A stretch of 64,000 bases of DNA. Origin: Nitrosotalea devaniterrae. Lineage in GTDB: Archaea; Thermoproteota; Nitrososphaeria; Nitrososphaerales; Nitrosopumilaceae. The translations under genes were made by a program, and so were the position numbers. The notes beneath the pieces are model-generated. The model did not search any database, was not told the origin of the DNA, and worked only from the letters and a program-made list of their open reading frames with translations. Location of the stretch: NCBI GenBank assembly GCA_900065925.1, contig LN890280.1, positions 1,294,451 to 1,358,450 on the forward strand, read 5' to 3'. Below are positions 1 through 64,000 of this stretch, in pieces (position 1 is the stretch's first letter; each line of letters opens with the position of its first letter).

Positions 1-2
1 AC

Positions 3-539
3 CTGGTTTGCGAAAATCAAGTAGGATTTGACATACAAAAAACATCTTCCACCATGAGTAAGGTACTAGAATCTAGCTCAAAGATTCAAAAAATCTCACA
101 GGTTCTAAAACATGCCTCAGACATTTACATAATTGGAAGAGGAATTCACTACCCAATTGCATTAGAAGCTGCATTGAAGCTAAAGGAATTGACATACATA
201 CATGCAGAAGGCTTGCCAGGCGGTGAGCTAAAGCATGGGCCGCTGGCCCTAATGGATTCAAATTCTTTTGTAATTGTCATAAATCCCAATGATTCAACAT
301 ATACTGACACGCTAACTTCTGCAAGAGAGATAAAGGCAAGAGGTGCAAAGGTAATAGGCATTTCAGATATTGTAAGTGATGTATATGATCACTGGATTGA
401 GATACCCACAATCAACGAGTCTGCATACCCATTTGTGGAAATTGTACCAATACAGCTTCTTGCATATTATGCTGCACTAGAAAACCAGACAGACCCAGAC
501 TATCCAAGAAACCTAGCCAAATCAGTTACAGTCAAGTAG
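3..539 (+). CDS. glmS: Glutamine--fructose-6-phosphate aminotransferase, C-terminal part (5' cut by window edge)
   Basis: This is the end of the isomerase half of GlmS, the cytoplasmic enzyme that makes glucosamine-6-phosphate from fructose-6-phosphate and glutamine for UDP-GlcNAc and surface glycans. The last sugar-isomerase (SIS) domain is visible: a GRG loop, the stretch EAALKLKE followed by YIHAEG, then GELKHGPLAL, and the family's typical ending PRNLAKSVTV. The reading frame is open to the left edge, so the ATG at 54 is internal and the glutaminase domain and first SIS domain lie outside the window. The identification is firm from these motifs; only the true start is unseen. Confidence 0.95.
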   Translation: MVCENQVGFDIQKTSSTMSKVLESSSKIQKISQVLKHASDIYIIGRGIHYPIALEAALKLKELTYIHAEGLPGGELKHGPLALMDSNSFVIVINPNDSTYTDTLTSAREIKARGAKVIGISDIVSDVYDHWIEIPTINESAYPFVEIVPIQLLAYYAALENQTDPDYPRNLAKSVTVK

Positions 540-624
540 AATCGATTTTAATTTTCCACTGCAAAAACAAATCTTATAGAACATTTTGAGCAAATCAAGA
601 TAACGTAGAGTAGTCAAAGTAAAT

Positions 625-735
625 ATGATGTTCAGGATATCACACATGCAAGAAAAATCAGACGCAGAACTAGACAAAAAACGCTCAATCATATCAAGTG
701 TCATAGGAGGTGAAAGATATTCATCAAATTCATGA
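625..735 (+). CDS. Possible 36-residue peptide
   Basis: A short frame starts with two consecutive ATG codons and ends 26 bases inside the next gene. The predicted product is charged and helical in its middle part (AELDKKRS). I do not recognise it. It is kept only because its composition resembles the neighbouring proteins and because a GGAGGTG sequence near its end could serve the next gene. It may equally be untranslated leader. Confidence 0.25.
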   Translation: MMFRISHMQEKSDAELDKKRSIISSVIGGERYSSNS

Positions 736-901
736 TTCTTCACACATGGCAGACCATGCAGGCTTTCATACCCCCACTTGTGTAGCGTGTAAAAAAGCAA
801 TACACTTTGACACCGGAGATATAATCAACGGCAACAAGTGGTACCACAGTACATGCTGGAGTCTGCAAGAGAAACAACCTCAGATTCTCTGCCAGAACTG
901 A
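710..901 (+). CDS. Small LIM-like zinc-finger protein
   Basis: The 63-residue product has a CxxC pair (CVAC) near residue 24 and a second ligand set (YHSTC, a His and a Cys) about 20 residues later. The spacing and the W-Y-H-x-x-C pattern resemble half of a LIM or treble-clef finger. A role in protein or nucleic-acid binding is inferred only. The start is uncertain: a GTG at 710 overlaps the GGAGGTG sequence at 706-712, and an ATG at 746 would give a 51-residue protein that keeps all ligands. It lies upstream of the GvpD-like gene on the same strand but is separated from it by a TATA box, so it is probably a separate transcript. Confidence 0.55.
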   Translation: MKDIHQIHDSSHMADHAGFHTPTCVACKKAIHFDTGDIINGNKWYHSTCWSLQEKQPQILCQN

Positions 902-954
902 GGAATCCCCTTTTTACATATTTTGTCTCACAATATTTACCCTTATCCGATATT

Positions 955-964
955 ATCATATATC
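955..964 (+). promoter_or_regulatory. TATA box for the GvpD-like gene
   Basis: The AT-rich element ATCATATATC lies about 25 bases before the ATG at 986, the usual distance from an archaeal TATA box to the transcription start. The transcript would therefore be leaderless or nearly so. Confidence 0.5.
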
Positions 965-985
965 AGACAAACCAAATATCACTAA

Positions 986-2431
986 ATGCTAGATTTAGGA
1001 AATAAAAATTTCACAATTGGGAACATACCAGACGATTTAGTAAATTTCCTCAAGCAGGATACATATTCATTAATAATAAAGGGATTTGCTGGAACAGGCA
1101 AAACTACACTTGCGCTCACAATCCTGCACCAGATGCAAATCAAGACAAACTGCCTGTACATATCTACTAGAATATCTCCTGATCAGCTCTTCCAGTATTA
1201 TCCATGGCTTGAAGAATCCTTTGGCGGTTCAAGAAAAACAAAATTAACGGAATCAACAAGTGACTCAGACAGTTCTCTGGTATTTGTGGATGCAAGACTT
1301 GATGAACCAGGTTCTCTTTTTGAACGTATTACAAATGAGCTGATGGATGTAAAAGCACCAACAATAATCATCGATACATGGGATGCAATAGGATTTTTCA
1401 TGGATAAAGAAGCTTTGATGAACAATGCCAGGGTGTTACAGACATGGAGAGAAAGAGCTGGTGCAAAATTAATTTTTGTCACAGAATCTCCAGATGACAG
1501 TACATTTGATTTTCTCGCAGACGGAGTAATAGAACTAAAACAAGGATATCACAATAACAGAAAAGTCAGAGAGATCTTTTTGTCAAAATTACGTGGCTCT
1601 AGAATAAACAGACCATCGTGTATTTTTTCTCTAAATGACGGAATATTTCGAAGTTATGACCATTACAAACCAAAAGAATTTTCCAACATTACAGTTTCAA
1701 AAGATTTCTTGAGTCAGGCAGATCATGACACCAGTGTAAAAAAATCACACATCCCATCAGGATATGGAGAATTGGACAAATTGTTTGGAGGTGGATTTCC
1801 AAGCAACGGCATAGTCACGCTTGAACTTGATACACATGTAAACACGAGGGTTGCAATGGCGTTTCTTGATAAAATAATAGCAAGCTTTGTGCATCGTGGT
1901 AATCCAGTCGCATTCCAGCCATTTGAAGGAGTGGAGCAAGAGCACATAGATCAGCTTCTCAAGCCCTACCTAGGGTCAAAACCAAAGGGCACTATTGAGA
2001 TACTATCAAACGCAAGCAAGGCAAGGATTGCAGATTATCTATCAAGCCCCAAATATATCGAGAGCAAGAAACGTTTGCAGTACTTTCAGAGTGCAATACG
2101 CAGACTCAAAGCTAGGCACAAAAAAGGACTGCTTAGCATAGTAGGCTCAGACATGGCCACAGGTCTTGCAAATACAGAAAATGGAAGACGTGGAATTGAG
2201 AACCTAGTATCATTTGTAAAATCAAATTCTGCTCTATCAGTATTTGTCCTAAGGCAATCAAAAGACAGTCTTCTTGAATATCTATCAGAGATTTCAGACA
2301 TACATTTGAAAATACTTGAAATAAACGGTTCACTTTTCCTCCAGTCAGAGATTCCATGGTCACACCTGTATGCCATAGTCTCAAAGAGTCACACAGGGCA
2401 TAATGAAATTTCAATAGAACCCATAGTGTAA
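986..2431 (+). CDS. gvpD: GvpD-like / KaiC-type RecA-fold ATPase
   Basis: This 481-residue cytoplasmic protein has a Walker A loop GFAGTGKTT at residues 33-41 and a Walker B strand TIIIDTWD near residue 130. It also has a second, degenerate RecA-like half from about residue 255 (GYGELDKLFGGGFP), in which the P-loop lysine is lost. The stretch STRISPDQLF plus PWLEE after the first domain and the overall length match the archaeal GvpD family, whose haloarchaeal members are ATP-binding regulators of gas-vesicle gene expression. The gene lies 2.2 kb upstream of gvpA on the same strand and is followed by a kinase and a receiver protein, which supports a regulatory role. A generic KaiC-like signalling ATPase is the alternative. 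No GvpE-like activator, its haloarchaeal partner, was recognised. Confidence 0.75.
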   Translation: MLDLGNKNFTIGNIPDDLVNFLKQDTYSLIIKGFAGTGKTTLALTILHQMQIKTNCLYISTRISPDQLFQYYPWLEESFGGSRKTKLTESTSDSDSSLVFVDARLDEPGSLFERITNELMDVKAPTIIIDTWDAIGFFMDKEALMNNARVLQTWRERAGAKLIFVTESPDDSTFDFLADGVIELKQGYHNNRKVREIFLSKLRGSRINRPSCIFSLNDGIFRSYDHYKPKEFSNITVSKDFLSQADHDTSVKKSHIPSGYGELDKLFGGGFPSNGIVTLELDTHVNTRVAMAFLDKIIASFVHRGNPVAFQPFEGVEQEHIDQLLKPYLGSKPKGTIEILSNASKARIADYLSSPKYIESKKRLQYFQSAIRRLKARHKKGLLSIVGSDMATGLANTENGRRGIENLVSFVKSNSALSVFVLRQSKDSLLEYLSEISDIHLKILEINGSLFLQSEIPWSHLYAIVSKSHTGHNEISIEPIV

Positions 2432-2497
2432 CAGTTGTCTAGGAAATAGAAGAATCTTCCATACTCCTTAAATCAATTATAGAAGAATCTACCTTAC

Positions 2498-3304
2498 TTG
2501 TTAGTAAAAAAATACAATATACATCAGAATATCAAGAAAGAAAATCAGGATACAAGTTATGCAGATCTTGAAAAATATTTCATGACACCTACCCAAACTG
2601 AATTTGTAAATATGGCAGGCCATGAAATGAAGACTACAATTCAAGCAATATTGACGTATTCAGAACTTTTGCAAAACAAACATGATGAGTCAAGAGAGGA
2701 TTACGTCAAGGCAATACTAAGGAATGCATTAAGACTAAAGATGCTCACAAACAACTTGTCAGACCTTACCAAAATTGATGCAAATATACTGAAATTAAAA
2801 AAAGAGACATTCAATCTTCGTACATTGGTTTTATCTCTAGTTGAAGACTTTAGGAACATGAGTAGATGTCATGAACTAAAAATTAGCATTACGGTACAAT
2901 CGCCAGAAGATATTTTTGTCAATGCAGATGCAGAAAGACTGTCGCAAGTTATCTTAAATCTCCTAGATAATGCAACAAAATTCACCAGAGAAGGAGACAT
3001 TACAATTACATTAGAAGAAAGGCAAGGTGAAAATTGCATATTTTTGTCAATGACGGATACAGGAATTGGCATAGACCAAAGCATAGCACCAAATTTGTTT
3101 AGCAAATTTGTCACATCATCAAACAATGGTACCGGATTGGGCTTGTATATATGCAGGAATATCATAGAGGCACATGAGGGCCAGATCTGGGTAAAAAACA
3201 ATAGAGACAAAAATGGTGCAACATTTTCATTTAAAATCCCCATAAATAACACAGATTCCAACACACGATACACTAAATTTTTAAATTCAAGAATCGGGGT
3301 ATAA
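2498..3304 (+). CDS. Short cytoplasmic sensor histidine kinase
   Basis: This is a 268-residue kinase with no membrane segment and almost no sensor region. The H-box VNMAGHEMKTTI contains the phosphorylatable His at residue 42. The N-box (NLLDNATKF), G1 box (DTGIGID) and G2 box (GTGLGLYI) of the HATPase domain all look intact. A TTG start at 2498 is assumed; an ATG at 2583 would leave only 13 residues before the His. The receiver gene begins four bases downstream, so kinase and receiver form a pair. With no obvious input domain it may sense through a partner protein, possibly the upstream ATPase. It resembles the kinase that ends the gvp operon in its catalytic half. Confidence 0.9.
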   Translation: MLVKKYNIHQNIKKENQDTSYADLEKYFMTPTQTEFVNMAGHEMKTTIQAILTYSELLQNKHDESREDYVKAILRNALRLKMLTNNLSDLTKIDANILKLKKETFNLRTLVLSLVEDFRNMSRCHELKISITVQSPEDIFVNADAERLSQVILNLLDNATKFTREGDITITLEERQGENCIFLSMTDTGIGIDQSIAPNLFSKFVTSSNNGTGLGLYICRNIIEAHEGQIWVKNNRDKNGATFSFKIPINNTDSNTRYTKFLNSRIGV

Positions 3305-3308
3305 AACG

Positions 3309-3674
3309 ATGAAGAAAATCCTAGTTGTTGACGATGAACCAGACATTACAACATCCATAAAAAACGGATTGCAAAGAAAGGGGTTTGAAGTTGACATATA
3401 CAATGACCCAACAGATGCTCTATCAAATTTCAAACCAGATATCTATGATCTTCTGTTGATTGACATCAGGATGCCAAAGATGAACGGCTTTGAGCTATAT
3501 CGCGAAGTAAAAAAGAAAAGTAATAACGTCAGAATCTGCTTCTTTACTGCTTTTGAGGTGTATTATGATGAGTTTAGAAAGATGTTTCCCAATCTAGAAG
3601 TCAAGTGTTTCATCAGAAAACCCATCACAATCAGTGATCTTGTTACACACATAAATTCTGAACTGGAAAAATAA
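3309..3674 (+). CDS. CheY-like response regulator receiver
   Basis: This is a stand-alone receiver domain of 121 residues. It shows the acidic pocket (VVDDEPD, Asp8 and Asp9), the phosphoacceptor Asp52 in LLLIDIRMPKMNG, a Thr in FFTAFE, and the conserved Lys in IRKPI near residue 102. There is no DNA-binding output domain, so it must act by protein contact. It is co-transcribed with the kinase before it (four-base gap) and ends just before a convergent gene. Its position between the GvpD-like ATPase and the gvp operon suggests that it carries the signal for vesicle control, but nothing in the sequence proves this. Confidence 0.92.
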   Translation: MKKILVVDDEPDITTSIKNGLQRKGFEVDIYNDPTDALSNFKPDIYDLLLIDIRMPKMNGFELYREVKKKSNNVRICFFTAFEVYYDEFRKMFPNLEVKCFIRKPITISDLVTHINSELEK

Positions 3675-3691
3675 TTTTTCAACAACACATG

Positions 3692-4486
3692 TTATTGTTT
3701 TATCAGGGTTACCGATGCTTGTTTTACTTCATCAATAAAAAATGGCGGAAGAGCACTGTACGAGTCCCCATAAACATACACTGTCCCAATTCCTTTTGAT
3801 GCAACCTCTGTCAGTTTTGATATCATTTCATCACTTGAAGTGACATTACCAAGTATGACGCTTAGTTTTGTAGGAGAGAGTTCTTCATTAATTAAAATAT
3901 GGTGTGACTTGTCAGATTCAATTTCATGAATATTTGCAATGTCTGTACTTCCACTTGTTATGTAACTATCCACTTGAGGAAAATTATATCCAGGATTGAT
4001 GTATACAATTCCACCTAAACTATGAACATGATCTGAGAATTGTCTAAAGTTCTGCAGGTTATTGGTGCTGCTCTCATTATCAAAAAATATTCCATCAGTT
4101 GGTACAGGAGACTTCATGTAATAATCGATATTTGCAATACTCTCAGATGTATTGAACACGTATCCCAATGTCTTGATTCCGCGATGCTTTAGATTAGATA
4201 TAACCCTCTGCCAGTCTTCGGATAGAGAGTCCCCACATGGGCCACTGCAGGGATTTATTATTACATATTTTATCGTTCTAGGATACTTGTCAGCTGCTTC
4301 ATAGATCTGGTTCCATTGAGGGTCATACGGATCAAAGTATGGAACAACAATCATTTTCACAGTTTGATTTTCGGTCATATTTCCCATAGCATCATCACGC
4401 AACTCAGTTCCTGGCACCTTAAAAGAAAAATACAGTACAAAAGACAAGGCTAAAGATATGATTACGACTGTGAGGATTTTTTTCAA
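3692..4486 (-). CDS. Secreted spherulation-specific family 4 protein
   Basis: The N-terminal hydrophobic segment (about residues 5-20) anchors or exports this 264-residue protein. The rest matches the spherulation-specific family 4 (spherulin-4) domain, a TIM-barrel-like fold related to glycoside hydrolases. Diagnostic stretches are VVPYFDPYDPQW, a beta strand ending in INPCSGPCGD, GIKTLGYV, DGIFFDNES and GGIVYINPGYN. Acidic residues in FFDNE are likely catalytic if it is a glycosidase. It diverges from the gvp operon across a 159-base promoter region and has a larger relative on the other side of that operon. The substrate is unknown; an exopolymer or surface glycan is plausible. Confidence 0.85.
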   Translation of the reverse strand: MKKILTVVIISLALSFVLYFSFKVPGTELRDDAMGNMTENQTVKMIVVPYFDPYDPQWNQIYEAADKYPRTIKYVIINPCSGPCGDSLSEDWQRVISNLKHRGIKTLGYVFNTSESIANIDYYMKSPVPTDGIFFDNESSTNNLQNFRQFSDHVHSLGGIVYINPGYNFPQVDSYITSGSTDIANIHEIESDKSHHILINEELSPTKLSVILGNVTSSDEMISKLTEVASKGIGTVYVYGDSYSALPPFFIDEVKQASVTLIKQ

Positions 4487-4536
4487 TCATATAAATAATT
4501 ATTTTTATATTTTAAATAGTGATAACTAACATTCTG

Positions 4537-4560
4537 CTAGAAAATCAGATTGTTTTCTAG
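4537..4560. promoter_or_regulatory. Inverted repeat between the spherulin and gvpA promoters
   Basis: CTAGAAAA at 4537-4544 and TTTTCTAG at 4553-4560 form a perfect 8-base inverted repeat with an 8-base spacer. It lies about 48 bases upstream of the gvpA TATA box and about 50 bases before the divergent spherulin gene. The symmetry suits a dimeric DNA-binding protein. That it is an operator is inference. Confidence 0.45.
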
Positions 4561-4607
4561 TTTCCAGATACAACAGGTTCGCAAAATAGAACAATGTACC
4601 ATAGTAT

Positions 4608-4616
4608 CTTATATCT
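4608..4616 (+). promoter_or_regulatory. TATA box of the gas-vesicle operon
   Basis: CTTATATCT lies 30-38 bases before the gvpA ATG at 4646, which predicts a start of transcription near 4638-4641 and a leader of only a few bases. No Shine-Dalgarno sequence precedes the ATG, consistent with a near-leaderless mRNA. Confidence 0.55.
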
Positions 4617-4645
4617 AAGAATTTCACAGTACAATAGTCTAGAGT

Positions 4646-4867
4646 ATGTCACAGCAACAAATGTACAGACCAATGCTTAACATCTATGATCTAGTTGATC
4701 GTGTCTTAGACAAGGGCCTGGTTATTGATGCAAATCTTTCAGTTTCACTAGTAGGTATAGAAATTCTTGTCATAAGAGCAAGAATAGTAGTATCAGGTAT
4801 TGATACATTCCTAAGATATGCATCGGCACTAGGACTTGCTGCACCGCCTGGATTGCCTCAAAAATAA
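4646..4867 (+). CDS. gvpA: Gas vesicle structural protein GvpA
   Basis: GvpA is the small hydrophobic protein whose ribs form the wall of gas vesicles, hollow intracellular protein shells that give buoyancy. The 73-residue product is close to the usual length of about 70-80. It carries the family core: LVDRVLDKGLVIDA (residues 16-29), VSLVGIEIL, and an alpha-helical segment around SGIDTFLRYA. It is the first gene of the operon, directly behind the promoter, as expected for the most abundant subunit. A start at the ATG for residue 6 (MYRPML) is possible. The C-terminus is short and ends in a Pro-rich tail. Confidence 0.95.
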   Translation: MSQQQMYRPMLNIYDLVDRVLDKGLVIDANLSVSLVGIEILVIRARIVVSGIDTFLRYASALGLAAPPGLPQK

Positions 4868-4882
4868 TAGAGCTGATCCAAT

Positions 4883-5134
4883 TTGGCAGTGTGTCTAGTA
4901 TGCGGTAAATTCGAGGAAGTAGATCTTAAAAAAGCAATGAGTGGAGGCTGGGTTTTTATGAGATGTCCAGAGTGTCATCGAGGTACGCCATTGGATATCA
5001 TCATGGCACACTTGGCAAAGACTGTCACAGAACAATATCTTGATGGATTTTGTCCACGTCACTGGTTCAAAGATAGTGGAATATGCGGTTACTGTAAAAT
5101 TAGAAGAGAAGGTGTGAGCGAAGATGTCTCTTAG
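4883..5134 (+). CDS. Small zinc-ribbon protein inside the gas-vesicle operon
   Basis: This 83-residue protein, probably started by TTG, has four metal-ligand clusters: CLVC near residue 4, CPEC near 30, a CPRHW motif near 55 and CGYC near 66. It could therefore hold two zinc ions. I do not recognise it as any known Gvp protein. It lies 15 bases after gvpA and its last 11 bases overlap gvpJ, so it is translated with the vesicle genes. Possible roles are an assembly factor, a redox or metal sensor or an RNA-binding regulator; the sequence does not decide. It is the least familiar component of the locus. Confidence 0.8.
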   Translation: MAVCLVCGKFEEVDLKKAMSGGWVFMRCPECHRGTPLDIIMAHLAKTVTEQYLDGFCPRHWFKDSGICGYCKIRREGVSEDVS

Positions 5135-5393
5135 TCAGCAACGCCAATTCACACCAGGGCAGCTGACAATAGTAGACTTGGTGGACAGAATTTTAGACAA
5201 GGGAGTAGTGATTACAGGTGACATTACAATTTCCATAGTCGGTGTAGATTTGCTTTCTTTGAAGATAAATCTCGTAATAGCATCACTTGAGACTGCAAAA
5301 CGATACGGCATAAAACTCCCGTGGGAAAGATGGGAGAAAGAACAAAAACGCATACCTCAGAAAATTACACCACAGAAACATGCAAAGAGGTAA
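5124..5393 (+). CDS. gvpJ: GvpA-family minor gas vesicle protein, GvpJ type
   Basis: This is a second member of the GvpA/J/M family, 89 residues long. The core VDLVDRILDKGVVITGDITI and the following SIVGVDLLSLKI are closer to GvpJ/M/S than to GvpA: a Gly-Asp-Ile pattern replaces the Asp-Ala of GvpA after the DKG motif. It also carries a charged basic C-terminal tail (about residues 65-89). GvpJ-type proteins are minor components needed for assembly and for shell shape. The start ATG lies inside the end of the zinc-ribbon gene (11-base overlap), which points to coupled translation. The choice between J and M is not secure. Confidence 0.88.
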   Translation: MSLSQQRQFTPGQLTIVDLVDRILDKGVVITGDITISIVGVDLLSLKINLVIASLETAKRYGIKLPWERWEKEQKRIPQKITPQKHAKR

Positions 5394-5402
5394 CGCATTA
5401 CA

Positions 5403-5888
5403 ATGAGTCAGAAGATCAGCAAATCAAAAAATGCAACTATACAACAAGTAAATCTAGATGGTGAGAATCTACAAAAGGGACTTGCAAAGCTTGTACTGGT
5501 CATAATCGAATTGCTCAGACAGGTGTTAGAAAAACAAGCCCAGAGAAGAATTTCATCTGGCACACTGACCAAAGTAGAGGTTGAAAGACTTGGACTTGCC
5601 TTTATGCAGATAAAACAAACAATAACTGACATATCTGACCAGTTTGGATTTTCGCCACAAGAGTTTGATATCAGATTAAACCAATCTCACAATAAATTGA
5701 CAGGCACTTCAACACAGACAACTCTTGTCGAGGTAGTTGATCACTTGCTTGACAAGGGAGTATTACTTGGAGGACAAGTAAAAATTTCTGTTGCAGACAT
5801 TGATTTGGTCATACTTGATCTCTTGGGTGTATTGTCTGCAGTACATGGAGTCAAAAAATCAACTAAGAGGAGAAACAAGTCAAAATGA
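5403..5888 (+). CDS. gvpK: GvpK fused to a C-terminal GvpA/J-like domain
   Basis: Residues about 20-95 are a clear GvpK: GLAKLVLVIIELLRQVLEKQ, then a GTLTKVEVERLGLAFM helix and FGFSPQEFDI. After a 10-residue linker, residues about 106-150 carry a second vesicle domain of GvpA/J/M type (LVEVVDHLLDKGVLLGGQV, then ISVADIDLVILDLL). GvpK is normally a separate protein of about 100-120 residues, so the 161-residue length reflects a fusion. The operon thus encodes three GvpA-family domains, one covalently tied to the assembly factor GvpK. The next gene starts with ATG overlapping this stop codon (ATGA). The fusion seems genuine because the frame is continuous and both parts are well conserved. Confidence 0.9.
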   Translation: MSQKISKSKNATIQQVNLDGENLQKGLAKLVLVIIELLRQVLEKQAQRRISSGTLTKVEVERLGLAFMQIKQTITDISDQFGFSPQEFDIRLNQSHNKLTGTSTQTTLVEVVDHLLDKGVLLGGQVKISVADIDLVILDLLGVLSAVHGVKKSTKRRNKSK

Positions 5889-6625
5889 AGACAATAGGCA
5901 AGTATGTTTACTGTATAATGGATGGAGGTGGAATAAGCCAGAATTTTGGCAAAATTGGCCTTGAGAATAGTGAAGTGTACACCATACACCACAGGGACAT
6001 TAGTGCAGTTGTGAGTAAAATAACATTCAAGGAGATGCAACCAGACGTTGACAGCATCATAACGCATCAAAAGGTTGTAGAAAATTCAAGAAGTATTGGA
6101 ACTACCCTACCAGTAAGATTTGGAATAATGTTCAAGACAGACGATGGCGTAAAACAGCTTCTAGTAAAATCATACAATGACTTTAGATCAAAGATGAACA
6201 AATTACATGGAAAAGAAGAGTTTGGAATCAAGGTCATAATAGAAAAAGAAGGCATGGAGAAGATCAAAAATTTAGTAGCGACAAATTCAAAGGAAGTCAA
6301 AAAGATGAAAAAAGAAATTTCCAAGTCAGGAGACGGTGAAGCATATTTTCTCAAGATGCGAATGGACGAGTCCCTCAAAAATGAAACATTACGAAAAATT
6401 GATGAGATAACAGGCGTAATTCACAAAGAACTTGCAGACATTGCAATAGACAGTGCAGTTCTAAAATCAGACTTGCAGGAGATAGTCCTCAATACAGCAT
6501 ACCTTATTGATAAAAACGAGATTACAAAATTCATTGACGGTGTAGAGAAGATCAAAACACAGTCAAAAAAACAAGGACTAGTGATTCACCACAGCGGCCC
6601 ATGGGCGCCATATTCATTTTGTTGA
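5885..6625 (+). CDS. gvpF: Gas vesicle protein of the GvpF/GvpL family
   Basis: This is a 246-residue member of the GvpF/L family, accessory proteins that bind GvpA and act early in vesicle assembly. Signature stretches are the N-terminal GKYVYCIMDGG, then TLPVRFGIMF near residue 77, and the C-terminal GPWAPYSFC, a near-invariant family ending. A long helical, Lys- and Glu-rich middle (about residues 110-190) fits the coiled-coil domain of the family. Only one F/L gene is present, whereas many clusters have two. The ATG overlaps the gvpK stop by four bases. Whether to call it F or L is arbitrary. Confidence 0.92.
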   Translation: MKTIGKYVYCIMDGGGISQNFGKIGLENSEVYTIHHRDISAVVSKITFKEMQPDVDSIITHQKVVENSRSIGTTLPVRFGIMFKTDDGVKQLLVKSYNDFRSKMNKLHGKEEFGIKVIIEKEGMEKIKNLVATNSKEVKKMKKEISKSGDGEAYFLKMRMDESLKNETLRKIDEITGVIHKELADIAIDSAVLKSDLQEIVLNTAYLIDKNEITKFIDGVEKIKTQSKKQGLVIHHSGPWAPYSFC

Positions 6626-6635
6626 GGTACATGTC

Positions 6636-6857
6636 ATGCTGATAACATTTTTGATTATGAAATTAACATTCGGATCAATTTTGAACGAATGTAATCGTCT
6701 TGCATTGGAAGCAGACAAGGCAGAACGTGCAAGATGGATAAAAACAAGATTGATCAGACTTCGTACAGATTATGAGAAAGGAGTTATTGATGACAAGGCA
6801 TACGCCATAAGAGAAGAAGAAATTCTAAAAGATTTACGTAGTGGAGCAGAGACCTAG
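6636..6857 (+). CDS. gvpG: GvpG-like gas vesicle protein
   Basis: This small helical protein (73 residues, or 66 from the ATG at 6657) resembles GvpG. It has a short hydrophobic N-terminus followed by an amphipathic helical hairpin, with the typical EKGVIDDKAY pattern and an REEEILKDL ending. GvpG proteins interact with GvpF/L, and the gene follows gvpF/L here as in many clusters. The last 17 bases overlap the start of the kinase gene. The family is short and poorly conserved, so the identification rests on the hairpin pattern plus position. Confidence 0.7.
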   Translation: MLITFLIMKLTFGSILNECNRLALEADKAERARWIKTRLIRLRTDYEKGVIDDKAYAIREEEILKDLRSGAET

Positions 6858-7980
6858 ATTGAGCCTATACGACGAAAACGACAGGGCCATAATGCATGCA
6901 TTACAAGTAAAAAAAATCCAGAATCACATAAAAGATCAGGTAGAAAAAGTAAAGATGGATGCATTCACAGCCCGTGAGGAGCTCATACAAAGAAGAGCTG
7001 AGAAAATAGAACAGGTCAGACAAAAATTAAACGATACTACACTATCTATAATCAAAAAACACGAATTGATAAAAGACAGATTAAACCAGGAAGCAGTCTT
7101 CAGAGAGGCAAGCATTCGTGTAAACCGAGGTCTTGAAGCACTTGAAAAATTCATCCAGATTCTTCGTGATACAGAAATGGAAGATGAGATGCTCAAAAAA
7201 GCAATTCGTGATCCTATAATATCAAGTACTGCAAAATCAGAGGCAAGAAAAATTATCACTTCAGAATTTTTCAAATCAGTTCAAAAACAGCTAGTCATGC
7301 AAACAGAATTTATCAATATTGCAGCCCATGAGCTTCGTACACCAATCATGCCCATACTGGTAAACGTGGAATTGCTCACAGAAAAACTAGGAAGCGACAA
7401 TGATGAAATAAAAATAATTGTGCGCAATGCGAAAAGGCTTCACAGACTTACGGATAACATCCTAAGTGTAACAAGAATAGAAAGTAAGACACTCACATTA
7501 AAAAAAGAAACATTTGACATCAATGCACTCATAGAAAATGTCATCAAAGACGAGAAAGCACACATAGAAAATAAAAATGTCAATATCATAGTGAAAAATG
7601 ACGGTCATCCCATAGACATTGAAGCAGACAGAGACAGGATAGCTCAAGTGATATCAAATGTGTTGCACAATGCAATCAAGTTTACAAAAACTGGAACAAT
7701 TACCATAATGTCAAAAGTTCAGGATGATGATGTAACTGTAAGTGTAAAAGATAATGGACCAGGAATAGATCATCAAATAATTCCAATTTTGTTTTCAAAG
7801 TTTGTCACAAAATCAGACAGAGGAACTGGATTAGGCCTATACATTTGCAAAAACATCATAGAGGCACATGATGGAAAAATTGGAGCAGAAAATAGTCCAG
7901 ATGGGGGAGCAATTTTTTCATTCAGATTGCCGGTGAAAAACAAACATTCACACACAAATTCTACACACGATGAGACATAA
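6841..7980 (+). CDS. Coiled-coil sensor histidine kinase at the end of the gas-vesicle operon
   Basis: The 379-residue cytoplasmic kinase begins with about 150 residues of charged helix, probably coiled coil. The H-box follows (INIAAHELRTPI, His at residue 163), then an N-box (NVLHNAIKF), G1 (DNGPGID) and G2 (GTGLGLYICKN). No transmembrane segment is visible. The GTG start overlaps gvpG by 17 bases, so kinase and vesicle proteins are made from one mRNA. A soluble kinase with a long helical N-terminus could read vesicle assembly or a binding partner. No receiver follows it; the receiver at 3309 is a candidate partner. Its catalytic region closely resembles that of the kinase at 2498. Confidence 0.9.
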   Translation: MEQRPRLSLYDENDRAIMHALQVKKIQNHIKDQVEKVKMDAFTAREELIQRRAEKIEQVRQKLNDTTLSIIKKHELIKDRLNQEAVFREASIRVNRGLEALEKFIQILRDTEMEDEMLKKAIRDPIISSTAKSEARKIITSEFFKSVQKQLVMQTEFINIAAHELRTPIMPILVNVELLTEKLGSDNDEIKIIVRNAKRLHRLTDNILSVTRIESKTLTLKKETFDINALIENVIKDEKAHIENKNVNIIVKNDGHPIDIEADRDRIAQVISNVLHNAIKFTKTGTITIMSKVQDDDVTVSVKDNGPGIDHQIIPILFSKFVTKSDRGTGLGLYICKNIIEAHDGKIGAENSPDGGAIFSFRLPVKNKHSHTNSTHDET

Positions 7981-7989
7981 AATCAAGAT

Positions 7990-8016
7990 ATCAAATTGTG
8001 AAAAAGCAATTTTGAT
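7990..8016. terminator. Hairpin between convergent genes
   Basis: ATCAAATTG (7990-7998) and CAATTTTGAT (8007-8016) pair with one bulged base around an 8-base loop. The hairpin fills the gap between the gvp-operon kinase and the convergent spherulin gene. It may mark the 3' ends of both transcripts; the function is inferred from position. Confidence 0.35.
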
Positions 8017-10032
8017 TTAATTTTGATTGGTTCCAGAGGTTTGATTACTAGACATTCCAATTGGTACATGGTCCTTGAATATTGAAAAACTTGTCTTGGT
8101 GCCATCGATTGTAACTTTTGACTCGCTCCACTTGTTTCCATTACTTGGGTCTACCAGACGAAATACATAGTCACCCACCTTGAGGTTTGAGAAATTTGCT
8201 TCTCCATGATAATTAATTTTTGATTCAGATAAAAGATTGCCATTATTGTCCAAAAGGTCTACTGAAAAGCTGCTATTCTTTGCAGACAAGAGTTTTGATT
8301 GTTCATCATATGCCTTGACAGTAACAAGACTGTCAACCATCGGAGGCCATGGTGTGACAATTGACACTTCTCTTGCAACTCCAGGATACAAAAATACTGG
8401 CCAGTAAGAAGAGGACATGTGCTGACCAATTTTTACATCAATTGTATAATGATCATTGTTCATAATAGTGGGCTCTAGCCAAAAACGCAATGTTTGTCCA
8501 TGGATATCAGTAAAGTCCATGGCCCATGTTTTGTTGTCTTGATCTTTTATGTATACAATAGCATTGGCAACAGGAGTAACACCATCATTGTAAAACACAT
8601 TAGGACGCATACCACCTGGCGGGGATAAATGTAAAGTCAAATCCTTTGGTGCCAAGTTTTTACTAGGATCAAGGCGTACATATTCAATGTCAGCGCACAT
8701 GCCATTTGCATAAACTTCAATTTTGTATGTATGACCAAGTGGTAGTGAATCAATCTCAAATGGATTTCCAGATATAGAATCAATGTTTCGGTAAATTGAT
8801 TGGCTTGAATCCTGGTAAATCTTCAAGGATACACCATAGCTATAGGCCCTGTCTCCCGTTGCATATGATATTGTGGCATGAATAGAGCCAGTGTGAGATA
8901 CTTGACTTGACTTTGGTGCAGAGTAGACATAACTCTGATTAGACAAGACATGTTTTTTCATCACTGGTAAGCTTGTTTGGTTTACAGGAATTGTATGATT
9001 TGTTCCATAGAATGCAGTAAGTGTGAGATTACCTGCAGGGGTGATTGTTCTTGTATTACTTTTTGTCAAATCATCCCAATGATCTAGCGTATAGTTTCCA
9101 AAGTTTGACAGGGTTACAGTATAATTGTTTCCAGAAATGGCACTAAATGTAAATGGTGTAAACCCAGAGCTGCTGTTTTTTCCAAATGTTACTACAGTCC
9201 AGAGTCCAGTCAGTGGTGTACCTTTAGTAGTTGACGCATTGACTGTTACAAATACAGTATTGTTTTGTGGTACATCAAGCAAGCTCATTAATGTATCAAG
9301 ATATCCTGGAAGAGAGTTGAACGGATTAGGTAGTGTAGAGTTTGATACGAACATGTATTGTACTAGTCTTGACATGTTTTCAACATAGGTTTTGTTTGTA
9401 GCATTTACATTGTATGCAATAAAGGAAAAATTTGACTTGGTGAAATTTTTGTGCCATCCTTCAAATGATGATACCGTAGGAAGATTTGGATTATCATAAA
9501 TTACCAAGTTGTTTACAGTTCCAATATATGAAGGCAGTGTATCTATGCCAGGATTGCCCACAGTAAAGTTCAGTCCAACTGATTTTGAATAATTTGTCAG
9601 ACTTGCATAAAATGTCTCATTTCCTTTCACATTTGACATTTGATCAAAAAATATTCCGTTTACATGATACCAATCTTTGTAGTCGTTGATGTAACTTGTA
9701 ATTTCATTGTAACCAATATTTGCAGTATAGATATATCCAATCACTTGGATTCCAGAAGACTGGAGTTTTTGCACACCATACAGATAGTTTGTATCTCTTG
9801 TACCAGGTCCACTGTCGGGATTGATTATTGCAACAATTGGAACGGATGGATGGTTTTGCTTTTCTTGTACAAGTGTATTCCAGTCATTTCCAGGATAACT
9901 ATACAGAGGTACAATCATGCCTGTTTTAGGCAGGCCATATGCATTTTGTAGAGATCCCAATGACCCACATATCACAAAAACAAGCACGATTGAGGCCAAA
10001 ATCGAGGTTTTCTTGTACAAATCACGACTCAT
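8017..10032 (-). CDS. Secreted protein with spherulation-specific family 4 domain and Ig-like repeats
   Basis: From the ATG at 10032 the product has about 671 residues. It has a signal segment (about residues 8-30), then a spherulin-4 domain (about 38-250) with VPLYSYPGNDW, IINPDSGPG, VIGYIYT, NGIFFDQMS and TVGNPGID. About 400 residues of beta-rich modules follow, including a cell-wall-type repeat and two carboxypeptidase-regulatory-like or Ig-like domains (DGVTPVANAIVYI near 500). An ATG 13 codons further upstream would put charged residues before the signal and is less likely. It is the larger relative of the protein at 3692-4486. The pair encloses the gas-vesicle operon. The domain make-up suggests a cell-surface glycan-binding or glycan-cleaving protein. 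Confidence 0.82.
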   Translation of the reverse strand: MSRDLYKKTSILASIVLVFVICGSLGSLQNAYGLPKTGMIVPLYSYPGNDWNTLVQEKQNHPSVPIVAIINPDSGPGTRDTNYLYGVQKLQSSGIQVIGYIYTANIGYNEITSYINDYKDWYHVNGIFFDQMSNVKGNETFYASLTNYSKSVGLNFTVGNPGIDTLPSYIGTVNNLVIYDNPNLPTVSSFEGWHKNFTKSNFSFIAYNVNATNKTYVENMSRLVQYMFVSNSTLPNPFNSLPGYLDTLMSLLDVPQNNTVFVTVNASTTKGTPLTGLWTVVTFGKNSSSGFTPFTFSAISGNNYTVTLSNFGNYTLDHWDDLTKSNTRTITPAGNLTLTAFYGTNHTIPVNQTSLPVMKKHVLSNQSYVYSAPKSSQVSHTGSIHATISYATGDRAYSYGVSLKIYQDSSQSIYRNIDSISGNPFEIDSLPLGHTYKIEVYANGMCADIEYVRLDPSKNLAPKDLTLHLSPPGGMRPNVFYNDGVTPVANAIVYIKDQDNKTWAMDFTDIHGQTLRFWLEPTIMNNDHYTIDVKIGQHMSSSYWPVFLYPGVAREVSIVTPWPPMVDSLVTVKAYDEQSKLLSAKNSSFSVDLLDNNGNLLSESKINYHGEANFSNLKVGDYVFRLVDPSNGNKWSESKVTIDGTKTSFSIFKDHVPIGMSSNQTSGTNQN

Positions 10033-10210
10033 TAATTTACACCCTAAGCCAAAGCAGGGCTCTTTCCCCATACTCCATCGTCGTGCAAGAAATTATCTAC
10101 GTGCATAGAAAATAGTCTGATTTATCAGATATCACAATATGCACAGAAATTTCTAGAACAATCATACTTTATCAAAATGTAACAATGTTCTAGAAGATTC
10201 TAACCAATTA

Positions 10211-10220
10211 CTTTTATAGC
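10211..10220 (+). promoter_or_regulatory. TATA box for the winged-helix gene
   Basis: The sequence CTTTTATAGC lies 21-30 bases upstream of the ATG at 10241, which fits a leaderless transcript. Two TTCTAGAA-type elements lie just before it (10149-10157 and 10186-10194). Confidence 0.5.
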
Positions 10221-10240
10221 AATATTTGCATCTTTTTGTT

Positions 10241-10519
10241 ATGAAGTATCGTAGTCGTACAGAGATAATCTCAATGATTCTTGATTCAGTAACAGTAGGC
10301 ACTACAAAAACCAAGATCATGTACAAGGCATACTTGTCATACACCCAGTTGAAAGAATATCTTTCACTCTTGGAAGAAAGCGGAATGATAGGCTACGAAA
10401 AAGGAACTCAAGTATACAGAATAACAGAAAAAGGCAGAAAGTTCCTGAAATTGTCCATTGAGATTGATGACATGGTGTCATCAAAACCAGAAGAGACTCT
10501 GGCAAAAATAACAATCTAA
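10241..10519 (+). CDS. Small winged-helix DNA-binding protein
   Basis: The 92-residue product (counted from the ATG at 10241) is a single winged-helix domain of the type abundant in Thaumarchaeota. A first helix RTEIISMILDSV is followed by a TKTKIMYKAYLSY helix-turn-helix, LKEYLSLLEESGMI, and a wing ending in YRITEKGRKFL. Such proteins bind DNA as dimers; the target here is unknown. It is related to the protein at 14099 (similar helix order and TEKG wing). Its TATA box is about 25 bases upstream, so the mRNA is probably leaderless. It is convergent with the FN3 surface-protein gene. Confidence 0.85.
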   Translation: MKYRSRTEIISMILDSVTVGTTKTKIMYKAYLSYTQLKEYLSLLEESGMIGYEKGTQVYRITEKGRKFLKLSIEIDDMVSSKPEETLAKITI

Positions 10520-10559
10520 ATTTTTTATATTTAATTTTTTAAAAAATATTATTTTAAAA

Positions 10560-12464
10560 TTAATTATATGAATATACATCTCCGCCAAACATGTTAACCA
10601 CGTTTGCAGTAGATGCTATTACATTATTTCCCGAGTCGTACACCTTTATGGTTGCAGCCATTGGATAGTGGTACTGTCCAATTGATATGGTCGCAACACC
10701 AGAATTTACTGCTCCTGATGCAATCACAGTTCCCGATGGACTGATTATATCTACTCGTACAGCATTTGACGGGTTGTTTGTTACTTTGACATTTTCATCA
10801 GTTGTGGAGTAATAGTCCTTGTAGGTTCCATAGAGCATCTGTCCTGGATAGGATGTCTGTGGTTCTAGGAATGCAATGAATGGTCCTGGCATTTGTAAAT
10901 TCAATGTATTACTGGTATATACCATCATACCATCAAGGTACACTTTGAGATAGTTGTTGCCGTTTGTTATGATGGTACAGTCTCTAGTCAGTGGCTGGTT
11001 TGCACTCTGGTCTACCCACAATACGTTAAAGTTTGTAGCACCATTGACATTACCTGTTGCAGATACTATTGCCCATACAGTTCCCGCAGTACCGGTATCT
11101 GCAAAACATGTAACATAGTTTACATTCTGAGAACCAGTCTGCACATACAAGCCGTTTTCATAAAAGTCGTTTGTAGTAGGAACTGATTGTACTGGAGTGG
11201 TTACAACCGCATGAAATAGTACTGCGTTTGAGCTAGGTGTTACACCATAAAATCCAGTCCAGTTTCCATCGTTATAAGATTGAACACCAATGTGGAATCC
11301 CTGCGGATCACGTGATATGTCATATGGTGTGTTGTTGACAGTTGCACTTCCACCATAGTGCCAGAATTGTTGGTTTGCCAAGAGTTGATCTTTTGTCATT
11401 GTTTCATTTGTTAGCGAATCAGATACAACTAGTCCAGACTGTGTAATGGTTAGGTTGTGAATCTGGACAAGTGTAGTTGCAGATGCAGTGTTTGATGCAG
11501 AACTTGTCCCTATTGCATTAATTGCATAAACTCGATATGTGTATGTGGTACTGGGGTTTAGTCCAGTGTCAGAGTATACAGTAGATGCAGAGCCAGTGTT
11601 TTGTGAAATCACACTCCAGGTGGTTCCGCCATTGTCTGATCTTTGAATTTCATATCCAGTAATTGCTGAATTCCCATTGTTACTTGGTGCATTCCAGGAC
11701 AGATTGATTTGAGATGATGAAATAGCATTAGCAGACAAGCTTGTTGGAGGTTGAGGTGCAGTTGTTGCCACACTAGTTGTAGCAGAAGCAGTGTTAGATT
11801 GAGAGCTAGTCCCTACTGAATTAATTGCATAAACCCTGTACGTGTAAGTTGTACTAGGAGATAATCCAGTGTCAGAGTATACAGTAGATGTAGAACCAGT
11901 GTTTGATACAATGGTACTCCATGACGAGCCTCCATTTGTAGAACGTTGAATTTCATATCCAGTAATTTGTGAACCACCGTTGTTACTTGGTGCATTCCAA
12001 GACAGAGTTATTTGAGAAGAAGAATCAGTGTTAGCTACAAGACCTGTTGGAGGCTGCGGTACAGTTACTGGTGTAAACGTAGTATCAGATGCAGTATTGG
12101 ACGGAGGACTAGTTACAAGTATAGTTATGGCATAAACTCGATATGTGTATGTGGTACTGGGGTTTAGTCCAGTGTCAGAGTATACAGTTGATGTAGAACC
12201 AGTGTTTGATACAATGGTACTCCATGACGAGCCTCCATTTGTAGAACGTTGAATTTCATATCCAGTAATAACAAGACTGCCAAGATTAGATGGAGTATTC
12301 CAGTATAGATTAATTTGAGAAGTGGATACTGCATGTGCAGAAAGATTTGTTGGAGGTTGCAATAAAATTGGAAGTGACAGAGCATTTGCAGTAGGACCAA
12401 AAGAAGATGACATCAACAATACAGAAAACAAAAGACTGGAAAACAGAACGTAGTTTCTTTTCAT
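10560..12464 (-). CDS. Secreted surface protein: three FN3 domains plus a conserved beta domain
   Basis: From the ATG at 12464 the product has about 634 residues: signal peptide (1-29), then three fibronectin type III domains (about 33-128, 133-227 and 232-326) with the usual PxxP start and Y-x-Y-x-V-x-A-I-N strands. A C-terminal domain of about 300 residues is shared with the genes at 15011 and 16988. That domain has conserved spots HIGVQ, LYVQTG, LTRDCTIITNGNNYLK, FLEPQTSY and NNPSNAV and looks like a concanavalin-type lectin fold (inference). Its close relative at 16988 has the same parts in the reverse order. It is likely a cell-surface or adhesion protein; no anchor is visible at the C-terminus. 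Confidence 0.82.
   Translation of the reverse strand: MKRNYVLFSSLLFSVLLMSSSFGPTANALSLPILLQPPTNLSAHAVSTSQINLYWNTPSNLGSLVITGYEIQRSTNGGSSWSTIVSNTGSTSTVYSDTGLNPSTTYTYRVYAITILVTSPPSNTASDTTFTPVTVPQPPTGLVANTDSSSQITLSWNAPSNNGGSQITGYEIQRSTNGGSSWSTIVSNTGSTSTVYSDTGLSPSTTYTYRVYAINSVGTSSQSNTASATTSVATTAPQPPTSLSANAISSSQINLSWNAPSNNGNSAITGYEIQRSDNGGTTWSVISQNTGSASTVYSDTGLNPSTTYTYRVYAINAIGTSSASNTASATTLVQIHNLTITQSGLVVSDSLTNETMTKDQLLANQQFWHYGGSATVNNTPYDISRDPQGFHIGVQSYNDGNWTGFYGVTPSSNAVLFHAVVTTPVQSVPTTNDFYENGLYVQTGSQNVNYVTCFADTGTAGTVWAIVSATGNVNGATNFNVLWVDQSANQPLTRDCTIITNGNNYLKVYLDGMMVYTSNTLNLQMPGPFIAFLEPQTSYPGQMLYGTYKDYYSTTDENVKVTNNPSNAVRVDIISPSGTVIASGAVNSGVATISIGQYHYPMAATIKVYDSGNNVIASTANVVNMFGGDVYSYN
11470..12355 (-). 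repeat. Tandem FN3-coding DNA repeats, period about 303 bases
   Basis: Three head-to-tail FN3-coding units lie here. Near-identical DNA, for example around 11888-11968 and 12191-12271, recurs at a distance of 303 bases (101 codons). Conserved tracts include the part coding for TGYEIQRSTNGGSSW. The first unit on the plus strand is instead closest to a unit of the gene at 16988 (around 17505-17640), so cassettes have moved between genes. Confidence 0.7.
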
Positions 12465-12631
12465 GCATATCAAATAATTTCATATGTTATTCCAGTATAC
12501 GCAGAAAATACCAGAATGGTATTACGTATTTGTATTCTGTAACCAAATAATAAAATGCCATAGTAAGTTGGACAGATATTATTTTGTGTCAAGAAAAATA
12601 AAATAATAAAAAAATTGTAGAAATTGACTAG

Positions 12632-12832
12632 TTATTTTTTTGGCAATGGTATTACAGGAGGTGTCTTTGAATCATGATGTTTATCATGATTTGTGCCTGG
12701 AAATGGAATCAAATTACCAGGTATTGGAGATGGGCCATGTTTGTTATAGGCCTGCACACTGCTAGTCATCAATGGGACCATCAGAACTAGAAAAATTAGT
12801 ATGCCAAAAACAAACAGATGGTGTTTTTTCAT
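12632..12832 (-). CDS. Short secreted His/Pro-rich peptide
   Basis: The 66-residue product has a signal peptide (about residues 6-28, ending in SVQA) and a mature part of about 38 residues rich in Pro, His, Lys and Asp (NHDKHHDSK). I do not recognise it. The clustered His and Asp residues could bind metal ions outside the cell. It stands alone between two intergenic spaces. Confidence 0.6.
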   Translation of the reverse strand: MKKHHLFVFGILIFLVLMVPLMTSSVQAYNKHGPSPIPGNLIPFPGTNHDKHHDSKTPPVIPLPKK

Positions 12833-12988
12833 GCCCTATGATAGGATGTAATTGTTATTTGACTTTGCAATGATATGACCATAACAATCTTCTGACAAGA
12901 TAAAACAATCAGATACACAATGAGAAGCAACACACCATATCCCAATGATAGATTTTTCTAGAAAAATATTACTTGACACATTAAACAA

Positions 12989-13327
12989 ATGATATTACAA
13001 TATACAGTACCAATGTCAGACATGCAACAATTTGTCAAACCTCATGAACTGTACTCTTACGAAAAGGTAAGAGAGATGCTAGTACATACAGTTCTTGAAA
13101 AAGCACTTGCCAATGCAGGAATTTATCACACAGTAACATCAGAGATCAAGAAAAAATACAATGGTACCTTGAATGATTGCTACAAACATCCAGAATACCT
13201 CAGCACCATACTAGAAGACAAGCATGATACCATATCAGGTACAGTATCAAAATCAATTACAAAACAGCTGGAAATGTTTTCTGACGATAAATCTATTGCA
13301 AACTTTTTACAGGCAATAAATTCCTGA
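12989..13327 (+). CDS. Small helical Nitrososphaeria-type protein
   Basis: This is a 112-residue cytoplasmic protein, or 104 residues from the ATG at 13013. Its pattern is also seen in the protein at 49475: an N-terminal helix with AxxxTVLEKAL, then a Y-N-x-x-L-x-D-C-Y-K-H-P-E-Y-L core and a C-terminal helix. It resembles the small thaumarchaeal output-type domains (NitrOD group), which I know only as uncharacterised signalling output modules. That link is by general pattern and is tentative. It is preceded by a TTCTAGAAAAA element at 12956. Confidence 0.65.
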   Translation: MILQYTVPMSDMQQFVKPHELYSYEKVREMLVHTVLEKALANAGIYHTVTSEIKKKYNGTLNDCYKHPEYLSTILEDKHDTISGTVSKSITKQLEMFSDDKSIANFLQAINS

Positions 13328-13438
13328 TTTTTTATTTCAAACCTAATATAGTATGATCAATTCAGAACAAAATTACAGAAAAAATGTTCAGGAATTTCTA
13401 AGCAAATTCAGATAATATTTGAGACACAGAAAAGAGCA

Positions 13439-13558
13439 TTGAATCCAAGTTGCGATATGTGCTGGGAAGATATCGAAGAAATTGATATGGATACAGAATT
13501 TGGCTCAGATGACAGCGTCATTTGCTCCAGGTGTCAATCCGAATCAGGTGGCTTTTGA
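13439..13558 (+). CDS. Possible mini zinc ribbon (39 residues)
   Basis: From a TTG at 13439 the frame encodes a tiny protein with CDMC near the start and CSRC near the end, separated by an acidic spacer. This is the layout of a single zinc ribbon. The upstream bases in another frame (ATG at 13353, 20 codons) could once have been its N-terminus, so a frameshift at about 13410 is possible. The stop codon overlaps the TTG of the next gene (TTGA), which suggests coupling. Confidence 0.4.
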   Translation: MNPSCDMCWEDIEEIDMDTEFGSDDSVICSRCQSESGGF

Positions 13559-13977
13559 TACCCAACATATCAGAAAATACCAAATCAAACCACAATAAAA
13601 TCAGCAAGTTACACTTGAGACTTGCCAACTTTGTTTTCCTTGCCTTGTTTTTATCATACATCATATCTAGCCAAGAGGTTCAAGGTGATTCTTCTGGAGC
13701 CATAACGCCTCCCATACAGAGTTTTAGCAACTTTACGTGTACTGCAGGAATTGGCAATGTCTTACTAACAGGCCAGTTTACCAATGGGGATACGCCTTAT
13801 AGGGTGATTTTCTTAAAAATGCTAGTACTTGATCAAAATGGACACACCATAGCAACAGGCAGTGGGAACATATCAAACATCAAGGCTCATGACACCGTGG
13901 CATTTAATGCAATAACCAGATTTAGTGGAAACTTTTCTTCGTGTACCGTTCAAATCGATAACGCAATACCAAAGTAA
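13555..13977 (+). CDS. Secreted or membrane-anchored small beta protein
   Basis: I chose the TTG at 13555, preceded by AGGTG four bases upstream, over an in-frame TTG at 13522. The product of about 140 residues has a basic start, a hydrophobic signal segment (about residues 22-42) and a mature domain of about 95 residues with beta-strand pattern and two Cys (FTCTAG and SSCTVQ) that could form a disulfide. It resembles the FxxCxxGIG-type extracellular domains common in Thaumarchaeota. The function is unknown. Confidence 0.6.
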   Translation: MIPNISENTKSNHNKISKLHLRLANFVFLALFLSYIISSQEVQGDSSGAITPPIQSFSNFTCTAGIGNVLLTGQFTNGDTPYRVIFLKMLVLDQNGHTIATGSGNISNIKAHDTVAFNAITRFSGNFSSCTVQIDNAIPK

Positions 13978-14069
13978 TACAAGATATTTTAAAAATATTA
14001 CATATAGAAAACATAAACTACAGCAAAGATAAAACCAGAAGACCGGTACATACAATTTGTACGATGTAC

Positions 14070-14077
14070 TTTAATAA
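14070..14077 (+). promoter_or_regulatory. TATA box for the second winged-helix gene
   Basis: TTTAATAA lies 22-29 bases before the TTG start at 14099, which predicts a leaderless transcript that begins on the TTG itself. Confidence 0.5.
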
Positions 14078-14098
14078 AAAAATTCAAGATATTCAGTA

Positions 14099-14401
14099 TT
14101 GAAAACCAGAAGCAGTCTAAGTATTATCAGGATGATATTAGAATCAGCACTGCATGGTGCTACCAAATCAAGAATAATGCATGATACGTATCTTTCATCG
14201 GAAAAAACAGGTGTTTATCTCAAGTTTTTGGTTGGACACAAGCTGTTACGATGCGAAATTGGCAGTAAGATATATCACACCACTGAAAAAGGAATTAATC
14301 TACTTGATGAATCAAGTAATCCAAATGAATTTCTGCACAAACTAGATCCAGTATTTTCAGATTTTGATCCATTAGAAGAATTTTCAGACCAAATAAGATA
14401 G
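14099..14401 (+). CDS. Small winged-helix DNA-binding protein (TTG start)
   Basis: This 100-residue winged-helix protein is related to the one at 10241: SIIRMILESALHGATKSRIM, then a YLKFLVGHKLL helix and a wing IYHTTEKGINLL. An acidic tail of about 25 residues follows. The TTG codon lies at the expected transcription start, about 25 bases after the TATA box. It is probably a local regulator, and its neighbours are small PepSY-like and surface proteins. Confidence 0.8.
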   Translation: MKTRSSLSIIRMILESALHGATKSRIMHDTYLSSEKTGVYLKFLVGHKLLRCEIGSKIYHTTEKGINLLDESSNPNEFLHKLDPVFSDFDPLEEFSDQIR

Positions 14402-14456
14402 ATTGATCTTCTAAAATCATCATACATTACAACGTGTCTTGCTACAGCAGTAAGCG

Positions 14457-14756
14457 ATGCTTATTAGTTATCAGACTAGAAAAATAAAAGGGAGTTTGTC
14501 AAAAACAAAATCTAGAGCCAGGAAAAAAGAGATAATTCCAATGCGCCACTTTAACGAATCACCTGTAAAAATTACCAAATACCAGGCAATAGAGATAACA
14601 AAAAAATTTCTAGAGCAACATCACAATGTGAGTGGTGCCGATGCAGTCTTGAAGGGAGATGAATGGTTTGTCACAATGTGTGTAGGTATGTCAGAAAACA
14701 ATACACGTCAGGTGCGAATAGATACCAATACTGGAAAGATACTTGGCTGTACGTGA
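14457..14756 (+). CDS. Small PepSY-like protein
   Basis: The conserved part (about residues 37-99) reads as a PepSY-like alpha-beta-beta unit: the helix YQAIEITKKFLEQ, then a strand EWFVTMCVG and a final VRIDTNTGKILG hairpin. There is no signal peptide, so it would be cytoplasmic. The first 28 residues are very basic, and an ATG at 14541 gives a compact 71-residue alternative. A distant relative lies at 16394. The function is unknown; PepSY units often bind or inhibit peptidases. Confidence 0.65.
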   Translation: MLISYQTRKIKGSLSKTKSRARKKEIIPMRHFNESPVKITKYQAIEITKKFLEQHHNVSGADAVLKGDEWFVTMCVGMSENNTRQVRIDTNTGKILGCT

Positions 14757-14865
14757 CATATATAAAGAAAATTCATGTCAAGGTCATTTTTTATACAAAA
14801 AAGCATCAGGCCCGTCATGGAAAAAATGTGGGTTTGTATCAGATGAGGAGGCAAATGCAATTTGA
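14743..14865 (+). CDS. Possible 40-residue protein
   Basis: A TTG inside the end of the PepSY-like gene opens a frame whose product looks coding by composition (KKASGPSWKKCGF, then SDEEANAI) and has two Cys residues. It ends at a TGA at 14863. I do not recognise it. It could be a real overlapping gene or the remnant of a longer one. Confidence 0.3.
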   Translation: MAVRDIYKENSCQGHFLYKKASGPSWKKCGFVSDEEANAI

Positions 14866-15010
14866 TGGGATGATACAAACCATTGGAAGTCCCAATCCAT
14901 CCACAGTGTGATTTTATTTATCGCAGATAAAGACATGGTAAGATTCTTCTATGTTATCAATACAAATTTCAAGTTTTTAAAAAAATAAAAATGGGAAAAT
15001 CAATTGTAAA

Positions 15011-16153
15011 CTAGTGCAGCATTACAATGTTTCCAGTACTGCCTGCAACTGAATACACATCTCCGCCATAGATAGTTTCAACGCTAGGGCTTGATGCAAT
15101 AGATACATTGTTAGAGTCAAGAACCTGAATGCTTGCATTTTCAGGCAAGTGATATCTTCCAATGTCAATTGTTGCATTGCCAAGTATTACAGGAGAGTTT
15201 GCTAACAAATTTCCAGAGCTGTCAACTATCTGGGCAGTCACAGCATTTGATGGATTGTTAATTATCTTGACATTTTCACCCAATGCAGAGTAAAAGTCGT
15301 TGTATGTTCCAAACAATTGTGCACCATCATATGATGTCTGCGGTTCCAAGAATGCATTAAATGGAGCTGGCATTCCTAACGCCAAAGTATTACTTGAATA
15401 GACAAGTGTATTGTCCATGTACAATTTTAGATAGTTGTGACCATTTGTTATTATGGTACAGTCTCTTGTCAATGATTGGTCTGCACTGTTATCAACCCAC
15501 AAGGTATCAAATACAAGCGATCCAAATGGACTGCCATATGTGTGAACTAGTGCCCAAACAGTTCCAATGTTATCTGTTATTGAAACACATGTGACATAGT
15601 TTACAGGTGCCTGTGTTGTCTGCACATACAATCCATTCTGAAAGTCACCATATGGTACAGTTCGTACCGGAGTGGTCAGCACAGCATGAAACAGCATTGC
15701 ATTGCTGTTTGGCGATACTGCATAATATCCAGCATAAGTTCCGTTTGCCGGTGCCTGGACTCCAATATGAAGCCCTTGAGTGTCTTCATTGTATGAATAT
15801 GTGGCATTTTCACCTGGTGCATCTCCCCCATATACCCAATATGTCGAGTTTGTAGTCAGTTGTTCCTGTGTTGCAGTCTTGTTGTTTAGTGGATCCAAGG
15901 CATACAAACCACACTGTATTTTGTTAATTGTACCTGTAGCATTGCCAGACGATGACATCTGGCATCCGCTTGGAGGAACATAGGATGTAGTAGGAATTGC
16001 CTGGTTTGCAGGATTGAACTGGTTGAGTATTGCGTTTACAGTAGAGTTGCTCAGAGTGGGAGCATTTACTTGAGCATGTACATTTTGAATGCCAATTGCA
16101 ATAAACATGATTGCAATTATTGCTGCACTGATAGCAAAGTAGGCATTTTTCAT
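15011..16153 (-). CDS. Secreted surface protein, single conserved beta domain
   Basis: This 380-residue protein from the ATG at 16153 has a signal peptide (about residues 5-27, ending in VHAQ), a linker of about 55 residues, and the same 300-residue domain as the proteins at 10560 and 16988. Shared spots are HIGVQ, LYVQT, VNYVTC, LTRDCTIITNGHNYLK, FLEPQTSYD and GGDVYSV. It has no FN3 modules, so it shows that the domain stands alone. The two Cys in YVTC and RDCT are conserved in all three paralogues and may pair. It is probably an exported glycan- or surface-binding protein; this is inference. Confidence 0.8.
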   Translation of the reverse strand: MKNAYFAISAAIIAIMFIAIGIQNVHAQVNAPTLSNSTVNAILNQFNPANQAIPTTSYVPPSGCQMSSSGNATGTINKIQCGLYALDPLNNKTATQEQLTTNSTYWVYGGDAPGENATYSYNEDTQGLHIGVQAPANGTYAGYYAVSPNSNAMLFHAVLTTPVRTVPYGDFQNGLYVQTTQAPVNYVTCVSITDNIGTVWALVHTYGSPFGSLVFDTLWVDNSADQSLTRDCTIITNGHNYLKLYMDNTLVYSSNTLALGMPAPFNAFLEPQTSYDGAQLFGTYNDFYSALGENVKIINNPSNAVTAQIVDSSGNLLANSPVILGNATIDIGRYHLPENASIQVLDSNNVSIASSPSVETIYGGDVYSVAGSTGNIVMLH

Positions 16154-16393
16154 CAATATGTATCAAGATTCAAGAAATATCTCCATATGCTAAAAAATTA
16201 CTAGAACAATAGCTAGAATAATTATCTATAATTCACTAGCATGATCACCAGATAGTTATTTGCCATGTATGTATCCGGTTCAACAAGATCATAATCTATT
16301 AAAAAAACAATAATGTTCTGGATCGATTTTACTAAAAATTCTTACAGAGTTGATACGCCTAATAGTTAAATTACACAGATCATACTTGTAAAT

Positions 16394-16645
16394 GTGCAAA
16401 ATTTTCTACAGGATGATATTGACAGGAATGATTTTCTATCAATGAGTGCAGATATCAGAGTCCGAAATGCCATACAGATTGCAAGAAAATTTCTAGAGCA
16501 ATATAACTCTCCAGTTGTATTCAAGTCTGCAAGTCTGAATGGTACAATATGTGACATAACAATGGACATTGGACTTACACATGAAAGAATTGTTCAAGTT
16601 AAAATTTATATCACTACCGGAACCATACTAGAATATACACAATAG
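16394..16645 (+). CDS. Small PepSY-like protein, second copy
   Basis: This is an 83-residue protein, or 67 residues from the ATG at 16442. The helix RNAIQIARKFLEQY and final ITTGTILEYTQ align with the PepSY-like protein at 14457. Sequence identity is low but the length and order of elements are the same. There is no signal peptide. The two copies lie on either side of the surface-protein gene at 15011. Confidence 0.6.
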   Translation: MQNFLQDDIDRNDFLSMSADIRVRNAIQIARKFLEQYNSPVVFKSASLNGTICDITMDIGLTHERIVQVKIYITTGTILEYTQ

Positions 16646-16753
16646 ATCTTTTGTCAGGATATAATTGCAAGACAGATACATTTCTTTGGTATAGAACATT
16701 GTTACTGGAAATTTGTGAGTAAAGTTAATGTGCAAATATTTTTTGTAAAAATC

Positions 16754-16948
16754 ATGTCAGTTTTTGCAAAAGGTGAGAGAGTTCGCATAATAGAGCAAGA
16801 AAAAAAATCCGACAAGGTGTATATTATAAAAAATACCAAAAAGTACAGCAAGGGTGGAACACTTTACTTGCTAAAACTTTTAGATGAAAATCCGGTTCTT
16901 GTATTATACCATGAAAGTGACAAGTCACTTCTTGAGAGAATCTGTTAA
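16754..16948 (+). CDS. Small SH3-like basic protein
   Basis: The 64-residue product starts MSVFAKGERVRIIE and has alternating short strands (KVYIIKN, LYLLKLLDENPVL). This suggests a small beta barrel of SH3 or KOW type. A start at 16715 would add 13 residues. I cannot assign a function. It is convergent with the large FN3 gene downstream. Confidence 0.6.
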   Translation: MSVFAKGERVRIIEQEKKSDKVYIIKNTKKYSKGGTLYLLKLLDENPVLVLYHESDKSLLERIC

Positions 16949-16987
16949 GTCATAGATTGGTATTTTTGTACAAAAGTTGCCTTTGCA

Positions 16988-19033
16988 TCAAGAAGAATTT
17001 GGTGCCAATATACCTAACGAGATGGCCTGCCCACCTGGAACCAGTATAGGTCCTACCAAGTGCGTAGTGGTAGAAGCAGTGTTAGATGCAGAGCTAGTCC
17101 CTACTGAATTTATTGCAGACACCCTGTAAGAATATGTCATGAGTGGTAGCAGTCCAGTGTCAGAGTATGTGGTAGATTGGTTGTTTGTGTTGGGTACCAG
17201 AGTAGACCAGGCCCCACCCTGGGTTGATCGTTCAATTTTATAGCCAATAATTGGCGAGCCACCATTATTCCCAGGTGCACTCCAATGCAAGTTAATTGTT
17301 GTAGCAGAGGCAGATGATGCTACAAGTCCAGTGGGGGACTGCGGTGCAGACATTTGAGCACCAGTTGTAGCCGATGCAGTATTTGAAGCAGAACTTGTAC
17401 CTACTGGATTGATTGCAAATACTTGGTATGCGTATGCAGTACTTGGATTCAATCCAGTGTCAGAGTATGTGGTAGATACAGAACCTGTATTTTGTGAAAT
17501 CGTACTCCAGGTGGTTCCACCATCGTCTGATCTTTGAATTTCATATCCAGTAATTGCAGATCCGCCATCATCACTTGGTGCATTCCAAGACAGATTGATT
17601 TGAGATGATGAAATGACATTAGCAGATAGACTTGTGGGAGGCTGTGGCACAGTTGCGGTTACACCAGTTGTAGCAGATGCAGTATTTGACGGCAAGCTAG
17701 TTCCAACGGAATTGATTGCAGACACCCTGTAGGAATAGCTAGTACTGGGATTCAGTCCAGTATCAGAGTATGCAGTAGATACAGAACTAGTGTCTTGCAC
17801 TAGTATAGACCAAGTATTGCCATTATCTTGTGACCTTTCAATTTCATATCCAGTAACTGCAGATCCTCCGTTATTGCTTGGTGCAGTCCAAGACAAATCG
17901 ATTTGTGACGATGATATAGAAGTTGTAGACAGGTTCGTAGGAGGCTGTGGTACAGTTGGATTTCCTCCAGAGGATACATCTACAGAGAATACATCTCCAC
18001 CGTAAATGCTTGCAGGAGTAGATGCAATCACACCACCACTTGAATCATACACATTAATTGTTCCAGCAATTGGAAAGTGATATTTTCCAACATCAAGTGT
18101 TGCAGTGCCAGATGCAACAGAAGAGCTTGCAAGTGAATTTCCAGACGAGTCTACAAGTGTGACAGTTGCAGCATTTGATGGATTGTTTGTAACCTGGATA
18201 TTTTCATCAGTTGTTGCGTAATAGTCCTTGAAGATACCATAGCGCATCTGGTTATAGTAAGAGTTCATAGTCTGCAGATAGTAATCAAATGGTGCAGGCA
18301 TGTTCAGTGATAGAGTATTGCTAGAGTAAACTAGTACATTGTCCATGTACAACTTGAGATAATTGTCACCGTTTGTTATAACAGTACAATCCCTGGTAAG
18401 AGGTTGGTTTGGACTGGTGTCAACCCACAAGGTATCAAAGGTAGATGCCTCCACATTATCTCCATAGCCATGGACTAGAGTCCAGTATGTGCCATCAGAG
18501 TTTGTGATTGCAGCACAGTCAAGGTAGTTGACCTGCCCGCTTGTGGTCATTATTTCTAATTGATTCTGAAAATCATTCTTCAAAACAGGCTGGCTTGTTG
18601 CAGTCAGTACAGCATGGACAAGAACAGCATTTGTATCAGGAGATACGGCATAGTATCCAGAATAGCTGCCATCACCATATACTGCAGGATTCGGTCCCGG
18701 CTCTCCAATATGCATTCCTTGTGAATCCTTGGAAATGTCATATGCAGTATTTTTCTCAGATACTGCAGTGCCATAATATGTCCAGTATCTGGTATCTGAG
18801 AGAACTTGTTGTTTTGTTTTTGTTTCATTGTCAAGCGGATCAGATGCAACAAGACCTGATTTTGTTTTATCAATTGAATATGAAGTTGCAAATGCATGCA
18901 TGTCACCTGATATTATTCCAAATGATGACAAGAATATAGTTGCAAAAACTAGACTGAGAAACTTTTTTCCAAAGATATGATTGTATTTTGATTCAATCAA
19001 GCTATTTACATCATACTTATAGATACATTCCAT
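16988..19033 (-). CDS. Secreted surface protein: conserved beta domain plus three FN3 domains
   Basis: This is a 681-residue paralogue of the protein at 10560 with the modules in the reverse order. The signal peptide is at about 24-50 behind a long basic start, the 300-residue beta domain is at about 52-350 (HIGEPGPN, LTRDCTVITNGDNYLK, GGDVFSV), and the FN3 domains are at about 360-452, 457-549 and 554-645. The FN3 units are very similar in DNA to those of the other gene (for example 17505-17640 against 11625-11760). There is no C-terminal anchor. It is likely a surface adhesin or glycan binder. Confidence 0.82.
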   Translation of the reverse strand: MECIYKYDVNSLIESKYNHIFGKKFLSLVFATIFLSSFGIISGDMHAFATSYSIDKTKSGLVASDPLDNETKTKQQVLSDTRYWTYYGTAVSEKNTAYDISKDSQGMHIGEPGPNPAVYGDGSYSGYYAVSPDTNAVLVHAVLTATSQPVLKNDFQNQLEIMTTSGQVNYLDCAAITNSDGTYWTLVHGYGDNVEASTFDTLWVDTSPNQPLTRDCTVITNGDNYLKLYMDNVLVYSSNTLSLNMPAPFDYYLQTMNSYYNQMRYGIFKDYYATTDENIQVTNNPSNAATVTLVDSSGNSLASSSVASGTATLDVGKYHFPIAGTINVYDSSGGVIASTPASIYGGDVFSVDVSSGGNPTVPQPPTNLSTTSISSSQIDLSWTAPSNNGGSAVTGYEIERSQDNGNTWSILVQDTSSVSTAYSDTGLNPSTSYSYRVSAINSVGTSLPSNTASATTGVTATVPQPPTSLSANVISSSQINLSWNAPSDDGGSAITGYEIQRSDDGGTTWSTISQNTGSVSTTYSDTGLNPSTAYAYQVFAINPVGTSSASNTASATTGAQMSAPQSPTGLVASSASATTINLHWSAPGNNGGSPIIGYKIERSTQGGAWSTLVPNTNNQSTTYSDTGLLPLMTYSYRVSAINSVGTSSASNTASTTTHLVGPILVPGGQAISLGILAPNSS

Positions 19034-19144
19034 ATGTCAATATGCTAAAAATATTCTATACGATCAATCCAGTTTATCCATGATAAAAACTAGACATAAT
19101 TTCAAAAAAAATGTTGTAATCAAAAATATATAAAAATATAATTT

Positions 19145-19225
19145 GGTGCGGTCAAGTCGGAGTCACACCGCTTCTTTTAGACTGGAGAGTCTAACGTGCA
19201 ATTATTTACACCATAACCGCATAGC
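19145..19225 (+). ncRNA. Candidate structured RNA
   Basis: The 324-base gap between two minus-strand genes holds a GC-richer island next to an AT-rich TATA-like stretch (about 19125-19140). GCGGT and ACCGC (19148-19171) can pair, and TTAGACT-GGAG-AGTCTAA is a perfect 7-base-pair hairpin with a GGAG loop (about 19177-19194). A further ACCGCA near 19216 could pair with TGCGGT instead. It might be an RNA gene, or the leader of the gene ending at 16988 read on the other strand. I see no tRNA or box C/D signature. Confidence 0.3.
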
Positions 19226-19357
19226 AATACAATATAGTTATTTTTCATATAACTAGTCTAAGAATTATAGGTGACAAGGTTCTAGTCGAATGATACAATA
19301 AAACAAAATACATTTTCTGTCACAAATAGACAAGAAAACTTGCAAAATGATTCCCAT

Positions 19358-20521
19358 CTATGATTGGATGTATATTGAAAGTGTCTTGCTTTGAGAAAGA
19401 TTTGACACAGATACAAGCCAGTTTCCAGTCTCATAAGATGTAGAAATTGAAAAGAACAACGAGTATGTTCCATCAGAGTTTGAAGTTGTAGTTGTTGTGT
19501 GGGTCTGTCCAGATTGGCTTGTAAAGACTGCAGAAACTGAAGTGTTTGGCTGGCCAGTTCCAGAAACCTGGACTAGGTTGCCCTTGTTGTATACTGCCTT
19601 GTCAGTCTGGGCAGTAAATGCATACGAGCCAGACGAGCTTGTGCCAACGTATATTGTAAGAGACTTGGTTTGCCCAAGGTTTGTCACAAGTATGCTCCAT
19701 GTTCCGGTTTCATACGGCTGTGAAGGCGAAAAGAACATGACAAATGACCCGTCAGATTGTATAGTTGTAGCAGTAGAGTAGGTTTTTCCAGTTGGACTTG
19801 TAAGGACTCCAGTTATTGAAGTGCCGGCTTGTCCTGCACCCAACACTTGGATAAAGTCTCCAGTGTTGTATACGGACTTGTCAGTCTGGGCAGTAAATAT
19901 ACCACTAGTTGTGGTAGGTACGGTACTTGATTGTGTGATTGTAATTGGTTGTGTACTTGTCTGGGCATCAGATATTATCTGAACTTGATAATTTCCAACA
20001 GGTAATGCACTTGAGAGTTGCATGTCATAAGATATTTTGCCAGATGAATCAGACCATGTTGTTTTGTGCAATACAACAAATCCGGTACTGTCAATGAGTT
20101 CTATATCTACAGTTTTTTGAGGATTTGCACCAATTGCAGTAATTTTTATCGTATCAGTTTGCAAATAGCTAGACTTGTCCAAGACAATTGCAAGTGATAC
20201 TGAAGGCGCAGTAGGTGTTTGTACTGGTTGCGGTACAGCATCGGCTTTTGCTTGAAGATCAGATAATTTTCCACTAATGTCTGCAACATTAGTTTTTAGC
20301 GTATCAAGTGTAGCCAAACTAGTGCTCATGGTTCCAATTTGTGAATTAATTGAATCAACTTGCGATTTTAGAGAATCAAGCTCTGCAGTATAATCAGGAA
20401 TTTTTACTTGTTCAGGTTTTGCCTGGATTTGTGTGTTAATAGTCAAGATGCCATACACTGCACCAGATGTTGCAAGCAGTGTGAGTACTCCAAGTGTTAT
20501 AACAGCATAGTCTCTTATCAC
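19358..20521 (-). CDS. Membrane-anchored Ig-like repeat protein with coiled-coil stalk
   Basis: The 387-residue product (GTG start) has an N-terminal membrane segment (about residues 6-28), a coiled-coil stretch with repeated LDSLKSQVDSINSQI and LSDLQAKAD heptads (about 42-92), and a Pro-rich hinge. Three beta-sandwich domains of MG2/Ig type follow (about 105-195, 205-290 and 297-387). The last two are near repeats: TAQTDKSVYNTGD and TAQTDKAVYNKGN at their starts. The layout is that of a surface stalk protein. It belongs to the surface-protein cluster but is unrelated to the three FN3/beta-domain paralogues. Confidence 0.78.
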   Translation of the reverse strand: MIRDYAVITLGVLTLLATSGAVYGILTINTQIQAKPEQVKIPDYTAELDSLKSQVDSINSQIGTMSTSLATLDTLKTNVADISGKLSDLQAKADAVPQPVQTPTAPSVSLAIVLDKSSYLQTDTIKITAIGANPQKTVDIELIDSTGFVVLHKTTWSDSSGKISYDMQLSSALPVGNYQVQIISDAQTSTQPITITQSSTVPTTTSGIFTAQTDKSVYNTGDFIQVLGAGQAGTSITGVLTSPTGKTYSTATTIQSDGSFVMFFSPSQPYETGTWSILVTNLGQTKSLTIYVGTSSSGSYAFTAQTDKAVYNKGNLVQVSGTGQPNTSVSAVFTSQSGQTHTTTTTSNSDGTYSLFFSISTSYETGNWLVSVSNLSQSKTLSIYIQS

Positions 20522-20718
20522 GGGCTATATTTGGTCGCCAAAATATATAGGGAATGCTACTCTATTATCAGATTCAAAGTAATAGAATATTGTTAGTGTT
20601 GTTCTAGTTGGTAATGTATACACGTAATTAAATTTGGCTCACTGCAGTGACAAGTAATGATTTCATGTAAAAATTTTCGATCATAGATAATAGTAAGATT
20701 GTTGCAAACCAAGTTTCA

Positions 20719-21048
20719 ATGACATATGATTTGACAAGTGACAAGAAACCTGCCATGATATCATTTAGGCATCAATATCGCACATCTCTTGGCATAACTT
20801 TTGATATTTTAGAGGCATGTATGGATGCAGGCATGAATGGCATATTGATATCAAGAGTATCTCAAAAGGCAAATCTATCACACAATGCTGTAGTGTGTAA
20901 TTGCCAAAGGTTAGTTGATGCAGGCGTGATAACAGATAGTAGAACCAAGAGAAAATATAGTTTCACCATAACCGAAAAAGGAATACAACTGTACAATGAA
21001 CTAAAAAGATTCCAGGATACAATCAAGGAAATAAACATCAGATACTAG
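20719..21048 (+). CDS. Winged-helix DNA-binding protein
   Basis: This third small regulator of the region has 109 residues. Helices LGITFDILEACMDAG, then ILISRVSQKANLSHNAVVCN (the recognition helix region) and a wing SFTITEKGIQLYN form a winged helix. It is longer than the two others and has an N-terminal tail of about 17 residues. Its stop codon overlaps that of a damaged gene on the other strand. The target is unknown; neighbouring surface genes are candidates. Confidence 0.82.
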   Translation: MTYDLTSDKKPAMISFRHQYRTSLGITFDILEACMDAGMNGILISRVSQKANLSHNAVVCNCQRLVDAGVITDSRTKRKYSFTITEKGIQLYNELKRFQDTIKEINIRY

Positions 21049-21234
21049 GTTTTGACATCAGGTACTATTTCAGACATGGTTTGCACACTAGACTCTTCAA
21101 GGTCTGTTTCCAATTTTTCAAAACCATTCCACCAAGGAATCAATTCTTGTGATATAAGAAAATCATTGTTTATAGATCTGTCGATCTTTTTCTATTACAT
21201 GTGCAAGATTAGTTATGATACATTTACACAACAT
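21045..21234 (-). pseudogene. Frameshifted small gene
   Basis: On the minus strand an ATG at 21234 opens a frame (MLCKCIITNLAHVIEKD) that stops soon after. A second frame, offset by one base, carries on with NDFLISQELIPWWNGFEKLE and ends at 21045. Both parts look coding by composition, and together they would give about 63 residues. The shift lies near 21160-21175, in GAAAAAGATCGACAG. It may be a real inactivation or a sequencing error in an A-run. I do not recognise the protein. Confidence 0.4.
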
Positions 21235-21330
21235 GAAATCACTTATTGTCAAGTACAAAGAAAATAATGGAAAATTATTCTAGAACTTTGTGACAATATC
21301 CTAAGATATATCAGATACATACAAGAATCA

Positions 21331-21486
21331 TTGCCAAGAAAAGAATACAAAACCATAACAGTCAAAGTGGAAGCATATACGAGATTCATAAAGGCAATCA
21401 AAGATGCAAAAAAAGTAGACCCGGGAATTGATACTAGTGAATTTTTGGAATTGCTTTTAAGAGAATCCAAAAAATCAAAAACTTGA
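21331..21486 (+). CDS. Small basic protein (51 residues, TTG start)
   Basis: The frame encodes a compact charged protein with the core EYKTITVKVEAYTRFIKA, then VDPGIDTSEFLELLL. A beta strand plus two helices is the order of ribbon-helix-helix or antitoxin-like proteins, but the match is only by pattern. The frame stays open upstream to about 21264, without an ATG or GTG. It stands alone, with a TTCTAGAAC element at 21278. Confidence 0.5.
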   Translation: MPRKEYKTITVKVEAYTRFIKAIKDAKKVDPGIDTSEFLELLLRESKKSKT

Positions 21487-21558
21487 CAATGTAGATATTC
21501 AATGGATGCATAATCAGAGATTTTTTGAGGTCTTTGCGTCTGTTGATAACATGAAACC

Positions 21559-21744
21559 CTAAAACAAAGACTTGTGAATATTAGCCTTGATCTGGTTTCG
21601 TAGATCGTCAGTTATTTCTTCGGGTTTCATGCCATGATCTTTTGTTGCATGAGTTGCACATTGTGATAGGATTTCATCTTCTGTCTTACCTTTAGCTACA
21701 AATCCACATTCAAATCCCACATCTTTGCATTTGAATTTTAACAT
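21559..21744 (-). CDS. DUF1059-type small metal-binding protein
   Basis: The 61-residue product from the ATG at 21744 reads MLKFKCKDVGFECGFVAKG, then ILSQCATHATKDHGM. This is the DUF1059 pattern: Cys residues at 6 and 13 and a C-x-x-H-x-x-x-x-H cluster that can bind a metal ion. The length is typical of the family. In-frame ATGs further upstream overlap the secreted protein at 21809 and are unlikely starts. The function of the family is not known. Confidence 0.85.
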   Translation of the reverse strand: MLKFKCKDVGFECGFVAKGKTEDEILSQCATHATKDHGMKPEEITDDLRNQIKANIHKSLF

Positions 21745-21808
21745 GATTTTTTTGGGATTTGGAATGTTATAAGGTTTGAGGACATATGGTTTCAACATTT
21801 TTGAATCA

Positions 21809-22396
21809 CTAAGGCAATACAGTAATCTGAATTGGTTTTGACCAGAGTTGTGTTGTAAGACCTGTTGGTTCTCTATGTCCATGACCATCAGTAGTCATAT
21901 TGAATGTAAATAGTGCCATTGATACTACAGTGTACTTTCCGGGCACATGTAACTGAGGAAGAGGCATTTTATACATCAGATAAGTGAAATTACCGTGTCC
22001 CCATGGTTTTTCACCAAGATGTTCTCCAGGTCTTATTGTTTCCACACCATAAAATTCTAGGATAGCCATCAGGTTAGTATTTTCAGGCCACACAAGTGCA
22101 CCATTCTTATCTTTAATCTCCAGTACAACCAATGGAGGCCAATATCCAATATCTACACTTTTGTCTCCTACGTTTATCAACTCAGTAGAGATCGTGATGT
22201 TTTCTCCTACTTTGTATTCGGGTTTATTAGATGTCTGATTAAGAAGGAGTATTGCACCATCATGTGCTAACCATGTTTGTGTAGGATTACCAAGGCGTTC
22301 TTCAAATGTGGGATTATTGGGCTGGAAAAAGACAAGAGCTATACCAATCACAACAATTCCCAATCCTGCCAGTATTGAAATATGTAGAGTTTTCAT
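21809..22396 (-). CDS. Secreted Ig-like protein
   Basis: The 195-residue product has an N-terminal signal or membrane segment (about residues 5-25) and one beta-sandwich domain. YKVGENITISTELINVGDKS is typical of intracellular-proteinase-inhibitor or DUF-type Ig folds, and it ends in a GKYTVVSMA strand. The ATG overlaps the last four bases of the cupredoxin gene (22393), so the two are translated together. It probably works at the cell surface with that protein. Confidence 0.7.
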   Translation of the reverse strand: MKTLHISILAGLGIVVIGIALVFFQPNNPTFEERLGNPTQTWLAHDGAILLLNQTSNKPEYKVGENITISTELINVGDKSVDIGYWPPLVVLEIKDKNGALVWPENTNLMAILEFYGVETIRPGEHLGEKPWGHGNFTYLMYKMPLPQLHVPGKYTVVSMALFTFNMTTDGHGHREPTGLTTQLWSKPIQITVLP

Positions 22397-23784
22397 TTCT
22401 CACAGTTTGTAATTGTTAGAACTATGATTTGCCCTCCAAGGCAAACACCCGGAGGTAGATGCATCCAGTATGTACCATCTGAAGCATTTTGAGATGCAGA
22501 CATTGTAATATTAACAAGAGCGCTTTTATGTTCACGGATAATTTCTGCAAGCGGATCAACTGAAATATCAATTCCCGGATGATTCTGCATGTTTGCATCA
22601 TGCATAAACTCTACATCGTTGACAATGTTGACACCGTCTGGATATTCTGGGATCCTTGCATCTGTATTAATTGAACTAACTGAAATAGAATATGTCAGAG
22701 TTCCATTATGTCCTGGCTCTAGAACATAATTTTTAACATATGGGTAATCAGTATAGTTGTAAATGCCATAAAATCCCGTAGCGTTGAGGATTTTGCTTGA
22801 GGCACTGTACCATGCAAATGGACAGAGTGGTAATCCCATTGGACCAGCGGAAGCATATTGATGAGAAATGTTAGAAACACATGATGGAATAATCTGTGTT
22901 ACGCTAACCTCAGTTTGATTTTCTTTTGTCGCGTATTGTGGCAAACTTTCAGAGAGATCTTTTATGTTGTTAATTGTTGGTACCACAACAAATGGCAGCC
23001 TCATTGTTTGGTCATCATAAGATACAACCATCACATATGAACCAGTTTCATTCATAATTGGAACTCCAAATCCATCGGAGAGTTTGTGTTGTATTCTAAA
23101 TCCACCACGTTCTGGATCACATGATGTAATGGCAGGATGATTTGCGTGCCATATGATGTTTCCATCATCTTTTTGAATCACAATGTCAGGAATTGGACAC
23201 GTTATTCCATATCCTGAAAGTTCAACAGTAAAATCAATTTTCTGTCCAACGGCATAAGTATCAAAAAGACCACTTGCACCCAAATCCACATGCTCTGGAA
23301 TCGGTTTATCCGACTGGTCTGATGTCAATACCAATACCCATCCCCTCTGCCATGGGTGTGGCACTCCGTGATATCCAAAATATCCTGGTTTTGTAAAAGT
23401 ATATTCAAATGATTCACCGGGTTTTAGAAAATTTGGCATTTTTACATTCCCCATTAGTGCTGAAAACCTATTTGTTACATTATAGAAATCAGGATCACTC
23501 AAGTTATCAGCAACTACACTATTCATTGTATGGCCATCGTTGATCCATCTAACAGTGTTATTTACGCCAATTATTACTCGAATGTATTGTGGATCATAAT
23601 TCTTGCTTGAACTTGGGTCTTCTGCCCCTTGAGGAATTATGACAGTAGTGACTTGGTTAAGTGGACCAAGATTAGCCATCATTGATTGCTGTTTGTCATA
23701 TACAGAGTAATAAATCAGAAAAAAAGACGTACATGTGATTACTATTCCTAATATTACAATTATCAAGATTTGTAGAGTTTTCAT
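22393..23784 (-). CDS. Secreted cupredoxin-like protein with altered copper ligands
   Basis: The 463-residue product from the ATG at 23784 has a membrane segment (about residues 5-25), a plastocyanin-like domain (about 40-165) and two further beta regions. The first ligand His is present in WINDGHTMNS. The second ligand loop reads GYFGYHGVPHPWQRGW, where typical members have a Cys and a Met around the HPW. The normal Cys is absent and Met is replaced by Gln. Copper, if bound, would not sit in a normal type 1 site. It overlaps the next gene by four bases and is followed upstream by a secreted partner, so these genes form an envelope operon. Confidence 0.78.
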   Translation of the reverse strand: MKTLQILIIVILGIVITCTSFFLIYYSVYDKQQSMMANLGPLNQVTTVIIPQGAEDPSSSKNYDPQYIRVIIGVNNTVRWINDGHTMNSVVADNLSDPDFYNVTNRFSALMGNVKMPNFLKPGESFEYTFTKPGYFGYHGVPHPWQRGWVLVLTSDQSDKPIPEHVDLGASGLFDTYAVGQKIDFTVELSGYGITCPIPDIVIQKDDGNIIWHANHPAITSCDPERGGFRIQHKLSDGFGVPIMNETGSYVMVVSYDDQTMRLPFVVVPTINNIKDLSESLPQYATKENQTEVSVTQIIPSCVSNISHQYASAGPMGLPLCPFAWYSASSKILNATGFYGIYNYTDYPYVKNYVLEPGHNGTLTYSISVSSINTDARIPEYPDGVNIVNDVEFMHDANMQNHPGIDISVDPLAEIIREHKSALVNITMSASQNASDGTYWMHLPPGVCLGGQIIVLTITNCEK

Positions 23785-23785
23785 T

Positions 23786-24937
23786 TTATCGCTGTACTGT
23801 GACATAGAAGAGGTAGGTAACTGATCCCAAGTTAGTATCATTTAACCGGACTGCTTCTCCATAGGTACTAGGTGTGGCGTCCTTACCAACTAACATGTAC
23901 AGCATAACTTTGGCGGGAGTATTTACCACAGTATCTGATAATTTGAAGTCTATTCCATTTGTTTTTGTAAATCCGCTATGCGGTGCAGTATAAAGTGTAA
24001 CTGGAACATTTGCAGGATTAGATGTTACATCTAGCATTAAAGTAAAATTTTGGCCTTGTTTAACATAAAATGCCCCCTTATCATAAAGAGTATAGTTGTA
24101 AGAAATGGCAATGTCGTTGGACGTATCATGAGATGTAGGAAGTCCGCCTAGCGGTATTACGCCCCATCCACGAGTTATTAATTCATCAAAGGTATGAGAA
24201 GTAACACAAGCAGGTTGACCATTTTCATTTTTCATAATAAATTGAAGGCCTTCGTTGCATTTTACATCTTTAGCTGCAATTCCGGATTTGAATTGTTTTA
24301 GTGGAGACTCATCTTTTATTTTAACAGAGAGTGTGGTAGACCCAAAAGATATGGTAGAACTATTATATTGTGAAATATTTCCCTTGTCATCTACTGACCA
24401 CCAAGAATCAAATTTTGGAGGATTGTTCTGATCAACTAGTTCATTAACGTAAAAAAGAGATAGTACTTCCACATGAATGTGATATGTACCATCCATAAAC
24501 GCAGGTCCTTGGATATGTAATGTATCATTTTTTGACATCCATCCTCCCAATGTTGGTTCATTAATACCATCCACAACCCATTTTTCCATATTGTTACCAG
24601 GAGAGAATTTTAGTGTCATAGAACCAGTTGGGGTATAAAACAAATCATGTATCAAGACTTTATCATTTTTTGTTACATTAATGAAAAATGTAACATTGTT
24701 TATGGTGGAATTGTTGTTTGCATCAAAAAATCTAAAATGTAGATCTTTTGTTGAGTTTTGTGATGTCTGCTGGAACGTATCATTTAGACTCAATGATATT
24801 TTTGTAAGGTCTGGCCTAGTAGCATAGAGTTGAGTCATACCACCAAAATCATCTGATGATGCAATAGGAAGTTGCATAATTATGCCCAAGGTGACACTGG
24901 TAAATACTGAAATCATGAAAAAATACGATATTTTCAT
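23786..24937 (-). CDS. Secreted beta-rich protein of thaumarchaeal type
   Basis: The 383-residue product has a signal peptide (about residues 4-27, ending in ASS). A long beta-rich region follows, with FFINVTKN and MDGTYHIHVEV. Near residue 220 it carries the block KSGIAAKDVKCNEGL with a later GQPACVT, which I know as a recurrent two-Cys segment in thaumarchaeal exported proteins. The function is unknown. It lies directly upstream of the cupredoxin gene (one base gap after trimming that start) and is probably the first gene of the three-gene unit. Confidence 0.7.
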   Translation of the reverse strand: MKISYFFMISVFTSVTLGIIMQLPIASSDDFGGMTQLYATRPDLTKISLSLNDTFQQTSQNSTKDLHFRFFDANNNSTINNVTFFINVTKNDKVLIHDLFYTPTGSMTLKFSPGNNMEKWVVDGINEPTLGGWMSKNDTLHIQGPAFMDGTYHIHVEVLSLFYVNELVDQNNPPKFDSWWSVDDKGNISQYNSSTISFGSTTLSVKIKDESPLKQFKSGIAAKDVKCNEGLQFIMKNENGQPACVTSHTFDELITRGWGVIPLGGLPTSHDTSNDIAISYNYTLYDKGAFYVKQGQNFTLMLDVTSNPANVPVTLYTAPHSGFTKTNGIDFKLSDTVVNTPAKVMLYMLVGKDATPSTYGEAVRLNDTNLGSVTYLFYVTVQR

Positions 24938-25015
24938 ATTCTAGACGTACTGGACAACCATGATTTAAAAAACTGGTGTAGAATTCTTCTATTTCCAGTT
25001 CACAGTTATCAAGAC

Positions 25016-25402
25016 CTACCTTAATGCACCAAGTATTACACTTGTCAAGGCGCGTCCACCAAATATTGCACCAAGGGACAGACCAACATTTGCAATTACA
25101 TTAATTGCCATCAGAGAATATTGCTTGTTATCTAACAAACCTACAGAATCCAAAGCAAACGATGACATGGTCGTCATTCCACCACAAAATCCTATTGCAA
25201 CAAGCAAGACATACTTGCTGTCAAGATTCCACTGCAGCGAAAGCACTGCAAATGCACCAAGTATGAAACTGCCAATCACATTTACAATCAAGACATTTAC
25301 AGGAAGTGCTCCAAGAAGTAACGTGGACCGAGTCATGCCATATCGTATAAACACGCCTACAAGCCCACCTAATGCCAATAAAATTATCTCCAAGTATTTC
25401 AC
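25016..25402 (-). CDS. crcB: Fluoride channel CrcB/Fluc
   Basis: CrcB lets fluoride leave the cell and works as an antiparallel dimer in the membrane. The 128-residue product has four hydrophobic segments and the family signatures: GGLVGVFIRYG at the start, LPVNVLIVNVIGSFILG in helix 2, and GFCGGMTTMSSF in helix 3, where the break with TT lines the pore. The length is typical. A GTG start is used. I see no obvious fluoride riboswitch in the 78 bases upstream. It stands in an envelope-gene region without a clear partner. Confidence 0.93.
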   Translation of the reverse strand: MKYLEIILLALGGLVGVFIRYGMTRSTLLLGALPVNVLIVNVIGSFILGAFAVLSLQWNLDSKYVLLVAIGFCGGMTTMSSFALDSVGLLDNKQYSLMAINVIANVGLSLGAIFGGRALTSVILGALR

Positions 25403-25414
25403 ACCAATTTATCC

Positions 25415-26038
25415 CTAACTTGCATATTTATCAAAATATGATAATCTAATTCCAAACCTACGTATGAAAAATATTACAACAAGAAGAGAGAATATGAGAA
25501 TCATGGGAGCCAGAGAACCAAATTCCGGAACAATGTTGGTACCAATAGTTATGCCAACAGTATCAATGGGTCCTGTCCAAGTGGATGAATCAGTACCTGG
25601 CAGACCAGAACCCTGTAGTTGTATCATAAAATTTACCGGACTTGGATTGTCCAAAGCTAGAGTCACTTGAAGATCATCACCATTTGCAGCATAAGCGTAC
25701 TGGTTTGACAGAATTGTAATCCCGTTACCCTCTTGTTGTATGCCTGTAATTGCATAGTTTTCATGCATAATCTTGTTCCCCTTTGGATCTGTAAATGATA
25801 TTTTGAGTGCTAGAGGTTTGTGAATCTCAACTGGCGTGGAACTTACTGTAACAACAACAGTTCCATCTTGGGACACACCTTTTACAACTACAAGAGACGA
25901 ATCACCAGATTCAGTTTGCGCAAAGGCCTGGTTTCCTACAAATGACATAGTAATCAAGATTAGAAATATTCCGCACACAAGTTTACTGTGAATTTTTGTC
26001 ATGTTTTCTAATATTTGCTTTAAATTACAAGGTCTCAT
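25415..26038 (-). CDS. Secreted protein with PEFG-CTERM sorting signal
   Basis: The 207-residue product has a signal peptide (about residues 18-42, ending in AFAQ), a beta-sandwich domain with SSTPVEIHKPLALKISF, and a C-terminal PEFGSLAPM followed by a hydrophobic segment and RRFG. PEFG-CTERM is the thaumarchaeal signal recognised by an archaeosortase-type enzyme, which is not in this window. The ATG at 26038 overlaps the stop of the upstream cupredoxin gene (ATGA), which supports it over the ATG at 26002. The protein would be cleaved and attached at the cell surface. Confidence 0.82.
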   Translation of the reverse strand: MRPCNLKQILENMTKIHSKLVCGIFLILITMSFVGNQAFAQTESGDSSLVVVKGVSQDGTVVVTVSSTPVEIHKPLALKISFTDPKGNKIMHENYAITGIQQEGNGITILSNQYAYAANGDDLQVTLALDNPSPVNFMIQLQGSGLPGTDSSTWTGPIDTVGITIGTNIVPEFGSLAPMILIFSLLVVIFFIRRFGIRLSYFDKYAS

Positions 26039-27078
26039 ATTGCTGACTTTACCTCATGTGATTTCTTTTTACGCATTTTTATAACAAACACAACAACTCC
26101 GGCTGTTATCAAGGCAGGAGTAAAAAATAATGGCAACAAAATATTCTGTAACGTCAAATTTCTTGCAGGCTGGACCATGTCATCCATCCCAGCCATACTA
26201 CCCATATCAGAAGTTGAATTCATTTGTTCTACCATTACTGAATATTGTACAGATTGATCAGTATTGTCAACGTTATCAAATCTAAAGATGGCAGGTCCTG
26301 GCTGATCAAAAGTGAAATAAGTATACCCCCCTCCAAACTCGGTCTTGTCTTCAGATTTGAAGAGTTGTTTTCCATTTTGTGTTATGGTAAGTAAATAATG
26401 CGCAGATATTGGATGTGGCATGACATTGTCATAGACTTGATATACTAAAATGATCTTGTGTCCTGTTACCACATAGTGTGGTTCCCAGCTAAGATCTACT
26501 TCATATCGTCTATCATATGTTAGGCGTACTTGAGGAAATTGAGTTAGTTTTCTTCCGTCAGCATCAGTAGGATCGGGTTGTTTTTCATTTACTGTGACGT
26601 ATCCATCCATCCAAGGATGTATTGTACAAAAATACTCGTATTGTCCAGGTTTTGTAAATGTGTATGACCAAGTTTTTCCAGGCTTGATTGTTCCACTGTC
26701 AAAAATACCAGATGACTGCCCCATGTTATTTTGTATCAGCCCTTCCCTTCCTCCCGCTTTGCCACTAGTGATAGTATGTCCTTCAGTATCTTGGTTAACC
26801 CATAGAACAGTCTGATTTACCTGAATTGTAATTGCAGTTGGCAAATACCACTGCGGAGCTGCAGTGTTAAAGTTTGGATCAAATGCACCATAAGGAATGG
26901 TAACTGTTTGTACAGCCGCCAGGGCCTGGGGTATGAATATCTGTAATAACATTGGACTTGCAACTAAAACTAACAAGACAGATAGTGCAATCACAGAATT
27001 TAATGAAATAATCTTAGACTGACTAGAAGCATCGTCATTTCGCAACCAAATTTTTCTTTTTGTAATTTTTGTTTTCAT
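26035..27078 (-). CDS. Membrane-anchored cupredoxin
   Basis: This is a 347-residue protein with a hydrophobic N-terminal segment (about 24-53), a plastocyanin-like domain (about 55-165), a second beta domain and a C-terminal membrane helix (about 310-332) before a Lys-rich tail. All type 1 copper ligands are visible: His in DTEGHTIT, then Cys, His and Met in YFCTIHPWMDG. Such blue-copper proteins are abundant in ammonia-oxidising archaea and are thought to carry electrons outside the membrane. It is co-translated with the PEFG protein downstream. A His- and Met-containing stretch near residue 285-300 (DMGSMAGMDDM) may bind extra copper. Confidence 0.88.
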   Translation of the reverse strand: MKTKITKRKIWLRNDDASSQSKIISLNSVIALSVLLVLVASPMLLQIFIPQALAAVQTVTIPYGAFDPNFNTAAPQWYLPTAITIQVNQTVLWVNQDTEGHTITSGKAGGREGLIQNNMGQSSGIFDSGTIKPGKTWSYTFTKPGQYEYFCTIHPWMDGYVTVNEKQPDPTDADGRKLTQFPQVRLTYDRRYEVDLSWEPHYVVTGHKIILVYQVYDNVMPHPISAHYLLTITQNGKQLFKSEDKTEFGGGYTYFTFDQPGPAIFRFDNVDNTDQSVQYSVMVEQMNSTSDMGSMAGMDDMVQPARNLTLQNILLPLFFTPALITAGVVVFVIKMRKKKSHEVKSAI

Positions 27079-27215
27079 TTGTCTACCTATTTAATTTCCA
27101 TTAGGTAGACATTATCAGCACCTTTCTAGGAGCGGTTTAGGAATCTTCCAAGGCTAATGTCATAGCCTTCTTTGAGTTCGATGGTTGCTACTTTTAAGGT
27201 TTTATGTACAATGGT

Positions 27216-28862
27216 TTAATTTTTCACAGGCAGTGTGAATGTAAACGTGGCCCCCTTGCCATGCGAATTGTTCTTGCCCCAGATTTTTCCACCATGTGCC
27301 TCTACAATGTTTTTTGAGATATACAACCCAACTCCTGTTCCACTGTGATGTTTTGTTGCAAATTTTGTAAACAAGTTTGGAATCATGTGCGGTTCGATTC
27401 CAGTACCAGTGTCTTTCACTGATACTATCATTGTATCATGTCCTTTTTTTAGCGTGATCAATATCGCACCCTTTGCAGTAAACTTTAACGCATTATGAAC
27501 CAAGTTAGATATTATTTGTGCAACTTTGTCCTTGTCAGCATCCACAAACATTGGCCCGTCTCTTACAAATTGCAAATCCACAAAAGAGTATGATTGGTTG
27601 TTTTTTATTTGGTTTCGAAAATCTTCAACCATAAATGACATGAGCTCAGATATGTCAAACCGGTCATTGCGAATCGTAAGTGTCTTGTTTTGAATCTTGG
27701 ATAGGTCAAGCAAGTTATTTGACAATAATTTTAGTCGTAGTGCGTTTCGCTGTATTGCATCAACATATGATTCATTTTTCTCAGACTCGGATTGTAATAG
27801 TTCAGAATATGTAAGAAGTGCCTGTATCGGAGTCTTGATTTCATGGCTTGCTATATTGATAAATTCAGCCTGGAGTCTTTCATGGTCTTTAAGTTTTTCA
27901 TTTAATTCATCAGACTTCCACAGCAAGTCAAAAAACAAGCGTATTGATTGTATTACTGCAACACTGTTAGAGTACAACCCATATCCCAAAGTATTTGAAA
28001 ATTCTTTTCCTGTCTCTTCATGAACTTCGGATATGAAAAATTTAGAGTTGTCAATGATTAACAATCCAATAGATCCTTCAGGTCCATTGAGGACACTGAT
28101 GTTAGGATATGTGCGCAAAAACTGGACAATTCCCTCGTTTTCAGTGTCAATTGGACAGATTATTCTAATTTTTGATTTTTTCGATGACTCGGCAAGTTGT
28201 TTTAGAATGCCAAGCTTGTACAGTCGCACCATGGATTTACTCAAGGGCAACAAGACCAGTGCCTCTTCATGGGTCATGCCAGCAAGACTTGTTATGATTT
28301 CAGTAGATCTTTGTGGATCGTTTATCACCTCAAAGAACTCGGCCTCTGTTCCCTCTTCAATCTCCTTTAGTTTTCTTTCCGCAAGAACAGACCTGTTCCA
28401 TAGTGTCTCAAAGATGTGTCTTTGTACTTCGACTAGCTGTTTTGCACTGCTGTATATTGCATGTGAAATTGGCTTTATCTCCTGCAGTGTTGCCGTTGCC
28501 AAAAACTCGTCATCGGTAACACCAAACGCCCCCTTGATGCCATCAAGATGGTGAAATTCAGGAATGATATTCATGAGCATCTTGCAGAACTGCAAGTTTG
28601 ATTTTGTTATTTCTGTAATGTATCGTATTCGTACACCTCTTTGTTTGAGGGACCTAATTATCTCAAGATAGTTCTTGAATCCAAGTGTCTCAAGGGAACC
28701 ACTGGAATCAGCATAAATGTTGATCTCATTTCTAGTGTTAAACGCACATTGTTTCCATTTTTCCAAAACATCATGCTGACCAAAAAGAATTTCAGTTTTT
28801 TCTGAATTATTTATTTTCCCATATGTTTTATTTGCAGAATTTGTTTTAACATATGTGGTCAC
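27216..28862 (-). CDS. Soluble sensor histidine kinase with PLD-like sensor region
   Basis: This is a 548-residue cytoplasmic kinase (GTG start). Residues 1-310 form two similar regions with strands such as EINIYADSSGS and KIRIICPIDTEN that resemble the phospholipase D-like sensor fold found in archaeal regulators (inference). The catalytic part has the H-box FINIASHEIKTPI (His at residue 340), N-box (NLVHNALKF), G1 (DTGTGIE) and G2 (GTGVGLYI). No membrane segment and no receiver are visible. Its kinase half is close to those at 2498 and 6841. It stands alone after an intergenic space. Confidence 0.88.
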   Translation of the reverse strand: MTTYVKTNSANKTYGKINNSEKTEILFGQHDVLEKWKQCAFNTRNEINIYADSSGSLETLGFKNYLEIIRSLKQRGVRIRYITEITKSNLQFCKMLMNIIPEFHHLDGIKGAFGVTDDEFLATATLQEIKPISHAIYSSAKQLVEVQRHIFETLWNRSVLAERKLKEIEEGTEAEFFEVINDPQRSTEIITSLAGMTHEEALVLLPLSKSMVRLYKLGILKQLAESSKKSKIRIICPIDTENEGIVQFLRTYPNISVLNGPEGSIGLLIIDNSKFFISEVHEETGKEFSNTLGYGLYSNSVAVIQSIRLFFDLLWKSDELNEKLKDHERLQAEFINIASHEIKTPIQALLTYSELLQSESEKNESYVDAIQRNALRLKLLSNNLLDLSKIQNKTLTIRNDRFDISELMSFMVEDFRNQIKNNQSYSFVDLQFVRDGPMFVDADKDKVAQIISNLVHNALKFTAKGAILITLKKGHDTMIVSVKDTGTGIEPHMIPNLFTKFATKHHSGTGVGLYISKNIVEAHGGKIWGKNNSHGKGATFTFTLPVKN

Positions 28863-28953
28863 GCTATTACATAGAACCCCAACTCTTTAAAGGACTGTGC
28901 CTGATTCTTCTAGGTTACAAATATGACATCAAGTTATAATAAAATGTAATATC

Positions 28954-29400
28954 TTATTTTTTATCAAACACAAGTTCCAGCACGGAATTATTTACCTTGG
29001 AAGACTTTATTGAAATCCGTTCAGGTTTTGTATTACATGTAATATCTTTTCGTAGTATCTGCCCATTTGTCAGTATCTCAATTGTCAGAGTATCATTTCG
29101 TACTGTAAACCAGACATCCTCGTTCTTAATTCCAGGCAGTGTTGCAATTACACGCATTTGGTCTTCTGTCTCTATTACATCAAGCAGTGGGTCTTCTTTC
29201 TCGTGGTGTGGGTACAGTTTTTGTTGTGCCATGTCTGAGATTGTCTCATCTAATGGATGAGACATCACATTAAATGAAATATTTATCAGAGATGGTGTAA
29301 GAGGCCTTTTTTTATTAGTGACATTTTTCTTGGAAGTTACGTTAAGAAGACCTGCAATAAGGTCATCAAGATCTTTTACCATGTCATCAATTTCTCCCAC
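28954..29400 (-). CDS. Hsp20/alpha-crystallin family protein, possible GvpH
   Basis: The 148-residue product (GTG start) has a helical N-terminal part and a C-terminal alpha-crystallin domain (about 75-148): LLDVIETEDQMRVIATLPG, then NDTLTIEI and a final VLELVFDKK. Hsp20 proteins hold unfolding proteins. In archaea one branch, GvpH, belongs to the gas-vesicle set. The low-complexity N-terminus, short length and absence of the C-terminal I-x-I motif of standard Hsp20 fit GvpH, but it lies 21 kb from the gvp operon. Whether it serves vesicles is open. Confidence 0.75.
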   Translation of the reverse strand: MGEIDDMVKDLDDLIAGLLNVTSKKNVTNKKRPLTPSLINISFNVMSHPLDETISDMAQQKLYPHHEKEDPLLDVIETEDQMRVIATLPGIKNEDVWFTVRNDTLTIEILTNGQILRKDITCNTKPERISIKSSKVNNSVLELVFDKK

Positions 29401-29631
29401 GGTACCAATTTGTTATTTTTTCTTATAACGATTTAGACTGATTGTTCTATAACATGACAACAATCTGACAATTACACCAAGATAATCATGTAATAATTTT
29501 ATTTAATAACAAAATATAAAAAAATCTCAAGTGCAATCATTATACAAAATTAATGTTTTCATATGAAAAACATGTAACTAGTAATTACCTGTCAAAACAG
29601 TTAAAATTATCCTATACTACAAAAGTACAAC

Positions 29632-30108
29632 TTGACAAATCCCATCCCAGAAGGATATCACACCATAACACCAACATTGACAGTTCGTGGCGCGGCAGAT
29701 GCAATCGAGTTTTACAAAAAAGCATTTGGAGCACAAGAAATAATGAGATTTCACGGCCCAGATGGAAAAACCATTATGCATGCAGAGATAAAGATAGGAG
29801 ATTCAAGAATCATGCTAAATGACGAAGTTCCGCAAATGAAAGCCCTCTCACCTTTGTCAGTTGGAGGAGCAAGTAGTGGAATTTTCTTGTATGTCAACGA
29901 TGCAGACGATGTGTTCAATAAGGCAGTTTCTGCAGGTGCAAAAGCAATCATGCCAATGATGGACGCATTTTGGGGAGACAGATGCGGTGGAATTGACGAT
30001 CCATTTGGTCACAGATGGACCATATGCACACACAAAAAAGACATGACCCAAGAAGAGATTGGAAAAGCTGCAGATGAATTTATGAAGTCAATGAAAGGGA
30101 CTTGCTAA
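29632..30108 (+). CDS. VOC (glyoxalase/PhnB-like) family protein
   Basis: This 158-residue cytoplasmic protein (TTG start) has two beta-alpha-beta-beta-beta units of the vicinal oxygen chelate fold: TPTLTVRGAADAIEFYKKAF, then MHAEIKIGDSRIML, and GIFLYVNDADDVFNKAV before DDPFGHRWTICT. The layout is that of PhnB-like VOC proteins of about 150 residues. His and Glu in MHAEI and the His of GHRW are possible metal ligands. The substrate is unknown. Confidence 0.88.
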   Translation: MTNPIPEGYHTITPTLTVRGAADAIEFYKKAFGAQEIMRFHGPDGKTIMHAEIKIGDSRIMLNDEVPQMKALSPLSVGGASSGIFLYVNDADDVFNKAVSAGAKAIMPMMDAFWGDRCGGIDDPFGHRWTICTHKKDMTQEEIGKAADEFMKSMKGTC

Positions 30109-30212
30109 GTTTTTAGTTTTCTTTTTTGCTTGCACGCAGGACAAATCGGTCCATAATCTCCACCTTTGCTAAATATTACTTTTTTGCAGTCAAGACAATA
30201 GTAAATCGGCAT
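30105..30212 (-). CDS. Mini zinc-ribbon protein (35 residues)
   Basis: From the ATG at 30212 the product has two CxxC pairs (YYCLDC and ICPACK) 19 residues apart, a rubredoxin-type zinc ribbon, and a basic tail. It is convergent with and overlaps the end of the VOC gene by four bases. Starts further upstream add a hydrophobic stretch that looks non-coding. The function is unknown. Confidence 0.6.
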   Translation of the reverse strand: MPIYYCLDCKKVIFSKGGDYGPICPACKQKRKLKT

Positions 30213-30315
30213 TTCACTTACTATTTTTTTTCCATTTATTATCGCTATGGTATAACATATTTTTCCATGAGACAGCAGCAAAGCAGAAAAATAGGCCACA
30301 AAATACCGATTCTTC

Positions 30316-31806
30316 ATGACTTCAAGTCAGTATATCATACCAATTACAATATCAGTAATTGGCATTGCGCTGATTTTATCATGGGTGTTTTGGGCCACAC
30401 CAAGTCTTGAAAATGATTTGGAAAAATTCACACAACTTGATTTCTATGTTGGCAAATCAAGCACTGTTGATGCAATTGGAGATAAGATGCCAGATCCTAC
30501 CATGATTTATTCAATATACAGTCAAAAGACAAGCCCGGTAAATTCTACTACAGTAAAAGTTGATGCATCGTTTAACATCTACGATTCAGCAACAGAAAAA
30601 AAATTATGGGATTCAAACAGTACAAATATGGTTGATAAAAATACTGGCAAGTTCATCAAGCCTGCAAACACATACTTTCGTTTTCCACAAAATACACAAA
30701 AACAAGATTATCTAGTGTATTTATACTCAGGAGTAGACCCGCAGCCATTTGTATTCCAAGGGGAGACTACAGTTGAAAGCCTAACAATTTACAAATTTTC
30801 ATGCAGTCTCACATCAGACTTGTCTGACTCATATCCACAATTCCAGCCAAAAAAGATTTTATCAGATTACACATGCAATTCATGGATAGAGCCAACTACA
30901 GGAAATGAAATATACTATGATGAACATTGGACAGATTACACAGTAATAGACGGTAAAAAAATTCCAGTCTCAGTTGGAAACACACATACTGCACAATATG
31001 CAGAGGAGATAGCAATTGAAGAAACCAAAGAGAAGATACATCTTTTTGAAATTTATGGAAAAATAATTCCTAGCCTACTTGGAATAATACTTGCAAGCAT
31101 TGTCATTGCCATACTAGTATATCAAAAACAAAAACAGAAAATCACAGAGGCTAGACTAAAAAAAGAAAAAGATGAAAAATTAACAACAATCGGTCTATTG
31201 TATTCAAGGCTTGCACACGACATACGAAACCCACTTGCAATCATCAAAAATGGAATTTCGCTCTTAAAATACGAAGTCACGGATCAAAAAAGCCAGGAAC
31301 GCTTTGACATGATGGATAAAGCAATTTCTGCAATCACACACCAAATTAGCGATGTAATGGACTTTGTCAGAAGCAAGCCACTAGTGATTAGTGAGAATAC
31401 AGTCACATCTATAATTTCCAAATCAATCAAGTCACTTGCAATTCCAGATGAAGTAAAAATCAACATCGAGCCTTCTGATATAAAAATAAAATGCGATTCA
31501 AAGCAACTTGAGATAGTATTCAATAATTTGATAACAAACGCAATGGAGGCAATGAACTACCAAGGTACAATGACAATCAAAGTCAAAGAAGTACATGGAC
31601 TAGTCCAGATTATAGTACAAGATTTGGGACCAGGAGTGCCGCTAGATATAATGGACAAGATATTTGATCCACTGTTTACAACAAAACAGACAGGAACTGG
31701 ACTAGGATTGGTATCATGCAGAAGCATTGTAGAGCAACACGGTGGAAAGATTACAGTGTCAAACAATCCCACAACTTTTACTATAATCATACCAAAAAGT
31801 ATCTAA
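30316..31806 (+). CDS. Membrane histidine kinase with PorA-like extracellular domain
   Basis: This is a 496-residue sensor with membrane helices at about residues 8-27 and 255-275. The outer domain between them resembles the PorA/DUF3068 family (YFRFPQNTQKQDYLVY, TTGNEIYYDEHWTDY). A short linker then leads to the H-box SRLAHDIRNPLAI (His at residue 301), N-box (LITNAMEAM), G1 (DLGPGVP) and G2 (GTGLGLVSC). The HATPase is of the NtrB-like type, unlike the other three kinases here. It has no receiver beside it. The ligand of the outer domain is unknown. Confidence 0.87.
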   Translation: MTSSQYIIPITISVIGIALILSWVFWATPSLENDLEKFTQLDFYVGKSSTVDAIGDKMPDPTMIYSIYSQKTSPVNSTTVKVDASFNIYDSATEKKLWDSNSTNMVDKNTGKFIKPANTYFRFPQNTQKQDYLVYLYSGVDPQPFVFQGETTVESLTIYKFSCSLTSDLSDSYPQFQPKKILSDYTCNSWIEPTTGNEIYYDEHWTDYTVIDGKKIPVSVGNTHTAQYAEEIAIEETKEKIHLFEIYGKIIPSLLGIILASIVIAILVYQKQKQKITEARLKKEKDEKLTTIGLLYSRLAHDIRNPLAIIKNGISLLKYEVTDQKSQERFDMMDKAISAITHQISDVMDFVRSKPLVISENTVTSIISKSIKSLAIPDEVKINIEPSDIKIKCDSKQLEIVFNNLITNAMEAMNYQGTMTIKVKEVHGLVQIIVQDLGPGVPLDIMDKIFDPLFTTKQTGTGLGLVSCRSIVEQHGGKITVSNNPTTFTIIIPKSI

Positions 31807-31927
31807 GTCAAGACTCGTTTTACATCCAATCTATGAAATTACCAAACGTGTGAGAAATATTTCTTGGGAAACATATTGAAAGTGAACAAAATGTCTTTTA
31901 ATCAGAGAAATAAGTCAATTAATATTC

Positions 31928-32815
31928 ATGAATGAAGAACTGCTTGAACTTGTAGAACAACTAGTAGAGTTCGGTTACGGAGATTCACTTAGGTTAGATT
32001 CCATATCAAACAGATTACGAAATGGAGAACTACCATATCCTTCAGACCAGAGATATGTAGACATGCTAGTTTCAAAATATCTTTATCCACACGAGGAAGA
32101 AGGCAAAAGTTTGAGAAAACCAATGGGTCGCCTTGAGAGAAAAATACAAAATGTAAAACAGAGATACGAAGGAGAAAGCAAGATTACAAATGAAAATCTT
32201 GTTGACATATGCCCAAAATGCAGTTCTCCGGCACCAAGAATGTTTAGTTTTTGTTCAAAATGTGGTGCATATCATGATGAACATAATTTTGTAGATATTC
32301 GCAAGGCGCAACAAAAAAAGGAAGGATATCCTAAACAATTACCCCAAAATACATCCATGAAGCAATGTATTGCGTGTGATTCTAGAATATTTAGAACACA
32401 TGAGTTCTGCCCAATATGTGGAGCATATCAGAATGAACATAATCCCAAAAAGAAAAAATCAGATTCTAAAATAATTAGGTCTTACCAAGCTCTTTCTCTA
32501 ATTGGAGGAATCATAGGAATAATCACAGTATTTTGGGCTGGAACAACTATCCAGCTGCTGTCAATCATTCTCAATTATGTTGGAACCCAAACTCCAGAGT
32601 ATATTGGATTTATGAATCAGATCTGGATTTCACTAGCCCTGTATATCATCTCAATGTTAATTCCATTTGCAGTAAGAAACACAAAGGCTACAGGAACTAT
32701 ACTTGTCATATTGTCATTTGCAACTTTGACGTCTGCAGGAATGTTCGGAGCAATTAGTTTTGCATTGTTGTTAACTGCCGGAATAGTATCCTTACGTTGG
32801 AAACCACGAAAATAA
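31928..32815 (+). CDS. Double zinc-ribbon membrane protein
   Basis: The 295-residue product has an acidic N-terminal helical region, two zinc ribbons (CPKCSSPAPRMFSFCSKCG near residue 97, and CIACDSRIFRTHEFCPICG near 148) and three or four C-terminal membrane helices (about 190-295). Such zinc-ribbon plus membrane proteins are common in archaea and have no assigned function. The ribbons face the cytoplasm if the basic residues before the first helix follow the positive-inside rule. Confidence 0.75.
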   Translation: MNEELLELVEQLVEFGYGDSLRLDSISNRLRNGELPYPSDQRYVDMLVSKYLYPHEEEGKSLRKPMGRLERKIQNVKQRYEGESKITNENLVDICPKCSSPAPRMFSFCSKCGAYHDEHNFVDIRKAQQKKEGYPKQLPQNTSMKQCIACDSRIFRTHEFCPICGAYQNEHNPKKKKSDSKIIRSYQALSLIGGIIGIITVFWAGTTIQLLSIILNYVGTQTPEYIGFMNQIWISLALYIISMLIPFAVRNTKATGTILVILSFATLTSAGMFGAISFALLLTAGIVSLRWKPRK

Positions 32816-32896
32816 AATACAGATCACTCAACAAAGATACAAGATTTCTTTTCTTAATTTTTTATTATAAACAATTACGATCCAGTTAAAAGATAA

Positions 32897-33070
32897 TCAT
32901 AATTTAGAAACATCTCTTTCTATTTTGTTGCCTTCTTTATCTACAAAGTAGTAGGTATCATGGCCATCATTTTCAAAATGTAATGTGAAGCTCTCATCTA
33001 AATCGTCTAATGTATCGCCTCTGACTTGAAATCCACATTCGACACAAATTCCCCTCATGTCCCTAGTCAT
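32897..33070 (-). CDS. Small zinc-finger protein (57 residues)
   Basis: The frame from the ATG at 33070 encodes MTRDMRGICVECGFQ and then an acidic region with LDDLDESFTLHFENDGHD. One CxxC plus later His residues could bind a metal, like half of a C2H2 finger. A second ATG at 33058 is possible. The codon pattern looks coding. It stands alone between two spacers. The function is unknown. Confidence 0.6.
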   Translation of the reverse strand: MTRDMRGICVECGFQVRGDTLDDLDESFTLHFENDGHDTYYFVDKEGNKIERDVSKL

Positions 33071-33329
33071 ATTACTTTTTTATTTTATCATTTCTTACTA
33101 TTAAACAAGATCTATGTTTTCAGTAATGATGACAATATGTGATTACAGACCAGATATAGATGGAGATAATTTGTCTCAGGTTTGAGTCCTGTAAGACTGA
33201 CAAACAAGAACCGCTAAAGATAGAGAAGAGAATTGTAATCATTACATCAAAATGATTTATTTTTACATAAAATCATGACATGATGACACCTAGCAAAATA
33301 TACTACAGTTATGGAAGTTTTTTTGCAAA

Positions 33330-33536
33330 TCAGGCAATAACTTGATCTACCGGTACAAGGCTTGATGGGTTTTTGTTGAATTTGCCCACGATATACTGCA
33401 CCTTGTCGTCTCCTTCTGGCATTGGGTTTGCACATTTGCCACATTTTGGCAAAATTACTATTGCGTCACAGTCAATCTCACCTATGAATCTGTCACACTT
33501 TGAACAGTGGATGGATTTTTTGTCATAGATATTCAT
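33330..33536 (-). CDS. Small zinc-ribbon protein (68 residues)
   Basis: CSKC at residues 11-14 and CGKC near 32 form a typical ribbon (IHCSKCDRFIGEIDCDAIVI, then PKCGKCANPM). A basic and hydrophobic tail follows. No membrane segment. The function is unknown; it may bind nucleic acid or protein. Confidence 0.7.
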   Translation of the reverse strand: MNIYDKKSIHCSKCDRFIGEIDCDAIVILPKCGKCANPMPEGDDKVQYIVGKFNKNPSSLVPVDQVIA

Positions 33537-33644
33537 GGCATAATATAGTATCCGACACTATTAAGGGTGACAGATGTTTTCCAGCAAATGCAAAATGTCT
33601 TGAGCATAAACTAATTGTTACAAACTGTTCACCTCATCTGTTAA

Positions 33645-33956
33645 ATGTCAGATATGAAAATAACTTGCATGTCATATTCAGACTGGGTGCCATTTAACAA
33701 GGAAACCGTAGGAAATGCACCAATCAAGGCAGGGGTATATTTTCTTGGCTCTGAACATGAAACAACATACATTGGTGCAAGCAACAACATAAAAGAAAGA
33801 CTACATGAGCACCTGAATTCAACTGATTCATGCATCAAAGAAACAGTCTCATTTTGCTATCACGAAACTTTATTCCCAGAAGCAGAAGAGGAAAAACAGT
33901 TGACAGCATTCCAGTATGAACATGGAAGACTGCCCAAGTGCAACAAGTCAAAATAA
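33645..33956 (+). CDS. Small GIY-YIG domain protein
   Basis: The 103-residue product shows a GIY-YIG nuclease-fold signature: GVYFLGSEHETTYIGASNN with the Y and Y-I-G elements, then Arg in IKERLHEHL. A Glu in EEEKQLTAFQYEHG is the possible metal ligand. The length fits the minimal, UvrC-like stand-alone domain. It may cut or bind nucleic acid. Its end overlaps only non-coding sequence. Confidence 0.78.
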   Translation: MSDMKITCMSYSDWVPFNKETVGNAPIKAGVYFLGSEHETTYIGASNNIKERLHEHLNSTDSCIKETVSFCYHETLFPEAEEEKQLTAFQYEHGRLPKCNKSK

Positions 33957-34033
33957 AACAATCAAGCCTTGATCTTGGACACATTTTACCAACTAGAGTA
34001 ATTCAGATCCATCTTAAAATACAATTTACACGT

Positions 34034-34396
34034 ATGTATATCATGCAAGGCTCTAGTGCACTGGATAAGTTTGATTTAAGAAAATCTCACAAAGCTCTCA
34101 AAATGTTATTAATTGATAGAAGTAATGAATTTCGCATATTTGCTCAAGGCATAGGATATCCAGTCAATACAGAAAACTGGGAATTAATAGTCTTGAATTT
34201 CTGTCTTGATTTTGTAGACTGTTTTAATGCAATGTCTGGCGAGGATACAATTGATCACAACCAGATTCACAAGTGTATGACGCTCATGAGGCAGATTGCA
34301 AGAGGCAAGTCAAACATGACTGAAATGACACATATTGAAAATACTGCATACTTGATTGCAGAAGATTTCAAATCAATTTACAAAAGAATGGAATGA
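34034..34396 (+). CDS. Helical protein of unknown function
   Basis: From the ATG at 34034 the product has 120 residues, nearly all helical (KSHKALKMLLIDRSNEFRIF, then LNFCLDFVDCFNAM). An upstream ATG in the same frame would overlap the GIY-YIG gene and lies in poor coding sequence. No known domain is recognised. It follows the GIY-YIG gene by about 80 bases and might be its partner. Confidence 0.6.
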   Translation: MYIMQGSSALDKFDLRKSHKALKMLLIDRSNEFRIFAQGIGYPVNTENWELIVLNFCLDFVDCFNAMSGEDTIDHNQIHKCMTLMRQIARGKSNMTEMTHIENTAYLIAEDFKSIYKRME

Positions 34397-34685
34397 TATT
34401 ATTTTAATCAAAAACTGGATAGCAATACATAGGAACTCTATGCAATCCTCAGACCACATTTCCACTGATCTAGCATAGGCGCGTCAGTGATTCATTCCAT
34501 TGGTTGCTACCCGCATAGATATACACCTGATAAAATAAAAAGATGATCGTGTCGCTAAATTTTTACAATAAAAAGATCAAAGGACATAAAATTTACTCAT
34601 TTTATGGGACATGACAATGTAGGAATTTTTTCTGCATGGGTAATATACGAAGAGTAATCAAATATCATACCATCCTTTTACATGC
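34397..34685. other. Gene-poor spacer
   Basis: I see no convincing gene in these 289 bases. The only clear structure is a hairpin with CACTGA at about 34467 and TCAGTG at about 34489 around a 16-base loop. Confidence 0.4.
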
Positions 34686-34829
34686 TCAGATTTTGACTAG
34701 GCCAGGTTGTTTTGGTTTTTTAAAATAATTTATGATACACTCTTCATGCGTATATCGTTTGATGTCACATGAGGTTTGGCAGAACCAGCAAATGCCTTTG
34801 CAAAATTTTGGCGTATCCTTGTCTTGCAT
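34686..34829 (-). CDS. Cys-rich mini protein (47 residues)
   Basis: The frame from the ATG at 34829 carries five Cys and one His in CKGICWFCQTSC and a later THEEC. This is a dense metal-binding knot. The tail is basic. It lies just downstream of the secreted cupredoxin protein's end on the same strand, about 40 bases away. I do not know the family. Confidence 0.6.
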   Translation of the reverse strand: MQDKDTPKFCKGICWFCQTSCDIKRYTHEECIINYFKKPKQPGLVKI

Positions 34830-34870
34830 GATATCATTACGTCATTTACAGTATTATCCATGATCAAATA

Positions 34871-36484
34871 TCATTTTAAAACTCGCAATTTTGATGATAC
34901 CACTAACATGGATATTATTGATACAACCAGTATGATTGATACAACAGAGCTAAACTCTGGCACTGCCTGCGTGTCAACAGGCACCACCTCAGCAGCACTT
35001 GTTCCTACAAGTTGTATTGTATGCATGCTATGGTGATAGTTTATCTCAAGTACGGTCTCAGAAGGAGTGTCGGATACCATGACAACCCAATCAGAGTTGT
35101 ATGGTTCCACGATACCATCTACTAAAACTGTAATATTTCCACCAAGCAATGACTTTGGAATAACAACATCAGATGTTCCATGGGTTCCTGTCACTCCTTG
35201 AACATTAAATGATATTTCCTTGTTTGCAGAATCAAAGGCAAAGTCAGATACGGTAGAATTGCTAGATATTCCCACAGTAAAACTAGCATTCTTTGTTGGC
35301 ACAGAAAATTCGTCAGGTGTCATAACCAGAAAACTTGTAGACGAGTCTAGTTTTGCAGCAGTGGATAAATCCAGCGTACCTAATAGTCCAGTCTTTGTTT
35401 CAAGTAGAGACTCGACAGAATATTTTCCACTGATATCATTAGGTAAACTTACTGGAACAACATAGTTTCCGTTTCCATCCACCTGAGTTTCTTTTGTGTA
35501 TACAACATTTCCATGTTCATCTTTGACATTTACAAGGACTAGCTCTGTGACAGTATTTCCATCAACACTACTGACTGGAACGGTTGCAAGATATGCCCCA
35601 CTTCCCGCAGTGAGAAGTCCATTCCAGATTGAACCATACACATTGACTTGATCAGTGGGCTGGTAAATTTTGTGCGCTGTTTGAACTGTAACGTAATTGT
35701 TCGAGTCGGGATTTAGTTTGGCATAAGATGACATGTATGATGTAGATTCCAAACTGGCCGTACTAGTGTCAGTTGTGTTGTTTTTTTCAACGGGTGCTTG
35801 CGGTTCATATTGTATAACAGCGGTTGCAACAGAGCTTCCAGCACCATACTGGGCATATATCGTATAATTATTTCCAGGAATCCAGAGCTTGCCAGATGTT
35901 ACTATTCCAACAGAAAAATCACTTCCAGTTCTGGTTTCAGTATGACCTACAGATACTCCAGTACCTTTAGAATCAGTCACCCAGACAGTAACCTCCTTGT
36001 TTTGAACAAATTTTGATACTTGGCCTGAAACTTGGATTGTGTCCCCATTGTGATATACAGTCTTGTCAGTCAAGACAGAGATTCCGGTTGGAAGTACAGG
36101 AATGCTTGTACCCACACTTACAAATCCAGTCATCCAAGGGTGAAACAGGCAATAGTATTCGTAAACTCCAGATTTGTCAAACGTGTAAGAAAACGTACCG
36201 CCTTGTGCTATTACACCACTGTCCACTCGACCATCAAATCCTAGTCCAGGTTTTCCAGTGGTTATAGTATGCACAGCAACATCGTTGTTTTTCCATGTTA
36301 CAGTATCATTGACCTGAATGTCAAGGTCTGATGGAGACAAGGAAAACGGAGTGTTTGGGTTTGACGCTCCAAGAGGAATTGTGACCTGAACTTCGGCAAA
36401 AGACGCAGAAAATGACACACATGCCATGACTGGCAAAATAAACAGCATCCAGGATCTAGAAAATTTCAATGTATCATATGTCAA
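34871..36484 (-). CDS. Secreted cupredoxin with Ig-like domains and PEFS-type C-terminal anchor
   Basis: The 537-residue product (TTG start) has a signal peptide (about 12-30), a plastocyanin-like domain (31-130) with His in VAVHTIT and Cys, His and Met in YYCLFHPWMTG, all type 1 copper ligands. It then has an MG2/Ig-like domain and a beta domain shared with the protein at 37310. The C-terminus has VPEFSSVVSI followed by a hydrophobic segment and basic residues. This is the PEFG-CTERM pattern with Ser in place of Gly. It would be a surface copper protein. Confidence 0.83.
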   Translation of the reverse strand: MTYDTLKFSRSWMLFILPVMACVSFSASFAEVQVTIPLGASNPNTPFSLSPSDLDIQVNDTVTWKNNDVAVHTITTGKPGLGFDGRVDSGVIAQGGTFSYTFDKSGVYEYYCLFHPWMTGFVSVGTSIPVLPTGISVLTDKTVYHNGDTIQVSGQVSKFVQNKEVTVWVTDSKGTGVSVGHTETRTGSDFSVGIVTSGKLWIPGNNYTIYAQYGAGSSVATAVIQYEPQAPVEKNNTTDTSTASLESTSYMSSYAKLNPDSNNYVTVQTAHKIYQPTDQVNVYGSIWNGLLTAGSGAYLATVPVSSVDGNTVTELVLVNVKDEHGNVVYTKETQVDGNGNYVVPVSLPNDISGKYSVESLLETKTGLLGTLDLSTAAKLDSSTSFLVMTPDEFSVPTKNASFTVGISSNSTVSDFAFDSANKEISFNVQGVTGTHGTSDVVIPKSLLGGNITVLVDGIVEPYNSDWVVMVSDTPSETVLEINYHHSMHTIQLVGTSAAEVVPVDTQAVPEFSSVVSIILVVSIISMLVVSSKLRVLK

Positions 36485-36690
36485 TTTTTTTTATTTTAGG
36501 CTTGCTTATGATTTCTACTATTGATTGTAAAAAGTAATTTCAGGCGTGAGGATTTTTTTTAAAATAAAACTAGTTATAGTTTCATGTGTAATATAAAATA
36601 ATTTCTGAGATAGAGTTGGTTGTCAGATAAAACAGTTGCGCAGTTTTCATTAGTAATTGATTTAGTGTTTGAAAATAATTACATGTTGAC

Positions 36691-37278
36691 ATGAAACCCG
36701 TGTTGGCTGCAACACTATTGGGCGTGATATCAGTCATATTATTGCTACCAGTAGCAAATGCGTTAACACCTAGATCAGATTTTGGAGACAATGTTAGTAC
36801 ATACAGATTATTTGGTAGTAAAGTATGTGGAGACCATCTCTGTAAACCCGGAGAGTGGAACACTTGGATAAATAATTTGGTATCAAGTCAGCTCAAAAAA
36901 TTCAATACTCTAATTGGAATAAAAAATATACCAACTAACATCAAAAATGCATCGTATGACGCAAATAATTTGCCATACACAAAAGGAGACATTACCAGAA
37001 TTAGCACATTTAACATGGGCGGTGGACAATTCACGTCTTTTGTATCCATTACAAATAACGGTCCGCTTGGTGTAAATCACATCACAATATCTCAGACAAA
37101 TCCAGATGTTAAAACACTCAAAGCGTGGATTAGCCCACAATGGCATTCAAGTATTTCATTATATCAGACTAGTTTTGACACATCCAAGTCATCGCTCACC
37201 CAAGACCAGACACTAAACATTGTAATAGTTACAGACGGCAAGCCTGCATTTACCCTGGATTCACTTGCTGCCAAATAG
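36691..37278 (+). CDS. Secreted two-Cys protein
   Basis: The 195-residue product has a signal peptide (about 5-24) and a short conserved N-terminal block DFGDNVSTYRLFGSKVCGDH, then LCKPGEWNTW. I know this as a recurrent segment of thaumarchaeal exported proteins. A beta-rich domain follows. Two Cys in VCGDHLC may bind a metal or form a disulfide. It lies between two PEFS-tailed genes on the other strand. The function is unknown. Confidence 0.7.
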   Translation: MKPVLAATLLGVISVILLLPVANALTPRSDFGDNVSTYRLFGSKVCGDHLCKPGEWNTWINNLVSSQLKKFNTLIGIKNIPTNIKNASYDANNLPYTKGDITRISTFNMGGGQFTSFVSITNNGPLGVNHITISQTNPDVKTLKAWISPQWHSSISLYQTSFDTSKSSLTQDQTLNIVIVTDGKPAFTLDSLAAK

Positions 37279-37309
37279 AACATATTTCAATTTTGTCAAA
37301 AAAACAATT

Positions 37310-38461
37310 CTACCCACGGATGCGTCTGACTTGAGATGATATCACAATCATAGTCAACACCGAAGCAACAAGCACTAGAGATACAACAGAGCTAAATTCT
37401 GGAACTGTATTTGTTCCAACTATATCTATCTGGTGAGTGCTATGATGATAATTTAGTTCAAGTGTTGTTGCAGTATCAGTGCTAGCAGTTTCTACCACAT
37501 CACTTTGCGCCATGGCCTGTCCATCAATCATCACAGTCAAGTCTCCGCTAAGCAAAGATTTTGGAATTGTTATCTCGGTTACACCCTTTGTTCCAGCATC
37601 ACCCTGTACGGTAAATGACAGTTTCTTGTTTTGTTCATCAAAGTTAAGATCACTTACACTTGTAGAATTGCTTGCAACCTGTACATCAAAATCATGTCCT
37701 TCAGCTTTTACACTCAGAGAATTTGGAGAAACAACTACAAATTTTGTAGAACTGTCCAATGCAGCCTTTGTCTTGAGTGCAAGATTACCAAGTACGTCAG
37801 CACCGACATCAGCATTTACATCTACAGTGTATGCTCCCTTTTTGGCATCAGATGAAAGTTGGAATTGTGTGGTATAGTCACCATTGGCATCCACTTGTCC
37901 CTTGCCATCATAAACCACATTTCCATCATTGTCTTTTACTTGAATTGATACAGTATTTACATTACCAAGCGATGTCATCAGGTCAGACCAAATAGATCCT
38001 TGTATTGTCACGTTATCACCAGGTTTGTAGAGATGTTTTTGAGCCTGGACTGTAAATTCATCATCAGAATTTGCAGAAATTTTTTCATATGTATTTTTGT
38101 AATGTCCATGTGATTCAGATTCGTTTGAGCTTGCATGACTATTTTCATGAGATTCATCTTGAGATTTTGTAGTAACTGATGCATTTGCACTAGAGTCAGA
38201 CTGTCCTGACATGCTCATGTTAGAACTCATTTGACCGGACATGTGTGCATCAGATGAAGCGTTCTCCCCAATGCCAGATTTTTCTACATGTATTTTTGTA
38301 GAAAGATCAGAAGATGAATCCAGGCCGCCATAATCAGCAGATGCAAGTGATACAAGATGTGTAGTCCCAACCAATACTGCAAAAAGGCCCAAGATTAGAA
38401 TAATTTTACCAGATTTATTTTGTAGTATGTTTATGGCATTTTTACTATCAAGGCATTTCAT
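37310..38461 (-). CDS. Secreted Ser-rich protein with PEFS-type C-terminal anchor
   Basis: This 383-residue protein has a signal region (about 15-42), a long Ser/His/Asn-rich stretch (about 50-135), an MG2/Ig-like domain (HLYKPGDNVTIQGSI) and a beta domain. The last two are related to the C-terminal half of the protein at 34871. The C-terminus is VPEFSSVVSLVL with a hydrophobic stretch and RRIRG. The pair comes from a duplication in which only one copy has the cupredoxin. It is exported and probably sorted like PEFG proteins. Confidence 0.8.
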   Translation of the reverse strand: MKCLDSKNAINILQNKSGKIILILGLFAVLVGTTHLVSLASADYGGLDSSSDLSTKIHVEKSGIGENASSDAHMSGQMSSNMSMSGQSDSSANASVTTKSQDESHENSHASSNESESHGHYKNTYEKISANSDDEFTVQAQKHLYKPGDNVTIQGSIWSDLMTSLGNVNTVSIQVKDNDGNVVYDGKGQVDANGDYTTQFQLSSDAKKGAYTVDVNADVGADVLGNLALKTKAALDSSTKFVVVSPNSLSVKAEGHDFDVQVASNSTSVSDLNFDEQNKKLSFTVQGDAGTKGVTEITIPKSLLSGDLTVMIDGQAMAQSDVVETASTDTATTLELNYHHSTHQIDIVGTNTVPEFSSVVSLVLVASVLTMIVISSQVRRIRG

Positions 38462-38587
38462 TGCAAGAAATAGAGAGATTTACTATAAAAGCAGTTTGTA
38501 AGAATGTTCTATGTCAAAAATTATGTTCCACATACAATAGCACAAGCACTTGATGTAAAAGATTGTTCCAGAAGAAACTTAGTGCCA

Positions 38588-38600
38588 CTTTAAAAATTAT
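38588..38600 (+). promoter_or_regulatory. TATA box for the TPR gene
   Basis: The AT-rich element CTTTAAAAATTAT ends about 21 bases before the TTG at 38621, so the transcript would begin on or beside this TTG (leaderless). Confidence 0.45.
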
Positions 38601-38620
38601 CCACACCAGATACAACTAGA

Positions 38621-38869
38621 TTGCAAGATATCAGACACCAAACAGACAACCCACAAAATGTCTCATCTGAGGCAATTAATGCACTATATGATGAAGGCAA
38701 ATTGCTATTATGTATGGAAAGATACGAAGAGGCACTGCGATGCTATGATAGAATTTTAGAGATATCCCCATCATCCAAAAGAGCATCAGGTTACAAGGGA
38801 TTGGCTCTTTTCAAGCTAAAAAGACATGCTGAAGCTTCACAGTGCTACGAAAAAGCACTAGGCTGCTAG
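38621..38869 (+). CDS. Small TPR protein
   Basis: The 82-residue product carries two TPR units: LLLCMERYEEALRCYDRILE and then GLALFKLKRHAEASQCYEKA, each with the usual Gly/Ala, Tyr and Ala pattern. TPRs bind partner proteins. With only two units it is near the minimum size. The TTG start is favoured because the TATA box lies at the right distance. There is no neighbour to suggest a partner. Confidence 0.78.
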   Translation: MQDIRHQTDNPQNVSSEAINALYDEGKLLLCMERYEEALRCYDRILEISPSSKRASGYKGLALFKLKRHAEASQCYEKALGC

Positions 38870-39008
38870 AAAAATTAGACTAAGTGTTTAGCAGCACAGC
38901 CATAGAATTATCGTCATAGATGTCATAGGTACAATAAACAACATAGATCGATTATCAAAAAATGTTAAATTATAATTGATTAATCGCTAGAATAATTTGG
39001 ATTTAATC

Positions 39009-39015
39009 TTTAAAA
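39009..39015 (+). promoter_or_regulatory. TATA box for the structured RNA
   Basis: TTTAAAA lies about 27 bases before position 39040, where the closing helix of the predicted RNA begins. The distance is that of an archaeal TATA box to its start point. Confidence 0.5.
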
Positions 39016-39039
39016 CTGATTACAACATACACGAAAATC

Positions 39040-39155
39040 AAGTGTCAGAGATTACTCCCGAGCGATTGCAGGACTTAGCCCAACTTAATCGGCTAAACAA
39101 AATTATCGCTCCCTCTATGTTTATCATTTACAAATAGGCATAGAGACACTTTTTT
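39040..39155 (+). ncRNA. Candidate structured RNA, about 115 bases
   Basis: Nested complementary segments form a three-way junction. The closing helix is AAGTGTC (39040-39046) with GACACTT (39144-39150). The first arm is GAGCGAT with ATCGCTC, containing TTAGCC with GGCTAA. The second arm is CTCTATG with CATAGAG. A TATA box lies at the right distance upstream, and a run of seven T follows the closing helix. The unit therefore has promoter, folded body and terminator. It lacks the conserved 5S rRNA loops, the SRP Alu or S domain and the RNase P core, so I cannot name it. No protein gene overlaps. Confidence 0.6.
39149..39155 (+). terminator. T-tract after the structured RNA
   Basis: Seven consecutive T at 39149-39155 overlap the end of the closing helix. 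T-runs are the usual archaeal termination signal. Confidence 0.5.
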
Positions 39156-39189
39156 TAATTCAAGTATTACCACGGGATTGACTATCAGA

Positions 39190-42100
39190 TTACTTGGTAT
39201 CAAAATATTTGATGTCAAGTGATACATTATCAGTTATAACATTATGTTGTGGTTTGCCGTTTGAATCAATTTCCACATGCCACTGGCCGACAATAGGATC
39301 AACTGATGATATTGTAAACCTTTCAAGTGTGCTGCCTTCAAAGTATCGTACCCTATAATTCTGGTCACCAATTTTTATGCTAGAGTATTGTTGTGTGCCA
39401 TTTGTTGAACTTGTCACAAGACAACCTATCAGACCTATGACACATGTTCCATCAGGCGCAATTACTTTGAAGTTTTCAGAATCAGTATGTGCATATGAAG
39501 CATACAGGATCTGTGGCGATGCAATGACATTTCCACCCTTGTCTTTTAACATATCAATATTGATTGGGGAGAGCGATATAGGTACAGATTTTGTAGCATG
39601 AAATGTAGTCACTTGTTGGGTGTCACTGATTATTGATTTTCCATAAAATTTTGCAACAACATACAGTTGATGAGTGACTGTATCTCCTAGCGTTTGGGTT
39701 TTCCATTCCAATGGAACCGCAGTCTGATTTTCACCAAATTCCTGCACAGGCGAAGTGTATACCACAGTACCATTCACAATCAACGATACAGTACCATACA
39801 ATGGTCCATCAGAATAGTTTGTAAAGTAAGCAATTGGTGTTCCAGTGCTTCCCTCAGCTCTGTTTTGGCGTTTCAAATCAAACTCTAGTTTTCCTTTTAC
39901 AGCATAACTTGGTTTTACCCCAATATCATAATGATCCGATTCTGATGTTTTGCCAACAGAATTTTTCACATAAACCCAATAAGAAATGCTTGGAGATTGT
40001 AGCATCTCTTTTGGAATCATTCCAGACAAGATATACGTAGTATTAGATATTTGTAGTGGAGTTGCAGTCATTGTTATAATTTGATAGTTTGATACATCAT
40101 CACCTAACTTTGTAAATCTAAGTTCCATATTGTCAAGAGCAGCGTTACTATCTACAATTGCAAACACAGAGAGTGGTTGTGAATCTGTAAAGATATTATC
40201 TTCAGATGATAAAATCTTTGTTTTATTTCCTGCTTGGAGTTTTACATCAAATATCTTTGGTGCAGATGTATCAATTTCAGTGGGAGTCATCATAGGTCCA
40301 ATGTGGGTAAAGTCAAAGTTTGCACTACATCCAGTAACATCAACTGTCTTTCCTACAGAGAATACATTGTGTCCAACTGATTCTAATGCAAGAACTTCAA
40401 ATGATTTTTCTTGCGGAGAAACAGAGGCCTCATAGACTAGTTGTCTCACTGTTGCATTGACATTTTCTTTTTCATACGGCTGCTCTGATACAAGAGTAGC
40501 ATACACTACACCGGTAAGAGATGTACGAATTATCACCATGGGATTTGTACTGTTGACATCTGTGCCAATTTGGACTTGTACAACTTGTTTATCACAGATA
40601 TCATATGATATTTTTTGGATCTTCAGATAAGGTCCCTCTCCTCCCTCATTACTTGATGATGAGGATGCTCCAACTCCAGATGTGGCGGCACCTGTACTTC
40701 CACCGCCGGAACTACCACCCCCAAGAGTGGAACTAGCAGAACTAGATGAACTTGCAGTAGTAAATGTTGAAAAGCCGGTAAAATGTTTTGTCCATATTAC
40801 CAAATCATTACCAACATCAATCTTGCAATTTCCTCCACTTGCAAGTCCATCATTTGTAGTTTGAGTATCATCAGAGCAGGCTTGAGTAATTTCGGTAAAT
40901 GATGTATTGGAATTAAAGTAACCTACTTTCTTTCCAGATTCTCCAATAAAGAGAATTCTTACGGCCTTGTCAAATGAGAGTGACACCTTGCTTGAACCTA
41001 TCTCGATAGTCTTTGATACTGTAATTGTCTGGCCTTCAGTGATAGGTATTGTTGGAGCAGATGTAACTGTAGGCACAGTAATATCCCCTTTCCATGATGA
41101 ATCCCCGTTTATTGTGATATTTGTAGGCAACATCACTTGTATGTCAGAAACTCCATTTCCGTCAAGGTCTTTTTTGATCTCTAGTGAATTCACAATACCA
41201 ATTGTTGTTGAACTGCTGTTGGTACTTGCTATTTTAGAATAGTTCAATGTTGCAGTTGATACATTTGATGGTATGTTTACTGTAGACAGTGCTGTATCAT
41301 TGTCTGAAATAAGAAGATCTGTCTTTCCTGACTGTATTGTAACAGCTTGAGTTGTATCACCAATGATGACTTGGTTTGAACCGCCTTTTGTTACTTCAAT
41401 ACCATCTGAAGTAGTTACATTATCTGAACGGTTTAGTACTACGTTATGCTTTGTTGCAACAGACTCACTCATTGTAACAGAATCAGAAACTGACACGGAG
41501 GGCCCACTGGAAGTTGACATAGTTTCAGACATGCCAACAGAATCTGATACTGAAACGGACTTGCCAAATGATGGAACAATAGACATGCTCATACTGTCTG
41601 TCAATCCAATGGATTTTGAGCTAAGATCAATTAGTACAACCTTTGTTTCTCCGTTCACCCCACTAGCAGTACTTTGAGCTTCTGTTACACCAAAAGTAGG
41701 ATTCTGTCCAAAGTTGTTGTTGCTGTCAAGTAACACATGATCTCTGAACTGCGTACCTGAGCTTTTTAGTTCAATTCCAAATTCATTTGATGCCAATACA
41801 GTACTACCGTTTACTATCTTCATGCTTCCTGGACTGATTGTTTTTACAGTAGTTCCTGTATCTTTTGTTTCTACAGCTGCAATAGATGCAATGGTATCAA
41901 TATTCCCATTTGTGGTTATGCTGTTTGTAGCAAGTGTTGTATCAGTGGTTGTCAATGCAGTGTTAGAACCATCAACAAACGAATACTTCAATCCGTGTAT
42001 CACAAACACTTGTGCCTGTCCATTTACACCTGTGTTTGATGGGTCAGTTGTGATGTCATATGTTGGGTTTGCAGGAGCATTTGTGTCGCTTGCTATGAGA

Positions 42101-45100
42101 AGGACGCTATGTGAATTGATAACAGCAGATGAGCCATCAAGCGTAAAGGCGTTTTCATTTGATGATAGTATGTTTCCGCTCCTATCTATGGTTAATGCTC
42201 CTGCTGCAAATGTACGTGTTCCACTTACCGTATTATGCAAGTTTATCTCTGCCAAAACCAAGTTGTCACCGCTTGGAACACTAGATGTATGTGAGAACAG
42301 AGTGCTTTTTGCTGAAGGTAGTGCAACTACAGTGCTGTTTCCAAACGAAGAGTTTGGCGCTTCATGTATGACTAGAATCTTTACTTCACCTGAAATGGTT
42401 TGTGATGCCAATGCTGTCACATCATATGTTGGATTTGCAGATGCACCAGTATCTTTGTACAGCAACACAGTTGATGCCTGTTTTGTTCCTGAAAGATCTC
42501 CTTCTATGTTGATATCAAACGGATTTGATGTTAGTGTAACACCATTTTTCTTTAATTGTAGATTTCCACCTGACACGGTTGTGATAGATGATGTTGCAGA
42601 ACCATCAAACTGTGCTGAAACAATTATTATGTTGTCGCCCGCTGGAATTTCTGGAGTATATCTTGCCATGTTTGTTGCAGAGATTGTTATTGTAACTGGA
42701 AGTCCATCGTAGTAATGATCATTGAAACGTAGTTCTGTGTTATGCTCTGATATTGTCAAGCTGTCTGAAAGTGAGAGTTTTGCTATCCTCATTGCAGATA
42801 CTTGATCAGAAATTGAAACTTGGTCTGTGCTTAATGCGGTATTGACTAGTCGTGATCTTGAGATCTGCTCGCTTATTCCTACTGTATCAAACAATGACTT
42901 GCTCTTTATTCCGGTTGCATTGACAAGTTCAGTCATTTCCATATTGTCTGTCAATGAAGTAGATCTAACGTTGAGATCAATTGTAGCAATATTTGCTGCT
43001 GCGGTTATGCCACTTGGATTGCTTTGGGCTTCAGTTACGTTAAAGATTGGGTTTTGCCCAAAGTTGTTGTTGCTGTCAAGTAACACATGATCTCTGAATG
43101 GTATTCCAGAGGCTTTTAGATCCATGCCAAATTCATTGGTTGACTGTACAACTCCACCTACGCTTAATTTCATTCCTCCCGGACTGATTGTTCTAACAGA
43201 AGTAGTAGCGATAGTTTCTACAGCTGCAATGGTTGCTATTTTGTCATTAGCACCGTTTGTTAGAATGTTTCCTGACGCTAATTGTGTATCTGAAGTTCCA
43301 ACAGTTGTAATTTTCGCACCATTAACAAAGGAGTATTTCAAACCTTGAATTACAAATACTTGTGCCTGTCCATTTACACCTGTGTTTGATGGGTCAGTTG
43401 TGATGTCATATGTTGGGTTTGCAGGAGCATTTGTGTCGCTTGCTATGAGAAGGATGCTATGTGATGTAATTACTCCTGTTGACACATCAAGCTTGACTGT
43501 ATTCACATTTGATGAGAGAGTGTTTCCGCTTCTATCTATGGTTAATGCTCCTGCTGCAAACGTACGTGAAGCTCCTGTATCATGTAAATTAATTTCTGCA
43601 ATTACCAAGTTGTCACCACTTGGAACACTGGATGTATGTGAGAACAAAGTGCTTTTTGCTGAAGGTAGTGCAACTACAGTGCTGTTTCCAAACGAAGAGT
43701 TTGGCGCTTCATGTATGACTAGAATCTTTACTTCACCTGAAATGGTTTGTGATGCCAATGCTGTCACATCATATGTTGGATTTGCAGATGCACCAGTATC
43801 TTTGTACAGCAATACAGTTGATGCTTGCTCTGTTCCTGAAAGGTCTCCTTCTATGTTGATATCAAATGGATTTGATGTTAGTGTAACACCATTTTTCTTT
43901 AGTTGTAGATTCCCACTTGATACTGTAGTGAGAGGAGTAGTTGATGAGGCATTGAACTGTGCTGATACTATTATGAGGTTATCACCTGCTGAAATACCTG
44001 GAGTAAAGCTTGCAAGTGATGTAGAGATAGTTGTCACTGTAACTGGAAGTCCGTCATAGTAATGCTCGTTGAAGTGTAAAGTAGTGACCTGTTCTGAGAT
44101 GGATATGTTATCAGAGAGTGATAGATGTCTTGTTCTGTTGGCAGATAATTGTTCTGATATTCCAATATTATCTGAAATTTCAGAAGCATTGACCAGTCTT
44201 GAAGCTGATATTTGATCATTCATCAATACAGAGTCTGCCAAAATTTTGTTTGTTGTCATGTTGATTTGTTCGGATATGTTCATCGTTTCATTTTGTCCCA
44301 TGATTCCAGCTGGAACCACTTCAACTCCAGTCATTATCCACGGTTTACTTGAAGCCAAGGTCCAAGAAAATGCAGTGGATGCACCTGCAGTTGTAGTTCT
44401 CACCCATTGTGAACCTGCCTGAATTGTACTTGCACCACCATTGTTATTCCATGCAATTGTACACGTTGCACAGCTTGAAGTATCAAAGACAGCTGCAGTG
44501 TTTTCTGCCAGATCTATGAGTAGACTATTTGCTTTACTGTTTGTCAATGTGATACCGGGAGCTGCACTGGTAGCTTTGGTATTTGTTCCAGATTTTATTA
44601 CAGGAGTAGTTTGATCAACACCATAAAGTGAATACGCTCCAACTACACCTTTTGTGTTTGTTGATGTATCCACTACAATATTGTCAGTTCCAGCAGGTGG
44701 ATTTACAAGATAGAAAAATTTGACGGTTTTTGTAGTATTTTGGTTTCCTGTTCCAATTGGAGTTAATTGAATACCTTTCCAAAAGGCAGTTATTGTAGCA
44801 CTTGCGCTGTTTACTGCAACCTGTACTAGCAAGAGACGATTTGGATTACTTCCAATTGTAAAAGACATGTTTTTTTCGGTGTTGGTTGCTGTAGTTGAAA
44901 ATCCCTGGCTAGTTGGAACACCATCAAATTGGATTGTGTCTGCAGGAGGATCGTTTGCAACAAACCATTGTCGTGATTCTACAAATATGTTATTTCCATA
45001 TGAAATCTTGGCAGGTCCTAATGCATAGAGTTGTGGAAATATCATTGGTACTGAATACGAATATTGTGCCGATGTCTTGTTTGCTACAAGGTCTCTATTC

Positions 45101-47856
45101 CAAGAAATTGTTTTTGTATCACCCACAGTCTGAACAGTTCCATCCGTAGTGACATCGAATACTGCCGGTACAGATTCTTTTATTGTAACATTTGTAGCAT
45201 TTGTAAAGGATGCCACATCTATTTTTACATTAAACAAGTTTGGATTGCTTTTTGGATCAATCTTGCTCTGAGCTGTTCTTACTATATCAAACGCAAAATT
45301 ATTTTGTACGAGAAATGATGTAGAGAAATTAGTGTTGATAGAATTTTCCTTTGCAGATACATTTACAGTGTAATTTCCTTCTGATGCAGTACGATATTGT
45401 GCATCATATAATCCACATTCTGAACCTTGGATGATTCCATTTTCTGATGATAGTAAAGTGGTCGTAGAATCAGGTGACACAATATTCATCGATACATCGG
45501 CATTGCAGACAGGGCTACCGTGACTGTCCAGTACTACAATTGTCATGTTTGCCATTTGTCCTGGCCTGTAGATGCTCCTGTCAGTGTTGACAGAAACAAG
45601 GCCCCATGCGTATTGCTCTTGTGTGGTGTATGTTTTGCCATTTTTAACCAGAGTTGTTTGGATTGTATACATTCCAGGTTTTCCAAATCGTTTTGATGGT
45701 ATCTTGATGTCAAATTGTCCTTCCTTTAGTTTTGTAAATTGCACATTGACTGGAATTTGAGTTCCATTTGGTGCCAAGATTTTTACAGATATTGTAGAAT
45801 TCTTTTCATTCCAGATGTTTTGCTGTATTGTTTGTCTGATTTCGGTTCGTATCTTTTTCAAATCAGAATCTTTGAAGACTTTGAATACAAATTCGGGATT
45901 TTCTCCAATAGAATAACTTGCCTTGGTGTTTTTGATTGTCGGTACCACCTGCATTGTACTGATTGCAGTGCTGTTTGTACTATTATTCAAAGACATCACG
46001 ATAGAATCAGTCATTTGCAGGCCCTCATCTAACATGGTATTTTGATTTGCAGTCTTGGTATTTTGTTGGTATATTTTTGATATTTGTTCTGGACCAAGCA
46101 CATCCTTGTAGAAATTGACATTTTGTATGTCTCCTGAGAACTTGTCCATCACAGAAGATCGTGTTGGGTTGATAGATGCTCCTATTACCACATCATAATT
46201 AGATGATATCTCATCAGGATTTACTGGCACTAGGTGTCCATCGTCAGATACTGTCAAGACTCCTTGTAGATTGTATGATGATTGCAAGGTTCCGTTAACA
46301 TACAGACTAATTGATGTTCCATTGTAAACACCTGCCAAGTATGTCCAGCTGTTTTCAGGTATGGACAAAGTAGAATTGATGGTACTCCATCGCACACCAT
46401 CAAATATAGAAAATGTTGCAGCCCTAACTGGTGGAATGTTGTTGTTAAGATCTAACGCAAATTGATTTGTCTTTGATATTACTGCAAATACAGGAGAGCC
46501 TTGGGAGTAATCAGGTTTTACCCATGCCGATATTGTGAAATTCTTGAGAACATTTGTAGAGTTAAGGCTTTGGCGAATGTAGCCATTTCCTTGTAGTTTC
46601 AAGGTATTGTTTTGAATTTTGGTTTTTCCCACGGTATCATTATCAGATGCAAAACTCCAAGATTTTGTTGCATTTGGAAGGGGTATTCCAATCTTGGTTG
46701 CCTTCACAGAGTCAGATATTGTCAAATCTGTAGAGAGACTAGAGTTACCAGTCATAACAAAAGCAGTTTCATTGTGCGATATTGTCACGTTACTACCAAT
46801 TCCAAGAGAGTCTAACGCAATGTTACTGCCAATTAGACCTGATGTATTATTTTGTAAAATGGTAGAATTTTCATAAATTCCAATAGCATCAGACAGGTCA
46901 TGAGACAAACTATGTGATTCCGTAGAATTGGTTAGATTTTCTGCAACAAGACCGGTTGATAATGCAGGCAAGTCATAGTTTGTTGTCCCGTTGTTAGATT
47001 GTGTAGAATTTGTCTCATTGATGTTATTCAGAGTTGAATTAATTACACTTGGTGTGATACCATCTGATAAAGTATTATTTGTCGAGTTGAAAGGTTCTGC
47101 AAAGGCCATTCCCCAATATCTTTGTCCTAGTGCAAAGGGAGTAAGAGTTACAGACGATAACAATATTACAATAAAGAAGATTGATAAAAATTTTGTATTT
47201 TTTAATTTTATTTTTTCATTCTTGCCAGATACAAGAACAAACATGACAATGCATGAAAATAGTAATAGTGTCGCTAGTTCATTTTCATCTGTTACATCAA
47301 GTCCTGAAATTTGTGTTGTGTTGATTGTAGTGTCTTTTTTGTATAGAGCGTCAAAGAAATACGGTATCATAATTTGTGATTCTATTGACTTTGTTAATTT
47401 GGATAGATCTTGTACCAAGACAGAATTCAAATCATGGTTGAAAAGCAATATGTTGTTCAATCCTGTATCAGTTTCAAATTGTGTAAATTCATCAGTGATT
47501 GACATCATGACGTTATGTGATTCAAAAATAAGATCAGTTCTTGCTTTCTTTGGTTTTTTTGTAGATATGTTTTCAAAGTCTCCAGATAAAATTTGTTTTA
47601 GGTCAGCATGTGTATCAGTGTAAAGTTCATTTTCAGAATCGTCAAGTTTAGATCGTTTCGGTTTTTTCATGATAGCTGAATTTTCATTTTGTGGATCATC
47701 AGAATCATACACTTGTCCATTTTTTTGAAAAGTAAACAAGCTCAGATAATTATATGAAATGTAATTAGAGTTGTACTTGACTGCCCCCATGCTGGCACAT
47801 GTAAGCAACATTACTCCACAGAAAAATAACATGAAAAACGAAAATTTGCTATTCAT
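39190..47856 (-). CDS. Giant secreted repeat protein (2,888 residues)
   Basis: This is one continuous frame. Residues 1-30 are a first hydrophobic signal. Residues 30-190 are charged (KKPKRSK, KKPKKARTD). A second and third hydrophobic segment lie at about 190-245, the last looking like another signal ending in PFALGQ. Then come a LamG-like domain (about 399-605), an MG2-like domain (about 745-840), and two long near-identical units (about 1267-1634 and 1717-2080). These are separated by short linkers of the type SLSDNISISEQV and followed by more such repeats. A Ser/Gly-rich linker lies at 2365-2405, followed by C-terminal beta domains. It is likely an adhesin or S-layer-associated giant protein. 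No C-terminal anchor was seen. Confidence 0.85.
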   Translation of the reverse strand: MNSKFSFFMLFFCGVMLLTCASMGAVKYNSNYISYNYLSLFTFQKNGQVYDSDDPQNENSAIMKKPKRSKLDDSENELYTDTHADLKQILSGDFENISTKKPKKARTDLIFESHNVMMSITDEFTQFETDTGLNNILLFNHDLNSVLVQDLSKLTKSIESQIMIPYFFDALYKKDTTINTTQISGLDVTDENELATLLLFSCIVMFVLVSGKNEKIKLKNTKFLSIFFIVILLSSVTLTPFALGQRYWGMAFAEPFNSTNNTLSDGITPSVINSTLNNINETNSTQSNNGTTNYDLPALSTGLVAENLTNSTESHSLSHDLSDAIGIYENSTILQNNTSGLIGSNIALDSLGIGSNVTISHNETAFVMTGNSSLSTDLTISDSVKATKIGIPLPNATKSWSFASDNDTVGKTKIQNNTLKLQGNGYIRQSLNSTNVLKNFTISAWVKPDYSQGSPVFAVISKTNQFALDLNNNIPPVRAATFSIFDGVRWSTINSTLSIPENSWTYLAGVYNGTSISLYVNGTLQSSYNLQGVLTVSDDGHLVPVNPDEISSNYDVVIGASINPTRSSVMDKFSGDIQNVNFYKDVLGPEQISKIYQQNTKTANQNTMLDEGLQMTDSIVMSLNNSTNSTAISTMQVVPTIKNTKASYSIGENPEFVFKVFKDSDLKKIRTEIRQTIQQNIWNEKNSTISVKILAPNGTQIPVNVQFTKLKEGQFDIKIPSKRFGKPGMYTIQTTLVKNGKTYTTQEQYAWGLVSVNTDRSIYRPGQMANMTIVVLDSHGSPVCNADVSMNIVSPDSTTTLLSSENGIIQGSECGLYDAQYRTASEGNYTVNVSAKENSINTNFSTSFLVQNNFAFDIVRTAQSKIDPKSNPNLFNVKIDVASFTNATNVTIKESVPAVFDVTTDGTVQTVGDTKTISWNRDLVANKTSAQYSYSVPMIFPQLYALGPAKISYGNNIFVESRQWFVANDPPADTIQFDGVPTSQGFSTTATNTEKNMSFTIGSNPNRLLLVQVAVNSASATITAFWKGIQLTPIGTGNQNTTKTVKFFYLVNPPAGTDNIVVDTSTNTKGVVGAYSLYGVDQTTPVIKSGTNTKATSAAPGITLTNSKANSLLIDLAENTAAVFDTSSCATCTIAWNNNGGASTIQAGSQWVRTTTAGASTAFSWTLASSKPWIMTGVEVVPAGIMGQNETMNISEQINMTTNKILADSVLMNDQISASRLVNASEISDNIGISEQLSANRTRHLSLSDNISISEQVTTLHFNEHYYDGLPVTVTTISTSLASFTPGISAGDNLIIVSAQFNASSTTPLTTVSSGNLQLKKNGVTLTSNPFDINIEGDLSGTEQASTVLLYKDTGASANPTYDVTALASQTISGEVKILVIHEAPNSSFGNSTVVALPSAKSTLFSHTSSVPSGDNLVIAEINLHDTGASRTFAAGALTIDRSGNTLSSNVNTVKLDVSTGVITSHSILLIASDTNAPANPTYDITTDPSNTGVNGQAQVFVIQGLKYSFVNGAKITTVGTSDTQLASGNILTNGANDKIATIAAVETIATTSVRTISPGGMKLSVGGVVQSTNEFGMDLKASGIPFRDHVLLDSNNNFGQNPIFNVTEAQSNPSGITAAANIATIDLNVRSTSLTDNMEMTELVNATGIKSKSLFDTVGISEQISRSRLVNTALSTDQVSISDQVSAMRIAKLSLSDSLTISEHNTELRFNDHYYDGLPVTITISATNMARYTPEIPAGDNIIIVSAQFDGSATSSITTVSGGNLQLKKNGVTLTSNPFDINIEGDLSGTKQASTVLLYKDTGASANPTYDVTALASQTISGEVKILVIHEAPNSSFGNSTVVALPSAKSTLFSHTSSVPSGDNLVLAEINLHNTVSGTRTFAAGALTIDRSGNILSSNENAFTLDGSSAVINSHSVLLIASDTNAPANPTYDITTDPSNTGVNGQAQVFVIHGLKYSFVDGSNTALTTTDTTLATNSITTNGNIDTIASIAAVETKDTGTTVKTISPGSMKIVNGSTVLASNEFGIELKSSGTQFRDHVLLDSNNNFGQNPTFGVTEAQSTASGVNGETKVVLIDLSSKSIGLTDSMSMSIVPSFGKSVSVSDSVGMSETMSTSSGPSVSVSDSVTMSESVATKHNVVLNRSDNVTTSDGIEVTKGGSNQVIIGDTTQAVTIQSGKTDLLISDNDTALSTVNIPSNVSTATLNYSKIASTNSSSTTIGIVNSLEIKKDLDGNGVSDIQVMLPTNITINGDSSWKGDITVPTVTSAPTIPITEGQTITVSKTIEIGSSKVSLSFDKAVRILFIGESGKKVGYFNSNTSFTEITQACSDDTQTTNDGLASGGNCKIDVGNDLVIWTKHFTGFSTFTTASSSSSASSTLGGGSSGGGSTGAATSGVGASSSSSNEGGEGPYLKIQKISYDICDKQVVQVQIGTDVNSTNPMVIIRTSLTGVVYATLVSEQPYEKENVNATVRQLVYEASVSPQEKSFEVLALESVGHNVFSVGKTVDVTGCSANFDFTHIGPMMTPTEIDTSAPKIFDVKLQAGNKTKILSSEDNIFTDSQPLSVFAIVDSNAALDNMELRFTKLGDDVSNYQIITMTATPLQISNTTYILSGMIPKEMLQSPSISYWVYVKNSVGKTSESDHYDIGVKPSYAVKGKLEFDLKRQNRAEGSTGTPIAYFTNYSDGPLYGTVSLIVNGTVVYTSPVQEFGENQTAVPLEWKTQTLGDTVTHQLYVVAKFYGKSIISDTQQVTTFHATKSVPISLSPINIDMLKDKGGNVIASPQILYASYAHTDSENFKVIAPDGTCVIGLIGCLVTSSTNGTQQYSSIKIGDQNYRVRYFEGSTLERFTISSVDPIVGQWHVEIDSNGKPQHNVITDNVSLDIKYFDTK
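41690..42726 (-). repeat. Long repeat, copy 2, in the giant gene
   Basis: Near-identical to copy 1 at about 43040-44073, offset by 1,347-1,350 bases. Tracts such as those around 42301-42466 and 43648-43813 agree almost base for base. Boundaries are approximate. The unit codes for roughly 350 residues ending near HYYDGLPV. Confidence 0.8.
43040..44073 (-). repeat. Long repeat, copy 1, in the giant gene
   Basis: The partner of the repeat at 41690-42726. The two halves have begun to diverge at the ends, while the middle (ASANPTYDVTALASQ, SGEVKILVIHEAPNSSFG) is the same. This suggests recent duplication or gene conversion within the gene. Confidence 0.8.
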
Positions 47857-47954
47857 TGTATTTACCCACCGAAAGTTTTACCAAACCGTCACATGTTCTA
47901 TAATTTGAGAATATCCCCAGATAAGAAAATTCATTATAGAATGCTTGTCTTAGC

Positions 47955-48047
47955 CTATCTGGCATAATCAATTTTGTTCGTAAAGACCATTAAGTGGGTT
48001 GGAATTTCACAGGGCATATCAAATCCATTATGGTAATTTGTGAACAT
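47955..48047 (-). CDS. Possible 30-residue peptide or gene remnant
   Basis: From an ATG at 48047 a short frame reads MFTNYHNGFDMPCEIPTHLM and ends KIDYAR. The open frame extends upstream to about 48083 with further Cys- and His-containing residues (EGCHNGSS). It looks like coding sequence of a small metal-binding protein, but no good start is visible. It may be a decayed gene. The rest of the 295-base spacer shows no gene and contains a CCAGATA/TATCTGG inverted repeat near 47910-47962. Confidence 0.3.
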   Translation of the reverse strand: MFTNYHNGFDMPCEIPTHLMVFTNKIDYAR

Positions 48048-48151
48048 GGAGGATCCATTGTGGCATCCTTCCGGGACGCCTAATTAGACATAATCTGCGT
48101 TAACAGGACATTGCCAAACCAGTATTTTTCTGCAAAATCAAAAAAAAGAAT

Positions 48152-48283
48152 TTACGATACGAGTGGTCTTCCGCATTTTGAGCATTTTACATGAAACATT
48201 TCCATGTATACCTGTTGTTTTGTGTCAACTTCAACACATTGCTTCCCACCTTCCTTGCATAGATGACAAAATTCTTGTTTCAT
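48152..48283 (-). CDS. Mini zinc-ribbon protein (43 residues)
   Basis: From the ATG at 48283 the product has CHLC at residues 6-9 and CSKC near 34, with a Cys at 16 and a hydrophobic strand between (VYMEMFHVK). It is a single zinc ribbon with an acidic centre. Composition and ligand spacing argue for a real gene. The function is unknown. Confidence 0.6.
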   Translation of the reverse strand: MKQEFCHLCKEGGKQCVEVDTKQQVYMEMFHVKCSKCGRPLVS

Positions 48284-48366
48284 GTTATAATATGGAATTT
48301 CAAAGATATAAGATTAAAGCAAAAAAGTTTAGTACCAGATATTTTTACGGGATGTAATTCACAAAA

Positions 48367-48600
48367 TTACTTTACATATTTTTCCATGACGGCTTGCTCA
48401 CCAATGCTTTGTATTTCATTTAGGAGTTCGTCCAAGAGTGTAAGGCTTTGCATGATTAGTTCTTTTGTCAACTTGCCAGTTGCTGTCTTGTTTTTTAGTA
48501 CCAATTTTTCATTATACGCAAAACTTGAAAGACTGATGCTATCCTGCATGTTCAGGCCCACATAGAACTTTACATAATCAGAGACAGTCCTAATTCCCAT
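48367..48600 (-). CDS. Small protein of unknown function
   Basis: The 77-residue product has a helical C-terminal half (KELIMQSLTLLDELLNEIQS) and an N-terminal beta-type part. I recognise no family. It lies between the mini zinc ribbon and the integral membrane protein on the same strand. The functional context is unclear. Confidence 0.6.
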   Translation of the reverse strand: MGIRTVSDYVKFYVGLNMQDSISLSSFAYNEKLVLKNKTATGKLTKELIMQSLTLLDELLNEIQSIGEQAVMEKYVK

Positions 48601-48667
48601 GTCAAAAGTATGATTTCCCAGTATTTGATTCAGTCGTCCAAGAGATGACCAGCCTTTGAATGCCCAC

Positions 48668-49471
48668 TTATCGAAGACTTTCTCTATCCTTGTAGGAATT
48701 CATTTTATTGCCAAATATCTTGATGTTATCATAGATTCCAAAAGAGAACAAGAGGTATGACCATAAAAATAGAATATCAACAGGGTGTCCAGTATAGTAC
48801 GAATCATCAAGTGAAAAGTATTGAAAACCTGTATCTGCTGCCACTTCTAACAATATGGCAACAAACATCAGAGTCCAAAGAAAGTTCACCTTGCCTCCAA
48901 GAAATAGCCGTATTCCTACAATTGCAGGCACCAATACTATGGAATCAGATACTGGATAAATTGCGCCCAAGATGATTGAAAACTGGTCTTCATCAGTACT
49001 ATTCTCAAGTGTCCAATACAAATCTGGCACAAGGACTGCAATTGCAACAAGTGAGGATAAAATTATCATCTTTTTTGAAATGGCACTTTTAAATGGTTTC
49101 AGATACAAAATTGCAAAAATAAAGTAAGCTGGATATCCTACAATATAGAAAAAGTCTGCCCCTGATGGAAATGTCTTTTCATGGTAGAAAAGTTCTTCAA
49201 CTAGCCATACTTGTTCTGCAATAAACCAACATGCAGAAAATACAGTAAATGCAATCCATGCCTTTCCATGATTTCCAGTTATGCCATGTTTTTTTGCAGA
49301 AATTATTGCCAAAATAAGCATCGACCCAGGTATTGGCACAAAAATCCAGTTTGCAAAAACAATGGCAGTCTCCTTTCCAATATATTCAGCAATCAAAATT
49401 GCAAATCCAGTAACTGTCAGCGAAAAAAGCAAGAACTTTTGGGATTTTAATTTCTCAAGCCGCGCCTGCAA
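48668..49471 (-). CDS. Multi-pass integral membrane protein
   Basis: The 267-residue product (TTG start) shows seven or eight hydrophobic helices and an interhelical motif PSGADFFYIVGYPAYFIF. A second motif is GAIYPVSDSIVLVPAIVG, which carries a P-x-x-D. The paired G-Y-P and Y-P-V-S-D elements resemble archaeal sensor-type membrane domains of unknown ligand. It begins three bases after the end of the gene at 49475, so the two are an operon. There is no catalytic domain, so a receptor or transporter role stays open. Confidence 0.72.
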   Translation of the reverse strand: MQARLEKLKSQKFLLFSLTVTGFAILIAEYIGKETAIVFANWIFVPIPGSMLILAIISAKKHGITGNHGKAWIAFTVFSACWFIAEQVWLVEELFYHEKTFPSGADFFYIVGYPAYFIFAILYLKPFKSAISKKMIILSSLVAIAVLVPDLYWTLENSTDEDQFSIILGAIYPVSDSIVLVPAIVGIRLFLGGKVNFLWTLMFVAILLEVAADTGFQYFSLDDSYYTGHPVDILFLWSYLLFSFGIYDNIKIFGNKMNSYKDRESLR

Positions 49472-49474
49472 TTT

Positions 49475-49750
49475 CTATTCACTGATTTTTATGATAAACT
49501 GTGAAATGTCTTCTTGCGCGCCTGTTTCTGCAAGATATTTTTTAATTGATTCAATTATGATTACATGATTTGGACCATACAGTTCCTCTAGCACATGTGC
49601 CAAGTATTCCGGTTTTTCGTAACAATCTGCAAGATAACAGCCATAATCTTCGTAGAGTTTGCCTAGCACTTCATCGTATGTTGCTTTGCCCACTTCAAGC
49701 AATGTTTTCTCTATTGCCAAAACAACAAGTGCCTTTCTTGCTTCGTTCAT
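49475..49750 (-). CDS. Small helical Nitrososphaeria-type protein
   Basis: From the ATG at 49750 the product has 91 residues. It shares with the protein at 12989 a helix (LAIEKTLLEVGKATYDEVLG), a core YLADCYEKPEYLAHVLEEL and a C-terminal helix. These proteins resemble the uncharacterised thaumarchaeal output-domain (NitrOD) group; I place them there only tentatively. It is coupled to the membrane protein downstream, which suggests that the pair may act as sensor and output module. Confidence 0.65.
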   Translation of the reverse strand: MNEARKALVVLAIEKTLLEVGKATYDEVLGKLYEDYGCYLADCYEKPEYLAHVLEELYGPNHVIIIESIKKYLAETGAQEDISQFIIKISE

Positions 49751-49887
49751 GGATCTTTCTATCAAACATGTCATGTAGATCCTGATAAATCATCCCATCC
49801 AAAAAGAATATTTTCTGTACGGGATACGCAAAATTATTTTTCAATTATAGTTTACACTAGAAAAATCAAAACACAAAAAAATCTATT

Positions 49888-50019
49888 CTAGTTTGATCTT
49901 TTTCCATGAGAACTGGACTTGGGTCCAGACCTTACATGGAAGTTAAGACAGCACTTGCATTCCTTTTGGACGCATTCCTGTTCTGTATAATGTCCACATA
50001 TGCCACAGTCGCAGTGCAT
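49888..50019 (-). CDS. Cys-rich mini protein (43 residues)
   Basis: The first half of this frame from the ATG at 50019 is dense in ligands: HCDCGICGH, then EC and KCCLNFH. Seven Cys and up to three His in 28 residues resemble a metallothionein- or knot-type metal binder. The tail is basic and Ser-rich. It is the last gene before the rRNA genes. Function unknown, but such a density is hard to explain by chance. Confidence 0.65.
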   Translation of the reverse strand: MHCDCGICGHYTEQECVQKECKCCLNFHVRSGPKSSSHGKRSN

Positions 50020-50125
50020 ATGGATCCTTTCTACGCTACTCAATTTCTTACTATATTGATGCAAACCAAGATAAAAATGATCGCTCTATAGTCTACACTA
50101 GGTACAATTTTGCATATAGAAAATT

Positions 50126-50134
50126 GAAAAAAAG
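50126..50134 (-). terminator. T-tract after the 23S rRNA
   Basis: On the minus strand, seven consecutive T (plus-strand A-run at 50127-50133) follow the 23S 3' flank about 40 bases after the mature end. They probably end the rRNA transcript. Confidence 0.5.
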
Positions 50135-50151
50135 AGATGACGTATGATTGT

Positions 50152-50164
50152 GTCGTGTATAGTC
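50152..50164 (-). repeat. 23S processing stem, 3' side
   Basis: The 13-base segment GTCGTGTATAGTC on the plus strand is an exact inverted repeat of 53199-53211 (GACTATACACGAC). The two flank the 23S gene and can form the long stem from which archaeal rRNA is cut, normally at a bulge-helix-bulge. Confidence 0.7.
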
Positions 50165-50171
50165 TCTATGT

Positions 50172-53191
<3,020 letters not shown>

Positions 53192-53198
53192 ATTACAC

Positions 53199-53211
53199 GA
53201 CTATACACGAC
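53199..53211 (-). repeat. 23S processing stem, 5' side
   Basis: This is the complement of the 13-base segment at 50152-50164. It lies about eight bases outside the predicted mature 5' end of 23S. Confidence 0.7.
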
Positions 53212-53289
53212 GATCATCGCTAGTCCCGGGTTAGGGGTACCAGCTACGTCCTTCACCGAACAATTTCTTGTCCAGTTGCATCTTTTTTT

Positions 53290-53303
53290 TTGAAGAAAGT
53301 GTG
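53290..53303 (-). repeat. 16S processing stem, 3' side
   Basis: TTGAAGAAAGTGTG at 53290-53303 on the plus strand is an exact inverted repeat of CACACTTTCTTCAA at 54875-54888. The 14-base pairs enclose 16S and extend inward with CCAATT/AATTGG. This fits the archaeal 16S processing stem. Confidence 0.7.
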
Positions 53304-53330
53304 GACAACCCACACAACCCAATTATGTTT

Positions 53331-54802
<1,472 letters not shown>

Positions 54803-54874
54803 GTTTTGTTCGTACATATTTCAGTACGCGTCGAAGTAAGACGTAAATTTTTTATTGGAAATTGGTGGATTGCA

Positions 54875-54888
54875 CACACTTTCTTCAA
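54875..54888 (-). repeat. 16S processing stem, 5' side
   Basis: CACACTTTCTTCAA pairs exactly with 53290-53303. It lies about 73 bases before the mature 16S 5' end, in the leader. Confidence 0.7.
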
Positions 54889-55026
54889 ACTTCGGATAAG
54901 ATCTTTTGATCAAACCCACATGTTGTATGCGTAACTGGAGGCCTGTGAATCACAAACTGGTACATCACCAAACATCATCACAAGCGCCGCCTTGCTGTTA
55001 CGTATGCAAAAAGGGGATCAAATAGA

Positions 55027-55038
55027 AATAATATAAAC
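55027..55038 (-). promoter_or_regulatory. rRNA operon promoter (TATA box)
   Basis: On the minus strand the element GGTTTATATTATT is a strong archaeal TATA box. It predicts a transcription start near 55003 and a leader of about 200 bases before 16S. Within that leader lie the 16S processing stem and a small CGTAC/GTACG hairpin next to the mature end. The rest of the 310-base spacer holds no gene. Confidence 0.55.
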
Positions 55039-55111
55039 CATGCACAAAACTTGCTTTTTTTACAATTTTTTTCCGATCACTAATATTAAACAGACTGGTA
55101 ATTGTATTTGA

Positions 55112-56422
55112 TTGCCTTCTGCTTTAGACACGTACAAAAAACGCACAAAAAAGTCTGCCAAAATATTTGAGAGATCAAAAAAACTCCACATCAACGGCGT
55201 ATCACACAACATACGATTTTTTGAGCCATATCCATTTGTTACAAAGTCCGCAAGAGGAACACATCTAGTAGATGTAGATGGCAACAAGTATACAGATTAT
55301 TGGATGGGCCATTGGAGCCTGATTTTGGGACATGCCGCACCAAAGGTTGCAGATAAAGTCAGAAAACAAATCAACAGTTGTTGGATGCATGGAACAGTAA
55401 ATGAGAATACAATTGAATTCTCAGAAGTTATACAACAAGCAGTTCCAGTTGCAGAAAAGATTCGTTATGTCTCAACAGGTACTGAGGCCACAATGTATGC
55501 AACAAGAATTGCAAGGGCAAAGACTGGGAAAAAAATAATTGCGAAAATTGATGGTGGCTGGCACGGATATACAACGGATTTACTAAAGTCAGTCAATTAT
55601 CCATTTGACCAGCCAGAGAGTGCAGGACTAACAGATGAATCCAATATAGTTTCAATCCCGTACAATAATTTAGAAAAATCAATATCAATTTTAGAATCTG
55701 TGAAAAATGATCTTGCTGGAGTCATAATAGAACCAGTTCTAGGAGGCGCAGGCTGCATCCCTGCAACAAAAGAATACTTGACAGGAATCCAGGAGTTTGT
55801 TCACAGAAATAATGCACTATACATCCTAGATGAGATCGTCACTGGTTTTAGGTTCAGATTTGGATGTCTTTACAAAACAATGAACCTTGACCCAGATATT
55901 GTGACACTAGGAAAAATTGTCGGTGGCGGATTTCCAATTGGAGTAATTTGCGGAAAAGATGAAATCATGAAAATTACAGATACAAATTCAAACAAAAGAC
56001 TTGACAGGTCATATATTGGAGGCGGAACATTTTCTGCAAATCCAATGACAATGACTTCTGGAAAAGCAATGCTGAAATTTTTAAAGAAAAATTCAAGCCC
56101 AGTCTACAAAAAGATTGGCAAGCTAGGTGAAGAAGCAAGAAAGGGACTAGCAAAAATATTCCAAGATAAAGTTACAGTAACTGGCATGGGTTCTTTATTT
56201 ATGCCACATTTTCGAGCAAATGGAATAACACATGTCACAAACGCAGAAGAGGCGGCAATGTGCGATACCCAGACACTGAAGAGATACCACTTTGAACTGA
56301 TTGCAAAAAATAGAATATTTTTCCTCCCAGGAAAGCTTGGTGCCATATCTTACGTGCATTCAGAGTCAGACATCAAGAACCTGCTTGAAGCTTCAAAGAA
56401 ATTCGCGGTTTCGTTAAAATAA
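55112..56422 (+). CDS. Glutamate-1-semialdehyde aminomutase-like class III aminotransferase
   Basis: The 436-residue product is a PLP enzyme of fold type I. Key spots are [14 protein letters not shown] at the start, [28 protein letters not shown] with the PLP-binding Asp, and the Schiff-base Lys268 in [13 protein letters not shown]. These fit glutamate-1-semialdehyde 2,1-aminomutase and its relatives, which make 5-aminolevulinate for heme and cobalamin. Some motifs differ from standard HemL (for example GGWHGYTTD), so a related aminotransferase cannot be excluded. The TTG at 55112 is about 20-30 bases after a TATA-like element, so leaderless. It is not in an operon with other heme genes. Confidence 0.82.
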
Positions 56423-56463
56423 TTAGCCAAACCCATTAACTAGTCAAATAGCAAATTTCAGAC

Positions 56464-56955
56464 ATGCTCAAGATAGCAATAGTTACAGCAATCGTAATTT
56501 TGCTTGCTCCAATGGCATCATCATCTTTTGCCCAAGAATACAAGACATTTCCAAGTGTTGGAAAAGATGCAGGAGATGGAATGACAACATATGATGTCCA
56601 ATATTCCTCAACAAAGGATATCGTAAGTGCATCAGTTAGTGTAAAGGACAAGTCTGTTGACTTTGTACTTGCAGGAAAAACTGACACCAACAGTACACTA
56701 CTCATAAAACTACCAAAGGGCCTGATTAACGGATTCATTGGAGTCTTTGTAGACGGCCAGATAGTGACAAACTACACAACAACAGATGAGACAACAGATA
56801 CACTAGTATCAATACCAATCACACCTCTTACTGAAAACATCTCAATTGTTGGGACAACCGTAGTGCCAGAATTTGGACCCGTTGCTGCCATAGTTTTAGC
56901 AATCTCCATTGTAGCAATAGTGACAGTTACAAGACTTGGACCAATTCGCCTGTAG
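56464..56955 (+). CDS. Secreted PEFG-CTERM protein
   Basis: The 163-residue product has a signal peptide (about 4-22, ending in SFAQ), a small beta domain with YDVQYSSTKDIVSASVSV and TDTNSTLLIKLP, and a C-terminal VPEFGPVAAIVL followed by a hydrophobic stretch and RLGPIRL. This is the standard PEFG-CTERM signal, so it is sorted and anchored at the surface. It is similar in domain type to the C-terminal parts of the proteins at 34871 and 37310. Confidence 0.85.
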   Translation: MLKIAIVTAIVILLAPMASSSFAQEYKTFPSVGKDAGDGMTTYDVQYSSTKDIVSASVSVKDKSVDFVLAGKTDTNSTLLIKLPKGLINGFIGVFVDGQIVTNYTTTDETTDTLVSIPITPLTENISIVGTTVVPEFGPVAAIVLAISIVAIVTVTRLGPIRL

Positions 56956-56998
56956 AAATACAATCTAGTTGGAAAAATCTTTTCTTATTTTATTACAA

Positions 56999-57721
56999 TT
57001 AAACAGAGTAGCTCTGATCAGGATCAAAGCGCTTTTTGTGGCTATGTGATTCAACATCTTTTGCAAGAGAATCAAAATCTGACGTGTCTCCAAACTTGCG
57101 ATAAGTCAGCTTTTCAAGTGTCTTGATTATACTCTTGGCAGACCTGTACTGAGGAAGCTTTGGATTATTCAGTTCTGCATATAGTCCAATTCCCTGTATT
57201 CCATTTAGTTTTGCAAATCCAAGTATCAATCCATTGAATCCTGTTATGATGGAGGCCTCAGGTGTTGTCAAGATTCCAAGTTTTCTCACCTGGTCTGTGA
57301 GTTCTTTTGATGTAGTAGTAACAAACGTCTTTGGTTCTCCCTCGATTGGATTTTTTGTGTGAAAACCACCTAGTGTATAGATGAATCTAGTAGAATGTTT
57401 TTTTGCGACATCAATAACATCTTGACATAATACATTTAGCTCTTCTGTAGATGATGGCTGGCCAGAACCTCCTCCAAATACGATGATATCTTTTGCATAG
57501 CGATAATCCCATTTTTCTTCTGGGATGTCAATGTATCCACCATTATCAATGACATATGCAGGGTATGATGGTTCCACTTCTCGAAATACTGTAGTGTCAA
57601 GACTTGAATTGATAAAATCAATGACAATGCTTCCAACATCTCCCATGTCTTGCATTGCTGCAATTAACAGAGGCTTTGAGACATCAGGATCGCTCTTTTG
57701 GATAAAATCCACACTAGTCAT
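56999..57721 (-). CDS. PAC2 family protein (proteasome-assembly-chaperone-like)
   Basis: The 240-residue product matches the PAC2 family: LLIAAMQDMGDVGSIVIDFI at the start, then KDIIVFGGGSGQPSS, IYTLGGFHTKNPIEG and TGFNGLILGFAKLNGI. Archaeal PAC2 proteins resemble eukaryotic proteasome assembly chaperones. Their function in archaea is unproven. It is a stand-alone gene with CDC48 4 kb away. Confidence 0.87.
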   Translation of the reverse strand: MTSVDFIQKSDPDVSKPLLIAAMQDMGDVGSIVIDFINSSLDTTVFREVEPSYPAYVIDNGGYIDIPEEKWDYRYAKDIIVFGGGSGQPSSTEELNVLCQDVIDVAKKHSTRFIYTLGGFHTKNPIEGEPKTFVTTTSKELTDQVRKLGILTTPEASIITGFNGLILGFAKLNGIQGIGLYAELNNPKLPQYRSAKSIIKTLEKLTYRKFGDTSDFDSLAKDVESHSHKKRFDPDQSYSV

Positions 57722-57833
57722 TTGGTCTTTTATGATTAATACCTTCTTCGGTATCCACTAGATCTCAATATTTTACGAGTGTGAAAACACAGACGGTAAG
57801 AGATTATTTAGTAGGAAATATGTCTAGTCTTCG

Positions 57834-58406
57834 ATGGAAGATAAGGACTTTGACCCATTTAGTACATATCAGGAAAACAAGCTTTTGCTCAATTCAATTT
57901 TCATGAAGGATAAAATGTCAAAGTATTCCAAGCAACTAATTGATCAATATTTCAAATCACTTCTTAGAGCACACAAAAGAGTTGAGATGACAAGAGACCT
58001 GATGGAGGTAGGCATGATTCAGGACATAGTATCAGATTATTTGATGGACATGCAGTGGCATGTAAAACATGATTCAGCATATTCAGATTTTGATCCACAA
58101 TACAGGTTTGATCTTGTTGCAAGAAAAGAAAAAAGAGCTGTAGTTGTTCAGATTCAACCAGAAATTACAAGACAGGCAATACTAGAGATTCAAAAAGACA
58201 TCTTTGGTGTTAAAAAAGAGATTCCAAGTACCAGGGTCCTGTTGGCAACAGACATTCTTGAGCTACCCACTATTTTGCAAAAAGGGACACTTTCAGATTT
58301 TCTCATAGACATGGCAAAAAAATACAAGCTTGGAGTACTCCTAGTTGACAAGAACTTGGACTATCAAGAAACATGGCTTGTTCCATCAGAATTTCTGTAT
58401 GCCTAG
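57834..58406 (+). CDS. Conserved archaeal protein, possible nuclease-like fold
   Basis: The 190-residue protein has helical parts and a C-terminal alpha-beta region with RFDLVARKEKRAVVVQIQP. Here D and Q-x-Q could be the active-site elements of a PD-(D/E)XK-type fold. The second acidic residue is a Gln, so any nuclease activity is uncertain. It lies directly upstream of tfb on the same strand. I do not recognise a named family. Confidence 0.6.
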   Translation: MEDKDFDPFSTYQENKLLLNSIFMKDKMSKYSKQLIDQYFKSLLRAHKRVEMTRDLMEVGMIQDIVSDYLMDMQWHVKHDSAYSDFDPQYRFDLVARKEKRAVVVQIQPEITRQAILEIQKDIFGVKKEIPSTRVLLATDILELPTILQKGTLSDFLIDMAKKYKLGVLLVDKNLDYQETWLVPSEFLYA

Positions 58407-58491
58407 ATAGAGACCAATATCACATTTGTACAAGTTTCGTCGTACAATAGTTGGGTTATTATTGAATGACAGTTGGATAGGTGTGTTATTC

Positions 58492-59445
58492 ATGGTAACG
58501 CATAGTTCTACAGCATTGGAAGCACGATGTGCCAGATGTGGAAAGGCAAAGATGCTAACAGACGGCACAACAGGTGAACGATTCTGTGGAGGATGCGGAT
58601 TTGTGGTAAATGAGATTGTAAATGATTTGGGTCCCGAAAGACAGTCATTTTCAAAAGAACAGTTCGAAGACAGGGCAAGAACCGGTATCCCAACATCCCT
58701 TGCAATGCACGACATGGGACTTGCAACAGTGATTGGTCAGGCAAACAAGGACTCGACTGGAAAACCTTTGTCAGCTTCAATGAAAAATACAATCACCCGT
58801 CTTAGAACATGGGACAATAGAAGTCAGGTCCATGAAGCAACTGAGAGAAACTGTAGACAAGCATTCAGTGAGCTTAGTAGATTAAAGGACAAACTTGCAT
58901 TATCTGATGCAGTAGTTGAAAAGACTGCATACATTTACAGAAAAGCATTAGAAAAAGGATTGGCAAAAGGTAGGTCAATTCCAGGATTGATTGCAGCTGC
59001 ATTATATTTATCATGTAGAGAAACTGGTACACCTAGAACACTAAACGAGGTTGCAAGAAGAATCAATGTAAAAAAGAAAGATGTCTCAAGATGTTACAGG
59101 TTGTTATTACAAGAGCTTGACATGACAATGCCAGTACTTGATCCAATAAAGTGCATGTCAAGAATTGCAAGTGAATCAGGCCTTAGTGAAAAAGTAAAAC
59201 GTGAAGCACTCAAGATTTTAGAAAAGGCAAACGAGCAAGAGATCTCCGCTGGAAAAGATCCAATGGGTCTTGCAGCAGCAGCATTGTATCTATCATGTGT
59301 AATACATGGCGACAGTACAACACAAAAAGTAATAGCAATAGCAGCTGGAGTTACCGAAGTAACTATACGAAACAGATACAAGGGTTTGCGCGAACTTTTG
59401 GACATTAAGGTACCTGACAAAAAAACAAAACCAGACTTGTCCTGA
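58492..59445 (+). CDS. tfb: Transcription initiation factor TFB
   Basis: TFB is the archaeal counterpart of TFIIB. It binds TBP and promoter DNA and recruits RNA polymerase. From the ATG at 58492 the product has 317 residues: a zinc ribbon with CARC and CGGC at about residues 13-34, a B-reader/B-linker stretch (DLGPERQSF) and two cyclin-like repeats. The recognition elements IPGLIAAALYLSCRETG and MGLAAAALYLSCV start the two repeats. The in-frame codons upstream are unlike coding sequence. It may be one of several TFBs in this lineage. Confidence 0.95.
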   Translation: MVTHSSTALEARCARCGKAKMLTDGTTGERFCGGCGFVVNEIVNDLGPERQSFSKEQFEDRARTGIPTSLAMHDMGLATVIGQANKDSTGKPLSASMKNTITRLRTWDNRSQVHEATERNCRQAFSELSRLKDKLALSDAVVEKTAYIYRKALEKGLAKGRSIPGLIAAALYLSCRETGTPRTLNEVARRINVKKKDVSRCYRLLLQELDMTMPVLDPIKCMSRIASESGLSEKVKREALKILEKANEQEISAGKDPMGLAAAALYLSCVIHGDSTTQKVIAIAAGVTEVTIRNRYKGLRELLDIKVPDKKTKPDLS

Positions 59446-59517
59446 AAATAATTTTGTCTGATATCCCTGCAAGAGTAGACATTATTTTATAAAGATTTTA
59501 AAAATATTTTGTAAAAA

Positions 59518-61686
59518 TTACCTAAAGTGTGATATTGCTACCTTTTGTCCAATCTTTAGTTCCTTTTGGATCTTGACTTTCTTTACTGCTTCCTCAAAGT
59601 CTCGCATCTTTACTTTTGCCATCTCTACTTGTTTTTCTGCCTCTTTTGGATCCGGATACTTGTCAACAAAGTTATGCAGAACAATTGATGCGGCAGTATT
59701 TGCAATTGCGGCAACATCTGCACCGCTCATGCCATCTGTCATTTCAGCAATCTTTGCAAGGTCAACAAAGTCTTGGTTTAGCCCATTTGGTGTTCCCATC
59801 TCTTTTTCGATGGGGATATTCTGTGAGCTAATCTCCAATATCTTCAATCTTCCCGCCTTGTCTGGAATTGGAACTACAATGATTTTGTCAAATCTACCAG
59901 GTCGAAGCAATGCAGAGTCAATCATATCTGCCCTGTTTGTAGCGGCAATTACTACTACACCGTTCAATGATGTGATTCCGTCCATTTCTGTCAATAACTG
60001 GCTGACAACTTTTTCAGTAGTTGCACTCTCACCCATTCCTCTAACTGGTGCAATGGAATCAACCTCGTCGAAAAATATGACACATGGTGATGACTGTCTT
60101 GCTCGTCTGAATATCTCCCTGATTCCTCGTTCTGATTCTCCTATCCATTTTGATAGCAATTCAGGACCTTTTACAGAGATGAAGTTTGCCTCACTTTCTG
60201 TTGCGACCGCCTTTGCAAGTAGTGTCTTTCCAGTTCCGCTTGGTCCATGCAACAAGATACCTCGTGGCATCCTATACCCAAGCTGAGCATACAGTCCAGG
60301 ATATTTCATGGGCCACTCTACTGCCTCTTGGAGCTCGCGCTTGACATTTTCAAGCCCTCCAATCTCATTCCAATGTATATCAGGTGTTTCAATGTATACT
60401 TCACGCATTCCAGCTGGTGTGACATCACGGAATGCCAGTTGATAGTCTTCAGCATTTACAATTAGTTTATCCAAAGTCTCTGGAGGAATTTTTTCATCAG
60501 ACAAATTAATCTCGGGCAATAATCTTCGTAGGCATTTCATTGCAGCTTCCTTGCAAAGATATTCCAAGTCAGCTCCTACATATCCGTGGCTAGAGCCTGC
60601 AATTTTTTCCAAGTTGATATCTTCATGTAGTGGCATGTTTCTTGTATGGATAAGCAAAATTTCTAGTCTTCCCTTTTTGTCAGGAACTTTGATCTCAATT
60701 TCTCTGTCAAATCTACCAGGTCGTCGAAGAGCTGGGTCTAGTGCATTTGGTCTGTTTGTTGCAGCAATGACAATTACTTTTCCTCTGCCCTCAAGACCGT
60801 CCATTAATGATAACATTTGTGAAACAACTCTACGTTCTACTTCTCCTGTAACTTCTTCTCTTTTTGGTGCAATAGAATCAATTTCATCTACAAAGATAAT
60901 TGATGGAGCTTTTTCTTTTGCCTCTTTGAATATTTCACGTAGTCTTGCTTCACTTTCTCCATAAAACTTGCTCATTATCTCAGGACCTGATATGCTGATA
61001 AAGTGCGCATTAGTTTCATTTGCAACTGCTTTTGCAAGTAGTGTCTTTCCAGTTCCTGGTACACCATATAACAAGACACCTTTTGGAGCTTCAACTCCTA
61101 GTTTTTCAAATATTTCTGGGTGTCTCATTGGCAGCTCAATCATTTCTCTGACTTTTCTTATCTCGTCAGACATTCCTCCAATGTCTTCATAGGACACTTG
61201 AGGTACTCCACGTAAGCTTTCACCTTTTTCAGCAATGTGGAATTCTGTCTTTGGAGTTACAAGCACTGCATCAGATGCAGGAGTTATTCCAATTACTTGG
61301 AATGTCAACCTACCGCCAAAGTATGGCACCATGATATTATCACCTTTTACAAGAGGAATGTTTTCTAGAGAATCTGTAAGATATCTTTCGTCAATTGGAG
61401 GTATAGAATCAAGTGGTGCAACTATGACTTTTTCAGCAGGTACAGTCTTGATCTTTCTCACAGTTACTGTATCTCCGATTCCCACACCAGTGTTGTTTCT
61501 TCCTAGTCCATCTACTCTAATGATTCCCTTTCCTTCATCAGACGGATATAGTGGAAGACATCGTGCTACAGATCTTCGCTTTCCAGTAATTTCTAAAATA
61601 TCACCAGTTGACGCACCAAGAGCATCCATTGATTCATAATCAATACGTGTAACACCCCGGCCTACATCACGGGTATACGCTTCCAA
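59518..61686 (-). CDS. AAA ATPase CDC48/VAT
   Basis: This 722-residue archaeal CDC48 has an N-domain (about 1-180) with [13 protein letters not shown] and [11 protein letters not shown], then two AAA domains. D1 has [14 protein letters not shown] and [12 protein letters not shown], and D2 has [14 protein letters not shown] with [12 protein letters not shown]. Arg fingers and sensor Asn ([14 protein letters not shown]) are in place. It uses ATP to unfold or extract proteins, often before the proteasome. The C-terminus is short and ends in QKVAISHFR, without the HbYX proteasome motif. The gene is of normal length. Confidence 0.96.
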
Positions 61687-61737
61687 TATTTTTAATTGAA
61701 CAGAATTTTGGGCTATGAGTATACTTGGAGGTATGTC

Positions 61738-62127
61738 TTGTTATACCTTTGGAATCTTGGGTCCATAAAAAGCCAAAATTCTACCTTCGATCAGGCCAAG
61801 GAACCAATATCCTATCAATTTTCATATGATATGATCGAGAACTTTTATACAGTTAGTAATGGTTCCAAAATTGAGTTGGACGCATATCTTGAAGAAGAGT
61901 TGTACGACCTCATAACATACTGCATCCAAAATTCTAACGCTTCGGATTATTCTATAAAGAAAGATAGGATCAAAGAGATAGGTCAGGAATTATTTGCAGA
62001 CGGTGGTGTAGACGCTCTTGAGACCATGTACTTTTCAATAGAGCACAGAATTAAAGGAGAGATTTCACAGGACGCAAAACCATATCGTTCACTTTGGAAT
62101 AACATTTCAAGCGAGTGGAATTACTAG
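61738..62127 (+). CDS. Conserved helical protein of unknown function
   Basis: I chose the TTG at 61738 because GGAGGT at 61727-61732 stands five bases before it. An in-frame TTG at 61696 would extend the product by 14 residues. The 129-residue product is mostly helical and acidic (KIELDAYLEEELYDLITYC, then KKDRIKEIGQELF). No domain is recognised. It diverges from CDC48 across about 50 bases. Confidence 0.7.
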   Translation: MLYLWNLGSIKSQNSTFDQAKEPISYQFSYDMIENFYTVSNGSKIELDAYLEEELYDLITYCIQNSNASDYSIKKDRIKEIGQELFADGGVDALETMYFSIEHRIKGEISQDAKPYRSLWNNISSEWNY

Positions 62128-62237
62128 GCAACTGCAGCAAGCGGAATCTCTTTTTCTGGTGCTTGCATCTCTTTTCGTGCCCTGGCTAGAACCATTCTTA
62201 GTTGTTCAACTTCAATTTCATCCATCATTTCGCACAT
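62124..62237 (-). CDS. Small peptide-like protein (37 residues)
   Basis: From the ATG at 62237 the frame reads MCEMMDEIEVEQLRMVL and then ARARKEMQAPEKEIPLAAVA in two parts. It is a single helix with a Pro-rich tail. Its stop overlaps the end of the convergent gene by a few bases. Composition supports a real gene, but no family is known. Confidence 0.5.
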   Translation of the reverse strand: MCEMMDEIEVEQLRMVLARARKEMQAPEKEIPLAAVA

Positions 62238-62281
62238 GATAATTTTATAAAAAATTGTGACATTTAAGGACTGTGTATCTT

Positions 62282-62938
62282 TTATACAAATGATCTCTTG
62301 GATTCAGGATTATTTACTGGTGTGAGATGTGTACAGTAATCAATCCATTGATGTGTAAATGTTATCTCGCTGTCACCATGCAAATAGCATCCAATCACAT
62401 TTTTTCCGTTTACAATTAGTGGAAAGTCCACTACAAACTTTTCTTGTTCGTCAACTTTTCTAAAATATGTCGGTCGAAGACCCATTGCATATAGTTCAAT
62501 CAAATATTCAAACGGATTTACTCCGCCAAGTTTTTCCTTGACTGCTTCAAACACTGCATATCTTGCAGCATATTTTGCAGCATCTCTTGCAGAATCTCTT
62601 GCGGTTTCACCTAAGAGAAACTCACTTCCATACCATCCATAGTTATTACGAGCAGCTTGGCTTGCTTCCTTCCATGCAAAGTTCCATGCTGAATCCCATG
62701 TGTTTGTCTTGTCAGAGTTTAACGCTGCAACTCGCGCTAGATCCCAAAGTGAGTCGGATGCATGTTGTAGAGTGTCATTATCTTTTTTCCAAGTCATCAA
62801 GGCCTTGGTATATTTTTCTACAATCTCTGCCACTTTTGGCAAGAGAGAATTTGCCTCCACAATAGATCGTGCCGGAGTAAAATATTTGATAGAGTGTAAT
62901 TTGGAAATTTGTGAATCAGTGTTAGACATGTCTTGCAT
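62282..62938 (-). CDS. Ala- and Trp-rich helical protein
   Basis: The 218-residue cytoplasmic protein has repeated helical segments with regularly spaced Ala (SLWDLARVAALNSDKTNTWD, then SAWNFAWKEASQAARNNYGW, then ARDSARDAAKYAARYAVFEA), which suggest a helical repeat or solenoid. The C-terminal part (about 160-218) is more mixed. No named family. It is separated from the mini gene at 62124 by about 45 bases. Confidence 0.62.
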   Translation of the reverse strand: MQDMSNTDSQISKLHSIKYFTPARSIVEANSLLPKVAEIVEKYTKALMTWKKDNDTLQHASDSLWDLARVAALNSDKTNTWDSAWNFAWKEASQAARNNYGWYGSEFLLGETARDSARDAAKYAARYAVFEAVKEKLGGVNPFEYLIELYAMGLRPTYFRKVDEQEKFVVDFPLIVNGKNVIGCYLHGDSEITFTHQWIDYCTHLTPVNNPESKRSFV

Positions 62939-62960
62939 TCAAAAATTTCCGAGGTTTATA

Positions 62961-63134
62961 TTAATCTGTTTTTTTGCGTTCATAAAATTTTTCAGGTGGT
63001 TCTTGTCTGTCCTTTTTGCGCCCCGGCAAATACAATTTGGCTACAGCGCCCATCATAAATCCACCCACAACTATAATTGCAATTCCGCTTACGATTAATA
63101 CCAATACACGCCCAATTGATTTGAGTATTGACAT
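62961..63134 (-). CDS. Single-span membrane protein (57 residues)
   Basis: From the ATG at 63134 the product has one membrane helix (about 9-32, VLVLIVSGIAIIVVGGFMM) followed by a basic, Pro-containing cytoplasmic tail (PGRKKDRQEPPEKFYERKK). It is a typical tail-anchored or small membrane partner protein. It lies between two minus-strand genes with which it may form a unit. Confidence 0.55.
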   Translation of the reverse strand: MSILKSIGRVLVLIVSGIAIIVVGGFMMGAVAKLYLPGRKKDRQEPPEKFYERKKTD

Positions 63135-63172
63135 CCTACTCTAGTTAGTGCCCACCGGTAAATATGGATTGG

Positions 63173-63463
63173 TTACAAATTGTGGTCTTTGACCCTTTTT
63201 TCAAGGGAAATCTCTTCTCGAATTGCCACTAGTGCAAGTGCGCCTACTACTATCTCAACTGCAAATATTTCTACAAATGTCCAATAGATCTTCTCTCCAA
63301 GTTTTACACAATTTCCTTCCTGGCAAAACAATATGTGGTTGTCCTTTACTATGATATCATCTGGGTTTAGTAATGGTCCAACCTCAATGACAAACACCAA
63401 GACAGATGAAATCAGAAATATTATTACGCTCCAGTGAATAATTTCTAAAACTTTGCGTTTCAC
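63173..63463 (-). CDS. Two-span membrane protein
   Basis: This 96-residue protein (GTG start) has two membrane helices (about 10-30 and 60-82) with an outside loop that carries two Cys (FCQEGNCVK), likely a disulfide. The ends are basic and face the cytoplasm. I do not recognise the family. It lies between the single-span protein and the MarR gene. Confidence 0.62.
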   Translation of the reverse strand: MKRKVLEIIHWSVIIFLISSVLVFVIEVGPLLNPDDIIVKDNHILFCQEGNCVKLGEKIYWTFVEIFAVEIVVGALALVAIREEISLEKRVKDHNL

Positions 63464-63550
63464 AGGACGTATCTTAGACTAGGACAAATAAGAGCTTTTC
63501 AGGAAAAACAATGAATTTTATCACAATATAGAATATGAGAAAATTTTCTT

Positions 63551-64000
63551 TTAATCCCTTATCTTTTTAGAGTCAGATACAGCATCCCCAAGATGTTCAG
63601 TGAGGTTTTCAGTTATTTTTTTGACCACTCCAAGTGCAGATTTTATCTCTTGGTCTGAGAGATCTTTTGTTGAAATTTTTCTAATTTGTCCAGCACACTC
63701 CATCATAGAATCCCACAAAGAATCAGTCTTGGGGGTAGTATAGATTCTTTTTATTCTTCTATCATTGGCATCAGGTTTTCTTTTGACATATCCATCTTCT
63801 TCTAGTTTGTCAATTATCGGTACAAGTGTTGGACTTTCAATACCAATTTTATCTGCAAGTTCTCGTTGAGTTGGACCAGACTGCATGTATAGTGCAAATA
63901 TTACCTTTGATTGTGCCAAGTTTATTCCTATTTTGTCTCTTAGTTCAAGATCAAATGCCTTTTGCATCATCTTTGATGCAGAATATACCACAAATCCAAT
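63551..64000 (-). CDS. MarR family transcriptional regulator (5' end cut by window edge)
   Basis: This winged-helix protein has the MarR layout: a first helix with MMQKAFDLELRDKIGINLAQ, a recognition region PTQRELADKIGIESPTLVPI, then IDKLEEDGYVKRKPDANDRR with the wing DxRR, and a C-terminal dimer helix. MarR proteins repress genes until a small ligand binds. The frame is open to the right edge (IGFVVYSA), so the GTG at 63991 is probably internal and the true start lies outside. Confidence 0.93.
   Translation of the reverse strand: MGFVVYSASKMMQKAFDLELRDKIGINLAQSKVIFALYMQSGPTQRELADKIGIESPTLVPIIDKLEEDGYVKRKPDANDRRIKRIYTTPKTDSLWDSMMECAGQIRKISTKDLSDQEIKSALGVVKKITENLTEHLGDAVSDSKKIRD

Follow-up and report, generated by a model that had tools for sequence, protein, structure and literature searches.

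Organization of the gas-vesicle cluster

The DNA analysed here (the window) is a stretch of 64,000 nucleotides of the genome of Nitrosotalea devaniterrae, an ammonia-oxidising archaeon (AOA), and it carries a gas-vesicle cluster in which gvpK is joined to a shell-protein domain and lies between gvpJ and gvpF/L (Table 1). The genes from 4646 to 7980 are tightly packed, with overlaps or gaps of less than 16 bases. Upstream of this apparent operon is a GvpD-like P-loop/KaiC protein that is likely a regulator, so that a regulator of haloarchaeal type stands beside a structural gene set of bacterial type.

Table 1. Genes and domains of the gas-vesicle cluster, in window coordinates
Feature	Position	Strand	Evidence and remarks
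GvpD-like P-loop/KaiC protein, upstream	986-2431	+	PF07088 3.7e-15, above cut-off; 26% identity to H. salinarum GvpD, E 1e-16
Two Spherulin4-domain (PF12138) proteins flanking the operon	3692-4486, 8017-10071	-	Opposite strand
gvpA, main shell protein, 73 aa	4646-4867	+	PF00741 2.2e-13; GvpA profiles best
Cysteine-rich zinc-ribbon-like protein, 83 aa	4883-5134	+	No Pfam match above cut-off; C4 C7 C28 C31 C57 H60 C68 C71 invariant in 34/34 copies
gvpJ, shell paralogue, 89 aa	5124-5393	+	PF00741 3.9e-16; J profile best
gvpK::gvpS fusion gene, 161 aa	5403-5888	+	Two Pfam families above cut-off, one frame
GvpK domain, residues 16-94	5448-5684	+	PF05121 8.9e-22; predicted two-helix hairpin H20-52/H57-81; AlphaFold pLDDT ~64-80
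Variable linker, residues 95-105	5685-5717	+	Mean pairwise identity 0.19 vs 0.60 for each domain
GvpS-type shell domain, residues 106-148	5718-5846	+	PF00741, S profile best; predicted helix-strand-strand, without second helix
gvpF/L	5885-6625	+	PF06386 8.8e-58; single genome match, only copy; start overlaps gvpK::S stop
gvpG-like, 73 aa	6636-6857	+	PF05120 7.7e-5, under cut-off; position kept in fused-type clusters
Histidine kinase, 3' end of apparent operon	6841-7980	+	HisKA + HATPase_c; orthologues in same place in most fused-type clusters

The fusion gene reads from ATG to stop without an internal stop codon, and its product matches both GvpK (PF05121, 77.4 bits) and Gas_vesicle (PF00741, 34 bits, E 3.3e-8, residues 107-140, covering 34 of 39 model positions) above their cut-offs of 25. 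The C-terminal piece by itself (5712-5885) keeps the PF00741 match (2.9e-9), and residues 102-149 give gap-free alignments with two GvpA chains of known structure, 8gbs (1.4e-4) and 7r1c (2.3e-3). The sequence-only reading, which had proposed a GvpK and a GvpA-family domain in one frame, is thus borne out. No start codon ahead of the shell domain is conserved across the fused proteins, so a single polypeptide is expected, and we reject a separate S protein made from an internal translation start. The AlphaFold model of the whole fusion has a mean pLDDT of 54, and all matches in a fold search with it were non-significant. When the S domain was modelled alone, at low confidence, its top PDB matches were two solved GvpA structures, also non-significantly (E ~0.3). 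No solved GvpK structure was found among the structure searches.

The window genome is a single contig of 1.805 Mb with one GvpK, three GvpA-family domains (A, J and K::S) and one F/L; therefore, no separate gvpS or gvpM is left in it. The same three GvpA-family domains per cluster were found in nine further fused-type genomes. One genome of family f3 (G452) has two diverged fused-type clusters (L089, L090), with six GvpA-family domains in total. Gene order A-Zn-J-K::S-F/L-G is kept in fused-type clusters, with the exception of the deep-branching G433. The AAA+ ATPase GvpN has no match in the window genome (G000) and none above its family cut-off in 10 fused-type genomes, while it is present in three unfused relatives (322-341 bits). 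The zinc-ribbon-like gene occurs in almost every fused-type AOA cluster and was not found in any unfused cluster examined; the 83-aa protein that it encodes between gvpA and gvpJ is possibly a new gas-vesicle accessory protein. This GvpN-free content, combined with a zinc-ribbon-like gene of invariant cysteines, is more unusual than the fusion itself.

Distribution and conservation of the fusion

We searched 400 sampled genomes of the order Nitrososphaerales for GvpK and found it in 34; most of the genomes sampled in the genus and in the order are without it. When the open reading frames of these 34 genomes were read singly, 31 had the fusion, two had an unfused GvpK (G410 and G416, of other families) and one had a broken frame (G644). 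AOA loci from a contig scan agree with this count of K-then-shell fusions. The recurrence of the same unbroken frame in 31 of the 34 GvpK-bearing genomes argues that the fusion arises neither from chance nor from sequencing error, and we dismiss the isolated chimera that had been raised as a possible refutation. In one metagenome-assembled genome (G480; L040 5437-6543, L093 805-1911) K::S continues in frame into GvpF/L, giving a protein of 368 aa; this may reflect either a genuine fusion of three genes or a deletion introduced by the assembly.

Both halves of the fusion are under strong purifying selection. Among 21 fused proteins the mean pairwise identity is 0.60 for K and 0.60 for S, and it drops to 0.15-0.19 in the linker and at both ends, which vary freely. 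Between the window fusion and three close relatives, dN/dS is ~0.03-0.07 in the K part and ~0.05-0.12 in the S part.

Subtype of the shell half

The sequence-only reading assigned the shell half to the GvpA/J/M group. We built profiles for GvpA, GvpJ, GvpM and GvpS, the last being a paralogue encoded upstream of and near gvpK in bacteria. The GvpS profile was the best in all 40 fused proteins tested, and the shell half of the window protein scored 46.0 bits with S, 26.9 with J and 20.9 with M. A tree of the 49-column shell domain separates S, K::S and S::K from A, J and M with modest support (74/84); this careful tree has 74 rows, and a larger one of 187 rows was built in quick mode only. GvpM groups with haloarchaeal-type J in the trees, apart from S and the fusions. 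It should be noted that the S/J distinction is based on 43-49 columns and that the S score of some Nitrososphaeraceae rows exceeds their J score by just 3 bits. The best NCBIfam match of the window protein is the GvpM model NF046091, at 27.1 bits (2.5e-6), far below its cut-off of 109. Moreover, the shell domain lies inside the gvpK gene, whereas haloarchaeal gvpM is a gene downstream of gvpL. Judged by the profiles, with the tree pointing the same way at modest support, the shell half is of the GvpS type; the earlier label holds for the GvpA superfamily (PF00741) and fails for the J/M subtype. We reject a GvpJ identity because profiles and tree disagree with it, and a separate gvpJ is present. 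A GvpM identity is rejected as well, since S outscores M in 40 of 40 proteins and the NF046091 cut-off is not reached.

Related fusions and ancestry

The earlier reading took GvpK and GvpJ/M to be separate proteins in known clusters, but fusions of K to a shell domain are known from cyanobacteria. A 2024 review noted a GvpA-like domain in the GvpK of Anabaena flos-aquae and suggested that work on nucleation could make use of the fused GvpK of cyanobacteria (PMC10903477). In the GvpK of Nostoc sphaeroides plasmid p4 (WP_118171797, 157 aa), K spans residues 18-99 and a shell domain, best matched by the S profile, residues 115-153. Cyanobacterial GvpK (Anabaena flos-aquae, Nostoc) has K first and then an S-best shell domain, with length and linker similar to those of the AOA fusion. 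The Nostoc protein matches the AOA fusion profile with an hhalign probability of 98.8%, and identity across 123 residues is ~27%. Its core gene order, J-K::S-F-G, is the same as in the AOA cluster, which may point to a common origin of the two fusions; the cyanobacterial cluster differs in having GvpC and GvpN, and the zinc-ribbon gene is not listed there. A tree test with one long-branched sequence for the cyanobacteria did not reject the grouping of AOA and cyanobacterial K::S in a single clade (p-AU 0.54). The review and the Nostoc protein also rule out the view that a fusion of K to a shell domain had never been seen before. The AOA fusion is therefore an archaeal case of an already known architecture, and the earlier claim of novelty was too strong. 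No publication on the AOA K::S fusion was found in the non-subscription literature searched.

The mirror arrangement, S::K, has the same two domains as the AOA fusion in the opposite order and occurs in methanotrophs, Chloroflexota and Acidobacteriota. It is found on plasmids of Methylocella tundrae (WP_197732044) and Methylosinus sp. C49 (WP_142864684), and in six of the 49 loci examined in Chloroflexota and Acidobacteriota, where K::S was found in none. The Methylocella/Methylosinus S::K genes (L052 5608-6243, L104 5608-6267) are annotated as GvpJ despite having an S-type shell half joined to GvpK, and a separate J gene comes next. In the GvpK tree S::K is scattered, forcing at least three label changes, so these fusions probably arose in separate events. 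The AOA K::S proteins form one group in this tree (support 98/99; 100/99 in a second tree), and among the sampled AOA the fusion arose once.

This AOA group lies inside the bacterial-type GvpK clade, and the haloarchaeal J-K-L-M type stands apart on a long branch (100/100); descent of the AOA K from the haloarchaeal type is accordingly rejected. The haloarchaeal type (H. salinarum, G001, G410, G416) has GvpJ, GvpK and GvpL as the AOA cluster does, and H. salinarum also shares the GvpD-like regulator; it differs in that K is unfused, M is in place of S, and GvpN and GvpO are present. One of its members, G416, encodes a 315-aa GvpM-type protein (L092 6117-7064) whose C-terminal part matches Vps36 of ESCRT-II (PH/GLUE-like, 2.3e-8, above cut-off). 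Bacillus megaterium (PMC11445434), Streptomyces and Chloroflexota have the same families encoded by close genes, but as two polypeptides with S upstream of K.

A possible role in vesicle nucleation

Published work on other systems ties both partners to a proposed seeding step. In B. megaterium, GvpA2 and GvpL no longer interact once S, K or J is deleted, these three proteins were proposed as vesicle seeders, and S and J remain in urea-washed purified bicones (PMC11445434). In haloarchaea, GvpL has J, K and M as binding partners (PMC7688916). Repeated fusion of the same two partners is, in addition, standard evidence of physical partnership. Taking these data together, we find it somewhat probable that K::S serves the gas-vesicle operon as a fused GvpK-GvpS nucleation factor; its location, stoichiometry and recruitment function we infer from the published S/K/J-dependent seeding and the recurrent fusion in both orders. 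One chain would bring K and S into the seeding complex at a fixed 1:1 ratio, thereby standing in for two seeding proteins that elsewhere must meet. The S domain, whose predicted helix-strand-strand corresponds to the portion of the GvpA fold that faces inwards, would join GvpJ in the initial ring or at the tip of the cone, and the helical GvpK domain would be carried on the nascent nucleus through the S tether. There, the tethered K domain could recruit the single GvpF/L, which would bring GvpA for growth. The sequence-only reading had suggested a place for GvpK in the shell or at the tip where growth begins; a position at the tip or nucleus is plausible, and published work has already put it forward for GvpS and GvpJ.

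Two studies did not detect GvpK in preparations of gas vesicles (PMC7688916, PMC11445434); this speaks against an anchoring of K in the wall, at any rate in systems that make K as a separate protein. This result fits a distinctly less probable account, in which the fusion fixes only co-expression and stoichiometry, K faces the cytosol and S serves as a solubility or docking module outside the wall. GvpS tolerates fusions in every configuration tested (PMC11445434), and S and K are close in unfused bacteria, so their joining could have come about by chance from the order of the genes, with no selective benefit. However, the same pair has been fused repeatedly and in both orders, and all intact AOA copies of that K lineage keep the fusion, while joints of no selective value would be expected to come apart again as well as to arise.

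The lack of GvpN allows two further readings, both of which we regard as doubtful. According to the first, a rather speculative proposal, the AOA operon forms a gas-vesicle system that works independently of GvpN and consists of GvpA, J, K::S, one F/L, G and the zinc-ribbon-like protein, in which K::S would be the only dedicated nucleator and which would either form small bicones only or use the zinc protein for the cone-to-cylinder step. According to the second, which seems to us improbable, the operon is a remnant or now serves another purpose, AOA are without gas vesicles, and K::S belongs to another protein shell or is functionless. No description of AOA gas vesicles was found in the literature searched, and the operon might therefore make something other than buoyant vesicles; the rarity of GvpK among the sampled genomes of the genus and order points the same way. 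Against decay stand the strong purifying selection on both domains, a GvpA that is 94-97% identical across the family sampled and a gene order intact in dozens of genomes. Finally, although M is carried by haloarchaeal-type clusters, GvpS and GvpM are treated as homologues in PMC11445434 and the GvpM model is the best NCBIfam match, a J- or M-type shell half is very improbable given the profile scores, the trees and the true gvpJ adjoining gvpK::S.

Implications

To our knowledge, GvpK is always required for gas vesicles and yet has no assigned job, and how a vesicle starts is an open question. The occurrence of K::S in cyanobacteria and archaea, together with S::K in other bacteria, suggests that K and S act as a single unit. 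The fusion that we favour as a nucleation factor offers a single-chain handle for isolating the vesicle nucleus, and the AOA operon, with just six genes and no GvpN, is compact enough to be tried for vesicle formation in a heterologous host.
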